Source of the DNA: Hyphomicrobiales bacterium
GTDB taxonomy: Bacteria; Pseudomonadota; Alphaproteobacteria; Rhizobiales; RI-29
Length of the DNA: 64,000 nt
Direction: 5' to 3'
Assembly (NCBI GenBank): GCA_016125495.1
Contig: WGLQ01000014.1
Span: 1 to 64,000, forward strand
The translations under genes were made by a program, and so were the position numbers. This document shows positions 1-64,000 of this stretch, piece after piece (position 1 is the first letter of the stretch; every line of letters starts with the position of its first letter). A model generated the notes under the pieces. The model saw only the letters and a program-made list of their open reading frames with translations. It made no database searches and was not told the origin of the DNA.

Positions 1-49
1 GAACCAGGCAACCGCGATCGCTGACCGCCAGAACTGAGAGAGAGTGACG

Positions 50-1033
50 ATGGTAACCGTGCTGGACACCGTGAGCCAGGCAGAAGGCGCAGCCCAGCGG
101 CCGCGCCATCCCGAAAAGGCGAAGCGGCCGGACACAGAGGTGCTGCGCAAGCCCGAATGGATCAGGGTGCGCGCCGGCGGCTCGCCGGTCTATGAGGAGA
201 CCCGCCGGATCGTCAAGGAGAACGGGCTGGTCACAGTCTGCGAGGAAGCGGGCTGCCCCAATATCGGCGAGTGCTGGTCGAAGAAGCATGCGACCATGAT
301 GATCATGGGTGAAATCTGTACGCGCGCCTGCGCGTTCTGCAATGTGCGCACGGGGCTGCCGCTCCCGCTGGACCCGAACGAGCCGGAGCGCGTCGCGAGC
401 GCGGTCGCGCGCCTCGGCCTCGAGCATGTCGTCATCACCTCCGTCGATCGCGACGACCTCGCCGACGGGGGCGCCCGCCATTTCGCCTCGGTCGTCGAGG
501 CCGTGCGCGCGGCAACACCATCGACGACCATCGAGATCCTGACGCCGGATTTCCTGCGCAAGCCGGACTGGGCGCTCTCCGAGGTCGTCGCGGCGCGGCC
601 GGACGTCTTCAACCACAACCTCGAAACGGTCCCCTCGCGCTACCTGACCATTCGCCCCGGGGCCCGCTATTTCCACTCCCTGAGACTGCTCCAACGCGTC
701 AAGGAGCTGGCACCCGCGATGTTCACCAAGTCCGGCATCATGCTCGGGCTCGGCGAGACGCGGAACGAGGTGCTGCAGGTGATGGACGACATGCGTTCGG
801 CCGGCGTCGATTTCCTCACCATCGGCCAGTACCTGCAACCGACGCGCCGTCATGCCGCCGTCGAGCGTTTCGTGCCGCCCGAGGAGTTCGCGGCCTACGC
901 CAGCATCGCCGAGGCCAAGGGTTTCCTCGTCGTGGCCTCGAGCCCGCTCACGCGTTCATCGTACCATGCGGGGGAGGATTTCGCGCGCCTGCGCCTTGCT
1001 CGCGAGGAGATGCTCGCGCGCCAGGGGCGTTGA
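50..1033 (+). CDS. lipA: Lipoyl synthase LipA
   Basis: Radical-SAM enzyme that inserts two sulfur atoms into octanoyl groups on lipoyl domains of 2-oxoacid dehydrogenases and GcvH. The 327-residue product has the auxiliary-cluster motif [12 protein letters not shown] (Cys64, 69, 75) and the radical-SAM motif CTRACAFC (Cys90, 94, 97). The C-terminal RSSYHAGE supplies the conserved serine that ligates the auxiliary cluster. Length is normal for the family. A GTG at 44 is in frame, but the purine-rich GAGAGAG at 36-42 is correctly spaced only for the ATG at 50, so I chose that. The gene is followed after 13 bases by a Coq10-like gene on the same strand, the usual alphaproteobacterial order. Confidence 0.97.
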
Positions 1034-1046
1034 GGCGGGGCCGGCG

Positions 1047-1535
1047 GTGAAGACCTTCTCGACCCGCAGGATCGTCCGCCACAGCGCCGAGGAGATGTTC
1101 GATCTCGTCGCGGACGTGGAACGTTATCCGGAGTTCGTTCCGCTCTGCGCGGCGCTTCGCGTGCGCCGACGCAGCGGCGAGCCCGAGACCGGACGAACCC
1201 TGCTCGTCGCGGATATGACCGTCGCATTCAAGCTGCTGCGCGAGACGTTCACGAGCGAGGTCCAGCTCGACCCGGGCCGGCGCACCATCGTGGCCCGCTA
1301 CCTGGACGGCCCCTTCCGCTCACTCGAAAACCGGTGGCAGTTCCGAGAGTTGCCGCCTGCTTCTGACGAAGCCAGCGCGCCCTCTCCCCTGTGCGAGGTG
1401 GATTTCTTCCTCGCCTATGAACTCAAGTCCCGGGCTTTCCAGGTGCTCGCGGGGGCGGTATTCGACCGCGCCTTCGCGCACTTCGCAGAGGCTTTCGAGC
1501 GGCGGGCCGATAAGATTTATCACCCGAGGGGATGA
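1047..1535 (+). CDS. Coq10-like START-domain protein (type II TA RatA family)
   Basis: Polyketide cyclase/START-fold protein of the Coq10/RatA family, 162 residues, which in its best-studied members binds ubiquinone or its precursors. The N-terminus (KTFSTRRIVRHSAEEMFDLV) followed by VERYPEFVPLC is the family signature. The chosen GTG start lies 13 bases after lipA; the open frame extends further upstream but there overlaps lipA. Close spacing suggests co-transcription with lipA. The toxin name RatA is often propagated to this family in automated annotation, but nothing here indicates a toxin-antitoxin role. Family assignment is firm; the exact ligand is inference. Confidence 0.9.
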   Translation: MKTFSTRRIVRHSAEEMFDLVADVERYPEFVPLCAALRVRRRSGEPETGRTLLVADMTVAFKLLRETFTSEVQLDPGRRTIVARYLDGPFRSLENRWQFRELPPASDEASAPSPLCEVDFFLAYELKSRAFQVLAGAVFDRAFAHFAEAFERRADKIYHPRG

Positions 1536-1570
1536 GCATTCGGAGTGGCACGCGGTTGACTTTGCCTCTC

Positions 1571-2065
1571 TTACCGACGGGCCGTTTCGCGCAGGAGCGC
1601 GAGTGCATCGAGCGCGGCCATGTGGCGGATCGCGTTCCGCCCGGCGGAAGGATCGTAGCGACGTTCGAGGTGCCAGGTGCCGCCGCCACGCCGGGATGCG
1701 GCGAGATGCACCAGCCCGACCGGTTTCGTGTCGGTCCCACCACCAGGACCGGCGATGCCCGTCACCGCGACGCTGACATCGGCGTGACTGTGGGCGATGG
1801 CACCGATCGCCATGGCGCGGGCCACCGGCTCGCTGACGGCGCCATGAGTGGCGATGAGGTCGGCGGGCAACCCGAGCATTTCGCTCTTTGCGGCGTTGGA
1901 ATAGGTGACGAAGGCCCGGTCGACGACGTCCGAGGAACCGGCGATCGCCGTCAAAGCCGCGGCGATGAGCCCGCCGGTGCAGGATTCGGCGGTCACCGCT
2001 TGAAAAGAAAACGCGCGAAGCTCGTCCAGAGCCTCGCGCGCCGCATTCATCAATTCATCGTCCAT
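1571..2065 (-). CDS. CinA C-terminal-type nicotinamide-nucleotide amidase
   Basis: Stand-alone CinA C-terminal domain (PncC-like), about 164 residues, predicted to deamidate nicotinamide mononucleotide in pyridine-nucleotide recycling. Diagnostic stretches are TAESCTGGLIAAALT near the N-terminus and AVTGIAGPGGGTDTKPVGLV in the middle. The N-terminal CinA (MoaB-like) domain of the full-length protein is absent, which is common in alphaproteobacteria. The start at 2065 is preceded by GCGAGGT at good spacing; the longer frame to 2113 would reach the marR stop. It runs towards the lipA-coq10 pair, and its 3' end is 35 bases from that gene's stop. Confidence 0.9.
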   Translation of the reverse strand: MDDELMNAAREALDELRAFSFQAVTAESCTGGLIAAALTAIAGSSDVVDRAFVTYSNAAKSEMLGLPADLIATHGAVSEPVARAMAIGAIAHSHADVSVAVTGIAGPGGGTDTKPVGLVHLAASRRGGGTWHLERRYDPSAGRNAIRHMAALDALALLRETARR

Positions 2066-2113
2066 GCCGCACCTCGCCCTGTGCGGCCATGCTGAACGCT
2101 CGGCAAGCGGCAA

Positions 2114-2581
2114 TCAAGCCGCAACGAGGCGTTCCGCGTCGGCGAGCATCCGGTCGAAAGCATCGCGGCTCTTGGAGCCAAGGGCTTCCTCGACACGGCG
2201 CTGGATGTCGGTCCAGATCGGATAAGCCTGCAGAATGGCCTTCTCGCCTGCTGGTGTCAGATGCAACCCGCGCCCATGACGACCGGCGGGCGGATCCATG
2301 GTCACCAGTTGCAACGCCTCGAGGCGCTTCAAGTTGCGACTGAGGGTGGACTTCTCGATATCGAGGGAGAAACCGATCTCGGCAGCCGTGATGTTGTCCT
2401 GCTGCGCGATGGTGGTGAGCAGCGTGAACTGGCTCCCGGTCAAGCCGAGGGGTCGCAACGCCTCGTCGTAGATGCGTGTGATGATGCGGCTCATCCGTCG
2501 CACGCGCAGTGCGACGCACTTTGCAGATGACGCCTCACCAACTTCGGCAACAGTCAGATCTTTGTCGGTTCGACGTTCCAT
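2114..2581 (-). CDS. MarR-family transcriptional regulator
   Basis: Winged-helix regulator of 155 residues. The MarR core is visible: a dimerisation helix (ALRVRRMSRIITRIYDEALR), then GLTGSQFTLLTTIAQQDNIT, the recognition helix region IEKSTLSRNLKRLEALQLVT and a wing containing DPPAGRHGRGLHLTPAG. It lies 48 bases upstream of cinA on the same strand, so they may share a transcript. No operator half-sites could be recognised upstream and the ligand is unknown. The fold is certain; the regulon is not predictable from this sequence. Confidence 0.92.
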   Translation of the reverse strand: MERRTDKDLTVAEVGEASSAKCVALRVRRMSRIITRIYDEALRPLGLTGSQFTLLTTIAQQDNITAAEIGFSLDIEKSTLSRNLKRLEALQLVTMDPPAGRHGRGLHLTPAGEKAILQAYPIWTDIQRRVEEALGSKSRDAFDRMLADAERLVAA

Positions 2582-2729
2582 GACCCGCCCCGTTCATGAA
2601 GTCTTCTATCAGCATCGAACCCTGAGGTGATTCTCAGGCCGGGTAAACGGGGCCGGCGGTTCGGCCACAGCATTGCTGCGGGCGCGGCACAGCGGAACGC
2701 GGGATGGGCGCATCCGCATATGGCGGCCG

Positions 2730-2747
2730 CGCCGGGAAGCCCCGGCG
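2730..2747 (-). terminator. Hairpin just past the ispDF stop (terminator-like)
   Basis: CGCCGGG and CCCGGCG form a perfect 7-bp stem around AAGC, starting about ten bases beyond the ispDF stop codon. There is no run of T on the minus strand after it, so it may be a Rho-assisted or 3'-end-stabilising hairpin rather than an intrinsic terminator. Confidence 0.35.
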
Positions 2748-2756
2748 ACGGTCCAC

Positions 2757-4010
2757 TCAACGCCTTGATACAGAGCCGAAAACCACCGTAGCGGTTGCGA
2801 GGGCGGCAATTCCCTCACGTCGCCCCGTGAAGCCCAGTCGTTCACTGGTCGTCGCCTTGACGCTGATGCGTCCCGGCGAAACTCCTGTGATCGCCGAGAC
2901 ACGTTCGATCATGGCGAGCCGGTGCGGACCGATCCGCGGGGCCTCGCAAACGAGTGTGATGTCGAGATGGGTCGGCACGCCGCGCCGCGCCCGCACCCGC
3001 GCGACGGCATCAGCGAGAAAGAGGTCCGAACTCTGGCCGCGCCATTTCGGGTCGCTCGGCGGAAAGTGCGTTCCGATGTCGCCATCGCCGAGCGCGCCGA
3101 GCAGGGCGTCGGTCAGGGCATGCAATGCGACGTCGGCGTCAGAATGCCCGATGAGGCCGCCATCGTGCGGGATCGTGATGCCGCAGAGCACGACGCCGGT
3201 TCCAGGGCCCAGCGCGTGGACGTCGTAGCCGTGACCGACACGGACGTCGGGCACGGCGGGGTCCGCGATTTCGTCGGGCTGGTCGAGTTGGCTCGAGGCA
3301 CCGGCAACGCAGCGCAGCCGCGCATCAGCCTCGGCGATGTCCTGCGCGGTCGTCAGTTTCACATTGGCCGGCGATCCGGCGACCAGAACGATCCGTCCAC
3401 CCCGCCACTCGAGGATGGCGGCGTCATCGGTGAAGTCGTTTCGCCCCGCCGCGGCGGCGGCACGATGCGCGGCGAGAATGGCGGCAAAGCCGAAGCCCTG
3501 GGGCGTCAGCGCCCGCCAGAGGCCATCGCGGGACACGGTTCCGGCAATGCTGCCGTCGCCGGCGTCACGTTTCAGCGTGTCGGTGACAGGGATGGCGGAA
3601 ATCGCGCCATCCGACGTCTCGAGAGCGGCGAGCACGTCAGCGATGCAGCGGGGCGAGACGAAGGGGCGCGCCGCATCGTGGATGAGCACCTTGGCGGGTG
3701 CCGGCGAATGCACCGCCAATGCCTCGAGGCCGGCGTGCACCGAGGCCTGGCGGGTGGCGCCGCCTGCAACTGGGGCCAGAATACGCCCTTCGCGTTCCGC
3801 GAGGCCGCCAATCGCCGCCTCGTAACGGTCGTGGTCCTGCGGATGGATGACGACGAGGACGCTGTCGATCTCGCGGACCTGGAGTACGGCCTCCAGCGTA
3901 CGTTGCAGCACGCTTCCACCGGCGATCGGCCGGTACTGCTTCGGTCCGTCCGCTTCGCCGGCCCTGCTGCCTCGTCCGGCCGCCACGATGAGCACCGCTG
4001 TCTGCCCCAT
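2757..4010 (-). CDS. ispDF: Bifunctional IspD/IspF (MEP pathway)
   Basis: Fusion of 2-C-methyl-D-erythritol 4-phosphate cytidylyltransferase (IspD, about residues 1-235) and 2-C-methyl-D-erythritol 2,4-cyclodiphosphate synthase (IspF, about 255-417), two non-consecutive steps of non-mevalonate isoprenoid synthesis. IspD shows the nucleotide-binding loop AAGRGSRAGEADGPKQY; IspF shows RVGHGYDVHALGPG with the metal-binding Asp and His, and the C-terminal KATTSERLGFTGRREGI. The fusion is typical of alphaproteobacteria. The frame is open 74 codons further upstream, but that stretch is low-complexity and the ATG at 4010 has the strong ribosome site GGAGGATCGAGGAG, so the shorter 417-residue form is preferred. 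It is divergent from dusB. Confidence 0.96.
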   Translation of the reverse strand: MGQTAVLIVAAGRGSRAGEADGPKQYRPIAGGSVLQRTLEAVLQVREIDSVLVVIHPQDHDRYEAAIGGLAEREGRILAPVAGGATRQASVHAGLEALAVHSPAPAKVLIHDAARPFVSPRCIADVLAALETSDGAISAIPVTDTLKRDAGDGSIAGTVSRDGLWRALTPQGFGFAAILAAHRAAAAAGRNDFTDDAAILEWRGGRIVLVAGSPANVKLTTAQDIAEADARLRCVAGASSQLDQPDEIADPAVPDVRVGHGYDVHALGPGTGVVLCGITIPHDGGLIGHSDADVALHALTDALLGALGDGDIGTHFPPSDPKWRGQSSDLFLADAVARVRARRGVPTHLDITLVCEAPRIGPHRLAMIERVSAITGVSPGRISVKATTSERLGFTGRREGIAALATATVVFGSVSRR

Positions 4011-4262
4011 GCTCCTCGATCCTCCAGAACTCGATCCCCCACCGACGGTGGGCCAGCCATCCGGTGCGGTGATATCGGGGAGTGGCTGGGGCGGCAATGA
4101 CGGCCGCATCGCCAGCCAGGGCCGCTCCGACGACCGGTTGGGCTGTCGATGACCCCAGGAGGCCGTCAAGGTCGAGCCCATGCGAAGGATCGTCACCGGT
4201 GCTGCAAGGCGGACCATTGCACAGCGCCCCACACCTGACTAGAAACCAGGCAGAAGGATCGA

Positions 4263-5363
4263 ATGCCTCAGGAAAGAGCAGTCGTGCCAACCCATCCGCC
4301 CCATCCGCCGGCGAAAGGCACTGGCCCCGGTCCTGTTCCCGGGGCGGGTGCCGGCTTTCGAGCGCAGGGCCCCGAGGCGATCCGCGCGGCCGGTATCGCA
4401 TTGCGCAACCCGGTTCTCCTTGCACCCATGTCCGGCATCACGGACATTGCGTTCCGGCGCATCGCCTGGCGGCTCGGCGCTGGGCTCGTCGTCTCTGAAA
4501 TGGTGGCGAGCGAGGCCCTGGCACAGGGGCACCCCGAAACGCTCGCCCGGAAGGAAGGAAGCGGCGTCGGTCCCTTCGTCATACAACTTGCAGGTCGTGA
4601 AGCGCGCTGGATGGCACGAGGCACCCAGATTGCCATCGATCGAGGCGCCGATGTCATCGACATCAACATGGGCTGTCCCGCCAAGAAGGTGACATCGGGA
4701 CTGTCGGGTAGCGGCCTCATGCGCGACCTCGATCATGCCGAGCGACTGATCGAGGCGGTGGTCGAGGCGAGTTCGGTTCCGGTGACCCTCAAGATGCGGC
4801 TCGGCTGGGACGACGCTTCACGCAATGCACCCGAATTGGCGCGCCGCGCGCAGGCGGCCGGTGTGCGGATGCTGACCGTGCACGGGCGCACCCGTGCCCA
4901 GTTCTACACGGGCAACGCCGATTGGGCCGCGATCCGGTCGGTCAAGGAAGCGGTCCACATTCCCGTCGTCGCCAACGGTGACATTCGCGAGCCCCAGGAT
5001 GCCGCCAGCGCGCTCGCCCTTTCCGGTGCGGACGCCGTCATGGTCGGGCGTGGCTGCTATGGAGCGCCCTGGCTCGCCGGGCGGCTTGCCGCCAGTCTCG
5101 CGGGGGCACCCTTCGCGAGCGCGCCGCCGGAAGAACTGGTCGACATCGTCGAGGAGCATTTCGAAGCGCTCCTCGAGCACTACGGCCCGGTCCTGGGAGT
5201 GCTCAACGCTCGCAAGCACCTGCGCTGGTATCTCGAGGGCGCCGGATTGCCCGCGGCCCTGATCGCGCAATGGTGCCCACTTCTCATGACGAGCGAGGAG
5301 GTTTCGGCGATCCGCCGGATGATCCGCAGCGCCCTATCAGGCGCCAGGGAGGCTGCCGCATGA
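4263..5363 (+). CDS. dusB: tRNA-dihydrouridine synthase DusB
   Basis: FMN-dependent enzyme that reduces uridine to dihydrouridine in the D-loop of tRNA. The TIM-barrel features are clear: NPVLLAPMSGITDIAFR, the catalytic cysteine in INMGCPAKKV (Cys138), LTVHGRTRAQ, and the FMN phosphate site VMVGRGCYGAPWL. The product is 366 residues, longer than usual because of a Pro/Gly-rich N-terminal extension of about 35 residues; an alternative internal start is possible, but AGAAGGA precedes this ATG. It is the first gene of the dusB-ntrB-ntrC set: the ntrB start overlaps its stop by four bases (ATGA), implying translational coupling. Confidence 0.95.
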   Translation: MPQERAVVPTHPPHPPAKGTGPGPVPGAGAGFRAQGPEAIRAAGIALRNPVLLAPMSGITDIAFRRIAWRLGAGLVVSEMVASEALAQGHPETLARKEGSGVGPFVIQLAGREARWMARGTQIAIDRGADVIDINMGCPAKKVTSGLSGSGLMRDLDHAERLIEAVVEASSVPVTLKMRLGWDDASRNAPELARRAQAAGVRMLTVHGRTRAQFYTGNADWAAIRSVKEAVHIPVVANGDIREPQDAASALALSGADAVMVGRGCYGAPWLAGRLAASLAGAPFASAPPEELVDIVEEHFEALLEHYGPVLGVLNARKHLRWYLEGAGLPAALIAQWCPLLMTSEEVSAIRRMIRSALSGAREAAA

Positions 5364-6538
5364 AGGGCCGGGTGGGACGCATGGGCACGCGCGCCGAAGC
5401 CCCGTCGGACCTGCCTCCGACTGTCGCACCGCGAGGGGGCGCTGGCGACCTTGCCGAGGGAATGTCGACCGGCGACGTCCTGCTCAATGCCCTGCCGCAC
5501 GCCATCCTGGTGCTGGGTCCGGGCGACCGTGTGCTCCAGTGTAACGCCGCCGCCGAGGACCTCTTCCAGACGAGCCTCACCCACCTTCGCAGGCTCGCCC
5601 TCAACGACCTCGTCTCCTTTTCGAGCGCCCTCGCCAGCCTCGTCGCCCAGGTCCGCCGGACCGGCAATTCGGTCAACGAATACGGCGTCGAACTCGCCTC
5701 GCCCCGAGCCCTCGACAATCGCCTGGTCGATATCTACGGAGCCCGCCTGCCGGACGCGCCGGACCGCGTGCTGATCATCCTGCAGCAGCGGAACATGGCG
5801 GCCATGATCGAGCGCCAGATGACACACCGGGCGGCCGCGCGTTCCGTCTCCAGCCTGGCGGCCATGCTGGCGCACGAAATCAAGAACCCGCTGTCCGGCA
5901 TCCGGGGAGCCGCCCAGCTCATCGAGCCCTCGCTCGACGACGATGGCCGGGCTCTCACCCGCCTCATCTGCAGCGAAACGGACCGGATCTGCGGCCTCGT
6001 CGATCGCATGCAGGTGTTCGGCGACGATCGTCCCATTCCGCCGGGAACCATCAACATCCACAGCGTGCTCGGGCATGTGAAATCGCTCGCCGAGAAAGGC
6101 TTTGCGCGCGGCATCACGATCGAGGAGCAGTACGACCCATCGCTACCGGAGATCCGGGGGGACCGGGATCGCCTGATCCAGGCGGTCCTCAACCTCGTCA
6201 AGAACGCGGCCGAGGCGGTCTCGGGGTTTCGCGGCGACGGCCTCATCGTGCTGCGGACCGCCTACCGCCCGGGTCTGCGCCTCAGCTTGCCGGGCACGCG
6301 CGAGCGCATTTTCCTGCCGCTGATGATCGCCATCGAGGACAACGGTCCCGGCATCCCCGACGACGTCCGCGGCCATCTTTTCGATCCGTTCTTCACGACG
6401 AAACCATCGGGCAGCGGCCTCGGCCTCGCCCTCGTCGCCAAGATCGTCGCCGACCACGAGGGGATCATCGAATGCGACAGCGAGGCGGGGCGAACCGTCT
6501 TTCGCCTCCTTCTTCCGGTGGGCAGCGGAACATCTTGA
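5360..6538 (+). CDS. ntrB: Nitrogen regulation sensor kinase NtrB (GlnL)
   Basis: Soluble histidine kinase of 392 residues that phosphorylates or dephosphorylates NtrC in response to PII and nitrogen status. An N-terminal PAS domain (about 38-145) is followed by the H-box [20 protein letters not shown] with His172, then the N-box ([11 protein letters not shown]), the G1 box ([11 protein letters not shown]) and the G2 box ([12 protein letters not shown]). There is no membrane segment. The start overlaps the dusB stop as ATGA and is preceded by AGGGAGG. ntrC follows after 22 bases, so dusB, ntrB and ntrC form one operon. Confidence 0.96.
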
Positions 6539-6560
6539 CGCGGGAGCGACGAGCACGGCC

Positions 6561-8006
<1,446 letters not shown>

Positions 8007-8582
8007 TCGAGCAGGGCCCGCTGGCGGCGACCCGGTGCCACTACCTGGGACCCACGCCATTCGCCGCCGATACCACGTCCTGGACGGTGCCGAGCCGACC
8101 CGTCGGAGTGGGCCCTCTTCGAGCAACACTGAATCATGTTCGCGCGGTTTTGCCCAGCCGATCTGGTTGGACCGCCGCACGCTTGACCCACGCGGCGGGC
8201 CGGAGTACTTCCGAAATGTCGCAATTCTGCCACAGGCGTGATGCGTCTGCGTCGACGGAGCAGATGAAGGGGTTCACCTGGTGATCACGCGCCACAGCAA
8301 TTGGTGCCGCCAAGCGACGTGGCGGGGGATCATGGTGACCCGTGCGGCACCGCTCGACCCGCAAGGCAGCGATGCGTGGCCCGCCGATCATGGCGCGGGG
8401 ACGGATGATCGACAGGCGGGAGGTCAGGGTCTGCGGCCTGCCCGCCAATCGGCTCGGGCCCACCGCGACGATGGAACTCACACTCTAGCCCGCCTCGTAC
8501 CCCGAGGGTGGATGGCGGGCGATGATCGGTTGATATGCGGTTCGCGAGCGCCTGCCGAATGTGCCGGCTCCAGGGAGGCCGC
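8007..8582. other. Non-coding spacer between ntrC and ntrY
   Basis: This is a 576-base stretch without a convincing gene; the short open frames lack ribosome sites and recognisable motifs. It must hold the 3' end of the dusB-ntrBC transcript and probably an ntrYX promoter, but I could not identify a convincing sigma-70 or sigma-54 promoter or a terminator. The only clear functional site is the ribosome-binding GGGAGG just before the ntrY ATG. Confidence 0.6.
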
Positions 8583-11093
8583 ATGACACGCAGCCAGACC
8601 CGAGCAACGGCCACGTCGAAGCCCGCAGAGGGGGGCGCTGGACCGGCCGTCGAAACTGTCGCAACACTCACGGCAATGGGCCAAGCTCGCGCGCTGGGGC
8701 ATGGCGCAGCGCAATCGGTCAAGGAACCTGGCGCCCGAACGCGCGTCGCCAAGGGGCGTTGGGGTCGCCTCACCGGCTTCAAGGCCGGCCTCGCCATCAT
8801 GCTCCTGTCGCTCGCCTCGGGGCTTGCCACCGGGCTGATCCTGACTGGCCTGACACCGATCGTGCCGACCAACGAGGTCGTCCTGATCACGCTGCTGGTC
8901 AATCTCGTCCTGATCGTCCTGCTCGGCGTCGTCGTCGTCATTCATGCTCTCGGGCTGCTGCGCGACCGGCGCGAGCAGAAGGCGGGTTCGGGGCTGCACG
9001 CGCGCATCGTCGGCCTCTTCAGCATCATCGCGGTGGTCCCTGCGATCGTACTGGCGATCTTTGCCTCGATCTCACTCGACCGCGGCCTCGACCACTGGTT
9101 CTCGACCCGAACCAAGCAGATCGTGAACAACTCGCTCGAGGTCGCCGAAGCCTATGTCCAGGAACACGGGCAGGTGCTGCGCGCCGACATCCTGGCCATG
9201 GTCAGCGACCTCGACTCCGCGACCAATCTCGACGAGGTCAAGGACCTGCGTCTCTCGCAGCAGGCCGGGCTCCGGGAGATTCCGTTCGCGTACCTCCTGT
9301 CGTCCGACGGTTCGGTGGTGGCGACCGCGGCCCAGACGGCCAGCCTCAAGTACGTGCCCCCGCCGCCGGCAGCCCTTCGCGAGGCGGGCGAGGGCCATCC
9401 GGTGATCATCTCCCCGGGACGCACGAACCGCGTTGCCGCCATCAAGAAGCTCGAGACGTTTCCCAATCTCTACGTCTACGTTTCCCGTCTGGTCGACCAG
9501 AAGGTGATCCATCACCTCAACAACACGCAAGCCGGCGTGCGCGAGTATAGCCAACTCGAAGAACGGCGCGCAGGCGTCCAGATCGCCTTCGGTCTCATGT
9601 ATCTGATGATCGCCGTCACGCTGCTGCTTTCGGCGGTCTGGATCGGCCTCTGGTTCACCAATGCCCTGGTCGCGCCCATCCAACGGTTGATCGGGGCCGC
9701 CGAGGAGGTCTCGCACGGCGATCTCTCCGTCCAGGTGCCGCTCCGGCGCGGCGAGGGCGATCTCGGCCGACTGTCGAGCACCTTCAACCGCATGACCTCG
9801 CAATTGCGCATCCAGCGCGATGAACTGGTCAGCGCCAACGACGAGGTGAGCGAGCGGCGACGCTTCATCGAGGCGGTGCTCTCGGGCGTTTCGGCGGGGA
9901 TCATCGGCCTCGACCCGCACGGCCGTGTCACATTGATGAACCGGGCGGCCAGCGACCGCCTCGAGATCGAACCCGCCAGGAGCGAGGGCTTACCGATTCG
10001 CGAGGTGGTGCCCGAGTTTGCGGCGCTCTTTCGCAAGGCTCGCCAACAGAAGCGCAACGACCGCGTGATCGACCAGATCACGCTACGGGCAGCCGAAAGC
10101 GAACAGATACTCGCCGTGCAGATCACCCGGGAAGGCTCGGATGGCGTCGATCATGGCTATGTGATCACCTTCGACGACATCACCGAACTGGTCGCGGCCC
10201 AGCGCACCTCGGCCTGGGCGGACGTCGCAAGACGGATCGCGCACGAGATCAAGAACCCGCTGACACCGATCAAGCTCTCGGCGGAGCGCTTGCGGCGCAA
10301 GTATCAGCGTGAGATCTCGAGCGACCCAGACGTCTTTGAACGCTGCGTCGACACGATCATCAGGAGGGTCGACGACATCGGACGCATGGCCGACGAATTC
10401 TCCTCGTTCGCCAAGATGCCGGACCCGCGCATGGAGCCGACCAACGTCACGGACGTCGCCCGCGAGGTGGTCTTCCTTTTCCAGAACGGCAATCCCGACA
10501 TCGCTTTCGGCCTCGAGGCGCCCGATGAGGCGGTGATCGCCGAGTGCGACCGTCGGATGATGTCGCAGGTCCTGACCAATCTGGTCAAGAATGCCACCGA
10601 AGGCATCGCGGCCGTCGGCGCCGATGGCAAGTTGCCGGAAGGGTATTCCGGGGTCATCACCGTGCGTCTCACGCTCGAAGCAGAGAACCTGACGATCGAG
10701 GTGACGGACAACGGCTGCGGCCTGCCCAAACGCAACCGTCTGCGCCTCGTCGAGCCCTACATGACGACCCGCGCCAAGGGCACCGGAATCGGTCTCGCGG
10801 TGGTCAAGAAGGTGATGGAACAGCACCACGGACGTCTTGTGCTGGACGATGCGCCCGAGGACGTGCATGGCCGTCGTGGCGCGTGCATTCGCCTCATACT
10901 GCCGCTGCGCCAGCCCGAGACCGCCGAGCCGCACCAGCCGATGCCCGATGGGTCGGGCAAGACCGGTCCGCAAGATGGCAGGGTCGCGACGCTGAACGAT
11001 GAAAGTGAGCCGGCGCTCGGCGAGGACGAAGTGGACGAGCGACCAGGCGCAAACGACGGGAATGGAAGAGGACGCAAGCGCGTCGCCAGCTAG
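8583..11093 (+). CDS. ntrY: Membrane sensor histidine kinase NtrY
   Basis: Kinase of the NtrYX system, 836 residues, linked in alphaproteobacteria to nitrogen metabolism, redox and cell-envelope control. It has an N-terminal bundle of hydrophobic segments (roughly 62-160), an extracytoplasmic sensor region, a transmembrane segment near 340-362, a HAMP domain (NALVAPIQRLIGAAEEVS), a PAS domain, the H-box [20 protein letters not shown] with His at about 554, and ATP-binding boxes (LVKNATEGI, VTDNGCGLP, GTGIGLAVVKK). A polar C-terminal tail of about 60 residues follows the kinase core. The ATG at 8583 has GGGAGG upstream; the longer frame to 8535 has no comparable site. ntrX follows after 48 bases. 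Confidence 0.95.
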   Translation: MTRSQTRATATSKPAEGGAGPAVETVATLTAMGQARALGHGAAQSVKEPGARTRVAKGRWGRLTGFKAGLAIMLLSLASGLATGLILTGLTPIVPTNEVVLITLLVNLVLIVLLGVVVVIHALGLLRDRREQKAGSGLHARIVGLFSIIAVVPAIVLAIFASISLDRGLDHWFSTRTKQIVNNSLEVAEAYVQEHGQVLRADILAMVSDLDSATNLDEVKDLRLSQQAGLREIPFAYLLSSDGSVVATAAQTASLKYVPPPPAALREAGEGHPVIISPGRTNRVAAIKKLETFPNLYVYVSRLVDQKVIHHLNNTQAGVREYSQLEERRAGVQIAFGLMYLMIAVTLLLSAVWIGLWFTNALVAPIQRLIGAAEEVSHGDLSVQVPLRRGEGDLGRLSSTFNRMTSQLRIQRDELVSANDEVSERRRFIEAVLSGVSAGIIGLDPHGRVTLMNRAASDRLEIEPARSEGLPIREVVPEFAALFRKARQQKRNDRVIDQITLRAAESEQILAVQITREGSDGVDHGYVITFDDITELVAAQRTSAWADVARRIAHEIKNPLTPIKLSAERLRRKYQREISSDPDVFERCVDTIIRRVDDIGRMADEFSSFAKMPDPRMEPTNVTDVAREVVFLFQNGNPDIAFGLEAPDEAVIAECDRRMMSQVLTNLVKNATEGIAAVGADGKLPEGYSGVITVRLTLEAENLTIEVTDNGCGLPKRNRLRLVEPYMTTRAKGTGIGLAVVKKVMEQHHGRLVLDDAPEDVHGRRGACIRLILPLRQPETAEPHQPMPDGSGKTGPQDGRVATLNDESEPALGEDEVDERPGANDGNGRGRKRVAS

Positions 11094-11141
11094 GCGCGCC
11101 GAAAGCAGACACCGGAAATCCTGAAAAAGAGGGAGCAGGCG

Positions 11142-12533
11142 ATGGCAACCGACATTCTCGTGGTCGACGACGAGGCCGACATCCGCGAGCAGGTCTCCGG
11201 AATCCTCGAGGATGAAGGGCACGGCACCCGGCTGGCGCGCGACAGCGACGAAGCCGTTCAAGCCATCGAGAACCGGCGCCCCTCGCTCGTCATTCTCGAC
11301 ATCTGGCTCCAGGGGAGCCGCCTCGATGGCCTCGAAGTGCTGTCATTGATCAAGAAGCTGCATCCCGATCTGCCGGTCATCATCATTTCCGGTCACGGCA
11401 ATATCGAAACCGCCGTCACGGCCATCAAACGCGGCGCCTACGACTACATCGAAAAACCGATCAGCCTCGACAAACTGTTGCTCGTCACGCATCGGGCGCT
11501 CGAGACCTACCAACTCAAGCGCGAGGTGCAGGAGCTTCGCGAGCGCGCGCCGTTCAGCACCGAGATGATTGGCGGCTCATCGGCGATCAACCAACTCCGC
11601 AACGCCATCGAAAAGGTGGCACCGACCAACTCCCGGGTCATGATCACCGGACCTTCAGGCTCGGGCAAGGAACTTGCCGCCCGCACGTTGCACGCGCGCT
11701 CCCAGCGCGGCGACGGGCCGTTCGTCGTGCTCAACGCGGCCATCATGTCGCCGGACACCGTCGAGGAGGAACTGTTCGGCACCGAGGATCGCGTCGGCAA
11801 TCCACGCAAGGTCGGCGCCCTCGAAGCCGCCCATGGCGGGACGCTCTACATCGACGAGGTCTCCGACATGCCGATCGAGACGCAGGGCAAGGTGCTCCGT
11901 GTCCTCGTCGAGCAGCGCTTCCTCAGGGTCGGTGGCTCCACCAAAGTGCACGTCGATGTTCGCATCGTCTCCTCGACCTCACGCAATCTCCAACGCGAGA
12001 TGGAGGAGGGGCGCTTTCGCGAGGACCTCTTTCATCGCCTCAACGTGGTGCCGCTGCGGGTGCCCAGCCTCGCCGAACGGCGCGACGACATTCCGCCCCT
12101 CGTCAACCACTTCGTCAAACAGATCGTCACCGCCTCAGGACTGCCGCCGCGGCGCATCGGCGACGATGCCATCGCCGTCCTCCAGGCGCACGACTGGCCC
12201 GGCAACATCCGTCAGCTGCGCAACAACGTCGAGCGCCTCATGATCCTTTCGGGAGGCGGTCCCGAAACCGTCATCACCGCCGATCTGCTGCCGGACGAAA
12301 TCGGTTCGTCGGTGCCGTTCTCGGGAAATGGCGGGGCCGAGCACCTGATGTCGCTGCCGTTGCGTGACGCGCGCGAAATCTTCGAGCGGGAATACCTCAC
12401 GGCGCAGATCAACCGCTTCGGCGGCAACATCTCGCGCACCGCCGAATTCGTCGGCATGGAGCGCTCGGCGCTGCACCGCAAGTTGCGCGCGCTGGGGCTC
12501 ACCTCGGCCGAGCGCACCGCCGATGCAAGGTGA
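11142..12533 (+). CDS. ntrX: Response regulator NtrX
   Basis: Partner regulator of NtrY, 463 residues: receiver (Asp53 in LVILDIWLQGS), AAA+ domain with Walker A TGPSGSGKE, and a Fis-type helix-turn-helix (GGNISRTAEFVGMERSALHR). The position where NtrC has GAFTGA reads FGTEDRVGNPRK here, so the sigma-54-contacting loop is missing, as is known for alphaproteobacterial NtrX; the protein probably acts at sigma-70 promoters. Walker B (GGTLYIDEVSDM) is retained. AGAGGGAGCAGG precedes the start. It lies between ntrY and trkA on the same strand. Confidence 0.95.
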   Translation: MATDILVVDDEADIREQVSGILEDEGHGTRLARDSDEAVQAIENRRPSLVILDIWLQGSRLDGLEVLSLIKKLHPDLPVIIISGHGNIETAVTAIKRGAYDYIEKPISLDKLLLVTHRALETYQLKREVQELRERAPFSTEMIGGSSAINQLRNAIEKVAPTNSRVMITGPSGSGKELAARTLHARSQRGDGPFVVLNAAIMSPDTVEEELFGTEDRVGNPRKVGALEAAHGGTLYIDEVSDMPIETQGKVLRVLVEQRFLRVGGSTKVHVDVRIVSSTSRNLQREMEEGRFREDLFHRLNVVPLRVPSLAERRDDIPPLVNHFVKQIVTASGLPPRRIGDDAIAVLQAHDWPGNIRQLRNNVERLMILSGGGPETVITADLLPDEIGSSVPFSGNGGAEHLMSLPLRDAREIFEREYLTAQINRFGGNISRTAEFVGMERSALHRKLRALGLTSAERTADAR

Positions 12534-12598
12534 TGTTTACCATGAACGCCTAGACCTGTGAGGCGCTCGAAGCGCTGCGGGATGGGGGCGCGAGCCAC

Positions 12599-13975
12599 AT
12601 GAAGGTGATCATTTGCGGTGCCGGGCAGGTGGGCTTCGGTATCGCCGAGCGCTTGGCCGCCGAAAAGAACGACGTCACCGTGGTCGATACCGCGACCGAT
12701 CTGATCCAGCGGGTGAACGACATGCTGGACGCGCGCGGCATCGTCGGGCACGGCTCGCACCCCGATGTGCTGGGCGAGGCCGGGGCCCGCGACGCGGACA
12801 TGATCATCGCCGTGACCCTGCACGACGAGGTCAACATGGTGGCGTGCCAGGTGGCGCATTCGCTCTTCGGCACCCCGACCAAGATCGCGCGGGTTCGATC
12901 CCAGAGCTATCTCAACCAGACCTACGGCACCCTCTTCACCCGCGACAACATGCCGATCGACGTGATGATCTCGCCGGAGGTCGAGGTCGGCGAAACCGTT
13001 CTGCGGCGCCTCAATCAGCCGGGCACGACCGAGACCATCAGGCTCGGCGACGGAAAGGTGTCGCTCGTCGGCGTCATGTGCGACGAGCGCTGTCCCATTG
13101 TCGACACGCCGCTCTCCCAGCTCACCGAGCTCTTTCCGGACCTCGCGAGTGTGATCGTCGGCATCGTGCGCGGGGACACCGTGTTCGTTCCGCACAGCGA
13201 CGATCAGCTGATGCTCGACGACGAGGTCTATTTCGTCGCCCGTGCCGATCAGGTGGACCGCACGCTCAAGATCTTCGGCATCGAGGAGCAGCGCGCGCGC
13301 CGCGTGGTGATCGCCGGTGGTGGCAACATCGGGCTCTATGTCGCCGAAGCGATCGAGCGCGGTTATCCTCAGGTGCGCGTCAAGATCATCGAGCAGAACC
13401 GCGCGCGCGCGGTCACGATTGCCGAGCGCCTGAGCCGGACCGTGGTCTTGCATGGGGATGCGTTGAGCGAGGACCTGCTCAAGGAAGCCGAGGTTGGCCA
13501 AGCGGATACTTTGCTCGCCCTGACCAACGACGACCAGGTGAACATCCTGGCGTGCGTTCTGGTCGGTCAACTGGGCACGGCGCGCACGCTCTGTCTCCTC
13601 AACGCGCCGCGCTACACCCACGTCATTCGATCGCTCGGCATCGACAGTCACGTCAACCCTCGCGCCACCACGGTCTCGCGCATCCTGCAACAGGTCCGTC
13701 GTGGTCGCATCCGGTCCGTGAACTCACTGCAAAATGGCCTCGCCGAAGTCATCGAGGCCGAAGCGCTGGACACCGCCCCGGTGGTCGGCAAGGCCCTGCG
13801 CGATCTCGATCTGCCCGAGGGAATTCGATTCGGCGCCATACTGCGCAAGGACGACGTCATCATTCCGACCGGCGATACCGAGATCCGGGCGCAGGATCGC
13901 GCGGTGATTTTCGCTCTGGCCGAGAACGTGCGCACCGTGGAACACTTGTTCCGCGTCAGCGTCGATTTCTTCTGA
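12599..13975 (+). CDS. trkA: Trk potassium uptake regulatory subunit TrkA
   Basis: Cytoplasmic NAD(H)-binding peripheral subunit of the Trk potassium importer, 458 residues. It is duplicated: Rossmann motif GAGQVGFGIAERL at the N-terminus and GGGNIGLYVAEAI at about residue 240, each followed by a TrkA-C (RCK_C) domain. It follows ntrX after 65 bases and is six bases upstream of trkH, so both Trk subunits are made from one transcript. trkA beside ntrX and hfq is common in alphaproteobacteria. Confidence 0.96.
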   Translation: MKVIICGAGQVGFGIAERLAAEKNDVTVVDTATDLIQRVNDMLDARGIVGHGSHPDVLGEAGARDADMIIAVTLHDEVNMVACQVAHSLFGTPTKIARVRSQSYLNQTYGTLFTRDNMPIDVMISPEVEVGETVLRRLNQPGTTETIRLGDGKVSLVGVMCDERCPIVDTPLSQLTELFPDLASVIVGIVRGDTVFVPHSDDQLMLDDEVYFVARADQVDRTLKIFGIEEQRARRVVIAGGGNIGLYVAEAIERGYPQVRVKIIEQNRARAVTIAERLSRTVVLHGDALSEDLLKEAEVGQADTLLALTNDDQVNILACVLVGQLGTARTLCLLNAPRYTHVIRSLGIDSHVNPRATTVSRILQQVRRGRIRSVNSLQNGLAEVIEAEALDTAPVVGKALRDLDLPEGIRFGAILRKDDVIIPTGDTEIRAQDRAVIFALAENVRTVEHLFRVSVDFF

Positions 13976-13981
13976 GGGCAG

Positions 13982-15454
13982 ATGCAACTCTTGCCGATCG
14001 TACCCGTCGCCGGCCGGCTGCTCATCGGTTTCTCGGCGATGACGTTCCTGCCGATCGCATTCTCGGCGGCGGGCGGGGAAACACGCTCGGCCCTCGCCTT
14101 CGCGATCACGGGATTGATCTCGCTATTCATCGGTGGCGCGCTGGTGCTGTCGACACCGCTGACCCGCCAGCTCGACATCACGCTGCATGGGCTACCTTTG
14201 CTCGCAGTCGTCTGGTTCATCCTGCCGCTGTTCGGCGGCCTGCCGTTCGTGCTGGACCAGAGCCTGCCGAGCCTGGCGACAGCCTATTTCGAGGCGACGA
14301 GCGCCATGACGACGACCGGCGCGACCGCCTTCGTGACGCTCACCGGCGTTTCGCGCGGCATACTGATCTGGCGCGCAGAGATGCAGTGGATCGGCGGCCT
14401 CGCCACTCTCGTTGCCATCTCGATCCTTCTGGCGCCGATCCGCCGCATGCAGCTGCCGGACTTCGGGCCGGTCAACATCGAGCACCTCGGGCGGCAGGGC
14501 CAGTGGTTGCCGCGATCGTTCCTTCGCACGATCTTGCCGCTCTATGTCGGAATAACCGTTGTCTGCTGGGCCGGGCTCAGTATCGCCGGGGTGCCGACCT
14601 TCGACAGCCTCTGTCTCGCATTCGCGGCCATATCGACCGGTGGACTGATGCCACGCGACGGCGCGCTCGTTCATTATGGCTCGAGTGCCGCGGTGCTCAT
14701 CCTGACGCTGACCATGATGGCCGGCGCGATCAGCCTCGTATGGCTCCGCGCCCTGCTCTCGATGAAGCTCACCCTCACATGGTCGAGCCGGGAGCCCTTC
14801 TGGGTCCTGGCCGGCATGCTGATCGTCGGGTTCTATGTGGCCACCAGCCTGCACAACCAGCCGCCGGCGAGCGACCTGATCAGAGACGCTTCCGTCACCG
14901 TGGAGGGCTTTGCAGCCGCCGTTTCCCTGATGAGCACGACCGGCTTTCTGGTGTCCAGCGAGGCCCACGGTGTGCTGCCGTTCATCGTCGTGCTTTTCCT
15001 GGCGTTTCTCGGGGCGGGCCGCTTCTCGACGGCGGGAGGGCTGAAGTTCTATCGCCTCGGAGCGATGACGCGGCAGTTGCGCGCCGAGCTCGACCACCTC
15101 ATCTACCCCAGCAGCGCGGCAACCAAGGCCAGCGAGGATGCAGCCGAGCGCAACGATCTGATCGGTTCGATCTGGACTTATCTCGTGGTTGCCGGAGTCG
15201 TGGTCGCGTGTGTCGCGCTCGTCCTGGCGCTCGACGGGCTCGACCCGCCGGCCGCGTTGCTGGCTGCGGTCAGCGCGGTCTCCAACGTCGGCCCGGCATA
15301 CAACCTGGCCCTCTCGGGAGAGCACGAGGTGCCCATGCTCTATGCGGAGATGAGCGAAAGGTCGCACGTCGTACTGGCGTTGGCGATGGTGCTCGGACGC
15401 TTCGAGATTCTCGCGCTTCTGACACTATTCAATCTGACGTATTGGCGCGGTTGA
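13982..15454 (+). CDS. trkH: Trk-type potassium channel subunit TrkH
   Basis: Integral membrane subunit of the Trk system, 490 residues with about ten hydrophobic segments and the repeated pore-loop pattern of the family (for example SAMTTTGATAF, AAISTGGLMP, SLMSTTGFLVS and SAVSNVGPAYN). TrkH forms the potassium path gated by TrkA. The start lies six bases after the trkA stop, with only a weak ribosome site (GAGGGCAG overlapping the trkA end), suggesting coupling. The 284-base spacer after it contains the likely hfq promoter. Confidence 0.93.
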   Translation: MQLLPIVPVAGRLLIGFSAMTFLPIAFSAAGGETRSALAFAITGLISLFIGGALVLSTPLTRQLDITLHGLPLLAVVWFILPLFGGLPFVLDQSLPSLATAYFEATSAMTTTGATAFVTLTGVSRGILIWRAEMQWIGGLATLVAISILLAPIRRMQLPDFGPVNIEHLGRQGQWLPRSFLRTILPLYVGITVVCWAGLSIAGVPTFDSLCLAFAAISTGGLMPRDGALVHYGSSAAVLILTLTMMAGAISLVWLRALLSMKLTLTWSSREPFWVLAGMLIVGFYVATSLHNQPPASDLIRDASVTVEGFAAAVSLMSTTGFLVSSEAHGVLPFIVVLFLAFLGAGRFSTAGGLKFYRLGAMTRQLRAELDHLIYPSSAATKASEDAAERNDLIGSIWTYLVVAGVVVACVALVLALDGLDPPAALLAAVSAVSNVGPAYNLALSGEHEVPMLYAEMSERSHVVLALAMVLGRFEILALLTLFNLTYWRG

Positions 15455-15518
15455 ACTTCTCGGTGCCCCACGGGTCCTTGCCGGCTGTGACCGTTCGAAA
15501 GTTTCCCGCTTTGCGTGC

Positions 15519-15546
15519 TTGCCGTTTGCCACAATACTGGCATAAT
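15519..15546 (+). promoter_or_regulatory. Candidate sigma-70 promoter of hfq-hflX
   Basis: TTGCCG at 15519-15524 and CATAAT at 15541-15546 are separated by 16 bp, in a locally AT-richer part of the trkH-hfq spacer. An inverted repeat TGCCA-N6-TGGCA (15527-15542) lies between and partly over the boxes and could be a repressor site. Transcription from here would give a leader of about 185 bases before hfq. It was called by eye only. Confidence 0.5.
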
Positions 15547-15738
15547 TTGCCGCGCGGTCAGTTGGGCCGCCAAGTGCGTTTACAACTCGAATGGCCGGCA
15601 GCAAACGGGTTAGCGCTGCAACGGCACGGGCCACTGACGAATGGGTCGGACGAGCGAGTGGCGGACGCGGAACGCCGAGCGTCTGGCGGGTTTGCCGCGC
15701 CGCCGGCCGTCGACAAATAACGATAAGATGGGAAAACC

Positions 15739-15999
15739 ATGGCTAACGAACGTGCCCCCAGCCTGCAGGACAGCTTCCTCAACCACGTGCGCCGCAACAA
15801 AATCCCTCTGACGATCTTCCTCGTAAACGGTGTCAAGTTGCAGGGGATCGTCACTTGGTTCGACAACTTCTGCGTTCTTCTGCGGCGCGATGGTCATTCC
15901 CAACTCGTCTACAAGCACGCGATCTCGACGATCATGCCCGGCCAGCCGGTCCACCTCGCCGATGGTGAGGGGGCGACTGGCGAAGGCCCGAGTGGTTGA
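15739..15999 (+). CDS. hfq: RNA chaperone Hfq
   Basis: Sm-like hexameric RNA-binding protein of 86 residues that helps small RNAs pair with mRNAs. It has the Sm1 region ([40 protein letters not shown]) and the Sm2 motif YKHAISTI. The C-terminal tail is short, as usual in alphaproteobacteria. It has its own candidate promoter about 190 bases upstream. The hflX frame begins at its stop codon. Confidence 0.98.
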
Positions 16000-17447
16000 C
16001 GTCCTTGTGGCCATCATCCAACGGCGATGACGACCGGCGCGAAGGGCGCCAGGATCGTTCCGAGACCGCCCACGGAGCGGGACCAGAACCGGATGTGCGC
16101 ACCGGGGCGCGGGCCGCCGTGTTCGTGCCGATCTTGACCCGGCGCCGGGCTCCGCGGCCCGAGCGGGCCGGCGAGGACCCGGTTCCCACCTGGGGCCTGC
16201 GAACACCGCAGGCGCGCCTCGAGGAGGCGATCGGGCTGGCCGGCGCCATCGACCTCGAGATCGTCGCGCAGGCGCATTTCCCCGTCCCGACACCGCGCCC
16301 TGCCACCCTCATCGGGACTGGCAAGCTGGAGGAACTGGCGGGCATCGTCGCTGAGCGCGAGATCGAGCTGGTGGTGATCGACCACCCGCTAACCCCCGTC
16401 CAGCAGCGCAACCTCGAGAAGGCTCTGAAGGCAAAGGTGCTCGACCGCACCGGCCTGATCCTCGAGATTTTCGGGCGCCGAGCCCGCACCAAGGAGGGTC
16501 GCCTCCAGGTCGAACTGGCGCACCTCATGTTCCAGAAGAGCCGCCTCGTGCGCTCCTGGACCCACCTCGAACGTCAGCGGGGCGGTTTCGGCTTCCTCGG
16601 CGGCCCGGGCGAAACGCAGATCGAAGCGGACCGCCGCGCCATCCAGGAGCGCATCGAGGGGATCGAGCGTGATCTTGCAACCGTGGTGCGAACGCGTGAG
16701 TTGCACCGCAAGGGACGCGCCCGGGTGCCCTATCCGATCGTCGCGCTCGTCGGCTATACGAACGCCGGCAAGTCGACGCTCTTCAACACGCTGACCGGCA
16801 GCGGCGTCTATGCCCGCGACCAGCTCTTTGCCACCCTCGATCCGACGATGCGTGAACTGGCATTGCCGCATGGGCGCCGGATCATCCTGTCCGACACCGT
16901 CGGCTTCATATCGGAACTGCCGACCACCCTCGTTGCGGCCTTTCGCGCAACGCTCGAGGAAGTCATCGCTGCCGACCTCATCCTCCATGTCCGGGACATC
17001 TCGCACCCCGACAGCGAGGCCCAGGCCCGCGACGTCGAGCACGTTCTCGCCGACCTCGGCATCGATCCGCGCCATGCCAGCGCCCCGGTCCTCGAGGTCT
17101 GGAACAAGGCCGACCTCGTCGACGCCGATCGCGCCGCCGGGCTTGTTTCCGCCGCCGAGCGTCAGCCTCGCCGTCCGGCGATCGTCTCGGCTCTGACGGG
17201 TGACGGCATCGCCGGCCTGCTCGCCCGGATCGAGGAAGTCGTCGCGGCTGGCCAGCCGATCCTGACGGTCGTGGTGCCACCGGAGGCCGGCGCGTTGCGC
17301 GGCTGGCTGCACGCCAACACCGAAGTGCTCTCCCACGAGACCGGCGAAGACGGCGCCAGCGTCTACCGCGTTTCGGTGCCGGCCGAGCGCCACGATCTCC
17401 TGTTGCGCCGCATCGCGGCAACGCCCGGGGCACGCGTCGTCGACTGA
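15996..17447 (+). CDS. hflX: GTPase HflX
   Basis: Ribosome-associated GTPase, 483 residues if the TTG overlapping the hfq stop is used. Regions: N-terminal HflX domain ([15 protein letters not shown]), a helical linker with the signature [20 protein letters not shown], then the G domain with G1 [10 protein letters not shown]3 [10 protein letters not shown] and G4 NKADLV. In other bacteria HflX splits stalled or hibernating ribosomes. The start is uncertain: the first 40 residues are poorly conserved and a GTG at 16095 is another candidate. Its place immediately after hfq is conserved in many proteobacteria. Confidence 0.94.
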
Positions 17448-17608
17448 GGGTGCACGTCCCAGGCCGAGTGAGTGAAGCCTTGTCCGGGAGCTGACGCGAG
17501 TTGCGTTCACCCCGGCGCTGTTGCAGAAGCCTCCTCGGGCTCTGCGACGGCGCCGCTTGCGAGACGGCTGATCGCTCCGAGCGACGGGCGGAGCGGGGCG
17601 CGAGACGC

Positions 17609-18832
17609 ATGGACGAGGACGATCGCCATCGGGCTCTCGCGCGCAACGTGCGCCTCTATCCCTGGTTCAAATTCTTTCAGGCGCTGATCTTTTGGCAGGC
17701 GATCTGGTTCCTCTATTACGAGGGTCTGCTCTCGCCGGCGGCGGCCATCGCCCTCCTCGCCATCAAGGACCTCGGTGTCGTGGTCTTCGAAGTCCCGTCC
17801 GGCTATCTCGCCGATGCCGTCGGCCGCCGCCCGACGCTGCTCGCGGCAGCGGGCCTCACGGCCCTCGGTTGCGTCCTGATCGCAACCGGGAACGATCTGA
17901 CGACCTTCATGATCGGGGAGGTGCTCGTCGGCATGGGGGCGGCATTCGCCTCGGGAGCCGACAGTGCCCTCCTCTACGACAGCCTCGATGAACTCGGCGA
18001 GACCGAGCGCGTCGCCGAGGTCGAATTGCGCGCCTGGCGCCTGTCCTACGCCGGCTACGCCCTCTCGGCCGTTGCCGGAGGACTGGCGATGCTGCTTGCC
18101 CCCTCGCTGCCCTATCTGCTCTCGGCGCTGGCCGCCTTCGGGGCTCTGATCGTCACATGGCGGCTCGCCGAGCCGCCGATCTCGGGCACCATCGCGATGC
18201 CCCTCGCCCAGCTCGGTCTCGTGCTGCAACGCATGACCACGCCGCTCCTTGCCTGGGTTCTCGTGCACACCCTCGCCGCCTACGTCATGGGGCACGTCGC
18301 CTTCGCGTTCGCCCAGCCCTACGTCGCCGCCGGATTGGCCGAACTCGGGTTGCGTGAGGGAGCGCCGATGCTTTCGGGCACCATCGCCGCCATCATGTTC
18401 GTCGTCTCGATCGCCGCCAGCATGGCCAGCATGTCGGTGCGGCGACGGCTCGGGCCAGCACGCACCATGCTCGCGGCCTTCGCCATGCAGACGCTATTGA
18501 TCGCGGCACTGGCCGCCATCGTGCACCCGGCAGCCAGTGTCCTCCTGGTCCTTCGCCTCGTGCCCGATGCCTTCATCCGGCCGTACATGCTGGAGCTGGT
18601 CCAGCCAGAGCTCGAAGGCCGCTACCGCGCGACCTACCTTTCCGTCCAGAACCTCGCGGGCAAGCTGGTCTATGCCGGCCTGCTGTTGCTGACCGCCGGG
18701 AGCATCGGCGAGGCGGGGCGGCTCGAGGGCCCTGCGTTGACGGGCGTGCTGACGGCCTTTGCCGGGGGCGGCGCGATCGTGCTGGTGCTGTTGATCGCAA
18801 CGCGCCGGCATGCGATGGGCCGTGCGGGATGA
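17609..18832 (+). CDS. Major facilitator superfamily transporter
   Basis: Membrane carrier of 407 residues with about 11-12 hydrophobic segments. The MFS loop 2-3 signature appears as GYLADAVGRRPTLLAA near residue 65, and a partial repeat after the midpoint (RRRLGPARTMLAAF). The substrate is unknown. The ATG at 17609 is preceded by GGAGCGGGG; the open frame extends upstream to 17501 but without a better site. It stands alone between hflX and mazG. The 327-base stretch after it has no gene and includes an AT-rich palindrome. Confidence 0.85.
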   Translation: MDEDDRHRALARNVRLYPWFKFFQALIFWQAIWFLYYEGLLSPAAAIALLAIKDLGVVVFEVPSGYLADAVGRRPTLLAAAGLTALGCVLIATGNDLTTFMIGEVLVGMGAAFASGADSALLYDSLDELGETERVAEVELRAWRLSYAGYALSAVAGGLAMLLAPSLPYLLSALAAFGALIVTWRLAEPPISGTIAMPLAQLGLVLQRMTTPLLAWVLVHTLAAYVMGHVAFAFAQPYVAAGLAELGLREGAPMLSGTIAAIMFVVSIAASMASMSVRRRLGPARTMLAAFAMQTLLIAALAAIVHPAASVLLVLRLVPDAFIRPYMLELVQPELEGRYRATYLSVQNLAGKLVYAGLLLLTAGSIGEAGRLEGPALTGVLTAFAGGGAIVLVLLIATRRHAMGRAG

Positions 18833-19159
18833 GCAGGGTTCGCTTGGGCCCGGCACCTCCGGCCGGGGCGTGGCACCGGAGGGTGGTCACACCGCGCCCG
18901 ATCCACCTAATTTTCCATAATACATATTATGCGAATGACAGGTGATGGCGATTTACGCACTAGAACCAAAGCGTTGCGACAAAAAAGCTGACAAATCACG
19001 ACTTGAGAAGTTTGACCACCTCGACCCAGCCCATCCACTCATCGGCCCCTGATGGCGTCGCGCGCGCAATACGGGCCCTTGCCCCTTCGACGGGCTGCGG
19101 CCAAAACCGGGCGGGCGCGGCTCGGGCAGCCACGAGCCCGCGCCATGGGAGACCGCCGC
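18833..19159. other. Gene-free spacer with AT-rich island before mazG
   Basis: No gene was recognised. The first third holds a GC-rich imperfect hairpin (CCTCCGG with CCGGAGG, around 18867-18889) without a following T run. About 18905-19015 is markedly AT-rich for this genome and contains the palindrome at 18916-18931. I could not assign a promoter with acceptable box spacing. Confidence 0.5.
18916..18931. promoter_or_regulatory. 16-bp AT-rich palindrome, possible operator
   Basis: CATAATA-CA-TATTATG is a perfect 7-bp inverted repeat with a 2-base centre in the spacer before mazG, 229 bases upstream of its start. Its composition contrasts with the surrounding DNA. It could be a binding site for a dimeric regulator; no regulator can be named. 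Confidence 0.3.
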
Positions 19160-20110
19160 ATGCAACCGACCGACGCCCCCGCGACCACGCCCGAGCCGGG
19201 CCACGACCGCTTCGACCTCTCATCCCCGGGCGCCAAGAACCTCGCGGACCTTGCCGGCGTCATGGCGCGCCTGCGCGATCCCGCCGGCGGCTGCCCCTGG
19301 GACCTCGAGCAGTCCTTCGCCACCATCGCCCCTTACACGCTCGAGGAGGCCTACGAAGTGGCCGACGCGATCGAGCGCGGCGACCTCGTCGACCTCCAAG
19401 AGGAACTCGGCGACCTCCTCCTCCAGGTCGTCTATCACGCGCAGATGGCGGCCGAGGCCGGCGCCTTCACCCTCGCCGACGTCGTCGATGGCATCACCCG
19501 CAAGATGATCCGCCGCCACCCGCACGTCTTCGGCGACCGCAAGGCGCGTGATGCCGGCGCCGTCAAGGGCATGTGGGAGCGCATCAAGGCCGAGGAGCGG
19601 GCGGAAAAGGCACGCGCGAGAGAGGAACTCGCGTCCTCGGGTGCCGGCACGGCCGATGGCGGCGCGCCGGCCCCGCCGGAGAACTCTCCTCCCGCCCCGC
19701 CCCGCCTCCTTGCGAGCGTGCCGCGCAACCTGCCGGCCCTCGCGCGCGCGAGCAAACTCCAGGCCCGCGCCGCCAAGGTCGGCTTCGACTGGCCCTCGCT
19801 CGAACCCGTGCTCGACAAGCTCGACGAGGAGATCGGCGAGTTGCGCTCGGCGATCGCCTCGGGCGAGACGGCGCATGCGGCCGAGGAACTGGGCGACGTT
19901 CTTTTCGTCCTCGCCAACGTCGCCCGCCATCTCGGGCGCGACGGGGAGACGGTGCTTACGGCCGCCAACGCGAAATTCGTCCGGCGCTGGGAGGGGATCG
20001 AGGACCTCGCCGCCGCCCGTGGCCTCGACATCCCTTCCCTCGACCTTGCCGCCCTCGATGCCCTCTGGAACGACGTCAAGGCCATTGAGCGGGGTGGCAG
20101 GGGCGGGTGA
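19160..20110 (+). CDS. mazG: Nucleoside triphosphate pyrophosphohydrolase MazG
   Basis: House-cleaning enzyme that hydrolyses (d)NTPs to monophosphates. The 316-residue protein has two MazG domains: the first at about 20-145 (CPWDLEQSFATIAPYTLEEA, EELGDLLLQVVYHA with EExxE/D metal ligands) and the second after about 190 (LDEEIGELRSAIAS, EELGDVLFVLANVARHL). A linker of about 45 Pro/Ala-rich residues between them makes it longer than the E. coli protein (263). The ATG at 19160 has GGGAGA upstream; an in-frame ATG at 19145 is also possible. Its 3' end is about 46 bases from palindromic repeat block 1. Confidence 0.94.
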   Translation: MQPTDAPATTPEPGHDRFDLSSPGAKNLADLAGVMARLRDPAGGCPWDLEQSFATIAPYTLEEAYEVADAIERGDLVDLQEELGDLLLQVVYHAQMAAEAGAFTLADVVDGITRKMIRRHPHVFGDRKARDAGAVKGMWERIKAEERAEKARAREELASSGAGTADGGAPAPPENSPPAPPRLLASVPRNLPALARASKLQARAAKVGFDWPSLEPVLDKLDEEIGELRSAIASGETAHAAEELGDVLFVLANVARHLGRDGETVLTAANAKFVRRWEGIEDLAAARGLDIPSLDLAALDALWNDVKAIERGGRGG

Positions 20111-20156
20111 ATGAGTGACGCGTCCCGGAGCAGGCGGGCCGGCACGGTTCCATCAA

Positions 20157-20430
20157 CACGGCTCCCGGGCGCGGTGCAGCGTGGAGCAAAGCGGAACGGT
20201 GCACCGCATCCGGGGATCGTGAGGGTGGCGCCCACCGCGTCCGGGGATCGTCATGGCACGGCTCCCGGATGCACTGCGGCGTGGAGCGCAGCGCAATGCC
20301 GCTGTGCTGATCCGGGACCGCCCGCGTTCTGCTCCCTTCATGGCGACCCCGGATCAGCGGTGCACCACTTCGTGCTGCACCGCATCCGGGGATCGTGAGG
20401 GTGGCGCCCAACGCATCCGGGGATCGTCAG
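20157..20430. repeat. Palindromic repeat block 1 (elements C, A, B)
   Basis: This block has three hairpin elements in the order C (20157-20219), A (20257-20320) and B (20344-20395), followed by a solitary CGCATCCGGGGATCGT half-element. Each is a long imperfect inverted repeat. B pairs CCCCGGAT...GCGGTGCA with TGCACCGCATCCGGGG around CACTTCGTG; A pairs TCCCGGAT...GCACTGCGGC with GCCGCTGTGCTGATCCGGGA. The block lies between the convergent mazG and STAND genes and ends two bases before the STAND stop codon. The same elements recur in blocks 2-4. Spacing is irregular and there are no unique spacers of equal length, so it is not CRISPR. Confidence 0.9.
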
Positions 20431-20431
20431 A

Positions 20432-23246
20432 TCACCGCCCACCGCCGCCCGCATCGATTTCACGCGCCTTCGCCACCATCATCGCGACCCTTGCGACCTC
20501 GTGAACGAGCGCCGGTTGCTCGCGCTGCCAGATTTTCACTTGCGCATCCATCGCCTCCCCGTTCCCTTGGCGGGTCCAGATCTGAAACGCCACCGCACCC
20601 ACGATCGCGGGGGGCACGGCGCCACTCGTCACCGCGCGGTCGGCGAAGGCGCGGACGGCCGCCTCGCCCTCGCTGGCGGCGATGAGGAAGAGCGTGCCGC
20701 GGAGGCAACGAACGAAGGCATCGATCATCTCGACCTCCATCGTCCCCTCGCCCTCGATCCGCCCCGGCGCCACCTCGGCGATCGCGCGCAGGAGCGCGCG
20801 CATGGCCACCACGTCGCGTCTCGCCTCGAAGGTAATGGCGAGGTTGAACGCCCCCTTCGCCCACTCGGTCCAGATCGCCTCGACGCCCGGCTCGCCCGCC
20901 CGCGCCTCGGCGACGGCGAAGAGGTCCCGGTGCAGGCGGCGTGCCTCGTCGAGGGTCTCGGGCTCCGCTTTGAGGCCGTAGAGGAGATTGTACGCCCCCT
21001 TCGCCCACTCGGTCCAGATCGCCTCGACGCCCGCCTCGCCCGCCCGCGCCTCGGCGACTTGCCACAGGTCCCTGTGCAGCGCCCGCGCCTCGTCGAGGGT
21101 CTCGGGCTGCGCCGCGAGCCCGTGGAGGAGGTTGTTCGCCCCCCCCCGCCCACTCGGTCCAGATCGCCTCGACGCTCGGCTCGCCCGCCCGCGCCTCGGC
21201 GACGGCGCGCACGCTCGCGAGGAACTGGCCGGCGTCGGCATTGGCGAGGAGCCGCCGTCCCTTGCCGAAGGTCTCGTAGGTCAACCCCACCCCGAGGCTC
21301 GCCCATTCCGCGAGGCCAAAGTCGTCCGTGGGCAGGGCCGGAGCTTCCCGCAAACCCGTGGTCGCCGCCTCGCCCGGCCAGTTGCGGTGGCAGCGCATGA
21401 CGAAGTCGAACATCTGCCGTGGCGCCGCCGCCCAGGCGGCATCGCGCAGGCCGGCGCGGTCGGCGTCAGTGAGTTTGCCGTCCGCGAGCACCTCCAGCGC
21501 GTGGTATTCGCCGACGATGTCCGGCTCGAGCCGGCCCGGCCCCTCGCCCGACGGCCGGCCGGTCATGACGGTGAAGGCCGCCGGGTGGCCGTCGACGTCC
21601 CAAGGGGCAATGAGTTTGGCGAGACGGCCGCCGGGGCCGGCGAGCGCATCGACCTCGCCGACTGTCAAACCGCCCGCCATGGTCGCGACGGCGAGGAGCC
21701 GTTCGTCCTTCCTGGTCGCACCGGCCGGGCGCCAGTGGTTCTCGCGCCAGCGCCGGAGCGTCTCGGAGAGGAGCCTGGCCCGGTCGGTGATGGCGGCGAC
21801 GGGCTTGCCGGCTTCGATCTCCGCCCAGTTGGCATCGAGCGCGTCGGCGAGGAGCGCGGCAAAGAGCGGGCGGCGCTCGGGGTCGGTCTCGGTGAGCCGG
21901 GCTTCGAGCTTGTCGAACCCGAATTCCGCCACCCGCTCCTTGCCAAGGTACGCCTCGAAAATCGGCCCGACGTCATCGATCGGCGCGAGCGCGAGCGGGC
22001 CGGCGAAGGCGCCCTTCACCCCGACCCCCGAATTGCCGGCCGGCATGACGCGGTCCAGCCAGTCGCCGCCCGCCGCCTGCTCGATGAGGATCACGCGCAC
22101 CGGGGCGCCGAGCGCGCCGACACCTTCGTCCGCCCGCCGCGCCGCGAGTGCCTTGAGCATGCCCGCCACCGCCGCGCTCTCGCGGGCGGCATAGTCGACC
22201 ACCATGACGGTCGGGAACAGCGGCTGCCAGCGCGCCCAGTCCGGCTGGGCCGTGCCGTCGCCTGCGGCGGGCAGGAAGCCGGCGTGAACGCCGGCCTTGC
22301 GCAATCCGAGGATCAATTCGAGCGCGAGCCGGCTCTTGCCGGTCCCGCCCGCCCCGTGCACGAGCACCCAGGCGAGCGGGGCCTCGCCCGAGCAGAATTC
22401 GGCGAGCGCGGCGATCTCCTTCTCGCGGCCGTAGAAGGGCACCTTGCGCGCGCCATAGACGAAGCGGTTGGCCTCCGTCAGGTCCCAGGTGTTGGCGCGG
22501 AGGATCGGCGCGGTGCGGTCGACATCGCCGGCGCCGGGGGGCGGCGGGGGATCGAGCAGGAATCGGCGCGCGATGAGGCTCGCCGGATCGTCGGCCGAGG
22601 CGGGCCGGACGATCTCGACGTGGTCGCCCTCGACGGTTTCCGGGTGGGCGGCGAACTCGCCCGCTATGGCCGAGGTGCGGCTCACCCAGCGGTCCCGGCT
22701 CGCGGCGACGTGGCGGATGTGGACGTGGCCCGCGAGGCCGAGGCGCTCGGCGTCGCGGTTGACCGCCATCAGGAAGTCGCTGTCCGTCGCGAGCGCCGCC
22801 AGTTGCGGATGCATGGCCGCGAGCGGGTTGCTGGCCATCGCGGTGCCGAGGATCGGGCTCGCGTAGGTGAGGAGGCGGGTGACCGCGACGCCCTGGTTGG
22901 CGGCGAGCAGGTTGCAGAGCGCGCGCATGGCGATCGGCCCGCCCTGGCTGTGCGCGATGAGAGCGATCTCGGTGTAGTCGGCGTAGGTGGTGGTGAGGGC
23001 GGTTGCCAGCGTCTCGGCGATCGCGCCAGGGGTGGCCAGGCTGGCGCCGGGCAGCTTGCCGGTGGCGTATTGGAACCGCGCGAAGTCGTAGGCGGCGGTG
23101 ATGGCGTCGTCCGCCGCGAGGTGGCCGGCGAGCGCGTCCCAGATGGCGGGCGAGCTGTCGAAGCCGTGGATGAAGAGCGCGAGCTTGCGGCCCGCACCCA
23201 TCGCCGGCCGAAGCGCGTCCTCCCCCACCCCCGTCACGTCCGCCAT
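20432..23246 (-). CDS. STAND-type NTPase with alpha/beta-hydrolase head, frameshifted
   Basis: A large protein of about 937 residues if one base is removed from a nine-G run (coding strand) at 21139-21147; as written, the frame from the start instead ends at 20460 with a garbled tail. The head (about 1-235) is an alpha/beta hydrolase of the SERAC1-like type: LFIHGFDSSPAIWD, nucleophile Ser100 in IAHSQGGP, and likely catalytic His209 in GDHVEIVRP. Next is a P-loop NTPase (FYGREKEI, Walker A HGAGGTGKS about 297-305, Walker B TVMVVDYA), then about 48-residue helical repeats containing EAIWTEWAKGA. The architecture fits STAND signalling or defence proteins, where the C-terminal repeats sense and the head acts; this role is inference. 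The ATG at 23246 follows GGGGGAG. Repeat blocks lie on both sides. Confidence 0.75.
21139..21147. repeat. C9 homopolymer tract causing a frameshift
   Basis: Nine consecutive C on the plus strand (G9 in the coding strand) inside the STAND gene. The equivalent positions in the next two internal repeats have eight bases (GAAGGGGG), and removing one base restores the reading WAGGANNLLHG, matching WAKGAYNLLYG in the neighbouring repeat. It could be a sequencing error, a phase-variable tract or a slippage site. Confidence 0.85.
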
Positions 23247-23394
23247 GCCGCCGGCTCCCCCGTTCGCAACGCCGGCCGGTGCCTCGGCCGGCGGCGCCCC
23301 CGAACGGCGATCATGTTGTATCGCCAGACGCCGTTCAAGTGCACAGGGGTCACAGGGCGACCGAGCGGTGGCACGGCGCCGTGTCACCCGTTCC

Positions 23395-23446
23395 CGACCC
23401 CGGATCAGCAGCGCGTCATTTCATGCCGCGCAGCATCCGGGGATCG
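23395..23446. repeat. Palindromic repeat block 2 (one diverged B element)
   Basis: A single B-type hairpin lies upstream of the STAND gene start: CCCCGGATCAGCAGCGCG paired with CGCGCAGCATCCGGGG around TCATTTCATG. The outer arms match other B elements exactly, while the inner stem differs on both sides in a compensatory way. It is between the divergent side of the STAND gene and the 3' end of the cupin gene. Confidence 0.85.
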
Positions 23447-23471
23447 TGAGGGAGGCACCCCCGCCAAGCCC

Positions 23472-24248
23472 TCAGGCGAGGATGCAGTAGATCTTCTTGA
23501 CCGGCACGCTGCTGCGCCAGCCGTAGGAACAGCCGCGCGGAGCGAACAGCGTCTCGCCGGGGCCGGCCGTCCATTCCCCTCCCCGCCCGTCGAAGAGCGT
23601 CACTTCGCCTTCGAGGATGTGCATCAGCTCGTTGCGCGAGAACGAGGCTTCCGTGCGCTGCATCGGCGCGCTCTGCCAGAGCCCGATCGAGAGCCGGCCG
23701 CAGGGCGAATCGTAGAGCCCGACGGAGCGCTGCCACTCCGGAACGCGGATGAAAATCTTGGGGTCGATCGTCTCGTCGTCGGCGAGCGGGGTTTTCGTGT
23801 CGATGCGCAGCGGCATGGCGGGCGCGGCGACCGGGGCGGCGCCGACCGGCTTCCAGATGAAGAAGACCTTGGCGATCGGCCCCGTCTGCTGCCAAGCGGC
23901 GGCACGCCCGCGCGGGATGTGGAAGCACTCGCCCGCCCGATAGCTCTCGGCGATGCCGGGGCCCGTCTCGACCGTGACGCCGCCCTCGAGCAGGATCATG
24001 AACTCCTCGCTCGACCAGGGCTCGCGCCGCCCCGTCATCGGGCTCGCGTGCCAGACACCGACGGAAAGCCCCTCGGCCTCGTCCTCGTGGATCATGTAGC
24101 CCTTCTGGCGCCCCTCGCCGGCAATGAGCGTGGCCGGATCCCAGGGGCCCCAGTCCTCGAGGCGCCCGCCAGGGCCTTTCGGTGCGACCTTGGCGATCGA
24201 GCGAACGGCGGCGGGGCTGCTGGCGGGCGCGGTTGCGGGCATGCTCAT
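23472..24248 (-). CDS. Double cupin (DUF861/EutQ-like) protein
   Basis: A 258-residue cytoplasmic protein made of two cupin folds. The first (about 35-130) has EEFMILLEGGVTVETGPG and AGECFHIPRGRAAAWQQTG; the second (about 165-258) has NELMHILEGEVTLFDGRGG and PGETLFAPRGCSYGWRSS. This pattern is that of the DUF861/(S)-ureidoglycine aminohydrolase-like cupins, but the substrate cannot be told and metal ligands are not fully conserved. GAGGAGCC precedes the ATG. It ends 25 bases from repeat block 2. It is co-oriented with the cytochrome gene 86 bases upstream, with no clear functional link. Confidence 0.75.
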   Translation of the reverse strand: MSMPATAPASSPAAVRSIAKVAPKGPGGRLEDWGPWDPATLIAGEGRQKGYMIHEDEAEGLSVGVWHASPMTGRREPWSSEEFMILLEGGVTVETGPGIAESYRAGECFHIPRGRAAAWQQTGPIAKVFFIWKPVGAAPVAAPAMPLRIDTKTPLADDETIDPKIFIRVPEWQRSVGLYDSPCGRLSIGLWQSAPMQRTEASFSRNELMHILEGEVTLFDGRGGEWTAGPGETLFAPRGCSYGWRSSVPVKKIYCILA

Positions 24249-24334
24249 GGGCGGCTCCTCTCGGGCAACGAAACGGTTGGCGAGACATTAGCCGCTCGTG
24301 GGCGGTTCGCCCAGCGCCGAGGCCGACGTCGGGC

Positions 24335-24751
24335 TCAGGACGGCTGCGGCGCGTTGAGCGGCTTCTTGTCCTCACCCGGCTCGAGAAGCGGCTCGGCATC
24401 ACCCGGCCGCAGGCTGTCGAGATAGGAGATGACGTCCATGATCTCGGCCTTCGTCAGGTGCGTGTCGAGCATCGGGGGATGCGGCAGCACGATCGAGGCC
24501 ATGATGCCTTCGACGGTCTGGCCCGGCTTGTTGGCGATCGCGGGAAAGGTCGGCACGCCCGAGGGAAGCGGTCGGGTGTCCTCGTCGCCGAGCGCGTGGC
24601 AGACGGCACAGGCGCGCTGGGCGACCTCATAACCCCGAACGGGGTCGGGCTTGAGCTGTCCGACCGCCTCGCCGGCAAGGGCCGACGCCTGCCCGAGCGC
24701 GACGAGGATCGCCAGCGCGGTTGCCAGTCGATCGAGTTGCAGGCGCATCAT
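24335..24751 (-). CDS. Exported c-type cytochrome
   Basis: Small monohaem cytochrome c of 138 residues. It has a Sec signal peptide (LATALAILVALGQASALAGE) and the haem-attachment site CAVCH at about residue 48, with a distal Met ligand probably in HPPMLDTHLTKAEIMDVISYL. It is periplasmic by prediction. The C-terminus is charged and low-complexity. Two adjacent ATG codons make the start ambiguous by one residue. No electron-transfer partner is adjacent; the divergent neighbour is a GNAT enzyme. Confidence 0.88.
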   Translation of the reverse strand: MMRLQLDRLATALAILVALGQASALAGEAVGQLKPDPVRGYEVAQRACAVCHALGDEDTRPLPSGVPTFPAIANKPGQTVEGIMASIVLPHPPMLDTHLTKAEIMDVISYLDSLRPGDAEPLLEPGEDKKPLNAPQPS

Positions 24752-24911
24752 CGGACCCTCGTTCGCTTGCCACAGTTCAAGGTGAGGTTAGCAGACCGGC
24801 TGGCGGTGCGCGATGATCTGGGTCAATCCGCGCAATCGCGTCTCGCCCTCGCATTCGGCAAGCAGTCAGCACCGGACCGGCCGCACGTGCTGAACCGCGA
24901 AAGGCGCCGCA

Positions 24912-25733
24912 ATGGAGACCATCGACCTCGCCACCTTCCAGGTCCGCCACGGGGCCGCGCTGCGCGCCGACCCCGTCCGCCACAATGTCGCACTCGCCTG
25001 TTTGGAGATGGTCCGAAGGGCGAGCAATCCGCAGGCGGCCCGGCTCTGGTCGTTCGCCCCGGATGGCGGGCGCTGCGCCCTGGCCCTGCCGACCCACAAC
25101 ATCGTTCTCTGCGACGTCGAGCAAGGCGATTGCGAGGCGCTGGCAGCCGGGACGCTGGGCAATGGCCACAAAGGCGTCGTCGGCCCGCACGAGACCGCCG
25201 CATGGTTCGTTGCCGCCGCCACCACGGCCGGCGATCGGTACGCCCCGCCGATGCGCCAGATGATCCATCGGCTCGAAGGCGCGCCCCGCTATCCGGAGTG
25301 TCCGGGCGAGGCCCGCATCGCCGGACCTGACGACCTCGACCGCGTCCACGAGTGGATCCATGCCTTCGGGCGCGAAGCCGTCCCCGGCGACACGCCCCCG
25401 TTGCGCGAGAACGTCCTGGTGCGGATCGGCGAGGGCCGTTTCATGCTCTGGATCGTCGACGGCGAACCGGTTTCGCTCTGCGGCATCGCGCGCCACGTCC
25501 CCGGAGCGACCGCGCTCGCCCCGGTCTATACGCCACCCGAGCTGCGCGGGCGGGGCTACGCCGGTGCGGTGACCGCCGCCTCGTCCGAACGCGCCCATGC
25601 CGACGGCGGCGGCGAAGTCTGCCTCTACACCGACCTCGCCAACCCCGCCTCCAATCGCTGCTACGCCAGGATCGGTTTCGTGCCGTACTGCCCGGCCCGC
25701 CACTACTGGCGACAAAGCAGCCGAAATGAATGA
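24912..25733 (+). CDS. GNAT-family N-acetyltransferase
   Basis: A 273-residue protein whose C-terminal half carries the acetyl-CoA-binding GNAT core: TALAPVYTPPELRGRGYAGA (motif A with the RGxGxA-type pyrophosphate loop) and LYTDLANPASNRCYARIGFV (motif B). The N-terminal half is a less conserved domain that often precedes this GNAT type. The substrate is unknown. AAAGG lies upstream of the ATG. The caspase-like gene follows on the same strand after 139 bases. Confidence 0.85.
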   Translation: METIDLATFQVRHGAALRADPVRHNVALACLEMVRRASNPQAARLWSFAPDGGRCALALPTHNIVLCDVEQGDCEALAAGTLGNGHKGVVGPHETAAWFVAAATTAGDRYAPPMRQMIHRLEGAPRYPECPGEARIAGPDDLDRVHEWIHAFGREAVPGDTPPLRENVLVRIGEGRFMLWIVDGEPVSLCGIARHVPGATALAPVYTPPELRGRGYAGAVTAASSERAHADGGGEVCLYTDLANPASNRCYARIGFVPYCPARHYWRQSSRNE

Positions 25734-25872
25734 CTTGCTGACCATCCAAGACCGCAGTCCGGAACCGATGAACGCCCGGCAAGCCGTGACATCCCCAATC
25801 ATTCGCGCCACAATGGTCTGGATGATCCAGTCATGCGGGGTCGACGAGGCTCAATCAACCAGGAGGCGGACG

Positions 25873-27729
25873 ATGATCGTTGCGCTGCGACACATGCTGG
25901 GTGCGGTAGCGGGTGCACTCGGGCTGCTTGCCGCGACCGCGCTCTCGGCCAATGCTGAAAAGTTCGCCATCGTCGTCGCGATCGAGGACTACCAGTTCAC
26001 CGAGGACGTCGCCTACGCCAAGGCCGATGCCGACGCCATCGAGGACCTCCTGGTCAACGTGCACGGCGTGCCCCGCGCCAATGTCACGCGCCTCGACAAT
26101 GCTTCGCTCGCCGGCTTGCGCTCGCTGTTCGGCGATGCCGGCGCACCCGGTCGCATCGGTGGCTTCGTGCGTCCCGGGGCGAGCGAACTCTATGTCTACT
26201 TCGCCGGTCACGGCTCGCGCGAGGTGACGGGAGCGGCGCTTTCATCGACCCCGTACCTCCTGGCGAGCGATACCGATCCGACGGCGCTGCGCACCACGGG
26301 CTATTCACTCGACGGCCTCGTTTCGCAGCTGCGCGACCTGCGCGCGCGGGTGATGCCGGAGGGGCAGGTGACCCTGATCCTCGAGAGCTGCTTTTCCGGA
26401 CGCTCCAACGCCGGCGAACTGGTGACCGGGCGCAGCGCCCCCCTGCACGGCCAGCCCGTCGTCGTCTCGAGCCGGCTCGGCGAGAAGGTCGACGGCATAT
26501 CCATTCTGGCGGCCGCCCAGGGCGACGAGTACGCCGTCTGGGATACCCAGCACGGCATGAGCGTCTTCACCGACGCCCTGGTCGCCGGTCTCTATGGGGA
26601 AGCCGACGATCCGCAGTTCGGTGGCGACGGCGATGGGACCATCGCGACCGCCGAACTCGAACGTTTCGTTCTCGCGCGCATCGCCCGGCGGCTCGATGTC
26701 GTGGCGCCGGGAACGCGCCAGACCCCCGACTTCCTCACCCCCAACGAGGTGCTTCTCGAGCGCTCGCCCGCCCGCGAGGGCCGCTCCTGGGTGGATGCGG
26801 TGAAGCGGCGCCACTCCGAGACCATCAAGGCCACGCTGCTGCTCGCCGAGCCCGAGGAAGAGGCGATGGCCGAGTACCTGCGCACGTGCCTCTACTGCCC
26901 ACGCAAGGATGAATTGAGCGGCCAGTTGTCGAGCATGCGCGAGCGCGCACAGATCTGTTCGGTCGAGGAGACAACGAGCCAAACCCTGCTCGCAACCGGC
27001 AGTGCCGGCCAGATCGAAGCCTTCCTCGGCGCCTGCACATGCTGCGCGCGGCGCGCCGAGTTGCAACGCCGCCAACGGGAGCAGAGCCGGCTCGCCGCCC
27101 GTACGCCTGCGCCCTCGACACCCGTTGCCCCCCCGGTGCCGGCACAGAGCCCGAGCAACCCACAGCTCTCGAGCCTGGAGGACGGAGCGGACGATGACGA
27201 CTCCGGTCGCGGTCGAGGGCGTGGTCGCGGGCGCGGCGGCGACGATGCCAGGACGCGCTCGGACCGCAGCGCCGATCTCGCGGACTTGACACGGCGACTG
27301 CAGGCCGAACTCGTACGCCACGGCTGCCTCACCGGCTCGGTCGACGGCCAGTGGGGCCCGGCCAGCTCGCGCGCCCTCCAGTCGTTCGCCAAGGCGACCA
27401 AACGTAGGCTCGACCTCGTGCGGCCGAGCGAGGCGGCCCTCGAGGCGGCAGAGGCCGAGAACAATCGCGTCTGCGCGTCGGCCACGGCCGTGCGCAGTGC
27501 TCCCGCCGAACCGAGGCCGGCGGTCAACCAACCATCGATCGGCTACCAGCCCGCCTACCAGGCGCCACGCACATCCGCCGGCGCCCCGGCCGCACCGCGC
27601 AGTAGCGGTGGCGTCAGTGGCGCATTCACCGCACCGGTGCTCAACTGCCGCACGCTCTGCGCCAACCGCGTGGGCAGCGCCTATGCCCAGTGCGTCGGCG
27701 AGAGCCGCCAGCGGGGCATCTGCCACTGA
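25873..27729 (+). CDS. Exported caspase-fold peptidase with C-terminal peptidoglycan-binding-like domain
   Basis: A 618-residue protein with a Sec signal peptide (cleavage near SANAEK, residue 29) and a metacaspase-like peptidase C14 domain at about 30-260. The catalytic dyad is visible as His113 in YFAGHGSRE and Cys173 in LILESCFSGRS. Two imperfect cysteine-containing segments follow (YLRTCLYCPRKDELSGQL and FLGACTCCARRAEL), then a Pro-rich and Arg-Gly-rich low-complexity region. A domain at about 466-530 (LQAELVRHGCLTGSVDGQWG) resembles PG_binding_1. A cysteine-rich C-terminus ends the protein. The ATG at 25873 has AGGAGG six bases upstream; the open frame extends to 25597 but overlaps the GNAT gene. 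Extracytoplasmic location is inferred. Substrates are unknown; alphaproteobacterial caspase homologues are common but poorly characterised. Confidence 0.85.
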   Translation: MIVALRHMLGAVAGALGLLAATALSANAEKFAIVVAIEDYQFTEDVAYAKADADAIEDLLVNVHGVPRANVTRLDNASLAGLRSLFGDAGAPGRIGGFVRPGASELYVYFAGHGSREVTGAALSSTPYLLASDTDPTALRTTGYSLDGLVSQLRDLRARVMPEGQVTLILESCFSGRSNAGELVTGRSAPLHGQPVVVSSRLGEKVDGISILAAAQGDEYAVWDTQHGMSVFTDALVAGLYGEADDPQFGGDGDGTIATAELERFVLARIARRLDVVAPGTRQTPDFLTPNEVLLERSPAREGRSWVDAVKRRHSETIKATLLLAEPEEEAMAEYLRTCLYCPRKDELSGQLSSMRERAQICSVEETTSQTLLATGSAGQIEAFLGACTCCARRAELQRRQREQSRLAARTPAPSTPVAPPVPAQSPSNPQLSSLEDGADDDDSGRGRGRGRGRGGDDARTRSDRSADLADLTRRLQAELVRHGCLTGSVDGQWGPASSRALQSFAKATKRRLDLVRPSEAALEAAEAENNRVCASATAVRSAPAEPRPAVNQPSIGYQPAYQAPRTSAGAPAAPRSSGGVSGAFTAPVLNCRTLCANRVGSAYAQCVGESRQRGICH

Positions 27730-27993
27730 GTGGAGGAAATGTCGACGGCCCGTGCCGCGCGGTCACGGGGCTGCAACAGCCGGTCGCTAGCGTCGTCATG
27801 TGAGATCGCCGCCCGACGGAAGAAAACCGAGAGGCCGGCGCGCAACACCTGGAGGAGAGACGATGACCGGTTCGCCATTTTTTCGCCTCGAGGCGCGGCC
27901 GCGACCGACCCAAGCCGATCTTGCCGTTCCACTTGTCGAGCCGAGGGGCGCCCCCCGAACCGTCCCGATCAACCCCAGGAAAGGACACCCAGC

Positions 27994-29094
27994 ATGCTGA
28001 AGCACCTCCTCACGGCGGCGGCGATCTCCGTCGCCTCGATCGCCTCGGCGGTCGCCACCGCCGAGGCCCAAACCGTCAAGGTGCTCATCCTCCAGAACGA
28101 CGAGGACGAGCTTTCCCTCCAGTCCAACAACCGCATCCAGCGCGCGGTGCTGAATGTCTTCCAGCAGAATCTGCACGCCCCGGCCGTCCTCAGCGAGTTC
28201 GGCAAGTACGGTATCCAGGGCGCCGACGTCTACGACGAGAGCATTTTCCTCGACGTGTTCTCGCGCGACCCCAACAAACGTCGCAACAAGGCGCAGCTTA
28301 TCCGCACCGCCGAGCTCGCTGCCAATCCGGTGATCGACGTCATCGTCCTCTATACGCTCTATGCGCGGGCGGTCGAGGACCCGTACATCAAGGTGCCGAA
28401 GCTCCTCATGTCGCTGAACTACGAGGTGCTGGACGTCAAATCGAAGCGCTATTTCGGCGGAGACAATCTCGATCTGACGCGCACGGGCTCGCCGCTGACC
28501 GGCTGCGCCACGCACCTCAACGGAACACCGCCGGACGCCTACTGCGTGCAGGAACTCGTCTCGACGCACGGCGAGCGCCTCGCGCGTGATGCGGGCAATG
28601 CCATCGCGCTGCGCCTTGCCGCGCTCATCGGACCGCACTACTCGGCCGCCCACACCGGCCAGAGCGGCTATTCCGACACCGCCGGCAAGTCCGATGAACT
28701 CGGCGGCGGAGCCGCGACCGGCGGCCACGCCTCGGCCAACGGCGCGATTTCGGCGGACGGGACCATCGGCGGCGACGTCGTCAACGCGGTGACGCCCGGC
28801 CACGAGGCCTGCCCGAACATCCCGACGACGTTCATCGTCACCTTCGAGGGCTTCACGCCTTCGCAGATGACCTTCCTCGAGGGCAACCTCGCACAGTGGA
28901 AGTGCGCGCTCGATCTCGATGCGGTCGGCCAGTCACTGGCGAACGCGAGCTACGAGTACAAGACGAAAGCCAACGCCGCCCAGGCGATGCGCTCCATCCG
29001 CTTCATCCTCGACTACATGGGGGTGCACGCCGAGATCAAGCCGCAGAGCGGAAACGAGGTTCTGGTGCGGGCCTTCGGCCTGCGCAGCAACTGA
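27994..29094 (+). CDS. Exported protein of unknown function (caspase neighbour)
   Basis: I do not recognise a named family. The 366-residue product starts with a signal peptide (LLTAAAISVASIASAVATAEAQ). Next comes an alpha/beta-looking region (VKVLILQNDEDELSLQSNNR; PVIDVIVLYTLYARAVEDPY; KVPKLLMSLNYEVLDV) that loosely recalls outer-membrane FlgO/CsgG-type domains. After a Gly/Ala/His-rich linker (about 205-255), a C-terminal module begins at FIVTFEGFTPSQMTFLEGNL. The start follows GGAAAGGACAC with a 5-base gap, the same leader as the next gene. It is 264 bases after the caspase gene, and a strong terminator at 29141-29172 ends its transcript. Export is likely; function is unknown. Confidence 0.75.
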   Translation: MLKHLLTAAAISVASIASAVATAEAQTVKVLILQNDEDELSLQSNNRIQRAVLNVFQQNLHAPAVLSEFGKYGIQGADVYDESIFLDVFSRDPNKRRNKAQLIRTAELAANPVIDVIVLYTLYARAVEDPYIKVPKLLMSLNYEVLDVKSKRYFGGDNLDLTRTGSPLTGCATHLNGTPPDAYCVQELVSTHGERLARDAGNAIALRLAALIGPHYSAAHTGQSGYSDTAGKSDELGGGAATGGHASANGAISADGTIGGDVVNAVTPGHEACPNIPTTFIVTFEGFTPSQMTFLEGNLAQWKCALDLDAVGQSLANASYEYKTKANAAQAMRSIRFILDYMGVHAEIKPQSGNEVLVRAFGLRSN

Positions 29095-29140
29095 CGACGA
29101 AGCGGGGCGGCGCTGCCACCAGCGAACGCCCCGCGGTCCT

Positions 29141-29172
29141 GCCGGTTCGGTTCGCCGAACCGGCCTTTTCTT
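29141..29172 (+). terminator. Intrinsic terminator after the 27994-29094 gene
   Basis: GCCGGTTCGG and CCGAACCGGC form a perfect 10-bp stem closed by a TTCG tetraloop (29141-29164), followed by CTTTTCTT. It lies 46 bases after the stop codon and is the clearest intrinsic terminator in the window. Confidence 0.85.
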
Positions 29173-29303
29173 CCACCACCCCCCAATCCATACTCCGCAC
29201 GCCGGCCCGACGTCCATGCGGTGCCGTCTCGAGCATGCGTGCCGGTGGCTGAATGGGACAGGTGACGACAACGATAGCAACCCGACGGGAAAGGACACAC
29301 TCA

Positions 29304-29657
29304 ATGAGAAGGAAACGCGGTTGGCTCGCCATTGTGGCGCTCACAACCGTATTCGGTGCGTTGCTGACGGCAGGTCCCGGCGCGCCGATCGACCGGGCAC
29401 ATGCAGCGACAGTGGCCGATTGCCGGGCAATGATAACGACGGGCGCGACGCTGCTCGGCCGGATCAATCGGATCACGAACAAGCTCCGGACGACGACCGA
29501 CCTGAATATCCGGACCCAACTGATCGCCGATCGCTGGCGCTACTACAGCGAGTATCAGCTTCTCCAGCAGGGATATGTCCGCGGCGGTTGCGTGCAACTG
29601 ACCGGCAAGGTCGAAGACCGGTTTCCCTCTCCCAAACCGTTCAGCGAACGGCCTTGA
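29304..29657 (+). CDS. Small exported protein, unknown
   Basis: A 117-residue product with a signal peptide (basic MRRKRGW, hydrophobic LAIVALTTVFGALLTAG, cleavage near AHAATV). The mature part is mostly helical (MITTGATLLGRINRITNKLR; RWRYYSEYQLLQQGYV) with two cysteines, in VADCRAM and GGCVQL, that could form a disulfide. No family was recognised. Its ribosome site GGAAAGGACAC with a 5-base gap to ATG is identical to that of the preceding exported protein. It lies after that gene's terminator and so has its own promoter, and before a bidirectional terminator hairpin. Confidence 0.7.
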   Translation: MRRKRGWLAIVALTTVFGALLTAGPGAPIDRAHAATVADCRAMITTGATLLGRINRITNKLRTTTDLNIRTQLIADRWRYYSEYQLLQQGYVRGGCVQLTGKVEDRFPSPKPFSERP

Positions 29658-29714
29658 CCGCCGTCATCAACCGCCCGCCATCAAGCTGGCCGCAAACACC
29701 GACGACGAAAACGG

Positions 29715-29739
29715 ACGGCCGCGCGTCATGCGCGGCCGT
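29715..29739. terminator. Bidirectional terminator hairpin between convergent genes
   Basis: ACGGCCGCGC and GCGCGGCCGT form a perfect 10-bp stem around GTCAT, midway between the converging genes ending at 29657 and 29767. A short A-rich stretch precedes it (CGAAAAC, read as T on the minus strand) and TGCTCATTCAT follows, so it may serve both directions. Confidence 0.7.
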
Positions 29740-29766
29740 TGCTCATTCATCAAGCCTGGAGCGAGC

Positions 29767-30552
29767 TTACTCCGGGTTGGCCGCATAGAGCTGGGCCACC
29801 AGATCCTTCAGCTCACCGGAAAGCTGCACCACCGTGTCGGCGCCCTGATATTCGCGGAAAAGGTAGGTGAAGAGGATGCGCTTCTTGATGATCGTCGAAG
29901 CATAGACGGCGAGTTGTGTCTTCACCTCCCCGGTCTCGGCCTTGAGCTTCTGGACGAGCGCGGCATAGCAGGCGCTCGGCTCGACCTCGAGCGTTCCAAG
30001 GAAATTCGAGCTGTTGACCTCGATGCCCTCCACCGCCGACTCGATGCGCTCCTTGGCCTCCTTCAGGATGCCCTCGACGTCGATCTTGTTCTGCGAAATC
30101 TGCTCGCAGACGAGCTTGGCGAACTCGGCCCGGTCGACCGGAAGGTCCGTCCCTCGCATCTGCAAATTGGTCTGATATTGGACCATCGCATTCAGCGTCG
30201 GCAGACGACCGGAGTGCCAGCTCTCGCGTTCGTCGCACTTGGCCGCCATGCCCAAGAGCTCGTTGGTGCCGGCAAGCGCGGCATCGACCGCGCCGATCGC
30301 CCGCGCGTCGCTCGGATGGTCGCGTGACATCACGCAGTAATCACTCGGGAAAACGAGCACGACGGGGCGATCGCCGATCGCGCTGTCGATGCGCGGACCG
30401 CCCTCGGCGTTCGCGCTCGCCGCCCCGAGCCCCAAGCTCGCGATCGCGAGGAGGATGGCCCACCCCCGTCCCCGCCAAGCGCGGCTGGAGGTTACGCCGT
30501 GTCCTTGCCACGCACCAACGGAGCCGAGCGGCTCACCCGAAACGACCTGCAT
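29767..30552 (-). CDS. Exported protein of unknown function
   Basis: A 261-residue protein with a Sec signal peptide (GWAILLAIASLGLGAASANAEGG). The mature region is mainly helical with three cysteines (DYCVMSR, AAKCDER, KLVCEQI) plus a fourth in PSACYAALV; it may be disulfide-bonded in the periplasm. The C-terminal half (QLAVYASTIIKKRILFTYLF) looks like an amphipathic helical segment. No family was recognised. The ATG at 30552 has GGAGAG upstream and is preferred over one at 30579. It lies 135 bases downstream of pyrG on the same strand; co-transcription is possible, but the spacing suggests its own promoter. Confidence 0.7.
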   Translation of the reverse strand: MQVVSGEPLGSVGAWQGHGVTSSRAWRGRGWAILLAIASLGLGAASANAEGGPRIDSAIGDRPVVLVFPSDYCVMSRDHPSDARAIGAVDAALAGTNELLGMAAKCDERESWHSGRLPTLNAMVQYQTNLQMRGTDLPVDRAEFAKLVCEQISQNKIDVEGILKEAKERIESAVEGIEVNSSNFLGTLEVEPSACYAALVQKLKAETGEVKTQLAVYASTIIKKRILFTYLFREYQGADTVVQLSGELKDLVAQLYAANPE

Positions 30553-30687
30553 AGTGGCTCTCTCCACTTCGTTGACCATGAGGCAGCGAACGGTCTCGCC
30601 GGATTCACCGCCTCTTGGCGAGAGACTAGCACAGTCGAAGGTTGTTCACGAGGTCCGGCTGGTGCGGCCGGGCACCATCACCCTGCG

Positions 30688-32331
<1,644 letters not shown>

Positions 32332-32431
32332 TCAGAATGAGGTCCGATTCGAAGCGCGAAATGCACCTCTCCACCGCCGTTGGAGGTCAGCCGAGAGTTG
32401 TATGCACGCCACCGGGTGATCGGAGGGTCGA

Positions 32432-32809
32432 CTACTGAGACTGCGGAACCTGTGGTGTCGCCGGCTGCAGTGCATCGAGGATGCCACCGCCGCTCGGAGC
32501 ACTCGCAGGAGCACCTTCACCGGTGGGCGTTGCGGGAGCCGACTGGGTGGCTGGCTGACCCAGCTGGTCGATGATGCTCGGCGGCTCGCCGCTGCGCTGC
32601 GCCAGCACCGTCAGGATGATGCTCGTGGCAAAGAACGCCGCACCGAGGATCGTGGTCGCCCGGGTCAGGAGGTTCGCACTGCCCCGCCCCGCCATCATGC
32701 CTCCGCCGCCGCCGATGCCAAGGGCACCGCCCTCCGAGCGCTGGATCAGCACCGTCGCGACCAGCGCGACGGCGATCATGAGGTGGATGACGAGAACGAC
32801 GGTGGCCAT
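32432..32809 (-). CDS. secG: Preprotein translocase subunit SecG
   Basis: Small inner-membrane subunit of the SecYEG channel, 125 residues with two transmembrane helices (VVLVIHLMIAVALVATVLIQ and TTILGAAFFATSIILTVLAQ). The family signature lies between them (QRSEGGALGIGGGG, GRGSANLLTRATTIL). The Pro/Ala-rich C-terminal extension is common in alphaproteobacteria. An ATG at 32809 with GGAACT upstream was chosen over the longer open frame. It lies between tpiA and pyrG on the same strand. Confidence 0.93.
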   Translation of the reverse strand: MATVVLVIHLMIAVALVATVLIQRSEGGALGIGGGGGMMAGRGSANLLTRATTILGAAFFATSIILTVLAQRSGEPPSIIDQLGQPATQSAPATPTGEGAPASAPSGGGILDALQPATPQVPQSQ

Positions 32810-32950
32810 GAAGAGTTCCGATCGCGACAATGGCACGGTGTCGGGCACCGGCATCTGCGGAAAATGGTGATGCGGGCGGCTTACACCAAGTGCGCCGCGC
32901 TTTCCAGTGTCACGCGCCGCCGTCGGCACGTGACACGCCGGTTTCGATCG

Positions 32951-33493
32951 TCAGGTCCGGCTGGGTTTGCGGGTCGGCACCGGCTGGCTGGTGCGGCTGG
33001 AGCGGGCCGGTTCGGGAACCGACGGGGGCTCGGCACGTGTAGGCGTCTCGGGCGCGCCGGCAACCGTTTCGGGGCGACGTCCCGGTACGGGCTGGTCACT
33101 CGGCTGGGGCGTCGCGGCCGTTGCCACGCGCGCGGGTCGGCGCTCGGGCAGCGGTGTGCGCCGCAGCAGCATCAACTCGTTCTCGCCCATCTGGGGGCAG
33201 CGGAACGCGAGGTCCGCCTCGACATCGAGATAGCGTGCGATTCGTTGCAACTGCGCGGGCGTCAGCTGGATGCGCGCCGCTTCGGGGCCAATCGCCATGT
33301 CGGCTTCCGTGCCCAGCTCCCGCAAGGCCACCATCTCGTTCATGCGCTCGAGGCACTCGGCGAGGGGAAGGTCGGCTGCGGCCACTCCAGCGCTCAGCCC
33401 AATGGACAATGCGGCCGCGGCGAGGACACCGGTTGAACGCGCGCGCGCGCCGCACCACCGCTCCTGCGGACCTCGTCTGCTCGTTCGTTCCAC
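32951..33493 (-). CDS. Exported protein of unknown function between tpiA and secG
   Basis: A 180-residue product starting at GTG 33493, chosen for the strong site GGAGGAGG; an upstream in-frame start exists but would overlap tpiA. The N-terminus is basic (RTSRRGPQERW) followed by a hydrophobic signal segment (STGVLAAAALSIGLSAGVAAAD). The conserved-looking part LPLAECLERMNEMVALRELG and QLTPAQLQRIARYLDVEADL is helical with cysteines; the last 60 residues are Pro/Arg-rich and disordered. No family was recognised. Its position within the tpiA-secG-pyrG group suggests co-transcription. Confidence 0.65.
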   Translation of the reverse strand: MERTSRRGPQERWCGARARSTGVLAAAALSIGLSAGVAAADLPLAECLERMNEMVALRELGTEADMAIGPEAARIQLTPAQLQRIARYLDVEADLAFRCPQMGENELMLLRRTPLPERRPARVATAATPQPSDQPVPGRRPETVAGAPETPTRAEPPSVPEPARSSRTSQPVPTRKPSRT

Positions 33494-33534
33494 GAGACGC
33501 CTCCTCCGAACTCGCACACCATCCAACTGCCGCG

Positions 33535-34302
33535 TCAGCCGGCACACGCAGCTGACACGATACCGAGAAAATCGCTGGCCTTCAGACTGGCGCCCCCGAC
33601 CAATGCCCCGTTCACGTTGGTGATCGAGAGCAATTCGGCGGCGTTGCCGGCTTTCACCGAACCACCATAAAGAAGACGAACGCCGTTGCCGGCCTCACTC
33701 CCATAGCGCGCCACCAGCTTATCACGCAGGAAGCCGTGTGCGCTCGCGACGTCGTCGAGCGAAGGTGTCAGCCCCGTGCCGATCGCCCAGACCGGCTCGT
33801 AGGCAACCACGAGTTGCTCCGACGCCAGGCTGGCCGGGATGGAGGCCGCGAGCTGGCGCTCCAAAACGTCGAGCGTGAGACCGTAGCGCCGCTGACCGAG
33901 GGTCTCGCCGATGCAGACGATCGCCGTCAGCCCAGCCGCTCCGACTGAGGCGGCCTTGCAAGCAACGAGGCCATCGGTTTCGCCGTGGTCACCGCGGCGC
34001 TCGGAATGACCGAGGATGATCGCTGTCGCGCCCGCATCGGCCAGCATCACGGCTGACAGGTCACCGGTGTGGGCGCCCGCATCCGCCGGGTGACAGTCTT
34101 GCGCTCCGATCGCGATGCCACGGTCCGCCATCGCGCCCGCGGCTTCGGCGATGAGCGTGGCGGGAGGGCAGACGAGCACGTCCAGGCGATCGGCTGCCGA
34201 CAGCGCCTCGAGCCCCTGGGCCATGGCCGCCAACTCGCCGAGGGCGGCACGCAGCCCGTTCATTTTCCAGTTGCCTGCGATGAGTGTTCTCGGGGGGGCC
34301 AT
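33535..34302 (-). CDS. tpiA: Triosephosphate isomerase
   Basis: Glycolytic/gluconeogenic enzyme interconverting dihydroxyacetone phosphate and glyceraldehyde 3-phosphate. The 255-residue TIM barrel has Lys in [10 protein letters not shown], the catalytic His of [13 protein letters not shown] and the catalytic Glu region [13 protein letters not shown], and the phosphate-binding [12 protein letters not shown]. The ATG at 34302 was chosen because family proteins begin just before AGNWKMN. It heads a minus-strand group with the unknown exported gene, secG and pyrG, and is divergent from ppiD. Confidence 0.97.
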
Positions 34303-34375
34303 TGCCGCTCGTTCCTGCCAATCGGGAGAGACCATCGCGCTCCGCACCACGTCGCCTCCGCGCGATCGCGTGTTG

Positions 34376-34404
34376 TTGTCGCCAAGTCGCTCCGTTCCTA
34401 TTAT
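34376..34404 (+). promoter_or_regulatory. Candidate sigma-70 promoter of ppiD-trpE
   Basis: TTGTCG at 34376-34381 and TATTAT at 34399-34404 with a 17-bp spacer, about 90 bases before the ppiD ATG in the tpiA/ppiD divergent region. It was identified by eye; no competing sequence of similar quality was seen there. Confidence 0.5.
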
Positions 34405-34493
34405 GACGCACGAAACACCCTTCGCTTGGCAGAGTTCGTCCGGGCGATCAACCGCGGCGGCTTCGTCGTCGCTTCAGCTCTTCATGGTGTCAC

Positions 34494-36410
34494 ATGCTCG
34501 AGACGCTCCGCAAAGGTGCGAAGACCTGGGTTGCGGCGATCTTCATCGGCCTGCTCGTGCTGAGCTTCGCGGTGTGGGGGATCGCCGACATCTTCGGTGG
34601 TTATGGAACGCGAACCGTCGCCACCATCGCGGACAAGGATATCACGGCGCAGGACTTCCAAACCGCCTATCGCAACGAGCTGCAATCCCTCTCGGCCCGC
34701 TTCGGGCGCCCGATCACGCCCGACATGGCGCAACTGTTCGGCGTCGAGCAGCGGGTTCTCGCGCGCATGGTCACGAGCGCCGTCGTCGACACCCACGCCG
34801 AGCGCCTCGGCCTCGGGATCGCGGACCAGACCGTTCTGCGGCTCATCCAGGCCGACCCGTCCTTTCAAAGCAGCGACGGCTCGTTCAACCAGCTGATCTT
34901 TCGCCAGCGCCTCGCCCAGGCCGGGATCAGCGAGGCGGCCTACGTCGAGGATCGCCGCGGTGCCTTGTTGCGCGCCCAAATCGCCGGCGCCTTCACCGAG
35001 GAGCTGACCCCGCCGACCGTCTTCGTCGACGCGAGCAACGACTATCAGAACGAGAAGCGCACCATCGCCCATGTCACGATCGGGCTCGAGAAGGCGGGTG
35101 ATGTCCCGGCTCCCGACGATGCGGCCATCAAGGCCTATTACGACGAAAACCCACAGGAGTTCACGGCACCGGAGTACCGCAAGGTCGAACTGCTCAGCGT
35201 AACGCCGGAAGCACTGGCCGCGACGGTCGAGGTCTCCGACGAGGACGTCGAACAGGACTATGAAGCCCACCGCTCGCGCCACACGACGCCCGCCCGCCGG
35301 CGCATCCAACAGATTTCGTTCCCGGACGAGGCGACCGCCCGCACCGCGCTCGAGGCGATCCGCGGCGGCCAGGATTTCGTCGACGCCGCGAAACTCGCGG
35401 GCCAGACCGCGAGCGATATCGATCTCGGCATCCAGTCGATCGATCAACTCGCCGACCCGGTGGTCGCGCTCGCGGCTTTCGCGCTGGGCGAGGGCGAGGT
35501 GAGCGAGCCGATCAAGGGCACGTTCACGACCGTGCTCTTGCGCGCCAGCGAGATCACGGAGGAGGTCGTGCGCCCGCTCGAAGAGGTCCGCGACGAAATC
35601 CGCACCCAGATCGCACGTGACCGCGCGGTCTCGGCGGTCGCCGACCTCTACGACGCCGTCGAGGACGATCGCGCCGCCTCCATGTCGTTCGCCGAGATCG
35701 CCGCCAAGCACAGCCTCGCCCATCGCGTGATCGAGGCCATCGATGCCTCGGGTAAGGCGACCGACGGCACCGACGTCGGCGAGTTGCCGAGCACGAATGA
35801 ACTGCTGGGGGCGATTTTTTCGACCGAGCCTGGAACCGAGGCCAATGCCCTGGAAACGACGGACCAGGGCTTCGTGTGGCTCGACGTCGTCGCATCGACG
35901 CCAGCGGCGCTGAAGCCGTTCGAATCGGTCGCCGAGGCCGCCCGCACGGCCGCCGAGCGCCAGAAGCGGCTCGATGCGCTTCGCGATCTCTCCGACAGGC
36001 TCCTCACCCAACTCAACGACGGCAAGCCGCTCGGTGACTTCGCCAAGGACCTCGGCCTCGACGTCGTCACCAGTGAACCGCTGACCCGGACCGGCTCCGC
36101 CCCGGGACTGCCGGCCGCCGTCGTCTCGCAGGCCTTCGCCATGGCCGAGGGCCGCCATGGCGTCGCCTGGACCGATGCCCGGGACGGGCGCGTGCTCTTT
36201 CGCCTGGAGGCGGTGACGCCGGCGCCCGCGCCCGCCGATACGGCTCGCACCGCCATCGTCGATGACCTGACGCGCCAGATCGCGGACGACCTCATCGGCC
36301 AGTATACGAACGCCCTGCGCGACCACTATAAGGTGGAGATCAATCAGGCGGCCCTCGATTACGCGGCCGGCCGCACGCAACCGCCGGCCGGCGGCGGCGG
36401 ATTGTTCTGA
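34494..36410 (+). CDS. PpiD/SurA-type membrane-anchored peptidyl-prolyl isomerase
   Basis: A 638-residue periplasmic folding factor. An N-terminal anchor (TWVAAIFIGLLVLSFAVWGI) is followed by a SurA_N-like helical chaperone domain (about 40-175, ITAQDFQTAYRNELQSL) and a parvulin-like region (about 270-375; TPARRRIQQISFPDEATART, GQDFVDAAK). The parvulin signature is degenerate, as in many PpiD proteins, so isomerase activity may be weak. The C-terminal half repeats similar helical features. It likely assists proteins leaving the Sec channel. trpE follows after about 110 bases on the same strand, a common alphaproteobacterial pair. Confidence 0.88.
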   Translation: MLETLRKGAKTWVAAIFIGLLVLSFAVWGIADIFGGYGTRTVATIADKDITAQDFQTAYRNELQSLSARFGRPITPDMAQLFGVEQRVLARMVTSAVVDTHAERLGLGIADQTVLRLIQADPSFQSSDGSFNQLIFRQRLAQAGISEAAYVEDRRGALLRAQIAGAFTEELTPPTVFVDASNDYQNEKRTIAHVTIGLEKAGDVPAPDDAAIKAYYDENPQEFTAPEYRKVELLSVTPEALAATVEVSDEDVEQDYEAHRSRHTTPARRRIQQISFPDEATARTALEAIRGGQDFVDAAKLAGQTASDIDLGIQSIDQLADPVVALAAFALGEGEVSEPIKGTFTTVLLRASEITEEVVRPLEEVRDEIRTQIARDRAVSAVADLYDAVEDDRAASMSFAEIAAKHSLAHRVIEAIDASGKATDGTDVGELPSTNELLGAIFSTEPGTEANALETTDQGFVWLDVVASTPAALKPFESVAEAARTAAERQKRLDALRDLSDRLLTQLNDGKPLGDFAKDLGLDVVTSEPLTRTGSAPGLPAAVVSQAFAMAEGRHGVAWTDARDGRVLFRLEAVTPAPAPADTARTAIVDDLTRQIADDLIGQYTNALRDHYKVEINQAALDYAAGRTQPPAGGGGLF

Positions 36411-36522
36411 GCCGCTGTGCTCGACTTGTCGGGCGGGGTCGGAACCTGACTGGGTTTCGCTCCGCCAGGGGATCCGGTTGACGTCGCGGCCGTGCGGGTC
36501 GCGGCAAGCTCGCGAGGCGGGG

Positions 36523-38160
36523 ATGGCGCGCAGGAAGTCGACGGGGCCGGGATCGATGAAGTCCGGGCCGCTGGAGCACCAGGGATTGCAATTCCGCCCA
36601 GCCCCCGAGGCCTTCGCCGAGGTCGCGGCGGCCGGCCGCCCGCAAGTCGTCTGGACCACCCTCGTTGCCGATCTCGAGACGCCCGTCTCGGCGATGCTGA
36701 AACTCGGGGCCGGGCGCCGCAACGCGTTCCTGCTCGAGAGCGTCGAGGGGGGCGCCGTACGCGGTCGCTATTCGATCATCGGACTCGAGCCGGACCTCAT
36801 CTGGCGCGCGAACGGGGAACGGGCGGAGATCAACCGGCGCCCCGCCGAAGACCCGGGCGATTTTCAGCCGCTCGAGGAGCCGACGCTCGACGCCCTGCGC
36901 AGCCTTCTGGAAAGTTCACGCATCGAACTGCCGGAGGCTTTGCCGCCGATGGCCGCAGGCGTCTTCGGCTTCATGAGCTACGACACCGTGCGCCAGGTCG
37001 AACGCCTGCCGGGAGCCGGCCGCGACGCGCTCGGCGTGCCGGACGCCATTCTCATCCGTCCGACGGTGATGGTGATCTTCGATGCCGTCAAGGACGAGAT
37101 CACGATCGTCACCCCCGTCTATCCGACACCCGGCGGGGCGCCGAGCAGCCAGTCTGCCGGCCGCCGCAAGACCAAGGCGCCAGGCGACCAGCAAACGACC
37201 TATCTCGAAGCCTGCGAACGTCTCGCCCGCGTCGTTGCGCGTCTCGAATCCCCGCTCGACATGCGGCGCGACGTCACCGAGGTCGAGCCCGGCGAAGCGC
37301 TGCCCGCCGCGCGCTCCAACACGCCGCGCAAGGACTACCTCGCGATGGTGCGCAAGGCCAAGGAGTACATCGCGGCCGGCGACATCTTCCAGGTCGTCCT
37401 CAGCCAGCGGTTTTCCGTCCCCTTCACGCTCGCACCCTTCTCGCTCTACCGGGCCCTCAGGCGCACCAACCCCTCGCCCTTTCTTTTCTTCCTCGACTTC
37501 GGCGAGTTCTCCATCGTCGGCTCGAGCCCGGAAATTCTCGTTCGCGTGCGCGATGGCGAGGTCACCATTCGCCCGATCGCCGACACGCGGCCGCGTGGCG
37601 CGACACCCGCCGAGGACCGGGCCAATGCCGCCGATCTCCTCGCGGATGAAAAGGAGCGCGCCGAGCACCTGATGCTGGTCGACCTCGGGCGCAACGACGT
37701 CGGGCGGGTCTCGGAGATCGGCACGGTGACGCTGACGGACAGCTTCTTTCTCGAATACTACAGCCAGGTCATGCACATCGTCTCGAACGTCACGGGCCGG
37801 CTACGCGCCGACCGGGACGCGATCGACGCCTTGATGGCGGGCTTTCCGGCGGGCACCGTCTCGGGCGCGCCGAAGGTGCGCGCGATGCAGATCATCGACG
37901 AACTCGAGCGCGACAAGCGCGGGCCCTATGCCGGGTGCGTCGGATATTTTTCCGCGAACGGGCAGATGGACACCTGTATCGTGCTGCGCACGGCGCTCGT
38001 CAAGGATGGCGTCATGCACGTCCAGGCGGGCGCCGGCATCGTCGCCGATTCCATCCCCGAGAGCGAGCAGGCCGAGTGCGAGAACAAGGCCAAGGCGCTC
38101 TTCAAGGCGGCCGAGGAGGCCGTGCGCTTCGCGAGCCGCGGTCGGGGCAACCAGAGCTGA
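36523..38160 (+). CDS. trpE: Anthranilate synthase component I
   Basis: First step of tryptophan synthesis: chorismate plus ammonia to anthranilate. The N-terminal half has the feedback site region (LLESVEGGAVRGRYSIIGLE) and the C-terminal chorismate-binding domain has GDIFQVVLSQRFSVPF, SPEILVRVRDGEVTIRPIA, DLGRNDVGRVSE, FPAGTVSGAPKVRAMQIIDE and GCVGYFSANG. Length is about 545 from the ATG at 36523; an ATG at 36556 is equally plausible. No glutaminase subunit (trpG) is fused or adjacent: right after the stop comes repeat block 3, whereas related genomes commonly continue with trpG-trpD-trpC. Confidence 0.95.
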   Translation: MARRKSTGPGSMKSGPLEHQGLQFRPAPEAFAEVAAAGRPQVVWTTLVADLETPVSAMLKLGAGRRNAFLLESVEGGAVRGRYSIIGLEPDLIWRANGERAEINRRPAEDPGDFQPLEEPTLDALRSLLESSRIELPEALPPMAAGVFGFMSYDTVRQVERLPGAGRDALGVPDAILIRPTVMVIFDAVKDEITIVTPVYPTPGGAPSSQSAGRRKTKAPGDQQTTYLEACERLARVVARLESPLDMRRDVTEVEPGEALPAARSNTPRKDYLAMVRKAKEYIAAGDIFQVVLSQRFSVPFTLAPFSLYRALRRTNPSPFLFFLDFGEFSIVGSSPEILVRVRDGEVTIRPIADTRPRGATPAEDRANAADLLADEKERAEHLMLVDLGRNDVGRVSEIGTVTLTDSFFLEYYSQVMHIVSNVTGRLRADRDAIDALMAGFPAGTVSGAPKVRAMQIIDELERDKRGPYAGCVGYFSANGQMDTCIVLRTALVKDGVMHVQAGAGIVADSIPESEQAECENKAKALFKAAEEAVRFASRGRGNQS

Positions 38161-38207
38161 CGGGCAGGGGCGATTTTCCACGATCCCGGCAAGTTGCATG
38201 CGCAGCT

Positions 38208-38445
38208 CACGGTTCCCGGGCGCGGTGCAGCGTGGAGCAAAGCGGAACGGTGCGCCGCAGACCCGGGACCGCCCTTGTCCTGCGCCCTTCATAGCGACCC
38301 CGGACCAGCAGTGCGTCATTGCATGCCGCACTGCATCCGGGGATCGTGAGGGGGGCGCACCGCATCCGGGGCTCGTCATCGCACGGTTCCCGGATGCACT
38401 GCGGCGTGGAGCGCAGCGCAATGCCGCTGTGCTGATCCGGGACCG
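38208..38445. repeat. Palindromic repeat block 3 (elements C, B, A)
   Basis: This block contains C (38208-38271), B (38295-38346), a half-element CGCATCCGGGGCTCGTCA and A (38382-38445). C pairs TCCCGGGCGCGGTGCA with TGCGCCGCAGACCCGGGA; the A sequence is nearly identical to copies in blocks 1 and 4. The block starts 47 bases after the trpE stop and ends 13 bases before the GIY-YIG stop codon, so it sits between two converging 3' ends. Confidence 0.9.
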
Positions 38446-38458
38446 CCCTCGTTCGGCC

Positions 38459-38758
38459 CTAACCTGCAATTGCGTCGAACAGGTCGCGCCAATCCGGATT
38501 GCTCTCTTCCACGAGTGCAACCTTCCAAGCGCGCCGCCATCGCTTGAGCGCATACTCGCGCCGGGCGGCACTCTCGGTACTCTCGTGGCGCTCGAAATAG
38601 ACCAACCGATCGACCCCGAACTTGCGGGTAAACGATGCCACTACCCCTGCTCGATGCTGCCAGATGCGCTGGGCGAGCGCACTCGTCATGCCGACATAGA
38701 GGACACCGCGCGGCCGGTTGGCGAGAATATAAACCCAGAACTCGCTCGACGTGTTCAT
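38459..38758 (-). CDS. GIY-YIG nuclease-domain protein within the repeat array
   Basis: A single-domain GIY-YIG protein of 99 residues (UPF0213/YhbQ-like). Catalytic elements: VYI (9-11) and YVG (21-23) forming the GIY-YIG motif, Arg31 in AQRIWQHR, the metal-binding Glu68 in ARREYALKRW and Asn87 in EESNPDW. No DNA-binding domain is attached. The ATG at 38758 follows AAGGGAG. The gene lies in the spacer between a repeat A element and a repeat B element. The array on either side keeps the same A-spacer-B order as copies that lack the gene. Biochemical function in this family is poorly known; a role in moving or processing the repeats is my inference. Confidence 0.88.
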   Translation of the reverse strand: MNTSSEFWVYILANRPRGVLYVGMTSALAQRIWQHRAGVVASFTRKFGVDRLVYFERHESTESAARREYALKRWRRAWKVALVEESNPDWRDLFDAIAG

Positions 38759-38778
38759 GGTCAATACTCCCTTGCCAG

Positions 38779-39223
38779 CGACCCCGGACCAGCGGTGCAC
38801 CACTTCGTGCCGAACCGCATCCGGGGATCGTCATCGCACGGTTCCCGGATGCACTGCGGCGTGGAGCGCAGCGCAATGCCGCTGTGCTGATCCGGGACCG
38901 CCCTCGTTCTGCTCTCCTAATCGCGACCCGGGACCGGCCTCGTCCTGCTCCCTTCATGGCGACCCCGGATCAGCGGTGCACCACTCGCGTGCTGCACCGC
39001 ATCCGGGGATCGTGAGGGGGGCGCACCGCATCCGGGGATCGTCATCGCACGGTTCCCGGATGCACTGCGGCGTGGAGCGCAGCGCAATGCCGCTGTGCTG
39101 ATCCGGGACCGCCCTCATTCTGCTCTCCTCATGGCGACCCCGGACCGCCCACGTTCTGCTCCCTTCATGGCGACCCCGGATCAGCGGTGCACCACTCGCG
39201 TGCTGCACCGCATCCGGGGATCG
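38779..39223. repeat. Palindromic repeat block 4 (B, A, B, A, partial, B)
   Basis: This is the densest array: B (38779-38830), A (38837-38900), a partial GCGACCCGGGACCGG element, B (38960-39012), a half-element, A (39048-39111), a partial CGACCCCGGACCGCCC and B (39171-39223). The two A copies here are near-identical to each other and to block 3. The last two B copies have the loop CACTCGCGTG instead of CACTTCGTG, which still pairs. It lies between the GIY-YIG start and the stop codon of the second STAND gene, ending ten bases before that stop. Confidence 0.92.
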
Positions 39224-39232
39224 TGGATGGCC

Positions 39233-41458
39233 TCACCCCGCCGGCGGGCCATCGTCGCGATCCGTGGCGGCGGGCGCGGCCATCTTGGCGAGGAGGAGCG
39301 CGTAGTTGCGCGAGAAGGTCCGCGTGTTCGGATGATCCTCGCCGAGGCGCGCGCGGGCAATCTCCAGCGCCCGCCGCATCGGCTCCTCGGCCTCGTCGAG
39401 GCGGCCCGTCGCCTTGAGCAACTGCGCGAGGTTGTTGAGATCCCTCGTCACGACGGGATGATCTGGCCCATAGGCCTTCTCGTCGATCGCCAGCGCCCGC
39501 CGCATCAGCGGCTCGGCCTCGTCGAGACGGCCCGTCGCCTGGAGCAACTGCGCAAGGTTATTTAGTGCCGTGGCCACGTTCGTATGCTCGCGTCCGAGCC
39601 GGGCTTCCACGATACCGACCGCCCGACGCATCAGCGGCTCGGCCCCCTCGAGACGTCCAGTCGCTTGGAGCAACGACGCGAGGTTATTGAGGCGGATCGC
39701 CACAGTGGGGTGGTCCGGCCCGAAGGCCTTCTCGTCGATCTTCTGCGCCCGCCACATCAGCGGCTCGGCCTCGGTGAAGCGACCCGTCGCCTGGAGCAAA
39801 CTCGCAAGGTTATTGAGGGCGATCGCGATCGTTGGATGTTCAGAGCCGGATGTGGCCTCGAAAATTGCCAGTGCCCGGTGATAGAGAGGCTCGGCGGTGG
39901 CGTAGGCGGCGCGGCTGAAGAAATAGAGTGCTAGTTGACTGAGAAGTACACCGGCGCTTCTAGCTGAGGCTCCGAGCGACTCGGGATTTGCCCCCGAAAG
40001 ACGCCAGAGGTGGCCGGTGACGGCCTCGGCATGGGGCGCGAGACGGGCGCAAGCGGGCCAATTGCGAATGTGGTCTGCGCGCCGCTCCCCGCCTGGAAAT
40101 GCAGCCGTGACCAGCTCAAGTGCCGCACCAACCGCCTCGCGCGCCGAGTCCCCATTCGGCAGCCGCTCCAATCGCGCCCGAGCCATGGCCTGGACGACGA
40201 GGTTGACGGAAAGGCCGGACGTACCGTCGGCGAGCTTGTCGCGGCGGATGAGGGCGACGCGGGCGAGCGCGTCGAGAGCCGCCTCGAGATCGAGTTCCTT
40301 GGCCTTCTCCTCGGGAAAGAGGTCGAGCGGAATATCCTCCGGCGCCAGATAGGCCAAGAGGCCCATCACCGCACCCGCCATCGGCGCTGCTGCAGTCACG
40401 GCATCGAGCGCGAGACCGAAGGTGGCGGCAACGCTCCGCGGATAGTCCGTGCCCTCCGGCACGTCGGCGAGTTGCGCCTCCCATTCCCTCTCGTAGGCCG
40501 CAAACGACAGCCCCCGCGCCTTGCAGGTCGCGGCCGCATGGTCGAGGGCGAGGGGGAGATAGCCGAGCGCCTTTGCGAGGGCGGCGGCACCGTCATGATC
40601 GCTCCGCTTCGTCTCGGCAAGGAGGAAGTCCACGGCCGCCTCGGGCGCGAGCACGTCGATCTCGCGCGCCGCAAAGCGCCCCGGCCACGTGGTGTGGCGC
40701 GTGGAGGCGATGACGTGCGCGCCGGAGGCGGGCATCAGGTCCTGGAGCTTGGTGGCCGGCTGGCCCTCGGCGGGGGGCGGGTACTCGGGCCCCGGCACGT
40801 TGTCGTAGACGAGGAGGCCGGGGCGCGGATCGGATTTGTCGCCCGCCTCGATGAGTGCGAGGGTTAAGCGGGCGGCTTCGGGGAGACTTTGGGCAGCGAT
40901 CTCCGCGACGCGCGGATCGAGCCGGCCGCCGAGGTCGGCGAGGCCCTGCATGACGCCATCCTCCGTTTCGGCAGCGAGCCACCAGGCAAAGCGATAGCGG
41001 TTCGCGGTGGCGGCGCGGTGGGCGTATTCGCGCGCGAGGGTCGATTTGCCGACGCCGCCGAGCCCGGCGATGGTGTGGCGCTTGGCGATGGTGGCGGTGC
41101 CCCCGCCGCCCCAAAGACTGGCCTCGATGGCTACGAGGTCGGCCGCGCGGCCGGCGAAGTTGGGGGTCGCAAAGATCTCGTCATGGAAGAACCCGCCCGC
41201 CGGGAGTGGGTGCTCGTTGGGGGCGGCGATGGCCTCGTAGTAATTTGCAACGTGTACGAATTGATCCGCGACGCTTGCCTCGGAAATCCAGTTTGCGGCG
41301 CCATGGGCCTCCTGGACCCCAACCTTTTCTGACCCCCGAGCGGAATTACCTCCGCGAAGGATGACAAATGCTCTGACCATTGCGTCAAAACATTCCGACA
41401 GGACGGAACCAGCCAGAGCAATCCATAAAATGGCGAGCGTTTCCCAGAAGAGACTCAC
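39233..41458 (-). CDS. Membrane-associated NB-ARC (STAND) NTPase with TPR repeats
   Basis: A 741-residue protein starting at GTG 41458. A hydrophobic segment at residues 4-20 (FWETLAILWIALAGSVL) suggests a membrane anchor. The NB-ARC core has Walker A IAGLGGVGKST (about 130-140), Walker B GLLVYDNV (about 214-221), a sensor-like VIASTRHTTW and the GLPL-type motif LGYLPLALDHAA. The C-terminal third holds about four 42-residue tetratricopeptide repeats of kinesin-light-chain type (LNNLASLLQATGRFTEAEPL). Such proteins oligomerise on sensing a trigger; many act in antiviral or death signalling. No effector domain is evident. Its GTG overlaps the TGA of the upstream membrane protein (GTGA), so the two are translationally coupled. 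Its 3' end abuts repeat block 4. Confidence 0.85.
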   Translation of the reverse strand: MSLFWETLAILWIALAGSVLSECFDAMVRAFVILRGGNSARGSEKVGVQEAHGAANWISEASVADQFVHVANYYEAIAAPNEHPLPAGGFFHDEIFATPNFAGRAADLVAIEASLWGGGGTATIAKRHTIAGLGGVGKSTLAREYAHRAATANRYRFAWWLAAETEDGVMQGLADLGGRLDPRVAEIAAQSLPEAARLTLALIEAGDKSDPRPGLLVYDNVPGPEYPPPAEGQPATKLQDLMPASGAHVIASTRHTTWPGRFAAREIDVLAPEAAVDFLLAETKRSDHDGAAALAKALGYLPLALDHAAATCKARGLSFAAYEREWEAQLADVPEGTDYPRSVAATFGLALDAVTAAAPMAGAVMGLLAYLAPEDIPLDLFPEEKAKELDLEAALDALARVALIRRDKLADGTSGLSVNLVVQAMARARLERLPNGDSAREAVGAALELVTAAFPGGERRADHIRNWPACARLAPHAEAVTGHLWRLSGANPESLGASARSAGVLLSQLALYFFSRAAYATAEPLYHRALAIFEATSGSEHPTIAIALNNLASLLQATGRFTEAEPLMWRAQKIDEKAFGPDHPTVAIRLNNLASLLQATGRLEGAEPLMRRAVGIVEARLGREHTNVATALNNLAQLLQATGRLDEAEPLMRRALAIDEKAYGPDHPVVTRDLNNLAQLLKATGRLDEAEEPMRRALEIARARLGEDHPNTRTFSRNYALLLAKMAAPAATDRDDGPPAG

Positions 41459-42528
41459 GGCTCATCCCCCCAGGATAACGATGGAGGGTCGCGGCGGATG
41501 ACGGTGTTATTCAGCGTCTCGACCGTAGCCATGCGTGGTTTCACACCAACCTCCAAACTAATGGCACGCCGGGCCGCGCGAAACGCAATGGCAATAATAT
41601 AAAGCAAACCCGAGCCAACAAGCAACAGAATTATGAGCCCGACATCTCCTTGGGGGAATTTTGCAGCGAACTCGCGGAAAAGTTGACTTGATGATGCAGG
41701 AAGGGCATAAATAAATTCTATTATGCCTCTATACGTCTCCTCTAGAGACGCGTTGAAATCTCCCGCCAGCAGTTCAAGCGGAACCTCTAATATAATCGTA
41801 TCGTTGCAATTGCGATAACTTCCGGCAGCATCTCTCCCCAAAAAGCGCGCAGTCAAAATCAACTGCTCCGCATCATTCAGGTGAGCCGTTGAATGCAGCA
41901 CCACGTCATCTGTGATGCTGGAGCTGTGAACCGCATTGAACAGATTGTCCTCGAAGTCTGGCCTTTTCCACGCATTCCAGGGAAGCGTGGGCGATGCATC
42001 AACTCTCACATTATCTCCAGAAATGGTGGTGCCCGTCCCTCTTGAGGTGGCGCCGGTTACCGCCCTTCTGATTTCGTTGTGAATTTCGATGGCGAGCGAC
42101 TGACTAATTGGCGCTAGCCCATCCAACCGCGTCTCCAGCCGGAGCACCACAACATTCAGCGGCTCGGATGGTTTCCCCATACATCTTAATCGGCCAAGGT
42201 TATTGCGTACATCTAGATATTGGTTTTGAAATTCCCGTTGAAACGCGCTTGTGTTGGTCAACCAGCCTCGGATTGTTTCCCGCGCTGAGACATCAGAGCC
42301 GTCCGCAGGATCAGCCGGACGGTCATCGCTCGCGACTGAGACATGCGGCCGATGGAGAGGCGCGCCGATAGACGGGCCGTCCCAGACGGCGCCGGACGCC
42401 AACAACCAAAATGCCAAGATCGTCAACAGCGTCCAATTGGCCCGCACGCTCCGGCCCAGTCCCATGCCTGGCCGGGCGGCCCCGACCGCTCCCCAGCGTT
42501 GCCCGTTGTCGCCGCCGTTCCCCGTCAT
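41455..42528 (-). CDS. Two-TM membrane protein coupled to the STAND gene
   Basis: A 357-residue protein with no recognised family. Transmembrane segments are predicted at about 32-49 (WTLLTILAFWLLASGAVW) and about 296-316 (VGLIILLLVGSGLLYIIAIAF), leaving a domain of about 245 residues between them, probably periplasmic, and a 40-residue cytoplasmic tail (RAARRAISLEVGV...). The middle domain contains VLRLETRLDGLAPISQSLAI and VVLHSTAHLNDAEQLILTAR and a cysteine pair (RCMGK, NCNDT). AT content is visibly higher than in the neighbours (ATAATATAAAG near 41605). GGAGCG precedes the ATG. The GTGA overlap with the NB-ARC gene implies a shared complex or pathway; function is unknown. Confidence 0.75.
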   Translation of the reverse strand: MTGNGGDNGQRWGAVGAARPGMGLGRSVRANWTLLTILAFWLLASGAVWDGPSIGAPLHRPHVSVASDDRPADPADGSDVSARETIRGWLTNTSAFQREFQNQYLDVRNNLGRLRCMGKPSEPLNVVVLRLETRLDGLAPISQSLAIEIHNEIRRAVTGATSRGTGTTISGDNVRVDASPTLPWNAWKRPDFEDNLFNAVHSSSITDDVVLHSTAHLNDAEQLILTARFLGRDAAGSYRNCNDTIILEVPLELLAGDFNASLEETYRGIIEFIYALPASSSQLFREFAAKFPQGDVGLIILLLVGSGLLYIIAIAFRAARRAISLEVGVKPRMATVETLNNTVIRRDPPSLSWGDEP

Positions 42529-42651
42529 GGCGCTCCGCCTGCCGTTCCCTCGCCGCAGAGCTTATCCGGCGTTCACGGCAGGCGAAACACTGTATTCGCT
42601 CCGGGCGCGACGGGATGGCGGCGGCGAGCCAAGCGGGGCGAAGCGCACGCC

Positions 42652-43965
42652 CTATTCGGCGGCAACCGCGCGCGGCAGGCGCTCCTCGACGCCACGCGGG
42701 TCGGCGGCATAGGCGTCGATCCGGCGCTCGATCTCGTGGCGGAAATGGCGGATGAGCCCCTGCACGGGCCAGGCCGCGGCATCGCCCAGCGCGCAGATGG
42801 TATGGCCCTCGATCTGCTTGGAAACGTCGAGCAGGAGGTCGATCTCGCGCCGGCTCGACTGACCCTTGGCCATGCGCTCGAGCACCCGCCACATCCAGCC
42901 CGTGCCCTCGCGGCAGGGCGTGCACTGGCCGCAGCTCTCGTGCTTGTAGAAATAGGAAATGCGGGCGATGGCGCGCACGATGTCGGTCGACTTGTCCATG
43001 ACGATGACCGCCGCCGTGCCGAGGCCCGATTTGAGGTCGCGCAGACTGTCGAAATCCATCGGCGTGTCGATGATCTGCTCGGCCGGCACGCACGGAACCG
43101 ACGAGCCGCCGGGAATGACGGCGAGCAGGTTGTCCCAGCCGCCGCGCACGCCGCCGCAATGGCGCTCGATGAGTTCGCGGAAGGGGATCGACATCGCCTC
43201 CTCCACGTTGCACGGCTGGTTGACGTGGCCGGAGATGCAGAAAAGCTTGGTGCCGAGGTTGTTGGGGCGCCCGAAGCTGGCGAACCAGGTGGCGCCGCGC
43301 CGCAGGATGTCCGGCACGACGGCGATGCTCTCGACGTTGTTGACCGTGGTCGGCGCACCATAGAGGCCGCAGTTGGCCGGGAAGGGCGGCTTGAGGCGCG
43401 GCTGACCCTTCTTGCCCTCGAGGCTTTCGAGCAGCGCCGTCTCCTCGCCGCAGATGTAGGCGCCGGCGCCGTGGTGCACGTAGCAGTCGAAATCCCAGCC
43501 GTGCACGTTGTTCTTGCCGATGAGGCGGGCCTCGTAGGCCTGATCGATGGCGGCCTGGAGGCGCTCGCGCTCGCGGATGTACTCGCCGCGCACGTAGATG
43601 TAGCAGGCGTTGGCCTGCATGGCGAAGGAGGCGATGAGGCAGCCCTCGACCAGAAGGTGCGGATCATGGCGCATGATCTCGCGGTCCTTGCAGGTGCCCG
43701 GCTCCGATTCGTCGGCGTTGACGACGAGGTAGTGCGGCCGCTCGCCGACCTGCTTGGGCATGAACGACCACTTGAGACCGGTCGGAAAGCCCGCCCCGCC
43801 TCGGCCCCTGAGGCCCGACTGCTTGACCTCCTCGATCACCCAATCGCGGCCCTTGTCGATCAGCACCTTGGTGCCATCCCAGGCGCCACGCTTCAGAGCC
43901 CCCTCGAGCTTCCAGTCGTGAAAGCCATAGAGGTTCTGGAAGATCCGGTCCTGGTCCTTGAGCAT
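42652..43965 (-). CDS. nuoF: NADH-quinone oxidoreductase subunit F
   Basis: Complex I subunit that binds NADH, FMN and a 4Fe-4S cluster. The 437-residue sequence is of the mitochondrial NDUFV1 type: NADH site [19 protein letters not shown] region [16 protein letters not shown] and [19 protein letters not shown], and cluster ligands [16 protein letters not shown] plus a distant cysteine in [11 protein letters not shown]. No other nuo gene is within the window on either side, which is unusual because nuoF normally lies in a nuoA-N operon. All ligands are intact, so it looks functional. CGAGACCAG precedes the ATG. Confidence 0.96.
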
Positions 43966-44138
43966 CTGGTCTCGGTCCCGCTGAGCCGTACGGCGCGCCG
44001 CGCGGTATCCCGCGCCTCAAATCGCGCGCACCATGCCGCGCTCGACCCGTCTTGCCAAGTGGGCGTTGGTCGCGGTCGGCTCTGGCCGTTCCAATCGGCT
44101 GGTAGCAACCGAACGACGAGACGTGGAGGACGTCAGCC

Positions 44139-44291
44139 ATGATCACCGAGACCCTGAAGCCTGTGGCCCTCGTTCTGAGCCTTGCTCTCATGCTCAGCGC
44201 CGTCACGATCGCCCAGGCCCTCGCCGGGCCGAAGAACCTCGGCGGCGGCGCATCGACATTGTCCGGCACGGACCTCGGCAGCACCCGTTGA
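44139..44291 (+). CDS. Very small exported protein (50 residues)
   Basis: A short gene beginning MITETLKPVALVLSLALMLS with cleavage likely near AQALAG, leaving about 22 mature residues rich in Gly, Ser and Thr. GGAGG lies nine bases before the ATG and the hydrophobic pattern is that of a signal peptide, which is why I call it in spite of its size. No family was recognised. It is divergent from nuoF and convergent with the Uma2 gene. Confidence 0.5.
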   Translation: MITETLKPVALVLSLALMLSAVTIAQALAGPKNLGGGASTLSGTDLGSTR

Positions 44292-44321
44292 ACTCTGAGC
44301 GCGCCCAAGCCCGCCCAGCGC

Positions 44322-44936
44322 TCAGACATCCCCTGGCGAGGATGCCTCGCCGCTCTCGGAAGCTGCCTCGGCGTACGGCCAGAGCACGTCGAGCGGAAAG
44401 GTGTGCACCTCGAACGGCGGGGCCATGACAGGGTCGGCCTCCTTGAACGTAGCGGCCAGCAGCCACTTGCCACCGGTCAGCGCAAAGACCTCCAGCGTGC
44501 GCGCATCCGGGTCCACGTACCAAGCATGACCGACGCCGTGCTCGGCATAGATGGCGAGCTTGTCGGTGCGGTCGATCCGCGCCGTCGAGGGTGAGAGCAC
44601 CTCGCAGACCCAATCCGGCGCCGTCGCGATGAAGGCCGTCGTCGGCAGCCGTGGCAAGCGCTCGCGCCGCCAGCCGGCGATGTCGGGCACGACGACGTGC
44701 GCCTCGAGATGCAACTCCGGTTCGTCCATGAACAGCCAGCCGCCGGGCCCGCCCCGCCCCCGTCCGAACGGGTTGCCCAACTCGACCTGGAGCTCGTGGC
44801 TGACCACCGCATGGGCCGGTCGGGGCCTCGGCTGAGCATGCAGCACGCCATGGATGATCTCGCCGACCATGTTGGCGGGGAGAGCCGCGAGGTCGGCATA
44901 GGTCGCCGGCGGGCGTGATTTTTCGAGCGCGCTCAT
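44322..44936 (-). CDS. Uma2-family (DUF820) restriction-endonuclease-fold protein
   Basis: A 204-residue protein of the Uma2 family, which has a PD-(D/E)XK nuclease fold. Recognisable parts: ATYADLAALPANMVGEIIHG, the metal-site Asp in VVVPDIAGWRRERLP, the Glu in WVCEVLSPSTARIDR, the Lys of TDKLAIYAEHGVGHAWYVDP, and a typical beta-rich end (TLEVFALTGGKW). Uma2 genes are abundant in some bacteria, yet their role is not established. It lies 34 bases downstream of the thiolase gene on the same strand. Confidence 0.85.
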   Translation of the reverse strand: MSALEKSRPPATYADLAALPANMVGEIIHGVLHAQPRPRPAHAVVSHELQVELGNPFGRGRGGPGGWLFMDEPELHLEAHVVVPDIAGWRRERLPRLPTTAFIATAPDWVCEVLSPSTARIDRTDKLAIYAEHGVGHAWYVDPDARTLEVFALTGGKWLLAATFKEADPVMAPPFEVHTFPLDVLWPYAEAASESGEASSPGDV

Positions 44937-44970
44937 GGGCCTGAGCTTAACATGCGGTGGTCCGGCCGAT

Positions 44971-46137
44971 CTAGCGCAAGCGCTCGAGGATCGAGACGTA
45001 GTTGGCGACCGCCGCCCCGCCCATGTTGAAGATGCCGCCGAGCTTGGCGCCTGGCACCTGCATGCCGCCGGCCTCACCCATGAGTTGCATCGACGTCAGC
45101 ACGTGCATGGACACACCCGTCGCCCCGATCGGATGGCCCTTGGACTTGAGCCCCCCCGAAGGATTGACCGGCAGGCGCCCATCCTTGGCGGTCACGCCCT
45201 CGGCGATGACGCGGGCGCCCTCACCAGGGGCCGCGAGGCCCATGGCCTCGTATTCGATGAGTTCTGCGATGGTGAAACAATCGTGCGTCTCGACGAACGA
45301 GAGATCGTCGAGCGCAACGCCTGCATCCGCGAGGGCCTTGGCCCAGGCCATGGCGCAGCCTTCGAACCGCAGGATATCCCGCTTCGACATCGGCAGGAAA
45401 TCCTGGACGTGCGCGTTGGCACGAAACGCCACGGCCTTGGGTCGTTGGAGCGCGGTTGAAAGGTCCGTCAGAACGAGTGCCGCGGCTCCGTCCGAGACGA
45501 GCGAACAATCGGTTCGCTTCAAGGGGCCGGCGACATAGGGGTTCTTGTCGCTCTCGGCGCGGCAGAATTCGTAGCCGAGCGCCTTGCGCATCTGCGCATA
45601 GGGGTTGGCCACGCCGTTCTCGTGGTTCTTGGCCGCGATCATGGCGAGTGCGTCGGACTGGTCGCCGTGGCGCTGGAAATAGGCCGCGGCGATCTTGCCG
45701 AAGATGCCGGCGAACCCGGCTGGCGTTGCTCCCTCTTCGGCGAGATAGGACGCCTTGAGGAGGTTGGCGCCGATCTCGGGTCCGGGCGTCGTCGTCATCT
45801 GCTCGACGCCGACGACGAGGACGAAACGGGCGCGTCGGGCCTCGATGCTCTTGAGACCCTGCGAGACGGCGGCAGACCCCGTCGCGCAGGCGTTCTCGAC
45901 GCGGGTCGCCGGCTTGAACCGGAACGCGTCGGAGGCCTGGAAGACGAGGGAGGCGGTGAAGTCCTGCGCCGAAAAGCCCGCGTTGAAGTGGCCGAGCACG
46001 ACCTCGTCGATCTCCTCGGCGCCGATCCCGGCATCGGCGAGCGCGCCGCTCGCGGCCTTGACGATGAGGCTCTCGACCGTCTCGCCCTCGAGCTTGCCGA
46101 ACGGGGTGTGGTGCCAGCCGATGATCGCGGCGCTCAT
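44971..46137 (-). CDS. Thiolase (acetyl-CoA acetyltransferase family)
   Basis: A 388-residue thiolase-superfamily enzyme, closer to the SCP2-thiolase/lipid-transfer group than to FadA. The nucleophile is in ENACATGSAA (Cys near 85); later come FVETHDCFTIAELIEYEAM and NPSGGLKSKGHPIGATG with the catalytic His and glycine loop. It probably cleaves or forms 3-oxoacyl-CoA; the substrate cannot be set. The frame is open up to 46320, but the ATG at 46137 begins the conserved sequence MSAAIIGWHHTPFGK. The acyl-CoA ligase and SDR genes on the same strand further right suggest a CoA-linked degradation theme. Confidence 0.88.
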   Translation of the reverse strand: MSAAIIGWHHTPFGKLEGETVESLIVKAASGALADAGIGAEEIDEVVLGHFNAGFSAQDFTASLVFQASDAFRFKPATRVENACATGSAAVSQGLKSIEARRARFVLVVGVEQMTTTPGPEIGANLLKASYLAEEGATPAGFAGIFGKIAAAYFQRHGDQSDALAMIAAKNHENGVANPYAQMRKALGYEFCRAESDKNPYVAGPLKRTDCSLVSDGAAALVLTDLSTALQRPKAVAFRANAHVQDFLPMSKRDILRFEGCAMAWAKALADAGVALDDLSFVETHDCFTIAELIEYEAMGLAAPGEGARVIAEGVTAKDGRLPVNPSGGLKSKGHPIGATGVSMHVLTSMQLMGEAGGMQVPGAKLGGIFNMGGAAVANYVSILERLR

Positions 46138-46302
46138 GAGGGCCTCCTTGCAAGTGCCTGTCGGATCCTCCCCGGCAGATACGCCCACCGAAGCAAGCTC
46201 GCAAGCTTCGGCCCGGCGAGCGGGGTTCCAAGCGATCGACGAGAGGTCTATCATCCGGGCGCGGAACAACGGGTGCCACGTCGGATCGGGGAGAACGAGC
46301 AC

Positions 46303-46554
46303 ATGGCGGAACGGAAACAAGTGGCGACGTGGCGCATCATCGTCGCCTTCATCCTCGACTTCTTCACCGCATTCTTCGTTCTAGGATTTCTCGTTGCATC
46401 GTTCACGGGCGGCCGCACCGCCGAGGGTTTCAGTCTCGAGGGTTGGCCGGCGCTGCTCTTGTTCGGGTTGATCGCCGCCTATTTCATCGTCGGGCGCATG
46501 TCCGGTGGCACGCTTTGGGCGCGCCTGCTCGGAGCGGTGCGCCACCGCGCCTGA
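46303..46554 (+). CDS. Small two-helix membrane protein, RDD-like
   Basis: An 83-residue protein with two transmembrane segments (RIIVAFILDFFTAFFVLGFLV and PALLLFGLIAAYFIVGRMSG). The FxLDxxxA-type first helix and the GGTLWARLLG end resemble a shortened RDD-family protein. GGGGAGAACGAG precedes the ATG. It is divergent from the thiolase gene and 39 bases upstream of another small membrane protein. Function is unknown. Confidence 0.7.
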   Translation: MAERKQVATWRIIVAFILDFFTAFFVLGFLVASFTGGRTAEGFSLEGWPALLLFGLIAAYFIVGRMSGGTLWARLLGAVRHRA

Positions 46555-46593
46555 CACGGGACCGGGCCACGCCCCGACCTCAGGGAGTAGACC

Positions 46594-47073
46594 GTGATCT
46601 ACCTCGAGGCACTGAGCTATCTCGTGACGATCCTCGGCTTTCCGGTCGCCATCCTCGTCTTCCTCAACGAGGAGCGTCGCCAGCGGCGCAACGAGGCGAG
46701 CGAACTGCACCGCAACCTCTCGGAGGAGTACGACAACTTTCTGCGCCTCACCCTCGACAATGCCGACCTCCTCCTGATGAGCCGGTCGCACCCGCCCGCA
46801 ACGATGACGGCGGAACAGTCCGAGCGACGCCTCATCATCTTTCGCATGCTCGTGTCGCTGTTCGAGAAGGCCTATATCATCCTTTACGACGACGACATGG
46901 ACCGCGACGCCCGCCGGCGCTGGCTGTCGTGGGAGGACGACATGCGCGAGTGGTGCCGGCGGGACGATTTCCGACTGCTTCTGCCCGAACTGCTCGAGGG
47001 CGAGGACGACGCCTTCAGCGCCTACATCACCGACATCGCCGCCAAGGAGCATGCGCGGCTGATGGCACGCTGA
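46594..47073 (+). CDS. Membrane-anchored hypothetical protein
   Basis: A 159-residue product starting at GTG 46594 with AGGGAG upstream. A single N-terminal hydrophobic helix (LSYLVTILGFPVAILVFL) is followed by a charged, mostly helical cytoplasmic domain (NEERRQRRNEASELHRNLSE; WEDDMREWCRRDDF). Proteins of this shape are widespread hypothetical proteins; no function is recognised. It is convergent with the acyl-CoA ligase gene and shares its orientation with the small membrane protein upstream. Confidence 0.75.
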   Translation: MIYLEALSYLVTILGFPVAILVFLNEERRQRRNEASELHRNLSEEYDNFLRLTLDNADLLLMSRSHPPATMTAEQSERRLIIFRMLVSLFEKAYIILYDDDMDRDARRRWLSWEDDMREWCRRDDFRLLLPELLEGEDDAFSAYITDIAAKEHARLMAR

Positions 47074-47093
47074 AAGGCGCCAGCGCCAGCACC

Positions 47094-48734
47094 TCAGAGC
47101 CGGCCGCGCAAATCACGACGCCTGATCTTGCCCGTCACCGTCATGGGCATTTCCGCGATGAAACGGATGTGGCGGGGATACTCGTGCCCGGCGAGGCGTT
47201 CGCGCACGAACTGTTGAATCTCGACAGCGAGCGCATCGGTCCCGACCACGCCCTCGGCCGGCACGATGAAGGCCGCCACCGCCTCGCCACGGATCGCATC
47301 GGGCACCCCGACGACGCCCGCCAGTTTGACCGCCGGATGGCGCATCAGGCAGTCCTCGACTTCGCTCGGCCCGATCCGGTAACCGGCGGAATTGATGATG
47401 TCGTCATCGCGCCCCTTGAACCAGAAATATCCCTCCGGATCGCGTGTCGCGACATCGCCGAGGAGGCACCAGTGCCCCCGGAACTTCGCCTGCGTCGCCT
47501 CCGGATTGCCCCAGTATTCGAGAAACATCACGGGATCGGGCCTCGCGACCGCGACGACGCCCTCGTGGCCGTCCGCAACCGGCTCTCCCTCCGGATCGAC
47601 CACCGCCACGCGGTGCCCGGGGATCGGCCGGCCCATCGATCCGGCACGCACTGGAAAGAGGCCGGCGCAGTTACCGAGAACGAGATTGACCTCCGTCTGC
47701 CCGTAGAACTCGTTGATGGTGACACCGAACGTCTCGCGGCCCCAACCGACCATGTCCTCGCCGAGGCTTTCCCCTCCCGAGCCGATCGAGCGCAGCGCGA
47801 AGGCGTGTCGTTCGCGCGGGCGCTCCACCTGACGCATCAGCCGGAGCGCGGTCGGTGGTAGGAAACTGTTGGCGATGGCATGGCGCGAGAGGAATGCGAA
47901 GGCCGCTTCGGGATCGAATTTCTCGGCCCGCCCGCAGTGCACCGGCAGTCCCCAGTAGAGCGCCGGAAAGAGGATATTGAGCAGCCCGCCCGCCCACGCC
48001 CAGTCGGCCGGCGTCCAGAAGCGGTCGCCCTTTCGCGGGGCCATCTCGTGCGGCAAGGCTACGCCCGGCAGATGGCCCAGCAGCACGCGCTGGGCATGCA
48101 GCACGCCCTTGGGGTTGCCGGTCGTGCCGGACGTGTACATCAGGAGCGCCGGGGCATCGATGCCGGTCGGTACACTCGCGCGGGTCGGCGAGGCGCGCTC
48201 GATCAACGGCCAGAAGCCCAGAATTCCGGGCCGATTGCCGCCGGGCTCGAGACCGCCGCCATCGATCAGCACGACTTGGCCGAGCGTCTCGACGCCGCCG
48301 CAGGCATCTGCGATGCGCTCCCAGCCGGCGGCCGTCGTGACGATCGCCCGTGCTCTGCTGTCCGTGAGCCGGTGCTGGACGGCATCCGGTCCAAATAGCA
48401 GGGAAATCGGCAGCGCGATCGCCCCGAGCGTCTGGATGGCGACGTGGGCGATGAGTGTTTCCGGGGCCTGCGGCAACTGCACGGCAACGACGTCACCCGC
48501 CCCGACACCATGCCCGGCGAGCGCATTGGCAAGGCGCCGCGAGAGGACCGAAACGTCCTGGAACGTGTAGGTCTCGAGGGCGCCATCGGCCCGCTCGACG
48601 ATGAGCGCCGGATCGTCGCGCCCGGCGCCCTCGGCATGGCGGTGACAGATCGCATCGGCAATGTTGAAGCGGGCCGGCAGATCCCATCGAAAGCCGGCGA
48701 CGACATCCTCGTACGTGGCGCCCGACAGCCGCAT
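47094..48734 (-). CDS. Acyl-CoA ligase (AMP-dependent synthetase)
   Basis: ANL-superfamily enzyme of 546 residues that activates a carboxylic acid to its CoA thioester through an acyl-adenylate. Motifs: P-loop LLMYTSGTTGNPKGVLHAQ, A5-like NEFYGQTEVN, LLGDVATRDPEGYFWFKGR, and the C-terminal catalytic Lys in MTVTGKIRRRDLR. It resembles medium-chain acyl-CoA synthetases; methylmercaptopropionate ligases (DmdB) belong to the same superfamily, but I cannot assign that activity. AGGGAGGG precedes the ATG. The SDR gene lies 71 bases upstream on the same strand, so the two are probably co-transcribed. Confidence 0.9.
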   Translation of the reverse strand: MRLSGATYEDVVAGFRWDLPARFNIADAICHRHAEGAGRDDPALIVERADGALETYTFQDVSVLSRRLANALAGHGVGAGDVVAVQLPQAPETLIAHVAIQTLGAIALPISLLFGPDAVQHRLTDSRARAIVTTAAGWERIADACGGVETLGQVVLIDGGGLEPGGNRPGILGFWPLIERASPTRASVPTGIDAPALLMYTSGTTGNPKGVLHAQRVLLGHLPGVALPHEMAPRKGDRFWTPADWAWAGGLLNILFPALYWGLPVHCGRAEKFDPEAAFAFLSRHAIANSFLPPTALRLMRQVERPRERHAFALRSIGSGGESLGEDMVGWGRETFGVTINEFYGQTEVNLVLGNCAGLFPVRAGSMGRPIPGHRVAVVDPEGEPVADGHEGVVAVARPDPVMFLEYWGNPEATQAKFRGHWCLLGDVATRDPEGYFWFKGRDDDIINSAGYRIGPSEVEDCLMRHPAVKLAGVVGVPDAIRGEAVAAFIVPAEGVVGTDALAVEIQQFVRERLAGHEYPRHIRFIAEMPMTVTGKIRRRDLRGRL

Positions 48735-48805
48735 CGAGAAACCCTCCCTTGGAATGCCACCACGGCCCTCCAGCCGGACCGCGACGGGTCATGCTCCGGC
48801 GTTGC

Positions 48806-49588
48806 CTAGGCTGCCGAGATGCCGCCGTTCACGCTGATCGCCTGCCCCGTGATCCGCGCGCCGCCAGGCCCCGCGAGGAACACGGCGAGCGCGGCGAGGT
48901 CGCCCGGCTCGACGACACCGAGATGCGCCATCCGTTCGGCCTTGGCAAAGAGCTTTCCGGCGAACGGGTCGGCCATCAGGCGGTCGTACAGCGGCGTATC
49001 GCGTACGATCGACGGTGTGATGCAGTTGACGCGGATGGCGCTTCGCTTGGCCTCGATGGCGAGTGCGCGCGAGAACATGACGATGCCGGCCATGATCGCG
49101 CCGATCACCGTTTCGCCGGGTGTTGCGATCTTTGCGGCATCCGAGGCGATGGTGACGATGGCACCGCCACCGGCCGCCTCGATGTGCGGGAGCGCCGCGC
49201 GCGCGGCGAGGAGGGGGCCGAGCAGGCCGCGCTCGATGGTACCCGGAATCGACTCGATCGGCGTCGTGTGAAAGAGGCGCGGAACGTCGTCGCCGCCGGT
49301 CGAGACCACGAGCGTATCGATGCCGCCGAGCCTGGCCGCGAGCTCGCCGACGGCGACCTCGGCCTCGCCGGGCCGTGTCATGTCGCCGGTCGAAAAGCAG
49401 ATGAGCGCCGATGGATGCCGCTTACCGAGGTCCTCGGCCGCCGCCTCGGCCCTCTCGCGGCCGCGCCCGATGAGGGCGAGTCGCCGCACGCCGGCCTCGA
49501 GGAACGCGCCCGCGACCGCCAGCCCGATGCCGGCCGTGCCGCCGGCGATCACCACGCGCTGATCCTCGATGCGCTTTGCCGTCGCCAT
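48806..49588 (-). CDS. Short-chain dehydrogenase/reductase-like protein lacking YxxxK
   Basis: A 260-residue Rossmann-fold SDR. The cofactor loop is GGTAGIGLAVAGAF, and Ser in IVTIASDAAKI occupies the catalytic serine position. The usual YxxxK is replaced: the aligned stretch reads TVIGAIMAGIVMFSRAL, with Ile and Met where Tyr and Lys are expected. The C-terminal GQAISVNGG is typical. It may therefore bind NAD(P) without ordinary SDR catalysis, or use other residues. The frame is open to 50098, but the ATG at 49588 is the natural start. It lies upstream of the acyl-CoA ligase gene and is divergent from a carboxymuconolactone-decarboxylase-like gene. Confidence 0.85.
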   Translation of the reverse strand: MATAKRIEDQRVVIAGGTAGIGLAVAGAFLEAGVRRLALIGRGRERAEAAAEDLGKRHPSALICFSTGDMTRPGEAEVAVGELAARLGGIDTLVVSTGGDDVPRLFHTTPIESIPGTIERGLLGPLLAARAALPHIEAAGGGAIVTIASDAAKIATPGETVIGAIMAGIVMFSRALAIEAKRSAIRVNCITPSIVRDTPLYDRLMADPFAGKLFAKAERMAHLGVVEPGDLAALAVFLAGPGGARITGQAISVNGGISAA

Positions 49589-49690
49589 CCCGCAACGCTC
49601 CCGCCGATTGAAGGGCCGTCGTTGACCCCGACCCGAACCGGCTGCCATGTTGCGACCCGAGACCGTCAGATGGCAAGCCGAGGAGGACAC

Positions 49691-50077
49691 ATGGACCGCG
49701 ATCGCTTCGAGAAGGGCCTCGCCCAGCGCAAGGCGACGCTCGGCGCCGAATACGTCGAGCGCGCCATGGCGGGCGCGACCGAGTTCAACCGGCCCTTCCA
49801 GGAGATGATGACGGAATGGTGCTGGGGCTTCGGCTGGGGCGACGAGACGCTGCCGCCCAAGACCCGCTCCATGCTCAACCTCGTCATGATCGCGGCGCTC
49901 AACCGGATGGAGGAGTGGGAGTTGCATCTCAAAGGCGCGATCAACAACGGCGTCTCGCGCGAGGAGATCCGCGCCTGCATCCACCAGGCCGCGATCTATT
50001 GCGGCGTCCCGGTCGGCGTCGAGTGTTTCCGCCGAGCGAACCGCATCCTGGCGGAGCTGGACGGCAAGTCGGGCTGA
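49691..50077 (+). CDS. Carboxymuconolactone decarboxylase family protein
   Basis: A 128-residue all-helical protein of the CMD/AhpD-like superfamily, similar to gamma-carboxymuconolactone decarboxylase (PcaC): FEKGLAQRKATLGAEYVERA, LPPKTRSMLNLVMIAALNR, EWELHLKGAINNGVSREEIR and CIHQAAIYCGVPVGVECFR. True PcaC acts in protocatechuate degradation, but no other pca gene is here, and many relatives have other roles. The start is preceded by AGGAGG at 49681-49686 with a 4-base gap. It lies 56 bases before the TIR gene on the same strand. Confidence 0.88.
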   Translation: MDRDRFEKGLAQRKATLGAEYVERAMAGATEFNRPFQEMMTEWCWGFGWGDETLPPKTRSMLNLVMIAALNRMEEWELHLKGAINNGVSREEIRACIHQAAIYCGVPVGVECFRRANRILAELDGKSG

Positions 50078-50133
50078 GCGCGCGTTGACGCCGCTCACCG
50101 CCGCGTGGTGAATGGCGCGGGGGAGCGACGGCG

Positions 50134-51744
50134 ATGGCGGACGTCTTCATCAGCTATTCCAAGAAGAAGCCCGAGGTCACCAAGGACCTCGCGGGCGATC
50201 TTGCCGCGCGCGGACTGTCGGTCTGGTGGGATACGGCGCTCGTTCCGGTTGGCGACTTCGACACGCAAATCCTCGCGGAGCTCGCGGCCGCACGTGCCGT
50301 CATCGTCATCTGGACCGCACAGTCGGTCACCTCGGCCTGGGTGAAGTCGGAGGCGAACCGGGCGAACAAGGCCGGAAAACTCATCCAGGTCGCCGAGGAT
50401 GGCCTCGATCTCGATCTCGTGCCGCCACCGTTCGATGTCGGTCACATCGCCTTCCTGTCGGACCGCGATGCGATCTATCGCGGTCTCGCGGCACTCGGCG
50501 TCGAAGTGGGTGAGACCGGCAGAGTCGCGCGAGGTCGCCTCATCGGCTTCGACGGCGCCGGCATTTCCACCCTCACCACATCCGCGACCACCGCCCCGCC
50601 GGACGAGGCGTTGGGACGCGAGCGCAGGGACTGGCTGCTCGTCTGGGAGGACCCGAAGCCGGACAAGCTCGTGCGCTTTCTGCGCCAGTACCCGAACGGT
50701 CAGTTCGCACCGGTGGCCCGCGAGCGACTTTCTGAAGGCCTGCTGCCGATCATCAGGGCCGGCATGAACGAACAAGTTCTGACCTTTGCCGCAACGCTCA
50801 CCGGCACACCCGCCGGCGTCAAGGCGGCCGCAGTCATCGCGGAGGCAAAGGCCGAAGCAGCGCGCAAGGCCAAAGCCCTTCGCAAAACGGAGCAAAAACT
50901 GCAAGCCGAGCGCAAGGCGCAATTCGATCGAACCATTGCCGAGGCTGTCAGAAGCTCGGAATCGGGCGACGGACGATCATCATCGCTCGCCACACCACAG
51001 GTCACCGCCCCCACCAGAGCAAGTGAGCCCCCAGGCGTCGATGTCGGCGCGTGGCTCGACGAGAACATGCCGACGTTGCTGGTTCGTGCCGAGACGGCGT
51101 CGGCACCCGCCGCGCAGGCAAGCACGGGCCGCATCCGCAGACGGGCTTCCAAAGACACCACTCGCACTGCGGATGTGAGGCACCGACCAGTGGCACGCAC
51201 TCCCGAGGCCACCCCACCGCAAGACGAAGCCCGTGCTCCCGAGGCTCCCCAGCGGGCAAGTGCCGCACCCGCGTTCGATGCCTACGCGGCCAACGTGCCG
51301 GACACCTATGCGCGCCACACGGACACCGAGCCTCGCGCCGACCGCCAACCAGGTGGCGACTACGCGCCGCAATTCGCATCGTATGCCGAGCCCGCCTACG
51401 GCGCGCCACCCGGCTACGATTCCGGCGGTTACCAATACGACGACGATTCCAGTTACGTCGGGCATCAGGCGCAACACTCCGGTTACGCTCCCCACGGCCA
51501 CCCCCCGCACCAGCCTTTCCAATACGATCAGAGGGGTTACGACGCAGGCTACCACAACGCCGCTCAACCGCATCCGACGCGAATGCTGACGGACCGCTGG
51601 CAAGAAGCCGACGACGACGAGTACGAATATGATGAACCCGAGGAAAGAACGCCCCGATTACGCTCCATCACAGCGATCGGCGGCCTCGGTCTCGTCCTCC
51701 TCATCGGCGCGGCGATCGCTCTCGGGTTCATGTTCCTCTACTGA
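50134..51744 (+). CDS. Tail-anchored TIR-domain protein
   Basis: A 536-residue protein. The N-terminal TIR domain (1-130) begins ADVFISYSKKKPEVTKDLAG and has the conserved Glu73 in TSAWVKSEANRA, the residue that catalyses NAD+ hydrolysis in enzymatic TIRs. A helical, Lys/Ala-rich coiled-coil-like stretch follows (about 220-275), then a long disordered region rich in Pro, Tyr, Gln and Ala (about 280-505; PQFASYAEPAYGAPPGYDSG is typical). One transmembrane helix ends the chain (AIGGLGLVLLIGAAIALGFM, last residues FLY), so the protein is probably held in the inner membrane with TIR in the cytoplasm. The role may be in defence or stress signalling; the partner is unknown. No STAND or sensor gene is adjacent. 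Confidence 0.88.
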   Translation: MADVFISYSKKKPEVTKDLAGDLAARGLSVWWDTALVPVGDFDTQILAELAAARAVIVIWTAQSVTSAWVKSEANRANKAGKLIQVAEDGLDLDLVPPPFDVGHIAFLSDRDAIYRGLAALGVEVGETGRVARGRLIGFDGAGISTLTTSATTAPPDEALGRERRDWLLVWEDPKPDKLVRFLRQYPNGQFAPVARERLSEGLLPIIRAGMNEQVLTFAATLTGTPAGVKAAAVIAEAKAEAARKAKALRKTEQKLQAERKAQFDRTIAEAVRSSESGDGRSSSLATPQVTAPTRASEPPGVDVGAWLDENMPTLLVRAETASAPAAQASTGRIRRRASKDTTRTADVRHRPVARTPEATPPQDEARAPEAPQRASAAPAFDAYAANVPDTYARHTDTEPRADRQPGGDYAPQFASYAEPAYGAPPGYDSGGYQYDDDSSYVGHQAQHSGYAPHGHPPHQPFQYDQRGYDAGYHNAAQPHPTRMLTDRWQEADDDEYEYDEPEERTPRLRSITAIGGLGLVLLIGAAIALGFMFLY

Positions 51745-51874
51745 CGAGTGTCGTCGCGGTTGCACGACAGTCGGCCCGTGCCGCGCAACACCGTTGCAAT
51801 GCGGCGCATCGAGTGATCGAATGGAGGCACAACGAGTGCTGCCGTGATGCAGCCCGAACCTGGGAGGACGAGAC

Positions 51875-53233
51875 ATGGCATCCAACAAACACTGCTGCGG
51901 GCCGGGCTATGCCTCACCCAAAGAGGCGATGTCGGCGCCGAGAGAAAAACTCCTCTATACCGTCGCGCTCTACGTCGGCACTGGAATCGAAAAGCCCGAC
52001 TATCTCGCAACCGTCGATGTCGACCCTGACAGCCGGACCTATTCCAAGGTCATCGCCCGCACGGAGATGCCGCAGGTCGGCGACGAACTCCACCACTCCG
52101 GCTGGAACGCCTGCTCGAGCTGCCATGGCGATGCCAGCAAGAAGCGCCAGTATCTGCTGTTGCCCGGCGTGCGCACCTCCAACATCAACATCGTCGACAC
52201 ATCAGACGCCCGCAATCCCAAGCTCCACAAGGTCGTCAAGGGTAGCGAGATCAAGAAGAAGACGAACCTTTCGGGCCCGCACACCGTGCACTGCCTCGGC
52301 GCCGACATCATCATCTCCATGCTCGGCGACGCCAAGGGCAACGGGCCAGGCGGCTTTCTGCACCTCGATCAGGACTTCAACATCCTCGGGCGCTGGGAGA
52401 ACGGCATCGAGGGAATGAAATACAATTACGACTTCTGGTACCAGCCGCGCCACAACATGATGGTGAGTTCGGAGTGGGCGGCGCCGAAGACGTTCATGCC
52501 CGGCTTCGACCTCGATGACGTCTCCAAGGGCAAGTACGGCCAGCAGGTGCACTTCTGGGATTTCAAGGGCAAGCGCATCGCCCGCACCTTCGACCTCGGC
52601 GCCGAAGGGCTCATCCCGCTCGAGGTGCGCGGCCTGCACGATCCGCGCTCGACGCACGGCTACTTCGCGGCAACCCTCTCCTCGAACGTCTTCCATTGGC
52701 GCAAGGACACCAAGGGCGAAATCCACCTGAAGAAGGTGATCGACATCCCGGCGATCGACGTGAAGGATTTCCCGGTTCCGATGCCCTCGCTCATCACCGA
52801 CATCCTCATTTCGATGGACGATCGCTACCTCTATTTCTCCAACTGGCTGCATGGCGATCTGCGCCAGTACGACATCACCGATCGCAAGCGCCCGCGCCTC
52901 ACCGGCCAGGTCTGGATCGGCGGCCTCCTCGGCAAGGCCAAGAAGGTGAACGGCAAGCCCGTGCGCGGCGCGCCGCAGATGATCCAGCTCTCGCTCGACG
53001 GCAAGCGGCTCTACGTGACGACCTCGCTCTTTTCGACCTGGGACAACCAGTTCTACCCCGACATGAAATCCAAGGGCGGACAGATGTTCCTCGTCGACTG
53101 CGACACCGAGAACGGGGGCATGAAAATCAACGAGGACTTCCTCGTCGACTTCGGCAAGGAGCCGAACGGCCCCTCGCGCGCCCATGAGATGCGCTATCCG
53201 GGCGGCGACGTGACGAGCGACATCTGGCTCTGA
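51875..53233 (+). CDS. Selenium-binding protein 56 family (methanethiol oxidase-type)
   Basis: A 452-residue beta-propeller protein of the SBP56 family. Conserved parts: CCGPGYASPKEAM, ELHHSGWNACSSCHGDASK, SGPHTVHCLG, YDFWYQPRHNMMVSSEWAAP, STHGYFAATLSSNVF, DILISMDDRYLYFSNWLHGDLRQYDI (last part) and SRAHEMRYPGGDVTSDIW. The repeated His and Cys residues match the metal site. The bacterial homologue MtoX oxidises methanethiol to formaldehyde, hydrogen sulfide and peroxide using copper. Unlike periplasmic MtoX, no signal peptide is seen here. GGGAGGACGAG precedes the ATG. A VOC protein and a ferredoxin follow closely. Confidence 0.92.
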   Translation: MASNKHCCGPGYASPKEAMSAPREKLLYTVALYVGTGIEKPDYLATVDVDPDSRTYSKVIARTEMPQVGDELHHSGWNACSSCHGDASKKRQYLLLPGVRTSNINIVDTSDARNPKLHKVVKGSEIKKKTNLSGPHTVHCLGADIIISMLGDAKGNGPGGFLHLDQDFNILGRWENGIEGMKYNYDFWYQPRHNMMVSSEWAAPKTFMPGFDLDDVSKGKYGQQVHFWDFKGKRIARTFDLGAEGLIPLEVRGLHDPRSTHGYFAATLSSNVFHWRKDTKGEIHLKKVIDIPAIDVKDFPVPMPSLITDILISMDDRYLYFSNWLHGDLRQYDITDRKRPRLTGQVWIGGLLGKAKKVNGKPVRGAPQMIQLSLDGKRLYVTTSLFSTWDNQFYPDMKSKGGQMFLVDCDTENGGMKINEDFLVDFGKEPNGPSRAHEMRYPGGDVTSDIWL

Positions 53234-53273
53234 GGCAGAGCAAAGAGCGAGCAAGACCACGGGGACAGACGCC

Positions 53274-53687
53274 ATGGCGAGCACGATCATTCCGACCCTG
53301 CGCTACCACGATGCGCCGGCCGCGATCGCCTGGCTCTGCGACGTTCTCGGCGCCGAGCGCCATGCGATCTATGAGGATGGCATGGGCGGCATCGCACACG
53401 CCCAGCTGGCGCTCGGCGGCGGCATGATCATGCTCGGCTCGGCCCGAGACGATGCGTTCGGCAAGCTGCAATCGACGGCCCGCACGCTCGGCGGCAATTC
53501 GCAGAGCGCCTATGTGGTCGTGGCCGATGCCCGTGCCGTCCACGATCGGGCGCTCGCCAAGGGCGGCGAAATCGTGCGCCCCCTCGAGGAGGAGAACTAC
53601 GGCGGCTGGGCCTTTTCGTTCCGCGATCCCGAGGGCAATCTCTGGAACGTCGGGGAATACGATCCTTGGGCTCGGCATGGCGGCTGA
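53274..53687 (+). CDS. VOC-family (glyoxalase/bleomycin-resistance-like) protein
   Basis: A 137-residue single-chain vicinal-oxygen-chelate protein: TIIPTLRYHDAPAAIAWLCD, GGGMIMLGSAR, a second beta-alpha-beta unit (SAYVVVADARAVHDRALAKG) and the signature SFRDPEGNLWNVGEYDPW. Its closest look is the PhnB/YwkD-like group; the substrate is unknown. It lies 40 bases after the SBP56 gene, and its end overlaps the ferredoxin start by 11 bases, so the three are likely one operon. Confidence 0.88.
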   Translation: MASTIIPTLRYHDAPAAIAWLCDVLGAERHAIYEDGMGGIAHAQLALGGGMIMLGSARDDAFGKLQSTARTLGGNSQSAYVVVADARAVHDRALAKGGEIVRPLEEENYGGWAFSFRDPEGNLWNVGEYDPWARHGG

Positions 53688-54018
53688 GCGCACCTCACCC
53701 CGCCATCGGATCACCATCGCCAACCGGGGTGGGCGCATCGTCCTGGTCGGCGAGGACGAGACCATCCTCGACGTCTGCGAGCGAGAAGGACTGGCACTGC
53801 CGGTTGCCTGCCGTTATGGCGGTTGCATCACCTGCGCCGGCAGGCTCCTTTCCGGCCGGGTCCGCCAGCCTGGCGGCACCGCCCTCAACCGGCGCCAGAG
53901 CAAGGCCGGCTACGTCCTCCTCTGCGTCGCCCACCCACGCACCGACTGCACCGTCGAGGTCGGCGTCGAAACGCACGACGACCTGCACCGCAACCCGTTC
54001 GCGGGCCGGGGCGCCTGA
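53677..54018 (+). CDS. Plant-type [2Fe-2S] ferredoxin
   Basis: A 113-residue electron carrier. The cluster ligands are in ACRYGGCITCAGRLLSG (C-x4-C-x2-C pattern) and the distant LLCVAHPRTDC. The core resembles chloroplast-type ferredoxins and the ferredoxin domains of oxygenase reductases. It overlaps the VOC gene by 11 bases. It could supply electrons to an oxygenase, but no reductase gene is adjacent. It is convergent with metY. Confidence 0.88.
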   Translation: MAAERTSPRHRITIANRGGRIVLVGEDETILDVCEREGLALPVACRYGGCITCAGRLLSGRVRQPGGTALNRRQSKAGYVLLCVAHPRTDCTVEVGVETHDDLHRNPFAGRGA

Positions 54019-54054
54019 TCGCCCAGGCCCGCACGCATGCGGCTCCCGTCAACC

Positions 54055-55356
54055 CTATGCGACCGCCTTCAGCGCCTGATCGAGATCGGCGATGATGTCG
54101 GCGACGTCCTCGATGCCGACCGAGATGCGGATGACGTCCGAACCGGCACCCGCTGCCGTACGCTGCTCGTCGCTGAGCTGGCGGTGGGTGGTCGAGGCCG
54201 GATGGATGATGAGCGAGCGCACATCCCCGAGGTTTGCGAGATGGGAGAACAATTTGACATTGGAAACGACGCCGACGCCCGCCTGGTAGCCACCCTTGAC
54301 GCCGAACGTGAAGCAGGCGCCCGCCCCCTTGGGGCAGTATTTGCGGGCGAGCGCATGATAGCGATTGCCCTCGAGGCCAGCGTAGCTGACCCAGGCGACC
54401 CCCGGATGGCCTTCGAGGAAGCGGGCGACCGCCAGCGCGTTCGCGCAGTGCTTGTCCATCCTGAGCGGCAAGGTCTCGATGCCGGTGTTGATGAGGAACG
54501 CGTTCATGGGTGCGATCGCCGGCCCGAGATCGCGCAGGCCGAGCACACGGCAGGCGATGGCGAAGGCGAAGTTGCCGAAGGTCTCGGCAAGGCGCATTCC
54601 CTGATAGCTCTCGCACGGCTCCGAGAGTGTCGGATAACGTCCGCTCGCCATCCAGTCGAACGTGCCGCAGTCGACGATGATGCCGCCGACCGAGTTGCCG
54701 TGACCACCGAGGAACTTGGTCAGCGAGTGAACGACGATATCGGCGCCGTGCTCCTTCGGGCGGCAGAGATAGGGCGTTGCCAGCGTGTTGTCGACGATGA
54801 GCGGCACGCCGGCCTTCTTGGCCACCGCGGCGATCGCGGCGATGTCCATGACGAGACCGCCGGGGTTGGCGATGCTCTCGATGAAAATCGCCTTCGTGCG
54901 GGGCGTCACCTGCGCTTGGAACGAGGCCGGATCGTTCCCGTCGGCCCATTTCACCGTCCAGCCCATCTTCTTGAAGGACTGACCGAACTGGTTGACCGAA
55001 CCGCCGTAGAGCTGACGGGCGGCGACGAACTCGTCACCCGGCTCGAGCAGGGTGTGCATAACGAGGAGTTGGGCGGCATGGCCGGAGGCGACGGCAAGTG
55101 CCGCCGTGCCACCTTCGAGGGCCGCGACGCGCGCCTCGAGCACCGCTTGCGTCGGATTCATGATGCGGGTGTAGATGTTGCCGAACGCCTGGAGGCCGAA
55201 AAGGGCGGCGGCGTGATCGGCATCGTCGAAGACGTAGGACGTGGTCTGATAGATCGGTGTGACGCGCGCACCGGTCGATGGGTCGGGCTCGGCGCCGGCG
55301 TGCACGGCGAGGGTGGCAAATCCGGGGGTCGGGGCGGAACTCTTGGTGTCGGTCAT
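54055..55356 (-). CDS. metY: O-acetylhomoserine sulfhydrylase MetY
   Basis: PLP enzyme of the Cys/Met metabolism family, 433 residues. It uses O-acetylhomoserine with sulfide (or methanethiol) to make homocysteine (or methionine). Key parts: FATLAVHAGAEPDPSTGA, the tail of the cofactor site YGGSVNQF, IESIANPGGLVMDIAAIA, the Schiff-base Lys in HSLTKFLGGHGNSVGG, and DVRSLIIHPASTTH. The length and the inserted loop fit MetY rather than MetZ or CGS. It is divergent from msrB across a 259-base spacer that contains a 17-bp palindrome. Nearby methionine-sulfoxide reductases fit a sulfur-amino-acid group. Confidence 0.94.
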   Translation of the reverse strand: MTDTKSSAPTPGFATLAVHAGAEPDPSTGARVTPIYQTTSYVFDDADHAAALFGLQAFGNIYTRIMNPTQAVLEARVAALEGGTAALAVASGHAAQLLVMHTLLEPGDEFVAARQLYGGSVNQFGQSFKKMGWTVKWADGNDPASFQAQVTPRTKAIFIESIANPGGLVMDIAAIAAVAKKAGVPLIVDNTLATPYLCRPKEHGADIVVHSLTKFLGGHGNSVGGIIVDCGTFDWMASGRYPTLSEPCESYQGMRLAETFGNFAFAIACRVLGLRDLGPAIAPMNAFLINTGIETLPLRMDKHCANALAVARFLEGHPGVAWVSYAGLEGNRYHALARKYCPKGAGACFTFGVKGGYQAGVGVVSNVKLFSHLANLGDVRSLIIHPASTTHRQLSDEQRTAAGAGSDVIRISVGIEDVADIIADLDQALKAVA

Positions 55357-55494
55357 GGCGGGGGCAACCTCTCGTGGGCCTCGTTGCGCGGGTCTTTGCA
55401 GGCCGCCGGGTCGACGTCAATCGATGCCGCTCAGGCGCGGACCGAAGTTCCCTGGGCGCGTTGGCGTGCCGAATGGCGTTCCTCGCGGATTTTC

Positions 55495-55511
55495 AATTCT
55501 CTGCGAGAATT
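55495..55511. promoter_or_regulatory. 17-bp palindrome between metY and msrB, possible operator
   Basis: AATTCTC-TGC-GAGAATT is a perfect inverted repeat in the divergent spacer, 139 bases from metY and 105 bases from msrB. It could bind a dimeric regulator of one or both genes. No SAM riboswitch structure was recognised in the spacer. Confidence 0.4.
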
Positions 55512-55615
55512 CCGGTCTGCGATTGCCGCATCGCACCCGAGCCCCCATAACTCGGAGATGCGACGTTGACGTTGAGTCGGCGTCGCGCCCTGCTCCTCGG
55601 GCACTGGGAGAACGA

Positions 55616-56128
55616 ATGATGGATATCGATCGTCGCACACTACTCGCGCTCGGCGGCCTCGGGGCATTCGTCATGCTCGTGCCCGCGCTGACCCGGTCGC
55701 CGGTGGTGCACGCCTCGAGCGACATCGAGAAGCTGGTGCTGACCGAGGAGGAATGGCGCGAGCGCCTGTCGCAGGAGGCTTATGCGGTGCTGCGCACCGC
55801 TGGCACCGAATATCCCTGGACCTCGCCGCTCAACGACGAGAAGCGGGACGGCAACTACCACTGCGCCGGATGCGATCTCGTGCTCTTCACGTCGGAGACG
55901 AAGTTCGACAGCGGCACCGGCTGGCCGAGCTTCTATGCCCCCTACAAGGAGGAGCATCTCGGCACGAAGACCGATTATCTCATCGGCTATCCCCGCACGG
56001 AGTATCACTGCGCCAGGTGCGGCGGGCATCACGGGCACGTCTTCAGGGATGGTCCGGCGCCGACCGGCCTCAGATACTGCAACAACGGCGTCGCGCTCAC
56101 CTTCAAGCCCGGGCCCGTCGCCAGCTGA
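55616..56128 (+). CDS. msrB: Exported methionine-R-sulfoxide reductase MsrB
   Basis: A 170-residue enzyme reducing the R form of methionine sulfoxide. The N-terminus DRRTLLALGGLGAFVMLVPA looks like a Tat-type signal (twin Arg, moderate hydrophobic core), so it is probably periplasmic. The mature domain has two zinc CxxC pairs (YHCAGCDL at Cys83/86; HCARCGGHHG at Cys132/135) and the catalytic Cys155 in GLRYCNNGVAL. TGGGAG precedes a double ATG. msrA follows after 67 bases, giving an exported MsrB-MsrA pair. Confidence 0.93.
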   Translation: MMDIDRRTLLALGGLGAFVMLVPALTRSPVVHASSDIEKLVLTEEEWRERLSQEAYAVLRTAGTEYPWTSPLNDEKRDGNYHCAGCDLVLFTSETKFDSGTGWPSFYAPYKEEHLGTKTDYLIGYPRTEYHCARCGGHHGHVFRDGPAPTGLRYCNNGVALTFKPGPVAS

Positions 56129-56195
56129 AGCCGAGTGAAAGTGGGCCCAGGGGATTCGATCGGCCGATTCACCGAACACATCGCGAGGTCAGACC

Positions 56196-56852
56196 ATGAC
56201 GACATCGACGCTCATCCGCCTCTTTTCCGGCCTGACCCTCGCCCTTCTCGCGGCCGTCGTACTCTGGCCGCGCTCGGCGCCGATGGTGCTGCCTGCGGCG
56301 GCCGCCGAGGGAACGAAAACCCTGGTCGTCGCCGGTGGTTGCTTCTGGTGCGTCGAGAGCGATTTCGACAAGGTCCCCGGCGTCGTCGCGACGGTCTCGG
56401 GCTATGCCGGCGGCACGCTGGAGAACCCGAGTTATTACAATCACGCGGACCACATCGAAGCGGTCGAGATCACCTATGATCCCGCCAAGGTCTCGTTCGA
56501 GCGGCTGACGGAGATTTTCTGGCGCTCCATCGATCCAACCGACGGCGGCGGCCAGTTCTGCGACCGTGGTCACAGCTATACGACCGCGATCTTCACGTCG
56601 TCGCTCGAGGAGCGTGCCATCGTCGAGCGCCAGAAGGCCGAGATCGAGGCCTCCGGCCAGCTCGGCGCGCCCATCGTGACGGCCATCCGTGGACCCGTCC
56701 GTTTCTGGGTCGGCGAGGACTACCATCAGAACTTCCACAAGACGAACCCGGTGCGTTACTACGGCTACCGTTACGGCTGCGGGCGTGATGCGCGCGTCAA
56801 GCAGCTCTGGGGCAAGGACGCTTGGGGCGGCATCGACCATTCGGGGAGCTGA
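56196..56852 (+). CDS. msrA: Exported methionine-S-sulfoxide reductase MsrA
   Basis: A 218-residue enzyme for the S form of methionine sulfoxide. A Sec signal or anchor (LIRLFSGLTLALLAAVVLWP) precedes the catalytic domain with VAGGCFWCVESDF (nucleophile Cys49, nearby Cys52), GYAGGTLENPSY, YDPAKVSFERL and GGQFCDRGHSY; further cysteines near the C-terminus (YRYGCGR) could recycle the enzyme. Together with msrB it would repair oxidised periplasmic proteins. The donor (thioredoxin-like) is not encoded here. Confidence 0.94.
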   Translation: MTTSTLIRLFSGLTLALLAAVVLWPRSAPMVLPAAAAEGTKTLVVAGGCFWCVESDFDKVPGVVATVSGYAGGTLENPSYYNHADHIEAVEITYDPAKVSFERLTEIFWRSIDPTDGGGQFCDRGHSYTTAIFTSSLEERAIVERQKAEIEASGQLGAPIVTAIRGPVRFWVGEDYHQNFHKTNPVRYYGYRYGCGRDARVKQLWGKDAWGGIDHSGS

Positions 56853-56939
56853 CCGGAGGCGAGCGGGCAGAGGCGGGTCGGCCATACCGAGGTCCCCGCA
56901 AAGAGAGGGCTCCACGACCCCGCCCGGTGCCTTCGACGT

Positions 56940-59321
56940 CTATCGATCGTAGAGGCCGCGCACGCGCCGCTTCTCGGGATCGAAATGCGGCATCGTCGTC
57001 ACGGTTGCCGCCAGCAGCTTCTGCTCGCCGTCGAGTTTTCCGACGTTGACCCGCGTGCCCGGCGCGGTGTGCGGGACATCGATGCGCGCGAGCGCGATCA
57101 CCCGCCCGAGGACCGGCGAGCGCATGGCGGAGGTCACCGCGCCGACGTGCGCCTTTCCCATGCGCACCGGATCGCCCTTGCCCGGTACCACACCGCCTTC
57201 GATGTCGAGGCCGACGAGATGGCGCTGGGGGTGGGCCGCCCGCTCGCGCAGCGCCGGGCCGCCGATGAAATCGTCCGTCTTGGAAGCGAATGCGACAGCG
57301 AATCCGAGACCGGCCTCGAAGGGATCGGTGCGCTCGTCGAATTCATGGCCGGCGAACGCGAGCCCCGCCTCGATACGCAGCATGTCGAGGGCGCCGAGGC
57401 CGATCGGTTTCAGTCCCTTCGGCTCGCCCGCCGCGAAGATCGCATCGAAAACCGCTGTCGCGTCCTTCGGATGGCAGAATACCTCGTAGCCGAGTTCGCC
57501 AGTGTAACCTGTACGGCTCACCACGACCGCGGGACCCGAATAATCCCCGATCCGGCCGACCGTGAAGTGGAACCAACCGAGCTCATCGACGCGCGGACGC
57601 GTTGCTGGTGTCCAGACCAACGGCCCGAGGACCTCGCGCGAAAGCGGTCCCTGAACGGCTACGTTGGCGAGTTGCTCGCTCGACGGGCGGACCCAGACGT
57701 CGAGACCGCGCCCCGCCGCCACCTCGCACAGCCACTCCGCCCCCCGGTCGTTGCCCCCGATCCAGCGGAAATTATTCTCGGCGAGGCGAAAGAGCGTTCC
57801 GTCGTCGATCATTCCCCCGTGCTCGTGGCACATCGCGGCATAGACCACGCGGCCCGGGGAAAGTCTGCGCACATCGCGCGTCAGACAGAGTTGCATGAGC
57901 GCCTCGGCGTCGGGGCCCAGCACCTCGACCTTGCGCAGGGGCGACAGGTCCATGATCGCCGCCTTCTCGCGGCAGGCCCAATATTCCGCGATCGCCCCCT
58001 CACTGGTCATCTGGTGGGCGAGCCAGTAGCCGTTATACTCCCTGAAATCGCGGGTGAAGCGGGCAAAGCAGTCGTGGAATCCCGTCTTGCGCGTCGCCTG
58101 CACTTCGCCCTCCACGCTCCTGCGCCAGCCGACCGATGGCAGGAAGCTCTCATTGGCGCCATAGACACGCACCTGGATGTCGGTCGGGTTCCATCCGTTC
58201 GAGGGATCGATATCGCACGGGCAGGCCGACGAGACGCAGAGGAGATCGCTCGCGGCCCGCAGCAGCACGTAGTCACCCGGCCGTGACCAGGGATCATCGA
58301 GGCCGAGGGCGTGCGTGTCGTCCAGCATGGTGTTGAAGAAGAAATTGATCGCCGGCCATCCGCCCTTCGGTCGCACGCCGTGGCCCGCGAGCCGCGCCGA
58401 GATGTTGTCCGAGCAATTGACGTGCCCCGGATAGCCCATGTCCTCGTAGTAGCGGGCCGTGCAGGCGAGGCCGAAGGCATCGTGCCGCCCGCAGGTGTCC
58501 TGAACGATCTCGACGAGCGGCTCGTGATCGACGGTGAAATACTTCGAGTGCAGCCCCGGCGTGGGATACGCGCGGCCCATCAGCGATCTCGTCGTCGTCG
58601 GATCGATGTCGCGCTCGAGCCCCTTGTCGAGCGCGCGGAGCGAAAAGGCCTGGAAGTCCGTGCACTCGCGACCCTCGACGTCCAGAATCTGAATGAACTG
58701 ACCCGCCTTGACTTGGTAGGTCGCCGCCTCGCCCGGCTGGATGTTGATGTCGAGGAGCGGGTCGGCGAGCGGCTCGGGAGCGCCGCGTCCCGCCTTTGCC
58801 GGCCCCGGGTTGGCGCGCCGGATGTAGACGACGAGTTCGCTCGGCGCGTCCTGGGCATCGGGTGTCATCGGCCCGCCGGGAGCCGCCACGATGAGGAGGC
58901 CATCACGCGCGGCGTGGAAGGTTTCCATGTCGCCCGCTCGCGAACCCGCGCCGAAGACGTGCGCGCCATCGGCCCGCGCGAGATCGAAACCGGCCGCCGC
59001 GAGCGCTCGGGCCACCCGTGCGCCCGAAGCATCATCGGCGCACAGCGCCGCCTCGAGACCGCGCGCCCGCCCGTGTCCTTTCGCCCCGATCATCCCGGCA
59101 TCAGAGGTGCCGTCCGGCGCAAAGAACACGATCTCGCCCCGCTGCAGGCCTGCGACATCGAGGATGGTGATTTCATCGCCCTGCCCGATGGCGATGGCGC
59201 GGGAGCCGCCGCCCGGCACGGGATGGCGCTCGACGCCATGCGGCAGGATCGGAACGCCGGGCACCAGAACACCGCGCCGTTCGTAGGGCGTCTCGAAACG
59301 TGGCCGAACCTGCATGCTCAT
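56940..59321 (-). CDS. DUF1989-aminomethyltransferase (GcvT) fusion protein
   Basis: A 793-residue three-part protein. Residues 1-175 are a weak DUF1989-like module (VPGGGSRAIAIGQGDEITIL). Residues about 190-400 are a full DUF1989 (urea-carboxylase-associated) domain with DVEGRECTDFQAFSL, GRHDAFGLACTARYYEDMG and SSACPCDIDPSNGWNPTDI. From about 415 there is a GcvT/DmdA-type tetrahydrofolate-dependent domain (YWACREKAAIMDLSPLRKVE, VVSRTGYTGELGYEVF, LRIEAGLAF). GcvT relatives transfer methyl or methylene groups from glycine derivatives or dimethylsulfoniopropionate to folate. The substrate here is unknown. A phytanoyl-CoA-dioxygenase-like gene lies 66 bases upstream on the same strand, suggesting that both act on the same compound. 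Confidence 0.88.
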   Translation of the reverse strand: MSMQVRPRFETPYERRGVLVPGVPILPHGVERHPVPGGGSRAIAIGQGDEITILDVAGLQRGEIVFFAPDGTSDAGMIGAKGHGRARGLEAALCADDASGARVARALAAAGFDLARADGAHVFGAGSRAGDMETFHAARDGLLIVAAPGGPMTPDAQDAPSELVVYIRRANPGPAKAGRGAPEPLADPLLDINIQPGEAATYQVKAGQFIQILDVEGRECTDFQAFSLRALDKGLERDIDPTTTRSLMGRAYPTPGLHSKYFTVDHEPLVEIVQDTCGRHDAFGLACTARYYEDMGYPGHVNCSDNISARLAGHGVRPKGGWPAINFFFNTMLDDTHALGLDDPWSRPGDYVLLRAASDLLCVSSACPCDIDPSNGWNPTDIQVRVYGANESFLPSVGWRRSVEGEVQATRKTGFHDCFARFTRDFREYNGYWLAHQMTSEGAIAEYWACREKAAIMDLSPLRKVEVLGPDAEALMQLCLTRDVRRLSPGRVVYAAMCHEHGGMIDDGTLFRLAENNFRWIGGNDRGAEWLCEVAAGRGLDVWVRPSSEQLANVAVQGPLSREVLGPLVWTPATRPRVDELGWFHFTVGRIGDYSGPAVVVSRTGYTGELGYEVFCHPKDATAVFDAIFAAGEPKGLKPIGLGALDMLRIEAGLAFAGHEFDERTDPFEAGLGFAVAFASKTDDFIGGPALRERAAHPQRHLVGLDIEGGVVPGKGDPVRMGKAHVGAVTSAMRSPVLGRVIALARIDVPHTAPGTRVNVGKLDGEQKLLAATVTTMPHFDPEKRRVRGLYDR

Positions 59322-59387
59322 TTCCCGGGTGCCGGGCGTTGCGATGGCGGTCGAGGCAGCCCCGGCCGCCTGCGCCCCGCGTCGAAC

Positions 59388-60278
59388 TCAGCTCGCGGCC
59401 TTCCACCACTTGCGTTCGTCGTAGAAGGGCTCGGTGCGCTCGTAGAGCTGTTCGTACTTGCAGAGCTGCGGCGTATCCCCGAGCGGCACACCGACCCCGT
59501 CGCGGAAGGTCCATTCACCACGCTCGGCGCCTGCGGCCCGCACGTAGCTCGAAATGGCGAAGGCACGGTCATGGTCGGAGTGGTTCGGCAACGAGCCGTG
59601 CGGCGTCAGCAGACCCCAGAGCGCAAGATCGCCCGGCTCGAGCACGAGATCCACGATGTCCGCGGGATCGAGCCCTGCGGCCCGCAATTCGTCATCCGCC
59701 GTCAGGCCCACCATGATCTGACCGTGCCCGGTGTCGGAGAGCCCGAGATAGCCGCGTTTGTGGGCGCGAGGGATGACCCTGAGGCAGCCGTTCTCCGTCG
59801 TCGAGGGATCGATCGCGAGGCCGGTCTGGATGGTGTCGCCGACGATGTCGGCATAGGCGTCCTTGCGATCGCGGAACCGCAGGTCCTGATGGAAGCGGAA
59901 CCCTGTGAGACCAGCCCCAGGTGGCTTCCAGTGAATTTGCTGGGCGACCTGCTTGATGTCGCGCCCGATCAGCGGTTCGAGAATGGCGAGATAATTCGGG
60001 TGCCGCCGGAAGCTCTCGAAGTAGGGGCTCATCCAGGCCATCCAATAGGCTTGAACGACATAGCGCCGCCCGAAATCACTCTCCGGCAGGATCTCGAACG
60101 CCAGGTTGCCATGCCGCCAGGTGGCATGGTGCTTCAGACCTTCCTCGTACATCCGGCGTGTCTCGGCCTGGAGGCGTTCGACCTCGTCGCCGTCGATGAA
60201 CTGGCGGACGATGGCGTAGCCTTCCTCGCGGAACTGCTCCACGGCCGCCTTCACCGTTTCGGTTGCCAGCGATGACAT
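59388..60278 (-). CDS. Phytanoyl-CoA dioxygenase (PhyH) family protein
   Basis: Fe(II)/2-oxoglutarate oxygenase of 296 residues. The HxD motif is in FRFHQDLRFRD, and the distal His is probably in LLTPHGSLPNHSDHDRAFAI, followed by an Arg that would bind 2-oxoglutarate. Other conserved parts: EEGYAIVRQFIDGDEVERLQ and ENGCLRVIPRAHKRGYL. Family members hydroxylate lipids, ectoine or other small molecules; the substrate is unknown. GGGGAGAAC precedes the ATG at 60278. It sits between the DUF1989-GcvT fusion and the ABC transporter, all on the minus strand. Confidence 0.9.
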   Translation of the reverse strand: MSSLATETVKAAVEQFREEGYAIVRQFIDGDEVERLQAETRRMYEEGLKHHATWRHGNLAFEILPESDFGRRYVVQAYWMAWMSPYFESFRRHPNYLAILEPLIGRDIKQVAQQIHWKPPGAGLTGFRFHQDLRFRDRKDAYADIVGDTIQTGLAIDPSTTENGCLRVIPRAHKRGYLGLSDTGHGQIMVGLTADDELRAAGLDPADIVDLVLEPGDLALWGLLTPHGSLPNHSDHDRAFAISSYVRAAGAERGEWTFRDGVGVPLGDTPQLCKYEQLYERTEPFYDERKWWKAAS

Positions 60279-60416
60279 ACGATGTTCTCCCCTGCACGCA
60301 GCGCATCCGTCCGGCGCGCGGCCGGAGGGACGAGGCAATCTAGCAGGTCGCCCGATGGCTGAGAACACCCGGACCACGGCTCGAGCAGCGGACCGCGCCG
60401 CCCCCCGGCCTCGCCC

Positions 60417-62489
60417 TCAGACCGCCTCCGGCACCTCGATCACCGGTTCCATGCGCGCCAGGATGTCCTCGGCGAGGTGGCACTTCACCTGATGCCCGGC
60501 CCCGAGGTTTCGCACTGGCGGCACCTCGCGTTCGCAGAGTCCACCGGGGACTTGCGACTTGTAGCGGCACCGCGTCTGGAACGGGCACCCGGGAGGCGGA
60601 TTGAGTGCCGAGGGAATCTCGCCCTCGAGGACGATGTGCTTCTTCTTGACCTTGGTGTCGGCGATCGGAATGGCCGAGAGCAGCGCCTCGGTATAGGGAT
60701 GGTACGGGGGCGAGAAAATCTGATCGGTCGTGCCCTGCTCGACGATGTGACCGAGATACATGACGACGACGCGGTCGGCGATATAGCGCACGACGGAGAG
60801 GTCGTGGCTGATGAAGAGCATCGTCGTCTTGGCCTTGCGCTGGATCTCCATGAGGAGTTCCGTCACCGCCGCCTGAACCGAAACGTCGAGCGCCGAAACC
60901 GGCTCGTCTGCCACCACGACCTGCGGCTCGCCGGCAAAGGCCCGGGCCACGCCGATGCGTTGCTTCTGGCCGCCCGAGAGCTGTCGCGGCATGCGCTTTT
61001 CGAAGGCGCGCGGCAGTTTCACGAGGTCGAGCAGCTCGAGCATCCGCTCGCGCCGTTCGCGCGGATTGCGACCGATCCCGAACTTCTCGAGTGTGCGGAT
61101 GATCTGGGAGCCGACCGAATAGCTCGGATTGAGCGTGTCGAAGGGGTTCTGGAAGACCATCTGGACCGAGCTGACCGTCTCGGTTTGCCGATCCGAGACA
61201 TCGGTCTTTCCGATCTCGGAGTCGCCGAGCATGACCTGACCGTCGGTCTGCGTCTCGAGCCCGAGGAGGATTTTCGCGAGCGTCGATTTGCCGCAACCCG
61301 ACTCGCCCACGATCGCCACCGTCTCGGCCTCGCGCGCGGTGAGGCTGATCGTCTCGTTGGCTTTGACGGTGCGCGTGTCGCCGCCACCGAAGATCTTGTT
61401 GGCGGAGACGGAGTAATATTTCTTGAGGTTGCGGATATCGAGCACGACGTCGCCCGGCGCGACCGGCTCGCTGACGACCTTGCGGTCGGGCTCTGCGTCC
61501 CAGTCGATCTCGGCCATGCGAACGCAGCGCGACTCGTGGCCCGCCATGCCCGCCACCGGCATCATCGGGATTTCGGCCGCGTTGCAAACGCCCTCGAGGA
61601 AGCTGCGACAGCGGGGGCCGAAATTGCAGCCCTTCGGGCGCTCGTGCGGAAGCGGCAGCTGGCCCGGGATGGCGACCAGCGGACGGCGGTTCTTGTCGGC
61701 GCTCGGCAGCGGGATCGAATTGAAGAGACCCTGCGTATAGGGATGGCGCATACGATCGAAGACGTCGTGCACGGTGCCCGTTTCGACCGCTTCGCCGGAA
61801 TACATCACCGTGATGCGGTCGCAGGTCTCGAGGATGAGCCCGAGGTTGTGCGAGATGAAAAGCATGCTCATGCCCATCTCGCGGCCGAGTTCCTTGACCA
61901 GCTGGATGATGCCCGCCTCGACGGTCACATCGAGCGCCGTCGTCGGCTCGTCGAGCAGCAGCAGGTCGGGCTTGGAAAGAAGCGCCATGGCAATGACGAT
62001 GCGCTGCTGCTGGCCACCGGAGATCTGGTGCGGATAGGAGCCCATGATACGGTCGGGGTCCGGCAGGCGCACGGCGGCGAGCATGTCGCGCGAGCGCTTG
62101 TAGGCCTCCGCGCTCGACACCTTGTCGTGCAGGAGCGGCACCTCCATCAACTGGCGCCCGACCTTCATCGCCGGATTTAGGCTCGCCATCGGCTCCTGGT
62201 AGATCATGGCGATCTTGGAGCCCCTGAGGTCACGCAACTCCTCGTCGCTCATGTCGCCCATGTCGCGGCCGCGGAATTTTATGCGACCGCCGACGATGCG
62301 CCCGCGGTTGCCCATGTCGCGCATGATGCCGAGCGCGACGGTCGATTTGCCGCAGCCCGACTCCCCGACGAGGCCCATCGCCTCCCCGGGCATGACCTTG
62401 CAGGAGAAGTCCATGACGGCCGGGATTTCCCCCGCCCGCGTGAAGAACGAGATGGAGAGATTCTCGATCTCGAGGATCGGGTCTGCCAT
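60417..62489 (-). CDS. Fused double ATPase of an oligopeptide-type ABC transporter
   Basis: A 690-residue protein carrying two ABC ATPase domains in one chain, equivalent to DppD plus DppF. Both have Walker A GESGCGKST (near residues 43 and 390), signatures (ISGGQQQRI; LSGGQKQRIG) and Walker B (LLLLDEPTTALD; VVVADEPVSALD). Each is followed by the oligopeptide C-terminal motif with cysteines (GCNFGPRCRSF; GCPFQTRCRY). It powers uptake of peptides, opines or similar solutes. The permease DppC-like gene lies ten bases upstream; with the partial DppB-like gene at the edge this forms one operon. The substrate-binding protein is outside the window. Confidence 0.95.
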   Translation of the reverse strand: MADPILEIENLSISFFTRAGEIPAVMDFSCKVMPGEAMGLVGESGCGKSTVALGIMRDMGNRGRIVGGRIKFRGRDMGDMSDEELRDLRGSKIAMIYQEPMASLNPAMKVGRQLMEVPLLHDKVSSAEAYKRSRDMLAAVRLPDPDRIMGSYPHQISGGQQQRIVIAMALLSKPDLLLLDEPTTALDVTVEAGIIQLVKELGREMGMSMLFISHNLGLILETCDRITVMYSGEAVETGTVHDVFDRMRHPYTQGLFNSIPLPSADKNRRPLVAIPGQLPLPHERPKGCNFGPRCRSFLEGVCNAAEIPMMPVAGMAGHESRCVRMAEIDWDAEPDRKVVSEPVAPGDVVLDIRNLKKYYSVSANKIFGGGDTRTVKANETISLTAREAETVAIVGESGCGKSTLAKILLGLETQTDGQVMLGDSEIGKTDVSDRQTETVSSVQMVFQNPFDTLNPSYSVGSQIIRTLEKFGIGRNPRERRERMLELLDLVKLPRAFEKRMPRQLSGGQKQRIGVARAFAGEPQVVVADEPVSALDVSVQAAVTELLMEIQRKAKTTMLFISHDLSVVRYIADRVVVMYLGHIVEQGTTDQIFSPPYHPYTEALLSAIPIADTKVKKKHIVLEGEIPSALNPPPGCPFQTRCRYKSQVPGGLCEREVPPVRNLGAGHQVKCHLAEDILARMEPVIEVPEAV

Positions 62490-62499
62490 GGTGGTCTCC

Positions 62500-63657
62500 T
62501 CAGTCCTTGAGGCTCTCTTCGCGCAGCGCGTCGGCGAGCAGGTTGAGACCGAGCACGAGGCTCATCAGCGCAAAAGCTGGAGCGACGCCCTGCCAATAAT
62601 AGAGGCGCAGCTGCGCGACCTGGGAGCCGTCCTTGATCGCGGTGCCCCAGTCCGGACTTTCCGGCCCCATGCCGAGACCGAAAAAGCCGAGCGTTCCGAG
62701 AAGGATGGTCGTGTAGCCGATGCGCAGACACGCATCGACGATGAGCGGGCCGCGGGCGTTGGGAAGCATTTCCCACAGCATGATGTACCAGGGCGTCTCG
62801 CCACGTGTCTGGGCGGCGGCTATGTAGTCGCGCGTCTTGATGTCCATGACGAGGCCACGCACGATGCGGAACACGCCCGGCGAGGAGGCAAAGACCACCG
62901 CAACGAAGATGTTCAGTTCGTTGGGTTCGATTGAAATGATGCCGAGCGGATCGGCATCGAACACGAGGCCGGCATAGACCCAGGCCCCGAGCGCCAGCGT
63001 CAGCCCGAGGTAGGGATAGAGCCGGTCCGGCCGGTCCTTGAAGCGGGTCCAGAACAGCACCAGGAAGAATATGATGGGCACGATGAAGAAAACGCCCGCC
63101 ATGGCGTAGGGAATGGGCGTGTCCATGATCCCCGGAGTGACCAGCAGGTAGAACAGCAGGATGACCGGAAACGCCAGCACCAGGTTGGCCAGGAACGAGA
63201 GCACGTTGTCGGTATTGCCGCCGAAGTAGCCAGCCGGAAGGCCGAGCGCGATGCCGACGAGGAAGGCGATCAGCGTTGCCGCCGGCGCGATGGTGAGCAC
63301 GATGCGCGAGCCATGCACGACACGACTGAACACATCGCGCGCCAGGTGGTCACCACCCAGCAGGAACGCGAGCTTGGATTCCGGCTCGATCGCTCCCGGC
63401 ACGGCGTTTTTCATCACCGCGATCTGCACGCGCGGATCGAACGGCGCGATGATATCGGCAAAGACGGCGCTGAAGAGCCAGAAGAGGCAGATCATCACGC
63501 CGAGAATGCCGGCGCTCGAATCGAAGAGGAGCCCGAAGAGGCCGAGCCGGCGCTTGAAGAGGAAAACGATGACGAGCACCGTGCCGAGCGCGGCCCAGAC
63601 GGGCCAGAAGCGTGCGATCGATTCCACGACGATCGCGACAAAACCGAGCTTTTCCAT
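62500..63657 (-). CDS. Oligopeptide-type ABC transporter permease (DppC-like)
   Basis: Inner-membrane permease of 385 residues. It has an N-terminal cytoplasmic segment and first helix (VWAALGTVLVIVFLF), then a DppC-type core with DHLARDVFSRVVHGSRIVL and the EAA loop near YIAAAQTRGETPWYIMLWEM. It is longer than typical DppC (about 300) owing to an inserted membrane region in the middle (about 190-260), including MAGVFFIVPIIFFLVLFWTR. The ATG at 63657 follows GGGGGAGCGAG. The DppB-like partner ends 13 bases upstream. Confidence 0.92.
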   Translation of the reverse strand: MEKLGFVAIVVESIARFWPVWAALGTVLVIVFLFKRRLGLFGLLFDSSAGILGVMICLFWLFSAVFADIIAPFDPRVQIAVMKNAVPGAIEPESKLAFLLGGDHLARDVFSRVVHGSRIVLTIAPAATLIAFLVGIALGLPAGYFGGNTDNVLSFLANLVLAFPVILLFYLLVTPGIMDTPIPYAMAGVFFIVPIIFFLVLFWTRFKDRPDRLYPYLGLTLALGAWVYAGLVFDADPLGIISIEPNELNIFVAVVFASSPGVFRIVRGLVMDIKTRDYIAAAQTRGETPWYIMLWEMLPNARGPLIVDACLRIGYTTILLGTLGFFGLGMGPESPDWGTAIKDGSQVAQLRLYYWQGVAPAFALMSLVLGLNLLADALREESLKD

Positions 63658-63670
63658 GTCTCGCTCCCCC

Positions 63671-64000
63671 TCAGCTGACGCGGATGCGCGGGTTGAGGAA
63701 CGCATAACCGATGTCGGAGATCAGTTGCGTTACGAGGACGAGAGCGACCGCGACGAGCCCGCACGAGAGCAGGAGATCGATGTCGTTGTTGGCGGCCGCT
63801 TGCACGAGCATGTATCCAAAGCCCTTGTAATTGAACATGGTCTCGACGACCACGACGCCCGTCAGGAGCCATGGGAACTGGAGCATGATGACGGTGAACG
63901 GGGCGATCAGCGCGTTGCGAAGGGCATGCTTCAGGACGACCGACGAAAAGCTGAGACCCTTGAGGCGGGCGGTGCGGATGTACTGGGCCGTCATCACCTC
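63671..64000 (-). CDS. Oligopeptide-type ABC transporter permease (DppB-like), partial
   Basis: The C-terminal part of a DppB-type permease, cut by the right edge of the window. The EAA loop (AQYIRTARLKGLSFSSVVLK) and the end of the membrane domain (FPWLLTGVVVVETMFNYKGF; ISDIGYAFLNPRIRVS) are visible. The start codon lies outside. It forms the transporter with the DppC-like permease and the fused ATPase downstream. Confidence 0.92.
   Translation of the reverse strand, partial: EVMTAQYIRTARLKGLSFSSVVLKHALRNALIAPFTVIMLQFPWLLTGVVVVETMFNYKGFGYMLVQAAANNDIDLLLSCGLVAVALVLVTQLISDIGYAFLNPRIRVS

Follow-up and report, generated by a model that had tools for sequence, protein, structure and literature searches.

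A GIY-YIG nuclease gene within the spacer of a REP-like dimer, and the case for a small mobile unit

Ssn, reportedly described in 2025 in Nat Commun, is said to be a GIY-YIG family of site-specific single-strand nucleases with thousands of homologues that have sequences of their own; its Neisseria enzyme reportedly acts on a repeated sequence, the NTS repeats, and modulates transformation. In RAYT/REPIN systems (REPtrons), an HUH tyrosine transposase lies between REPs that carry a GTAG tag. The CGTC REPs, as published, have a CGTC tag, a stem starting with AT and a CCA tail, and form head-to-head dimers (PMC3733652). They were reported to have neither a dedicated transposase nor a link to tyrosine transposases (Di Nocera 2013, PMC3733652); the same paper does not mention GIY-YIG genes, and it identifies the CGTC-1 repeats of Neisseria with dRS3 (PMC3733652). 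Our literature search found nothing on point that links GIY-YIG proteins to REP, CGTC, dRS3 or REPIN sequences.

The window that we analysed, the whole 64,000-nucleotide stretch of contig WGLQ01000014.1 from a Hyphomicrobiales bacterium, contains a GIY-YIG nuclease gene of 99 aa at 38459-38758 on the minus strand, identified by a Pfam match (GIY-YIG, PF01541, E=1.1e-14), an AlphaFold model (pLDDT 91.5) and conserved catalytic residues. The protein qualifies for the GIY-YIG superfamily, which is defined by a catalytic domain whose active site has Tyr, Arg and Glu: Y10, Y21, G23, R31, H35, E68 and N87 are all present, and Y10, Y21, G23, R31, E68 and N87 are invariant across homologues. Its best PDB matches by fold are 1zg2 (UPF0213) and Slx1. 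While it is like the GIY-YIG domains of UPF0213, Slx1 and UvrC in fold, it differs from these proteins in lacking extra domains and in being paired with a repeat family. A genome search found one copy of the family gene. An NCBIfam search with the protein returned no family, and Rfam gave chance microRNA matches only, below gathering scores. PADLOC found nothing, so there is no sign of a known defence system. We also rejected a phage origin of the gene, for which the sole support was one weak 39% phage homologue.

The gene lies within an array of hairpin elements, whose coordinates we give on the plus strand. The A and B elements fold into hairpins better than shuffled sequences do (z −3.2 to −5.3); the hairpins are about 55–65 nt, with long and interrupted stems. 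Read in one orientation, both have the order CACG-stem-loop-stem-CGCC, with CACG on the outer side and CGCC on the side of the spacer. Because CACG faces outward and CGCC inward in both elements, A-spacer-B is a head-to-head dimer. An A element flanks the gene on its 3' side (38382-38446, tag-equivalent CACG outward) and an inverted B element on its 5' side (38778-38831, tag-equivalent outward), and the 331 nt between A and B hold the whole gene along with both halves of the ordinary spacer, which has the consensus CCTCGTTC-TG-CTCCCTTCATG. The left half, CCTCGTTC, is at 38447-38454, 4 nt from the end of the gene's stop codon. The right half, CTCCCTT at 38767-38773, is on the minus strand the gene's Shine-Dalgarno sequence, AAGGGAG, located 8 bases upstream of the ATG.

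Three gene-less dimers accompany this gene-bearing one. The first (38208-38348) consists of A at 38208-38272, a 21-nt spacer at 38273-38293 and B at 38294-38348. The other two have nested 57-nt spacers: 38837-39014 (A 38837-38901, spacer 38902-38958, B 38959-39014) and 39048-39225 (A 39048-39112, spacer 39113-39169, B 39170-39225). Elsewhere in the window are a gene-less dimer of the same family with the 21-nt spacer CCGCGTTCTGCTCCCTTCATG (20234-20396) and a lone B element (23395-23447). A search of the genome gave 38 matches to the A/B repeat over 10 contigs; with so many matches and one nuclease gene, the placement of the gene inside a repeat is not chance. Seventeen A-spacer-B dimers were readable, 14 of them simple, two nested and one gene-bearing. 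The simple spacers measure 21 nt in 13 cases and 20 nt in one, and 10 of these 14 still carry the gene's Shine-Dalgarno. Since the spacer halves and the Shine-Dalgarno are retained, the gene-less dimer looks like what is left of the unit once the reading frame is removed, although the direction from gene-bearing to gene-less is inferred. An earlier note on this DNA, made from the sequence alone, had described intact nuclease motifs, a complete gene with its ribosome site filling the A-B spacer, and remnants of the ordinary spacer at the gene's ends; all of these hold, both remnants matching the spacer consensus. Its figure of about 24–60 bases for an ordinary spacer does not, as the length is a near-constant 21 nt and the longer spacers are nested partial dimers.

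The surroundings include ordinary genes at 33535-38160, namely frames that resemble triosephosphate isomerase and PpiD, recognised by eye, and one that Pfam identifies as anthranilate synthase component I. Directly beside the array, on the minus strand (39233-41458), is a 741-aa protein. Its C terminus has tetratricopeptide repeats in the form of three similar units of 42 aa (direct repeats of 126 nt in the DNA), and inspection by eye suggests a P-loop motif, GLGGVGKST, in the N-terminal half. Another type of palindromic repeat, CACGCGTCCCGGAGCAGGCGGGCAAAGCCCGCCGCACATCCGGGACCCAGGAG, adjoins A/B arrays (L006, L010, L011; window-genome contigs C15, C25, C4).

Among known systems, the window protein is closest to Ssn, which we take to be its protein family. 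The N. gonorrhoeae homologue, presumably Ssn itself, is 52% identical to it over 90% of the query, which satisfies the homology criterion, and sits among CGTCATTCCCGC...GCGGGAAT / CGTCATTCCCGC...GCGGGAATGACG repeats. The cognate-repeat criterion is satisfied in the window genome by the 38 repeat matches and the gene's position inside a repeat. In both systems the GIY-YIG protein is single-domain and about 100 aa long, and each nuclease lineage has a repeated sequence proper to it. Judged on sequence similarity, membership of the window protein is very likely. What sets the locus apart from Ssn is the gene embedded in a dimer spacer, gene-less dimers resembling deletion derivatives, dispersed units and the CACG tag. 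The N. gonorrhoeae record NZ_CP119142.1, 2.17 Mb long and evidently a chromosome, is held in a plasmid collection with 17 annotated features, and the nuclease gene is not among them.

The likeness to RAYT/REPIN systems lies in the short palindromes, the head-to-head dimers with conserved spacers, the usual one gene per repeat type and the gene's own flanking repeats. However, the gene between the REPs at the window locus encodes a GIY-YIG protein and not an HUH tyrosine transposase, and the tag position reads CACG, so that GTC/CACG stands in place of GTAG. We file the protein with the GIY-YIG/Ssn-like family and regard the system as RAYT/REPIN-like in its working, not as a member.

To see how general the arrangement is, we used 80 homologue loci from one scan of bacterial and archaeal genomes, mainly in Alphaproteobacteria but also in Luteibacter, Lysobacter, and deltaproteobacterial, Zixibacteriota and Bacteroidota bins. 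The two 300-bp flanks were compared in the 75 loci with enough flank, a local score of at least 20 counting as a common repeat. Such a repeat was common to both flanks in 63 of 75 homologue loci, compared to 6 of 460 other genes on the same contigs (any nearby non-overlapping ORFs of at least 100 codons, unmatched for size or accessory status), and in 116 of 146 loci of a larger set to which order-survey homologues and paralogues had been added. Association with repeats is near-universal for this GIY-YIG family and rare for neighbouring genes. The layout varies, since among 54 cases scored for tag orientation the gene was inside an outward-tagged dimer in 27 and between inward-facing tags, that is, between dimers and not within one, in 14. 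At one Zixibacteriota locus (L053), two nuclease genes that are 98.9% identical lie in tandem with palindromes between them. In three species of one genus (L141, L144, L154), the nuclease unit is just upstream of a frame starting MNRFAFLLDRL, apparently at the same locus; we presume this frame to be an ATP-dependent DNA ligase.

We also surveyed 297 genomes of the order for one REP type, counting homologues at a threshold of 1e-10 against the window protein, at which diverged relatives may go undetected. The REP type was present in 93 of 159 genomes with a homologue versus 34 of 138 without (odds ratio 4.3, with no correction for phylogeny). REP-rich genomes without a homologue at this threshold do exist (G187, G243 and G180), and in one genus two genomes have 62–65 dimer copies without a close orthologue and one has 16 copies without the nuclease. 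The earlier note would have been refuted by orthologues usually lying away from repeats, which is not what the flanks show. Its expectation that repeats and nuclease occur together stands in part: REPs are commoner where the nuclease is found, yet some genomes are rich in REPs with no homologue at threshold.

A search of all 64 trinucleotides beside hairpins next to homologues gave GTC as the most enriched tag, present on both sides in 53 of 148 homologue loci vs 18 of 469 controls (p=4e-22); TGG ranked second and TCA third. The GTC-tagged stems mostly begin with AT. The search recovers the published definition of CGTC REPs: like that superfamily, the repeats flanking homologues have a GTC tag, stems that begin with AT, a tail signal resembling CCA and a head-to-head dimer arrangement. 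A difference is that the paper reports no dedicated transposase, while the repeats analysed here consistently have a nuclease gene attached. The window repeats themselves pass the dimer test: 13 of the 14 simple dimers have a spacer of 21 nt. They fail the tag test, as the elements carry CACG, with no GTC-tagged hairpin among them, and they fail the stem test (8–9 bp stem, 4–5 nt loop), their stems being longer and interrupted. Because these two tests were not met, we do not file them as canonical CGTC REPs; they are REP-like.

The more identical two nucleases are, the more alike their flank repeats tend to be: over 150 loci, the Mantel rho below 70% identity is 0.126, a value that none of 500 permutations reached. 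Paralogues within one genome have common flank repeats in 9 of 11 pairs more than 70% identical and in 1 of 30 pairs less than 60% identical, and closest homologues in other genomes often have them at 64–67% identity, some across families. Several distinct nuclease/repeat pairs can coexist in one genome; G234 has three paralogues with three different repeats, each of which also lies next to its matching homologue in another species. From the within-genome paralogues and G234, it follows that the repeat belongs to the nuclease lineage and not to the host.

Copies of the unit and of its dimers are dispersed. A dimer taken from one nuclease locus is present 48 times in its own genome and 9 to 81 times in 11 of the 12 other genomes of the genus; the remaining genome lacks the dimer and has no homologue. 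In one genome (G130) the whole unit occurs a second time, at a dispersed site; this copy is 92% identical within the unit but has unrelated surroundings, and it carries a 35-bp deletion and a stop codon. Between G130 and its sister species G017, of one genus, the 437-bp unit of G130 matches at 86% and its surroundings do not: the unit is next to a thiolase-like gene in one and next to polA in the other (gene names by eye), and the polA site of G130 has neither unit nor REP. Because 12-kb homologue loci yielded no junction-spanning gene-less copies, we turned to whole-genome searches. Internally deleted units that keep both REPs but have lost part of the nuclease frame were found on S. meliloti pSymB (211 bp missing) and in G017. 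By eye only, S. medicae has another internally deleted unit, and Shinella perhaps one more in the form of a gene-less dimer. Such forms would be the expected intermediates if dimers derive from units. No target-site duplication was found at the polA, recR and thiolase sites of the two sister species, whose flanks are too diverged to define junctions. At recR, one of the three sites compared, the sister species keeps an apparent remnant of both unit ends. For that reason, we do not count this site as proof of insertion, and conclude that units are lost as well as gained.

The architecture, the pairing of nuclease lineage with repeat, and the dispersed, displaced and internally deleted copies are observations, and given the pairing and these copies we suggest that the nuclease and its repeat work like a RAYT/REPIN pair with a different nuclease. 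This supports the analogy drawn in the earlier note, in which a GIY-YIG enzyme takes the place of a RAYT, although neither cleavage nor active spreading has been shown. Our proposal is that the REP-nuclease-REP stretch would be a minimal mobile unit of about 450 bp, from which gene-less dimers would derive by internal deletion, much like MITEs or REPINs. The small GIY-YIG protein would recognise the hairpin of its own type of repeat, most likely while the DNA is single-stranded, and nick it near the outer tag; the nick would free the unit or a gene-less dimer, or prime copying into new sites. Single-strand hairpin cutting is inferred here from homology and from the Ssn family, and the role of the nuclease in causing repeat spread is likewise an inference. 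Taken as a whole, from unit to deletion-derived dimers to nicking by the cognate nuclease, we consider this explanation moderately probable. Several points count against it: there are no cleavage data and no target-site duplication, RecA recombination could also move arrays, some REP-rich genomes have no detected homologue and, in one genus, some dimer-rich genomes no close orthologue, 14 of 54 genes lie between inward tags, and what seem to be end remnants persist at one of the three sites examined.

A resident site-specific single-strand nuclease could instead act on incoming or replicating ssDNA, for example by tuning natural transformation, with the repeats kept as recognition sites and spread by general recombination. 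The Neisseria Ssn family fits, as it reportedly cuts ssDNA at a repeated sequence and modulates transformation; the Neisseria homologue (52% identical) does lie among dRS3-like repeats, and in one genus the gene seems fixed at one locus, with the same neighbour sequence in three species. Still, we think this unlikely, though worth keeping in mind, because the dispersed and displaced units with their internal-deletion derivatives resemble a mobile element, and several nuclease/repeat pairs occur together in one genome.

It is harder to defend a homing-like selfish gene, whose nuclease cuts REP sites and is inserted into existing dimers by repair from a gene-bearing copy, such that the repeats are target and not product. 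GIY-YIG is a homing-endonuclease fold, and the gene sits precisely within a standard dimer's spacer, inside a repeat that may be its own site. But just 1 of 17 dimers in the window genome holds the gene, most gene-less spacers retain its Shine-Dalgarno, the internally deleted copies point from gene-bearing to gene-less, and one compared site without the unit (polA in G130) is also without a REP; we find this account improbable. Passive hitchhiking, with the gene caught in insertion-tolerant REP arrays that another transposase (RAYT or IS) moves, draws on REPs being known IS targets (PMC1525189), and merits hardly any credence given the near-universal repeat association of the family, rare for neighbouring genes, a repeat sequence that tracks nuclease lineage, and CGTC repeats reported not to flank tyrosine transposases (PMC3733652).

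Returning to the mobile-unit explanation, the system is not categorically new; as far as we found, the reading in terms of REP mobility is the new part. We did not find described the gene as a filled dimer spacer, the decay series, the relocation of the unit or an answer to the missing CGTC transposase. It is tempting to go further and speculate that the CGTC-type REP superfamily is mobilised by single-domain GIY-YIG nucleases, with an autonomous element of ~450 bp that encodes one ~100-aa protein and gene-less dimers as its MITEs, a second and independent counterpart of the RAYTs for GTAG REPs; on this wider claim we are evenly divided. Because the enzyme and its own hairpins recur, duplicate, move and decay together across many bacteria, the nuclease probably drives the spread of a large class of palindromic repeats in bacteria. 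CGTC-type REPs are widespread, and with a cognate nuclease for every repeat type, how they arose and spread becomes open to test. The many nuclease/repeat pairs also offer a natural collection from which to draw candidates for hairpin nucleases with sequence specificity, and a one-gene GIY-YIG unit would, if true, rank among the smallest autonomous mobile elements.
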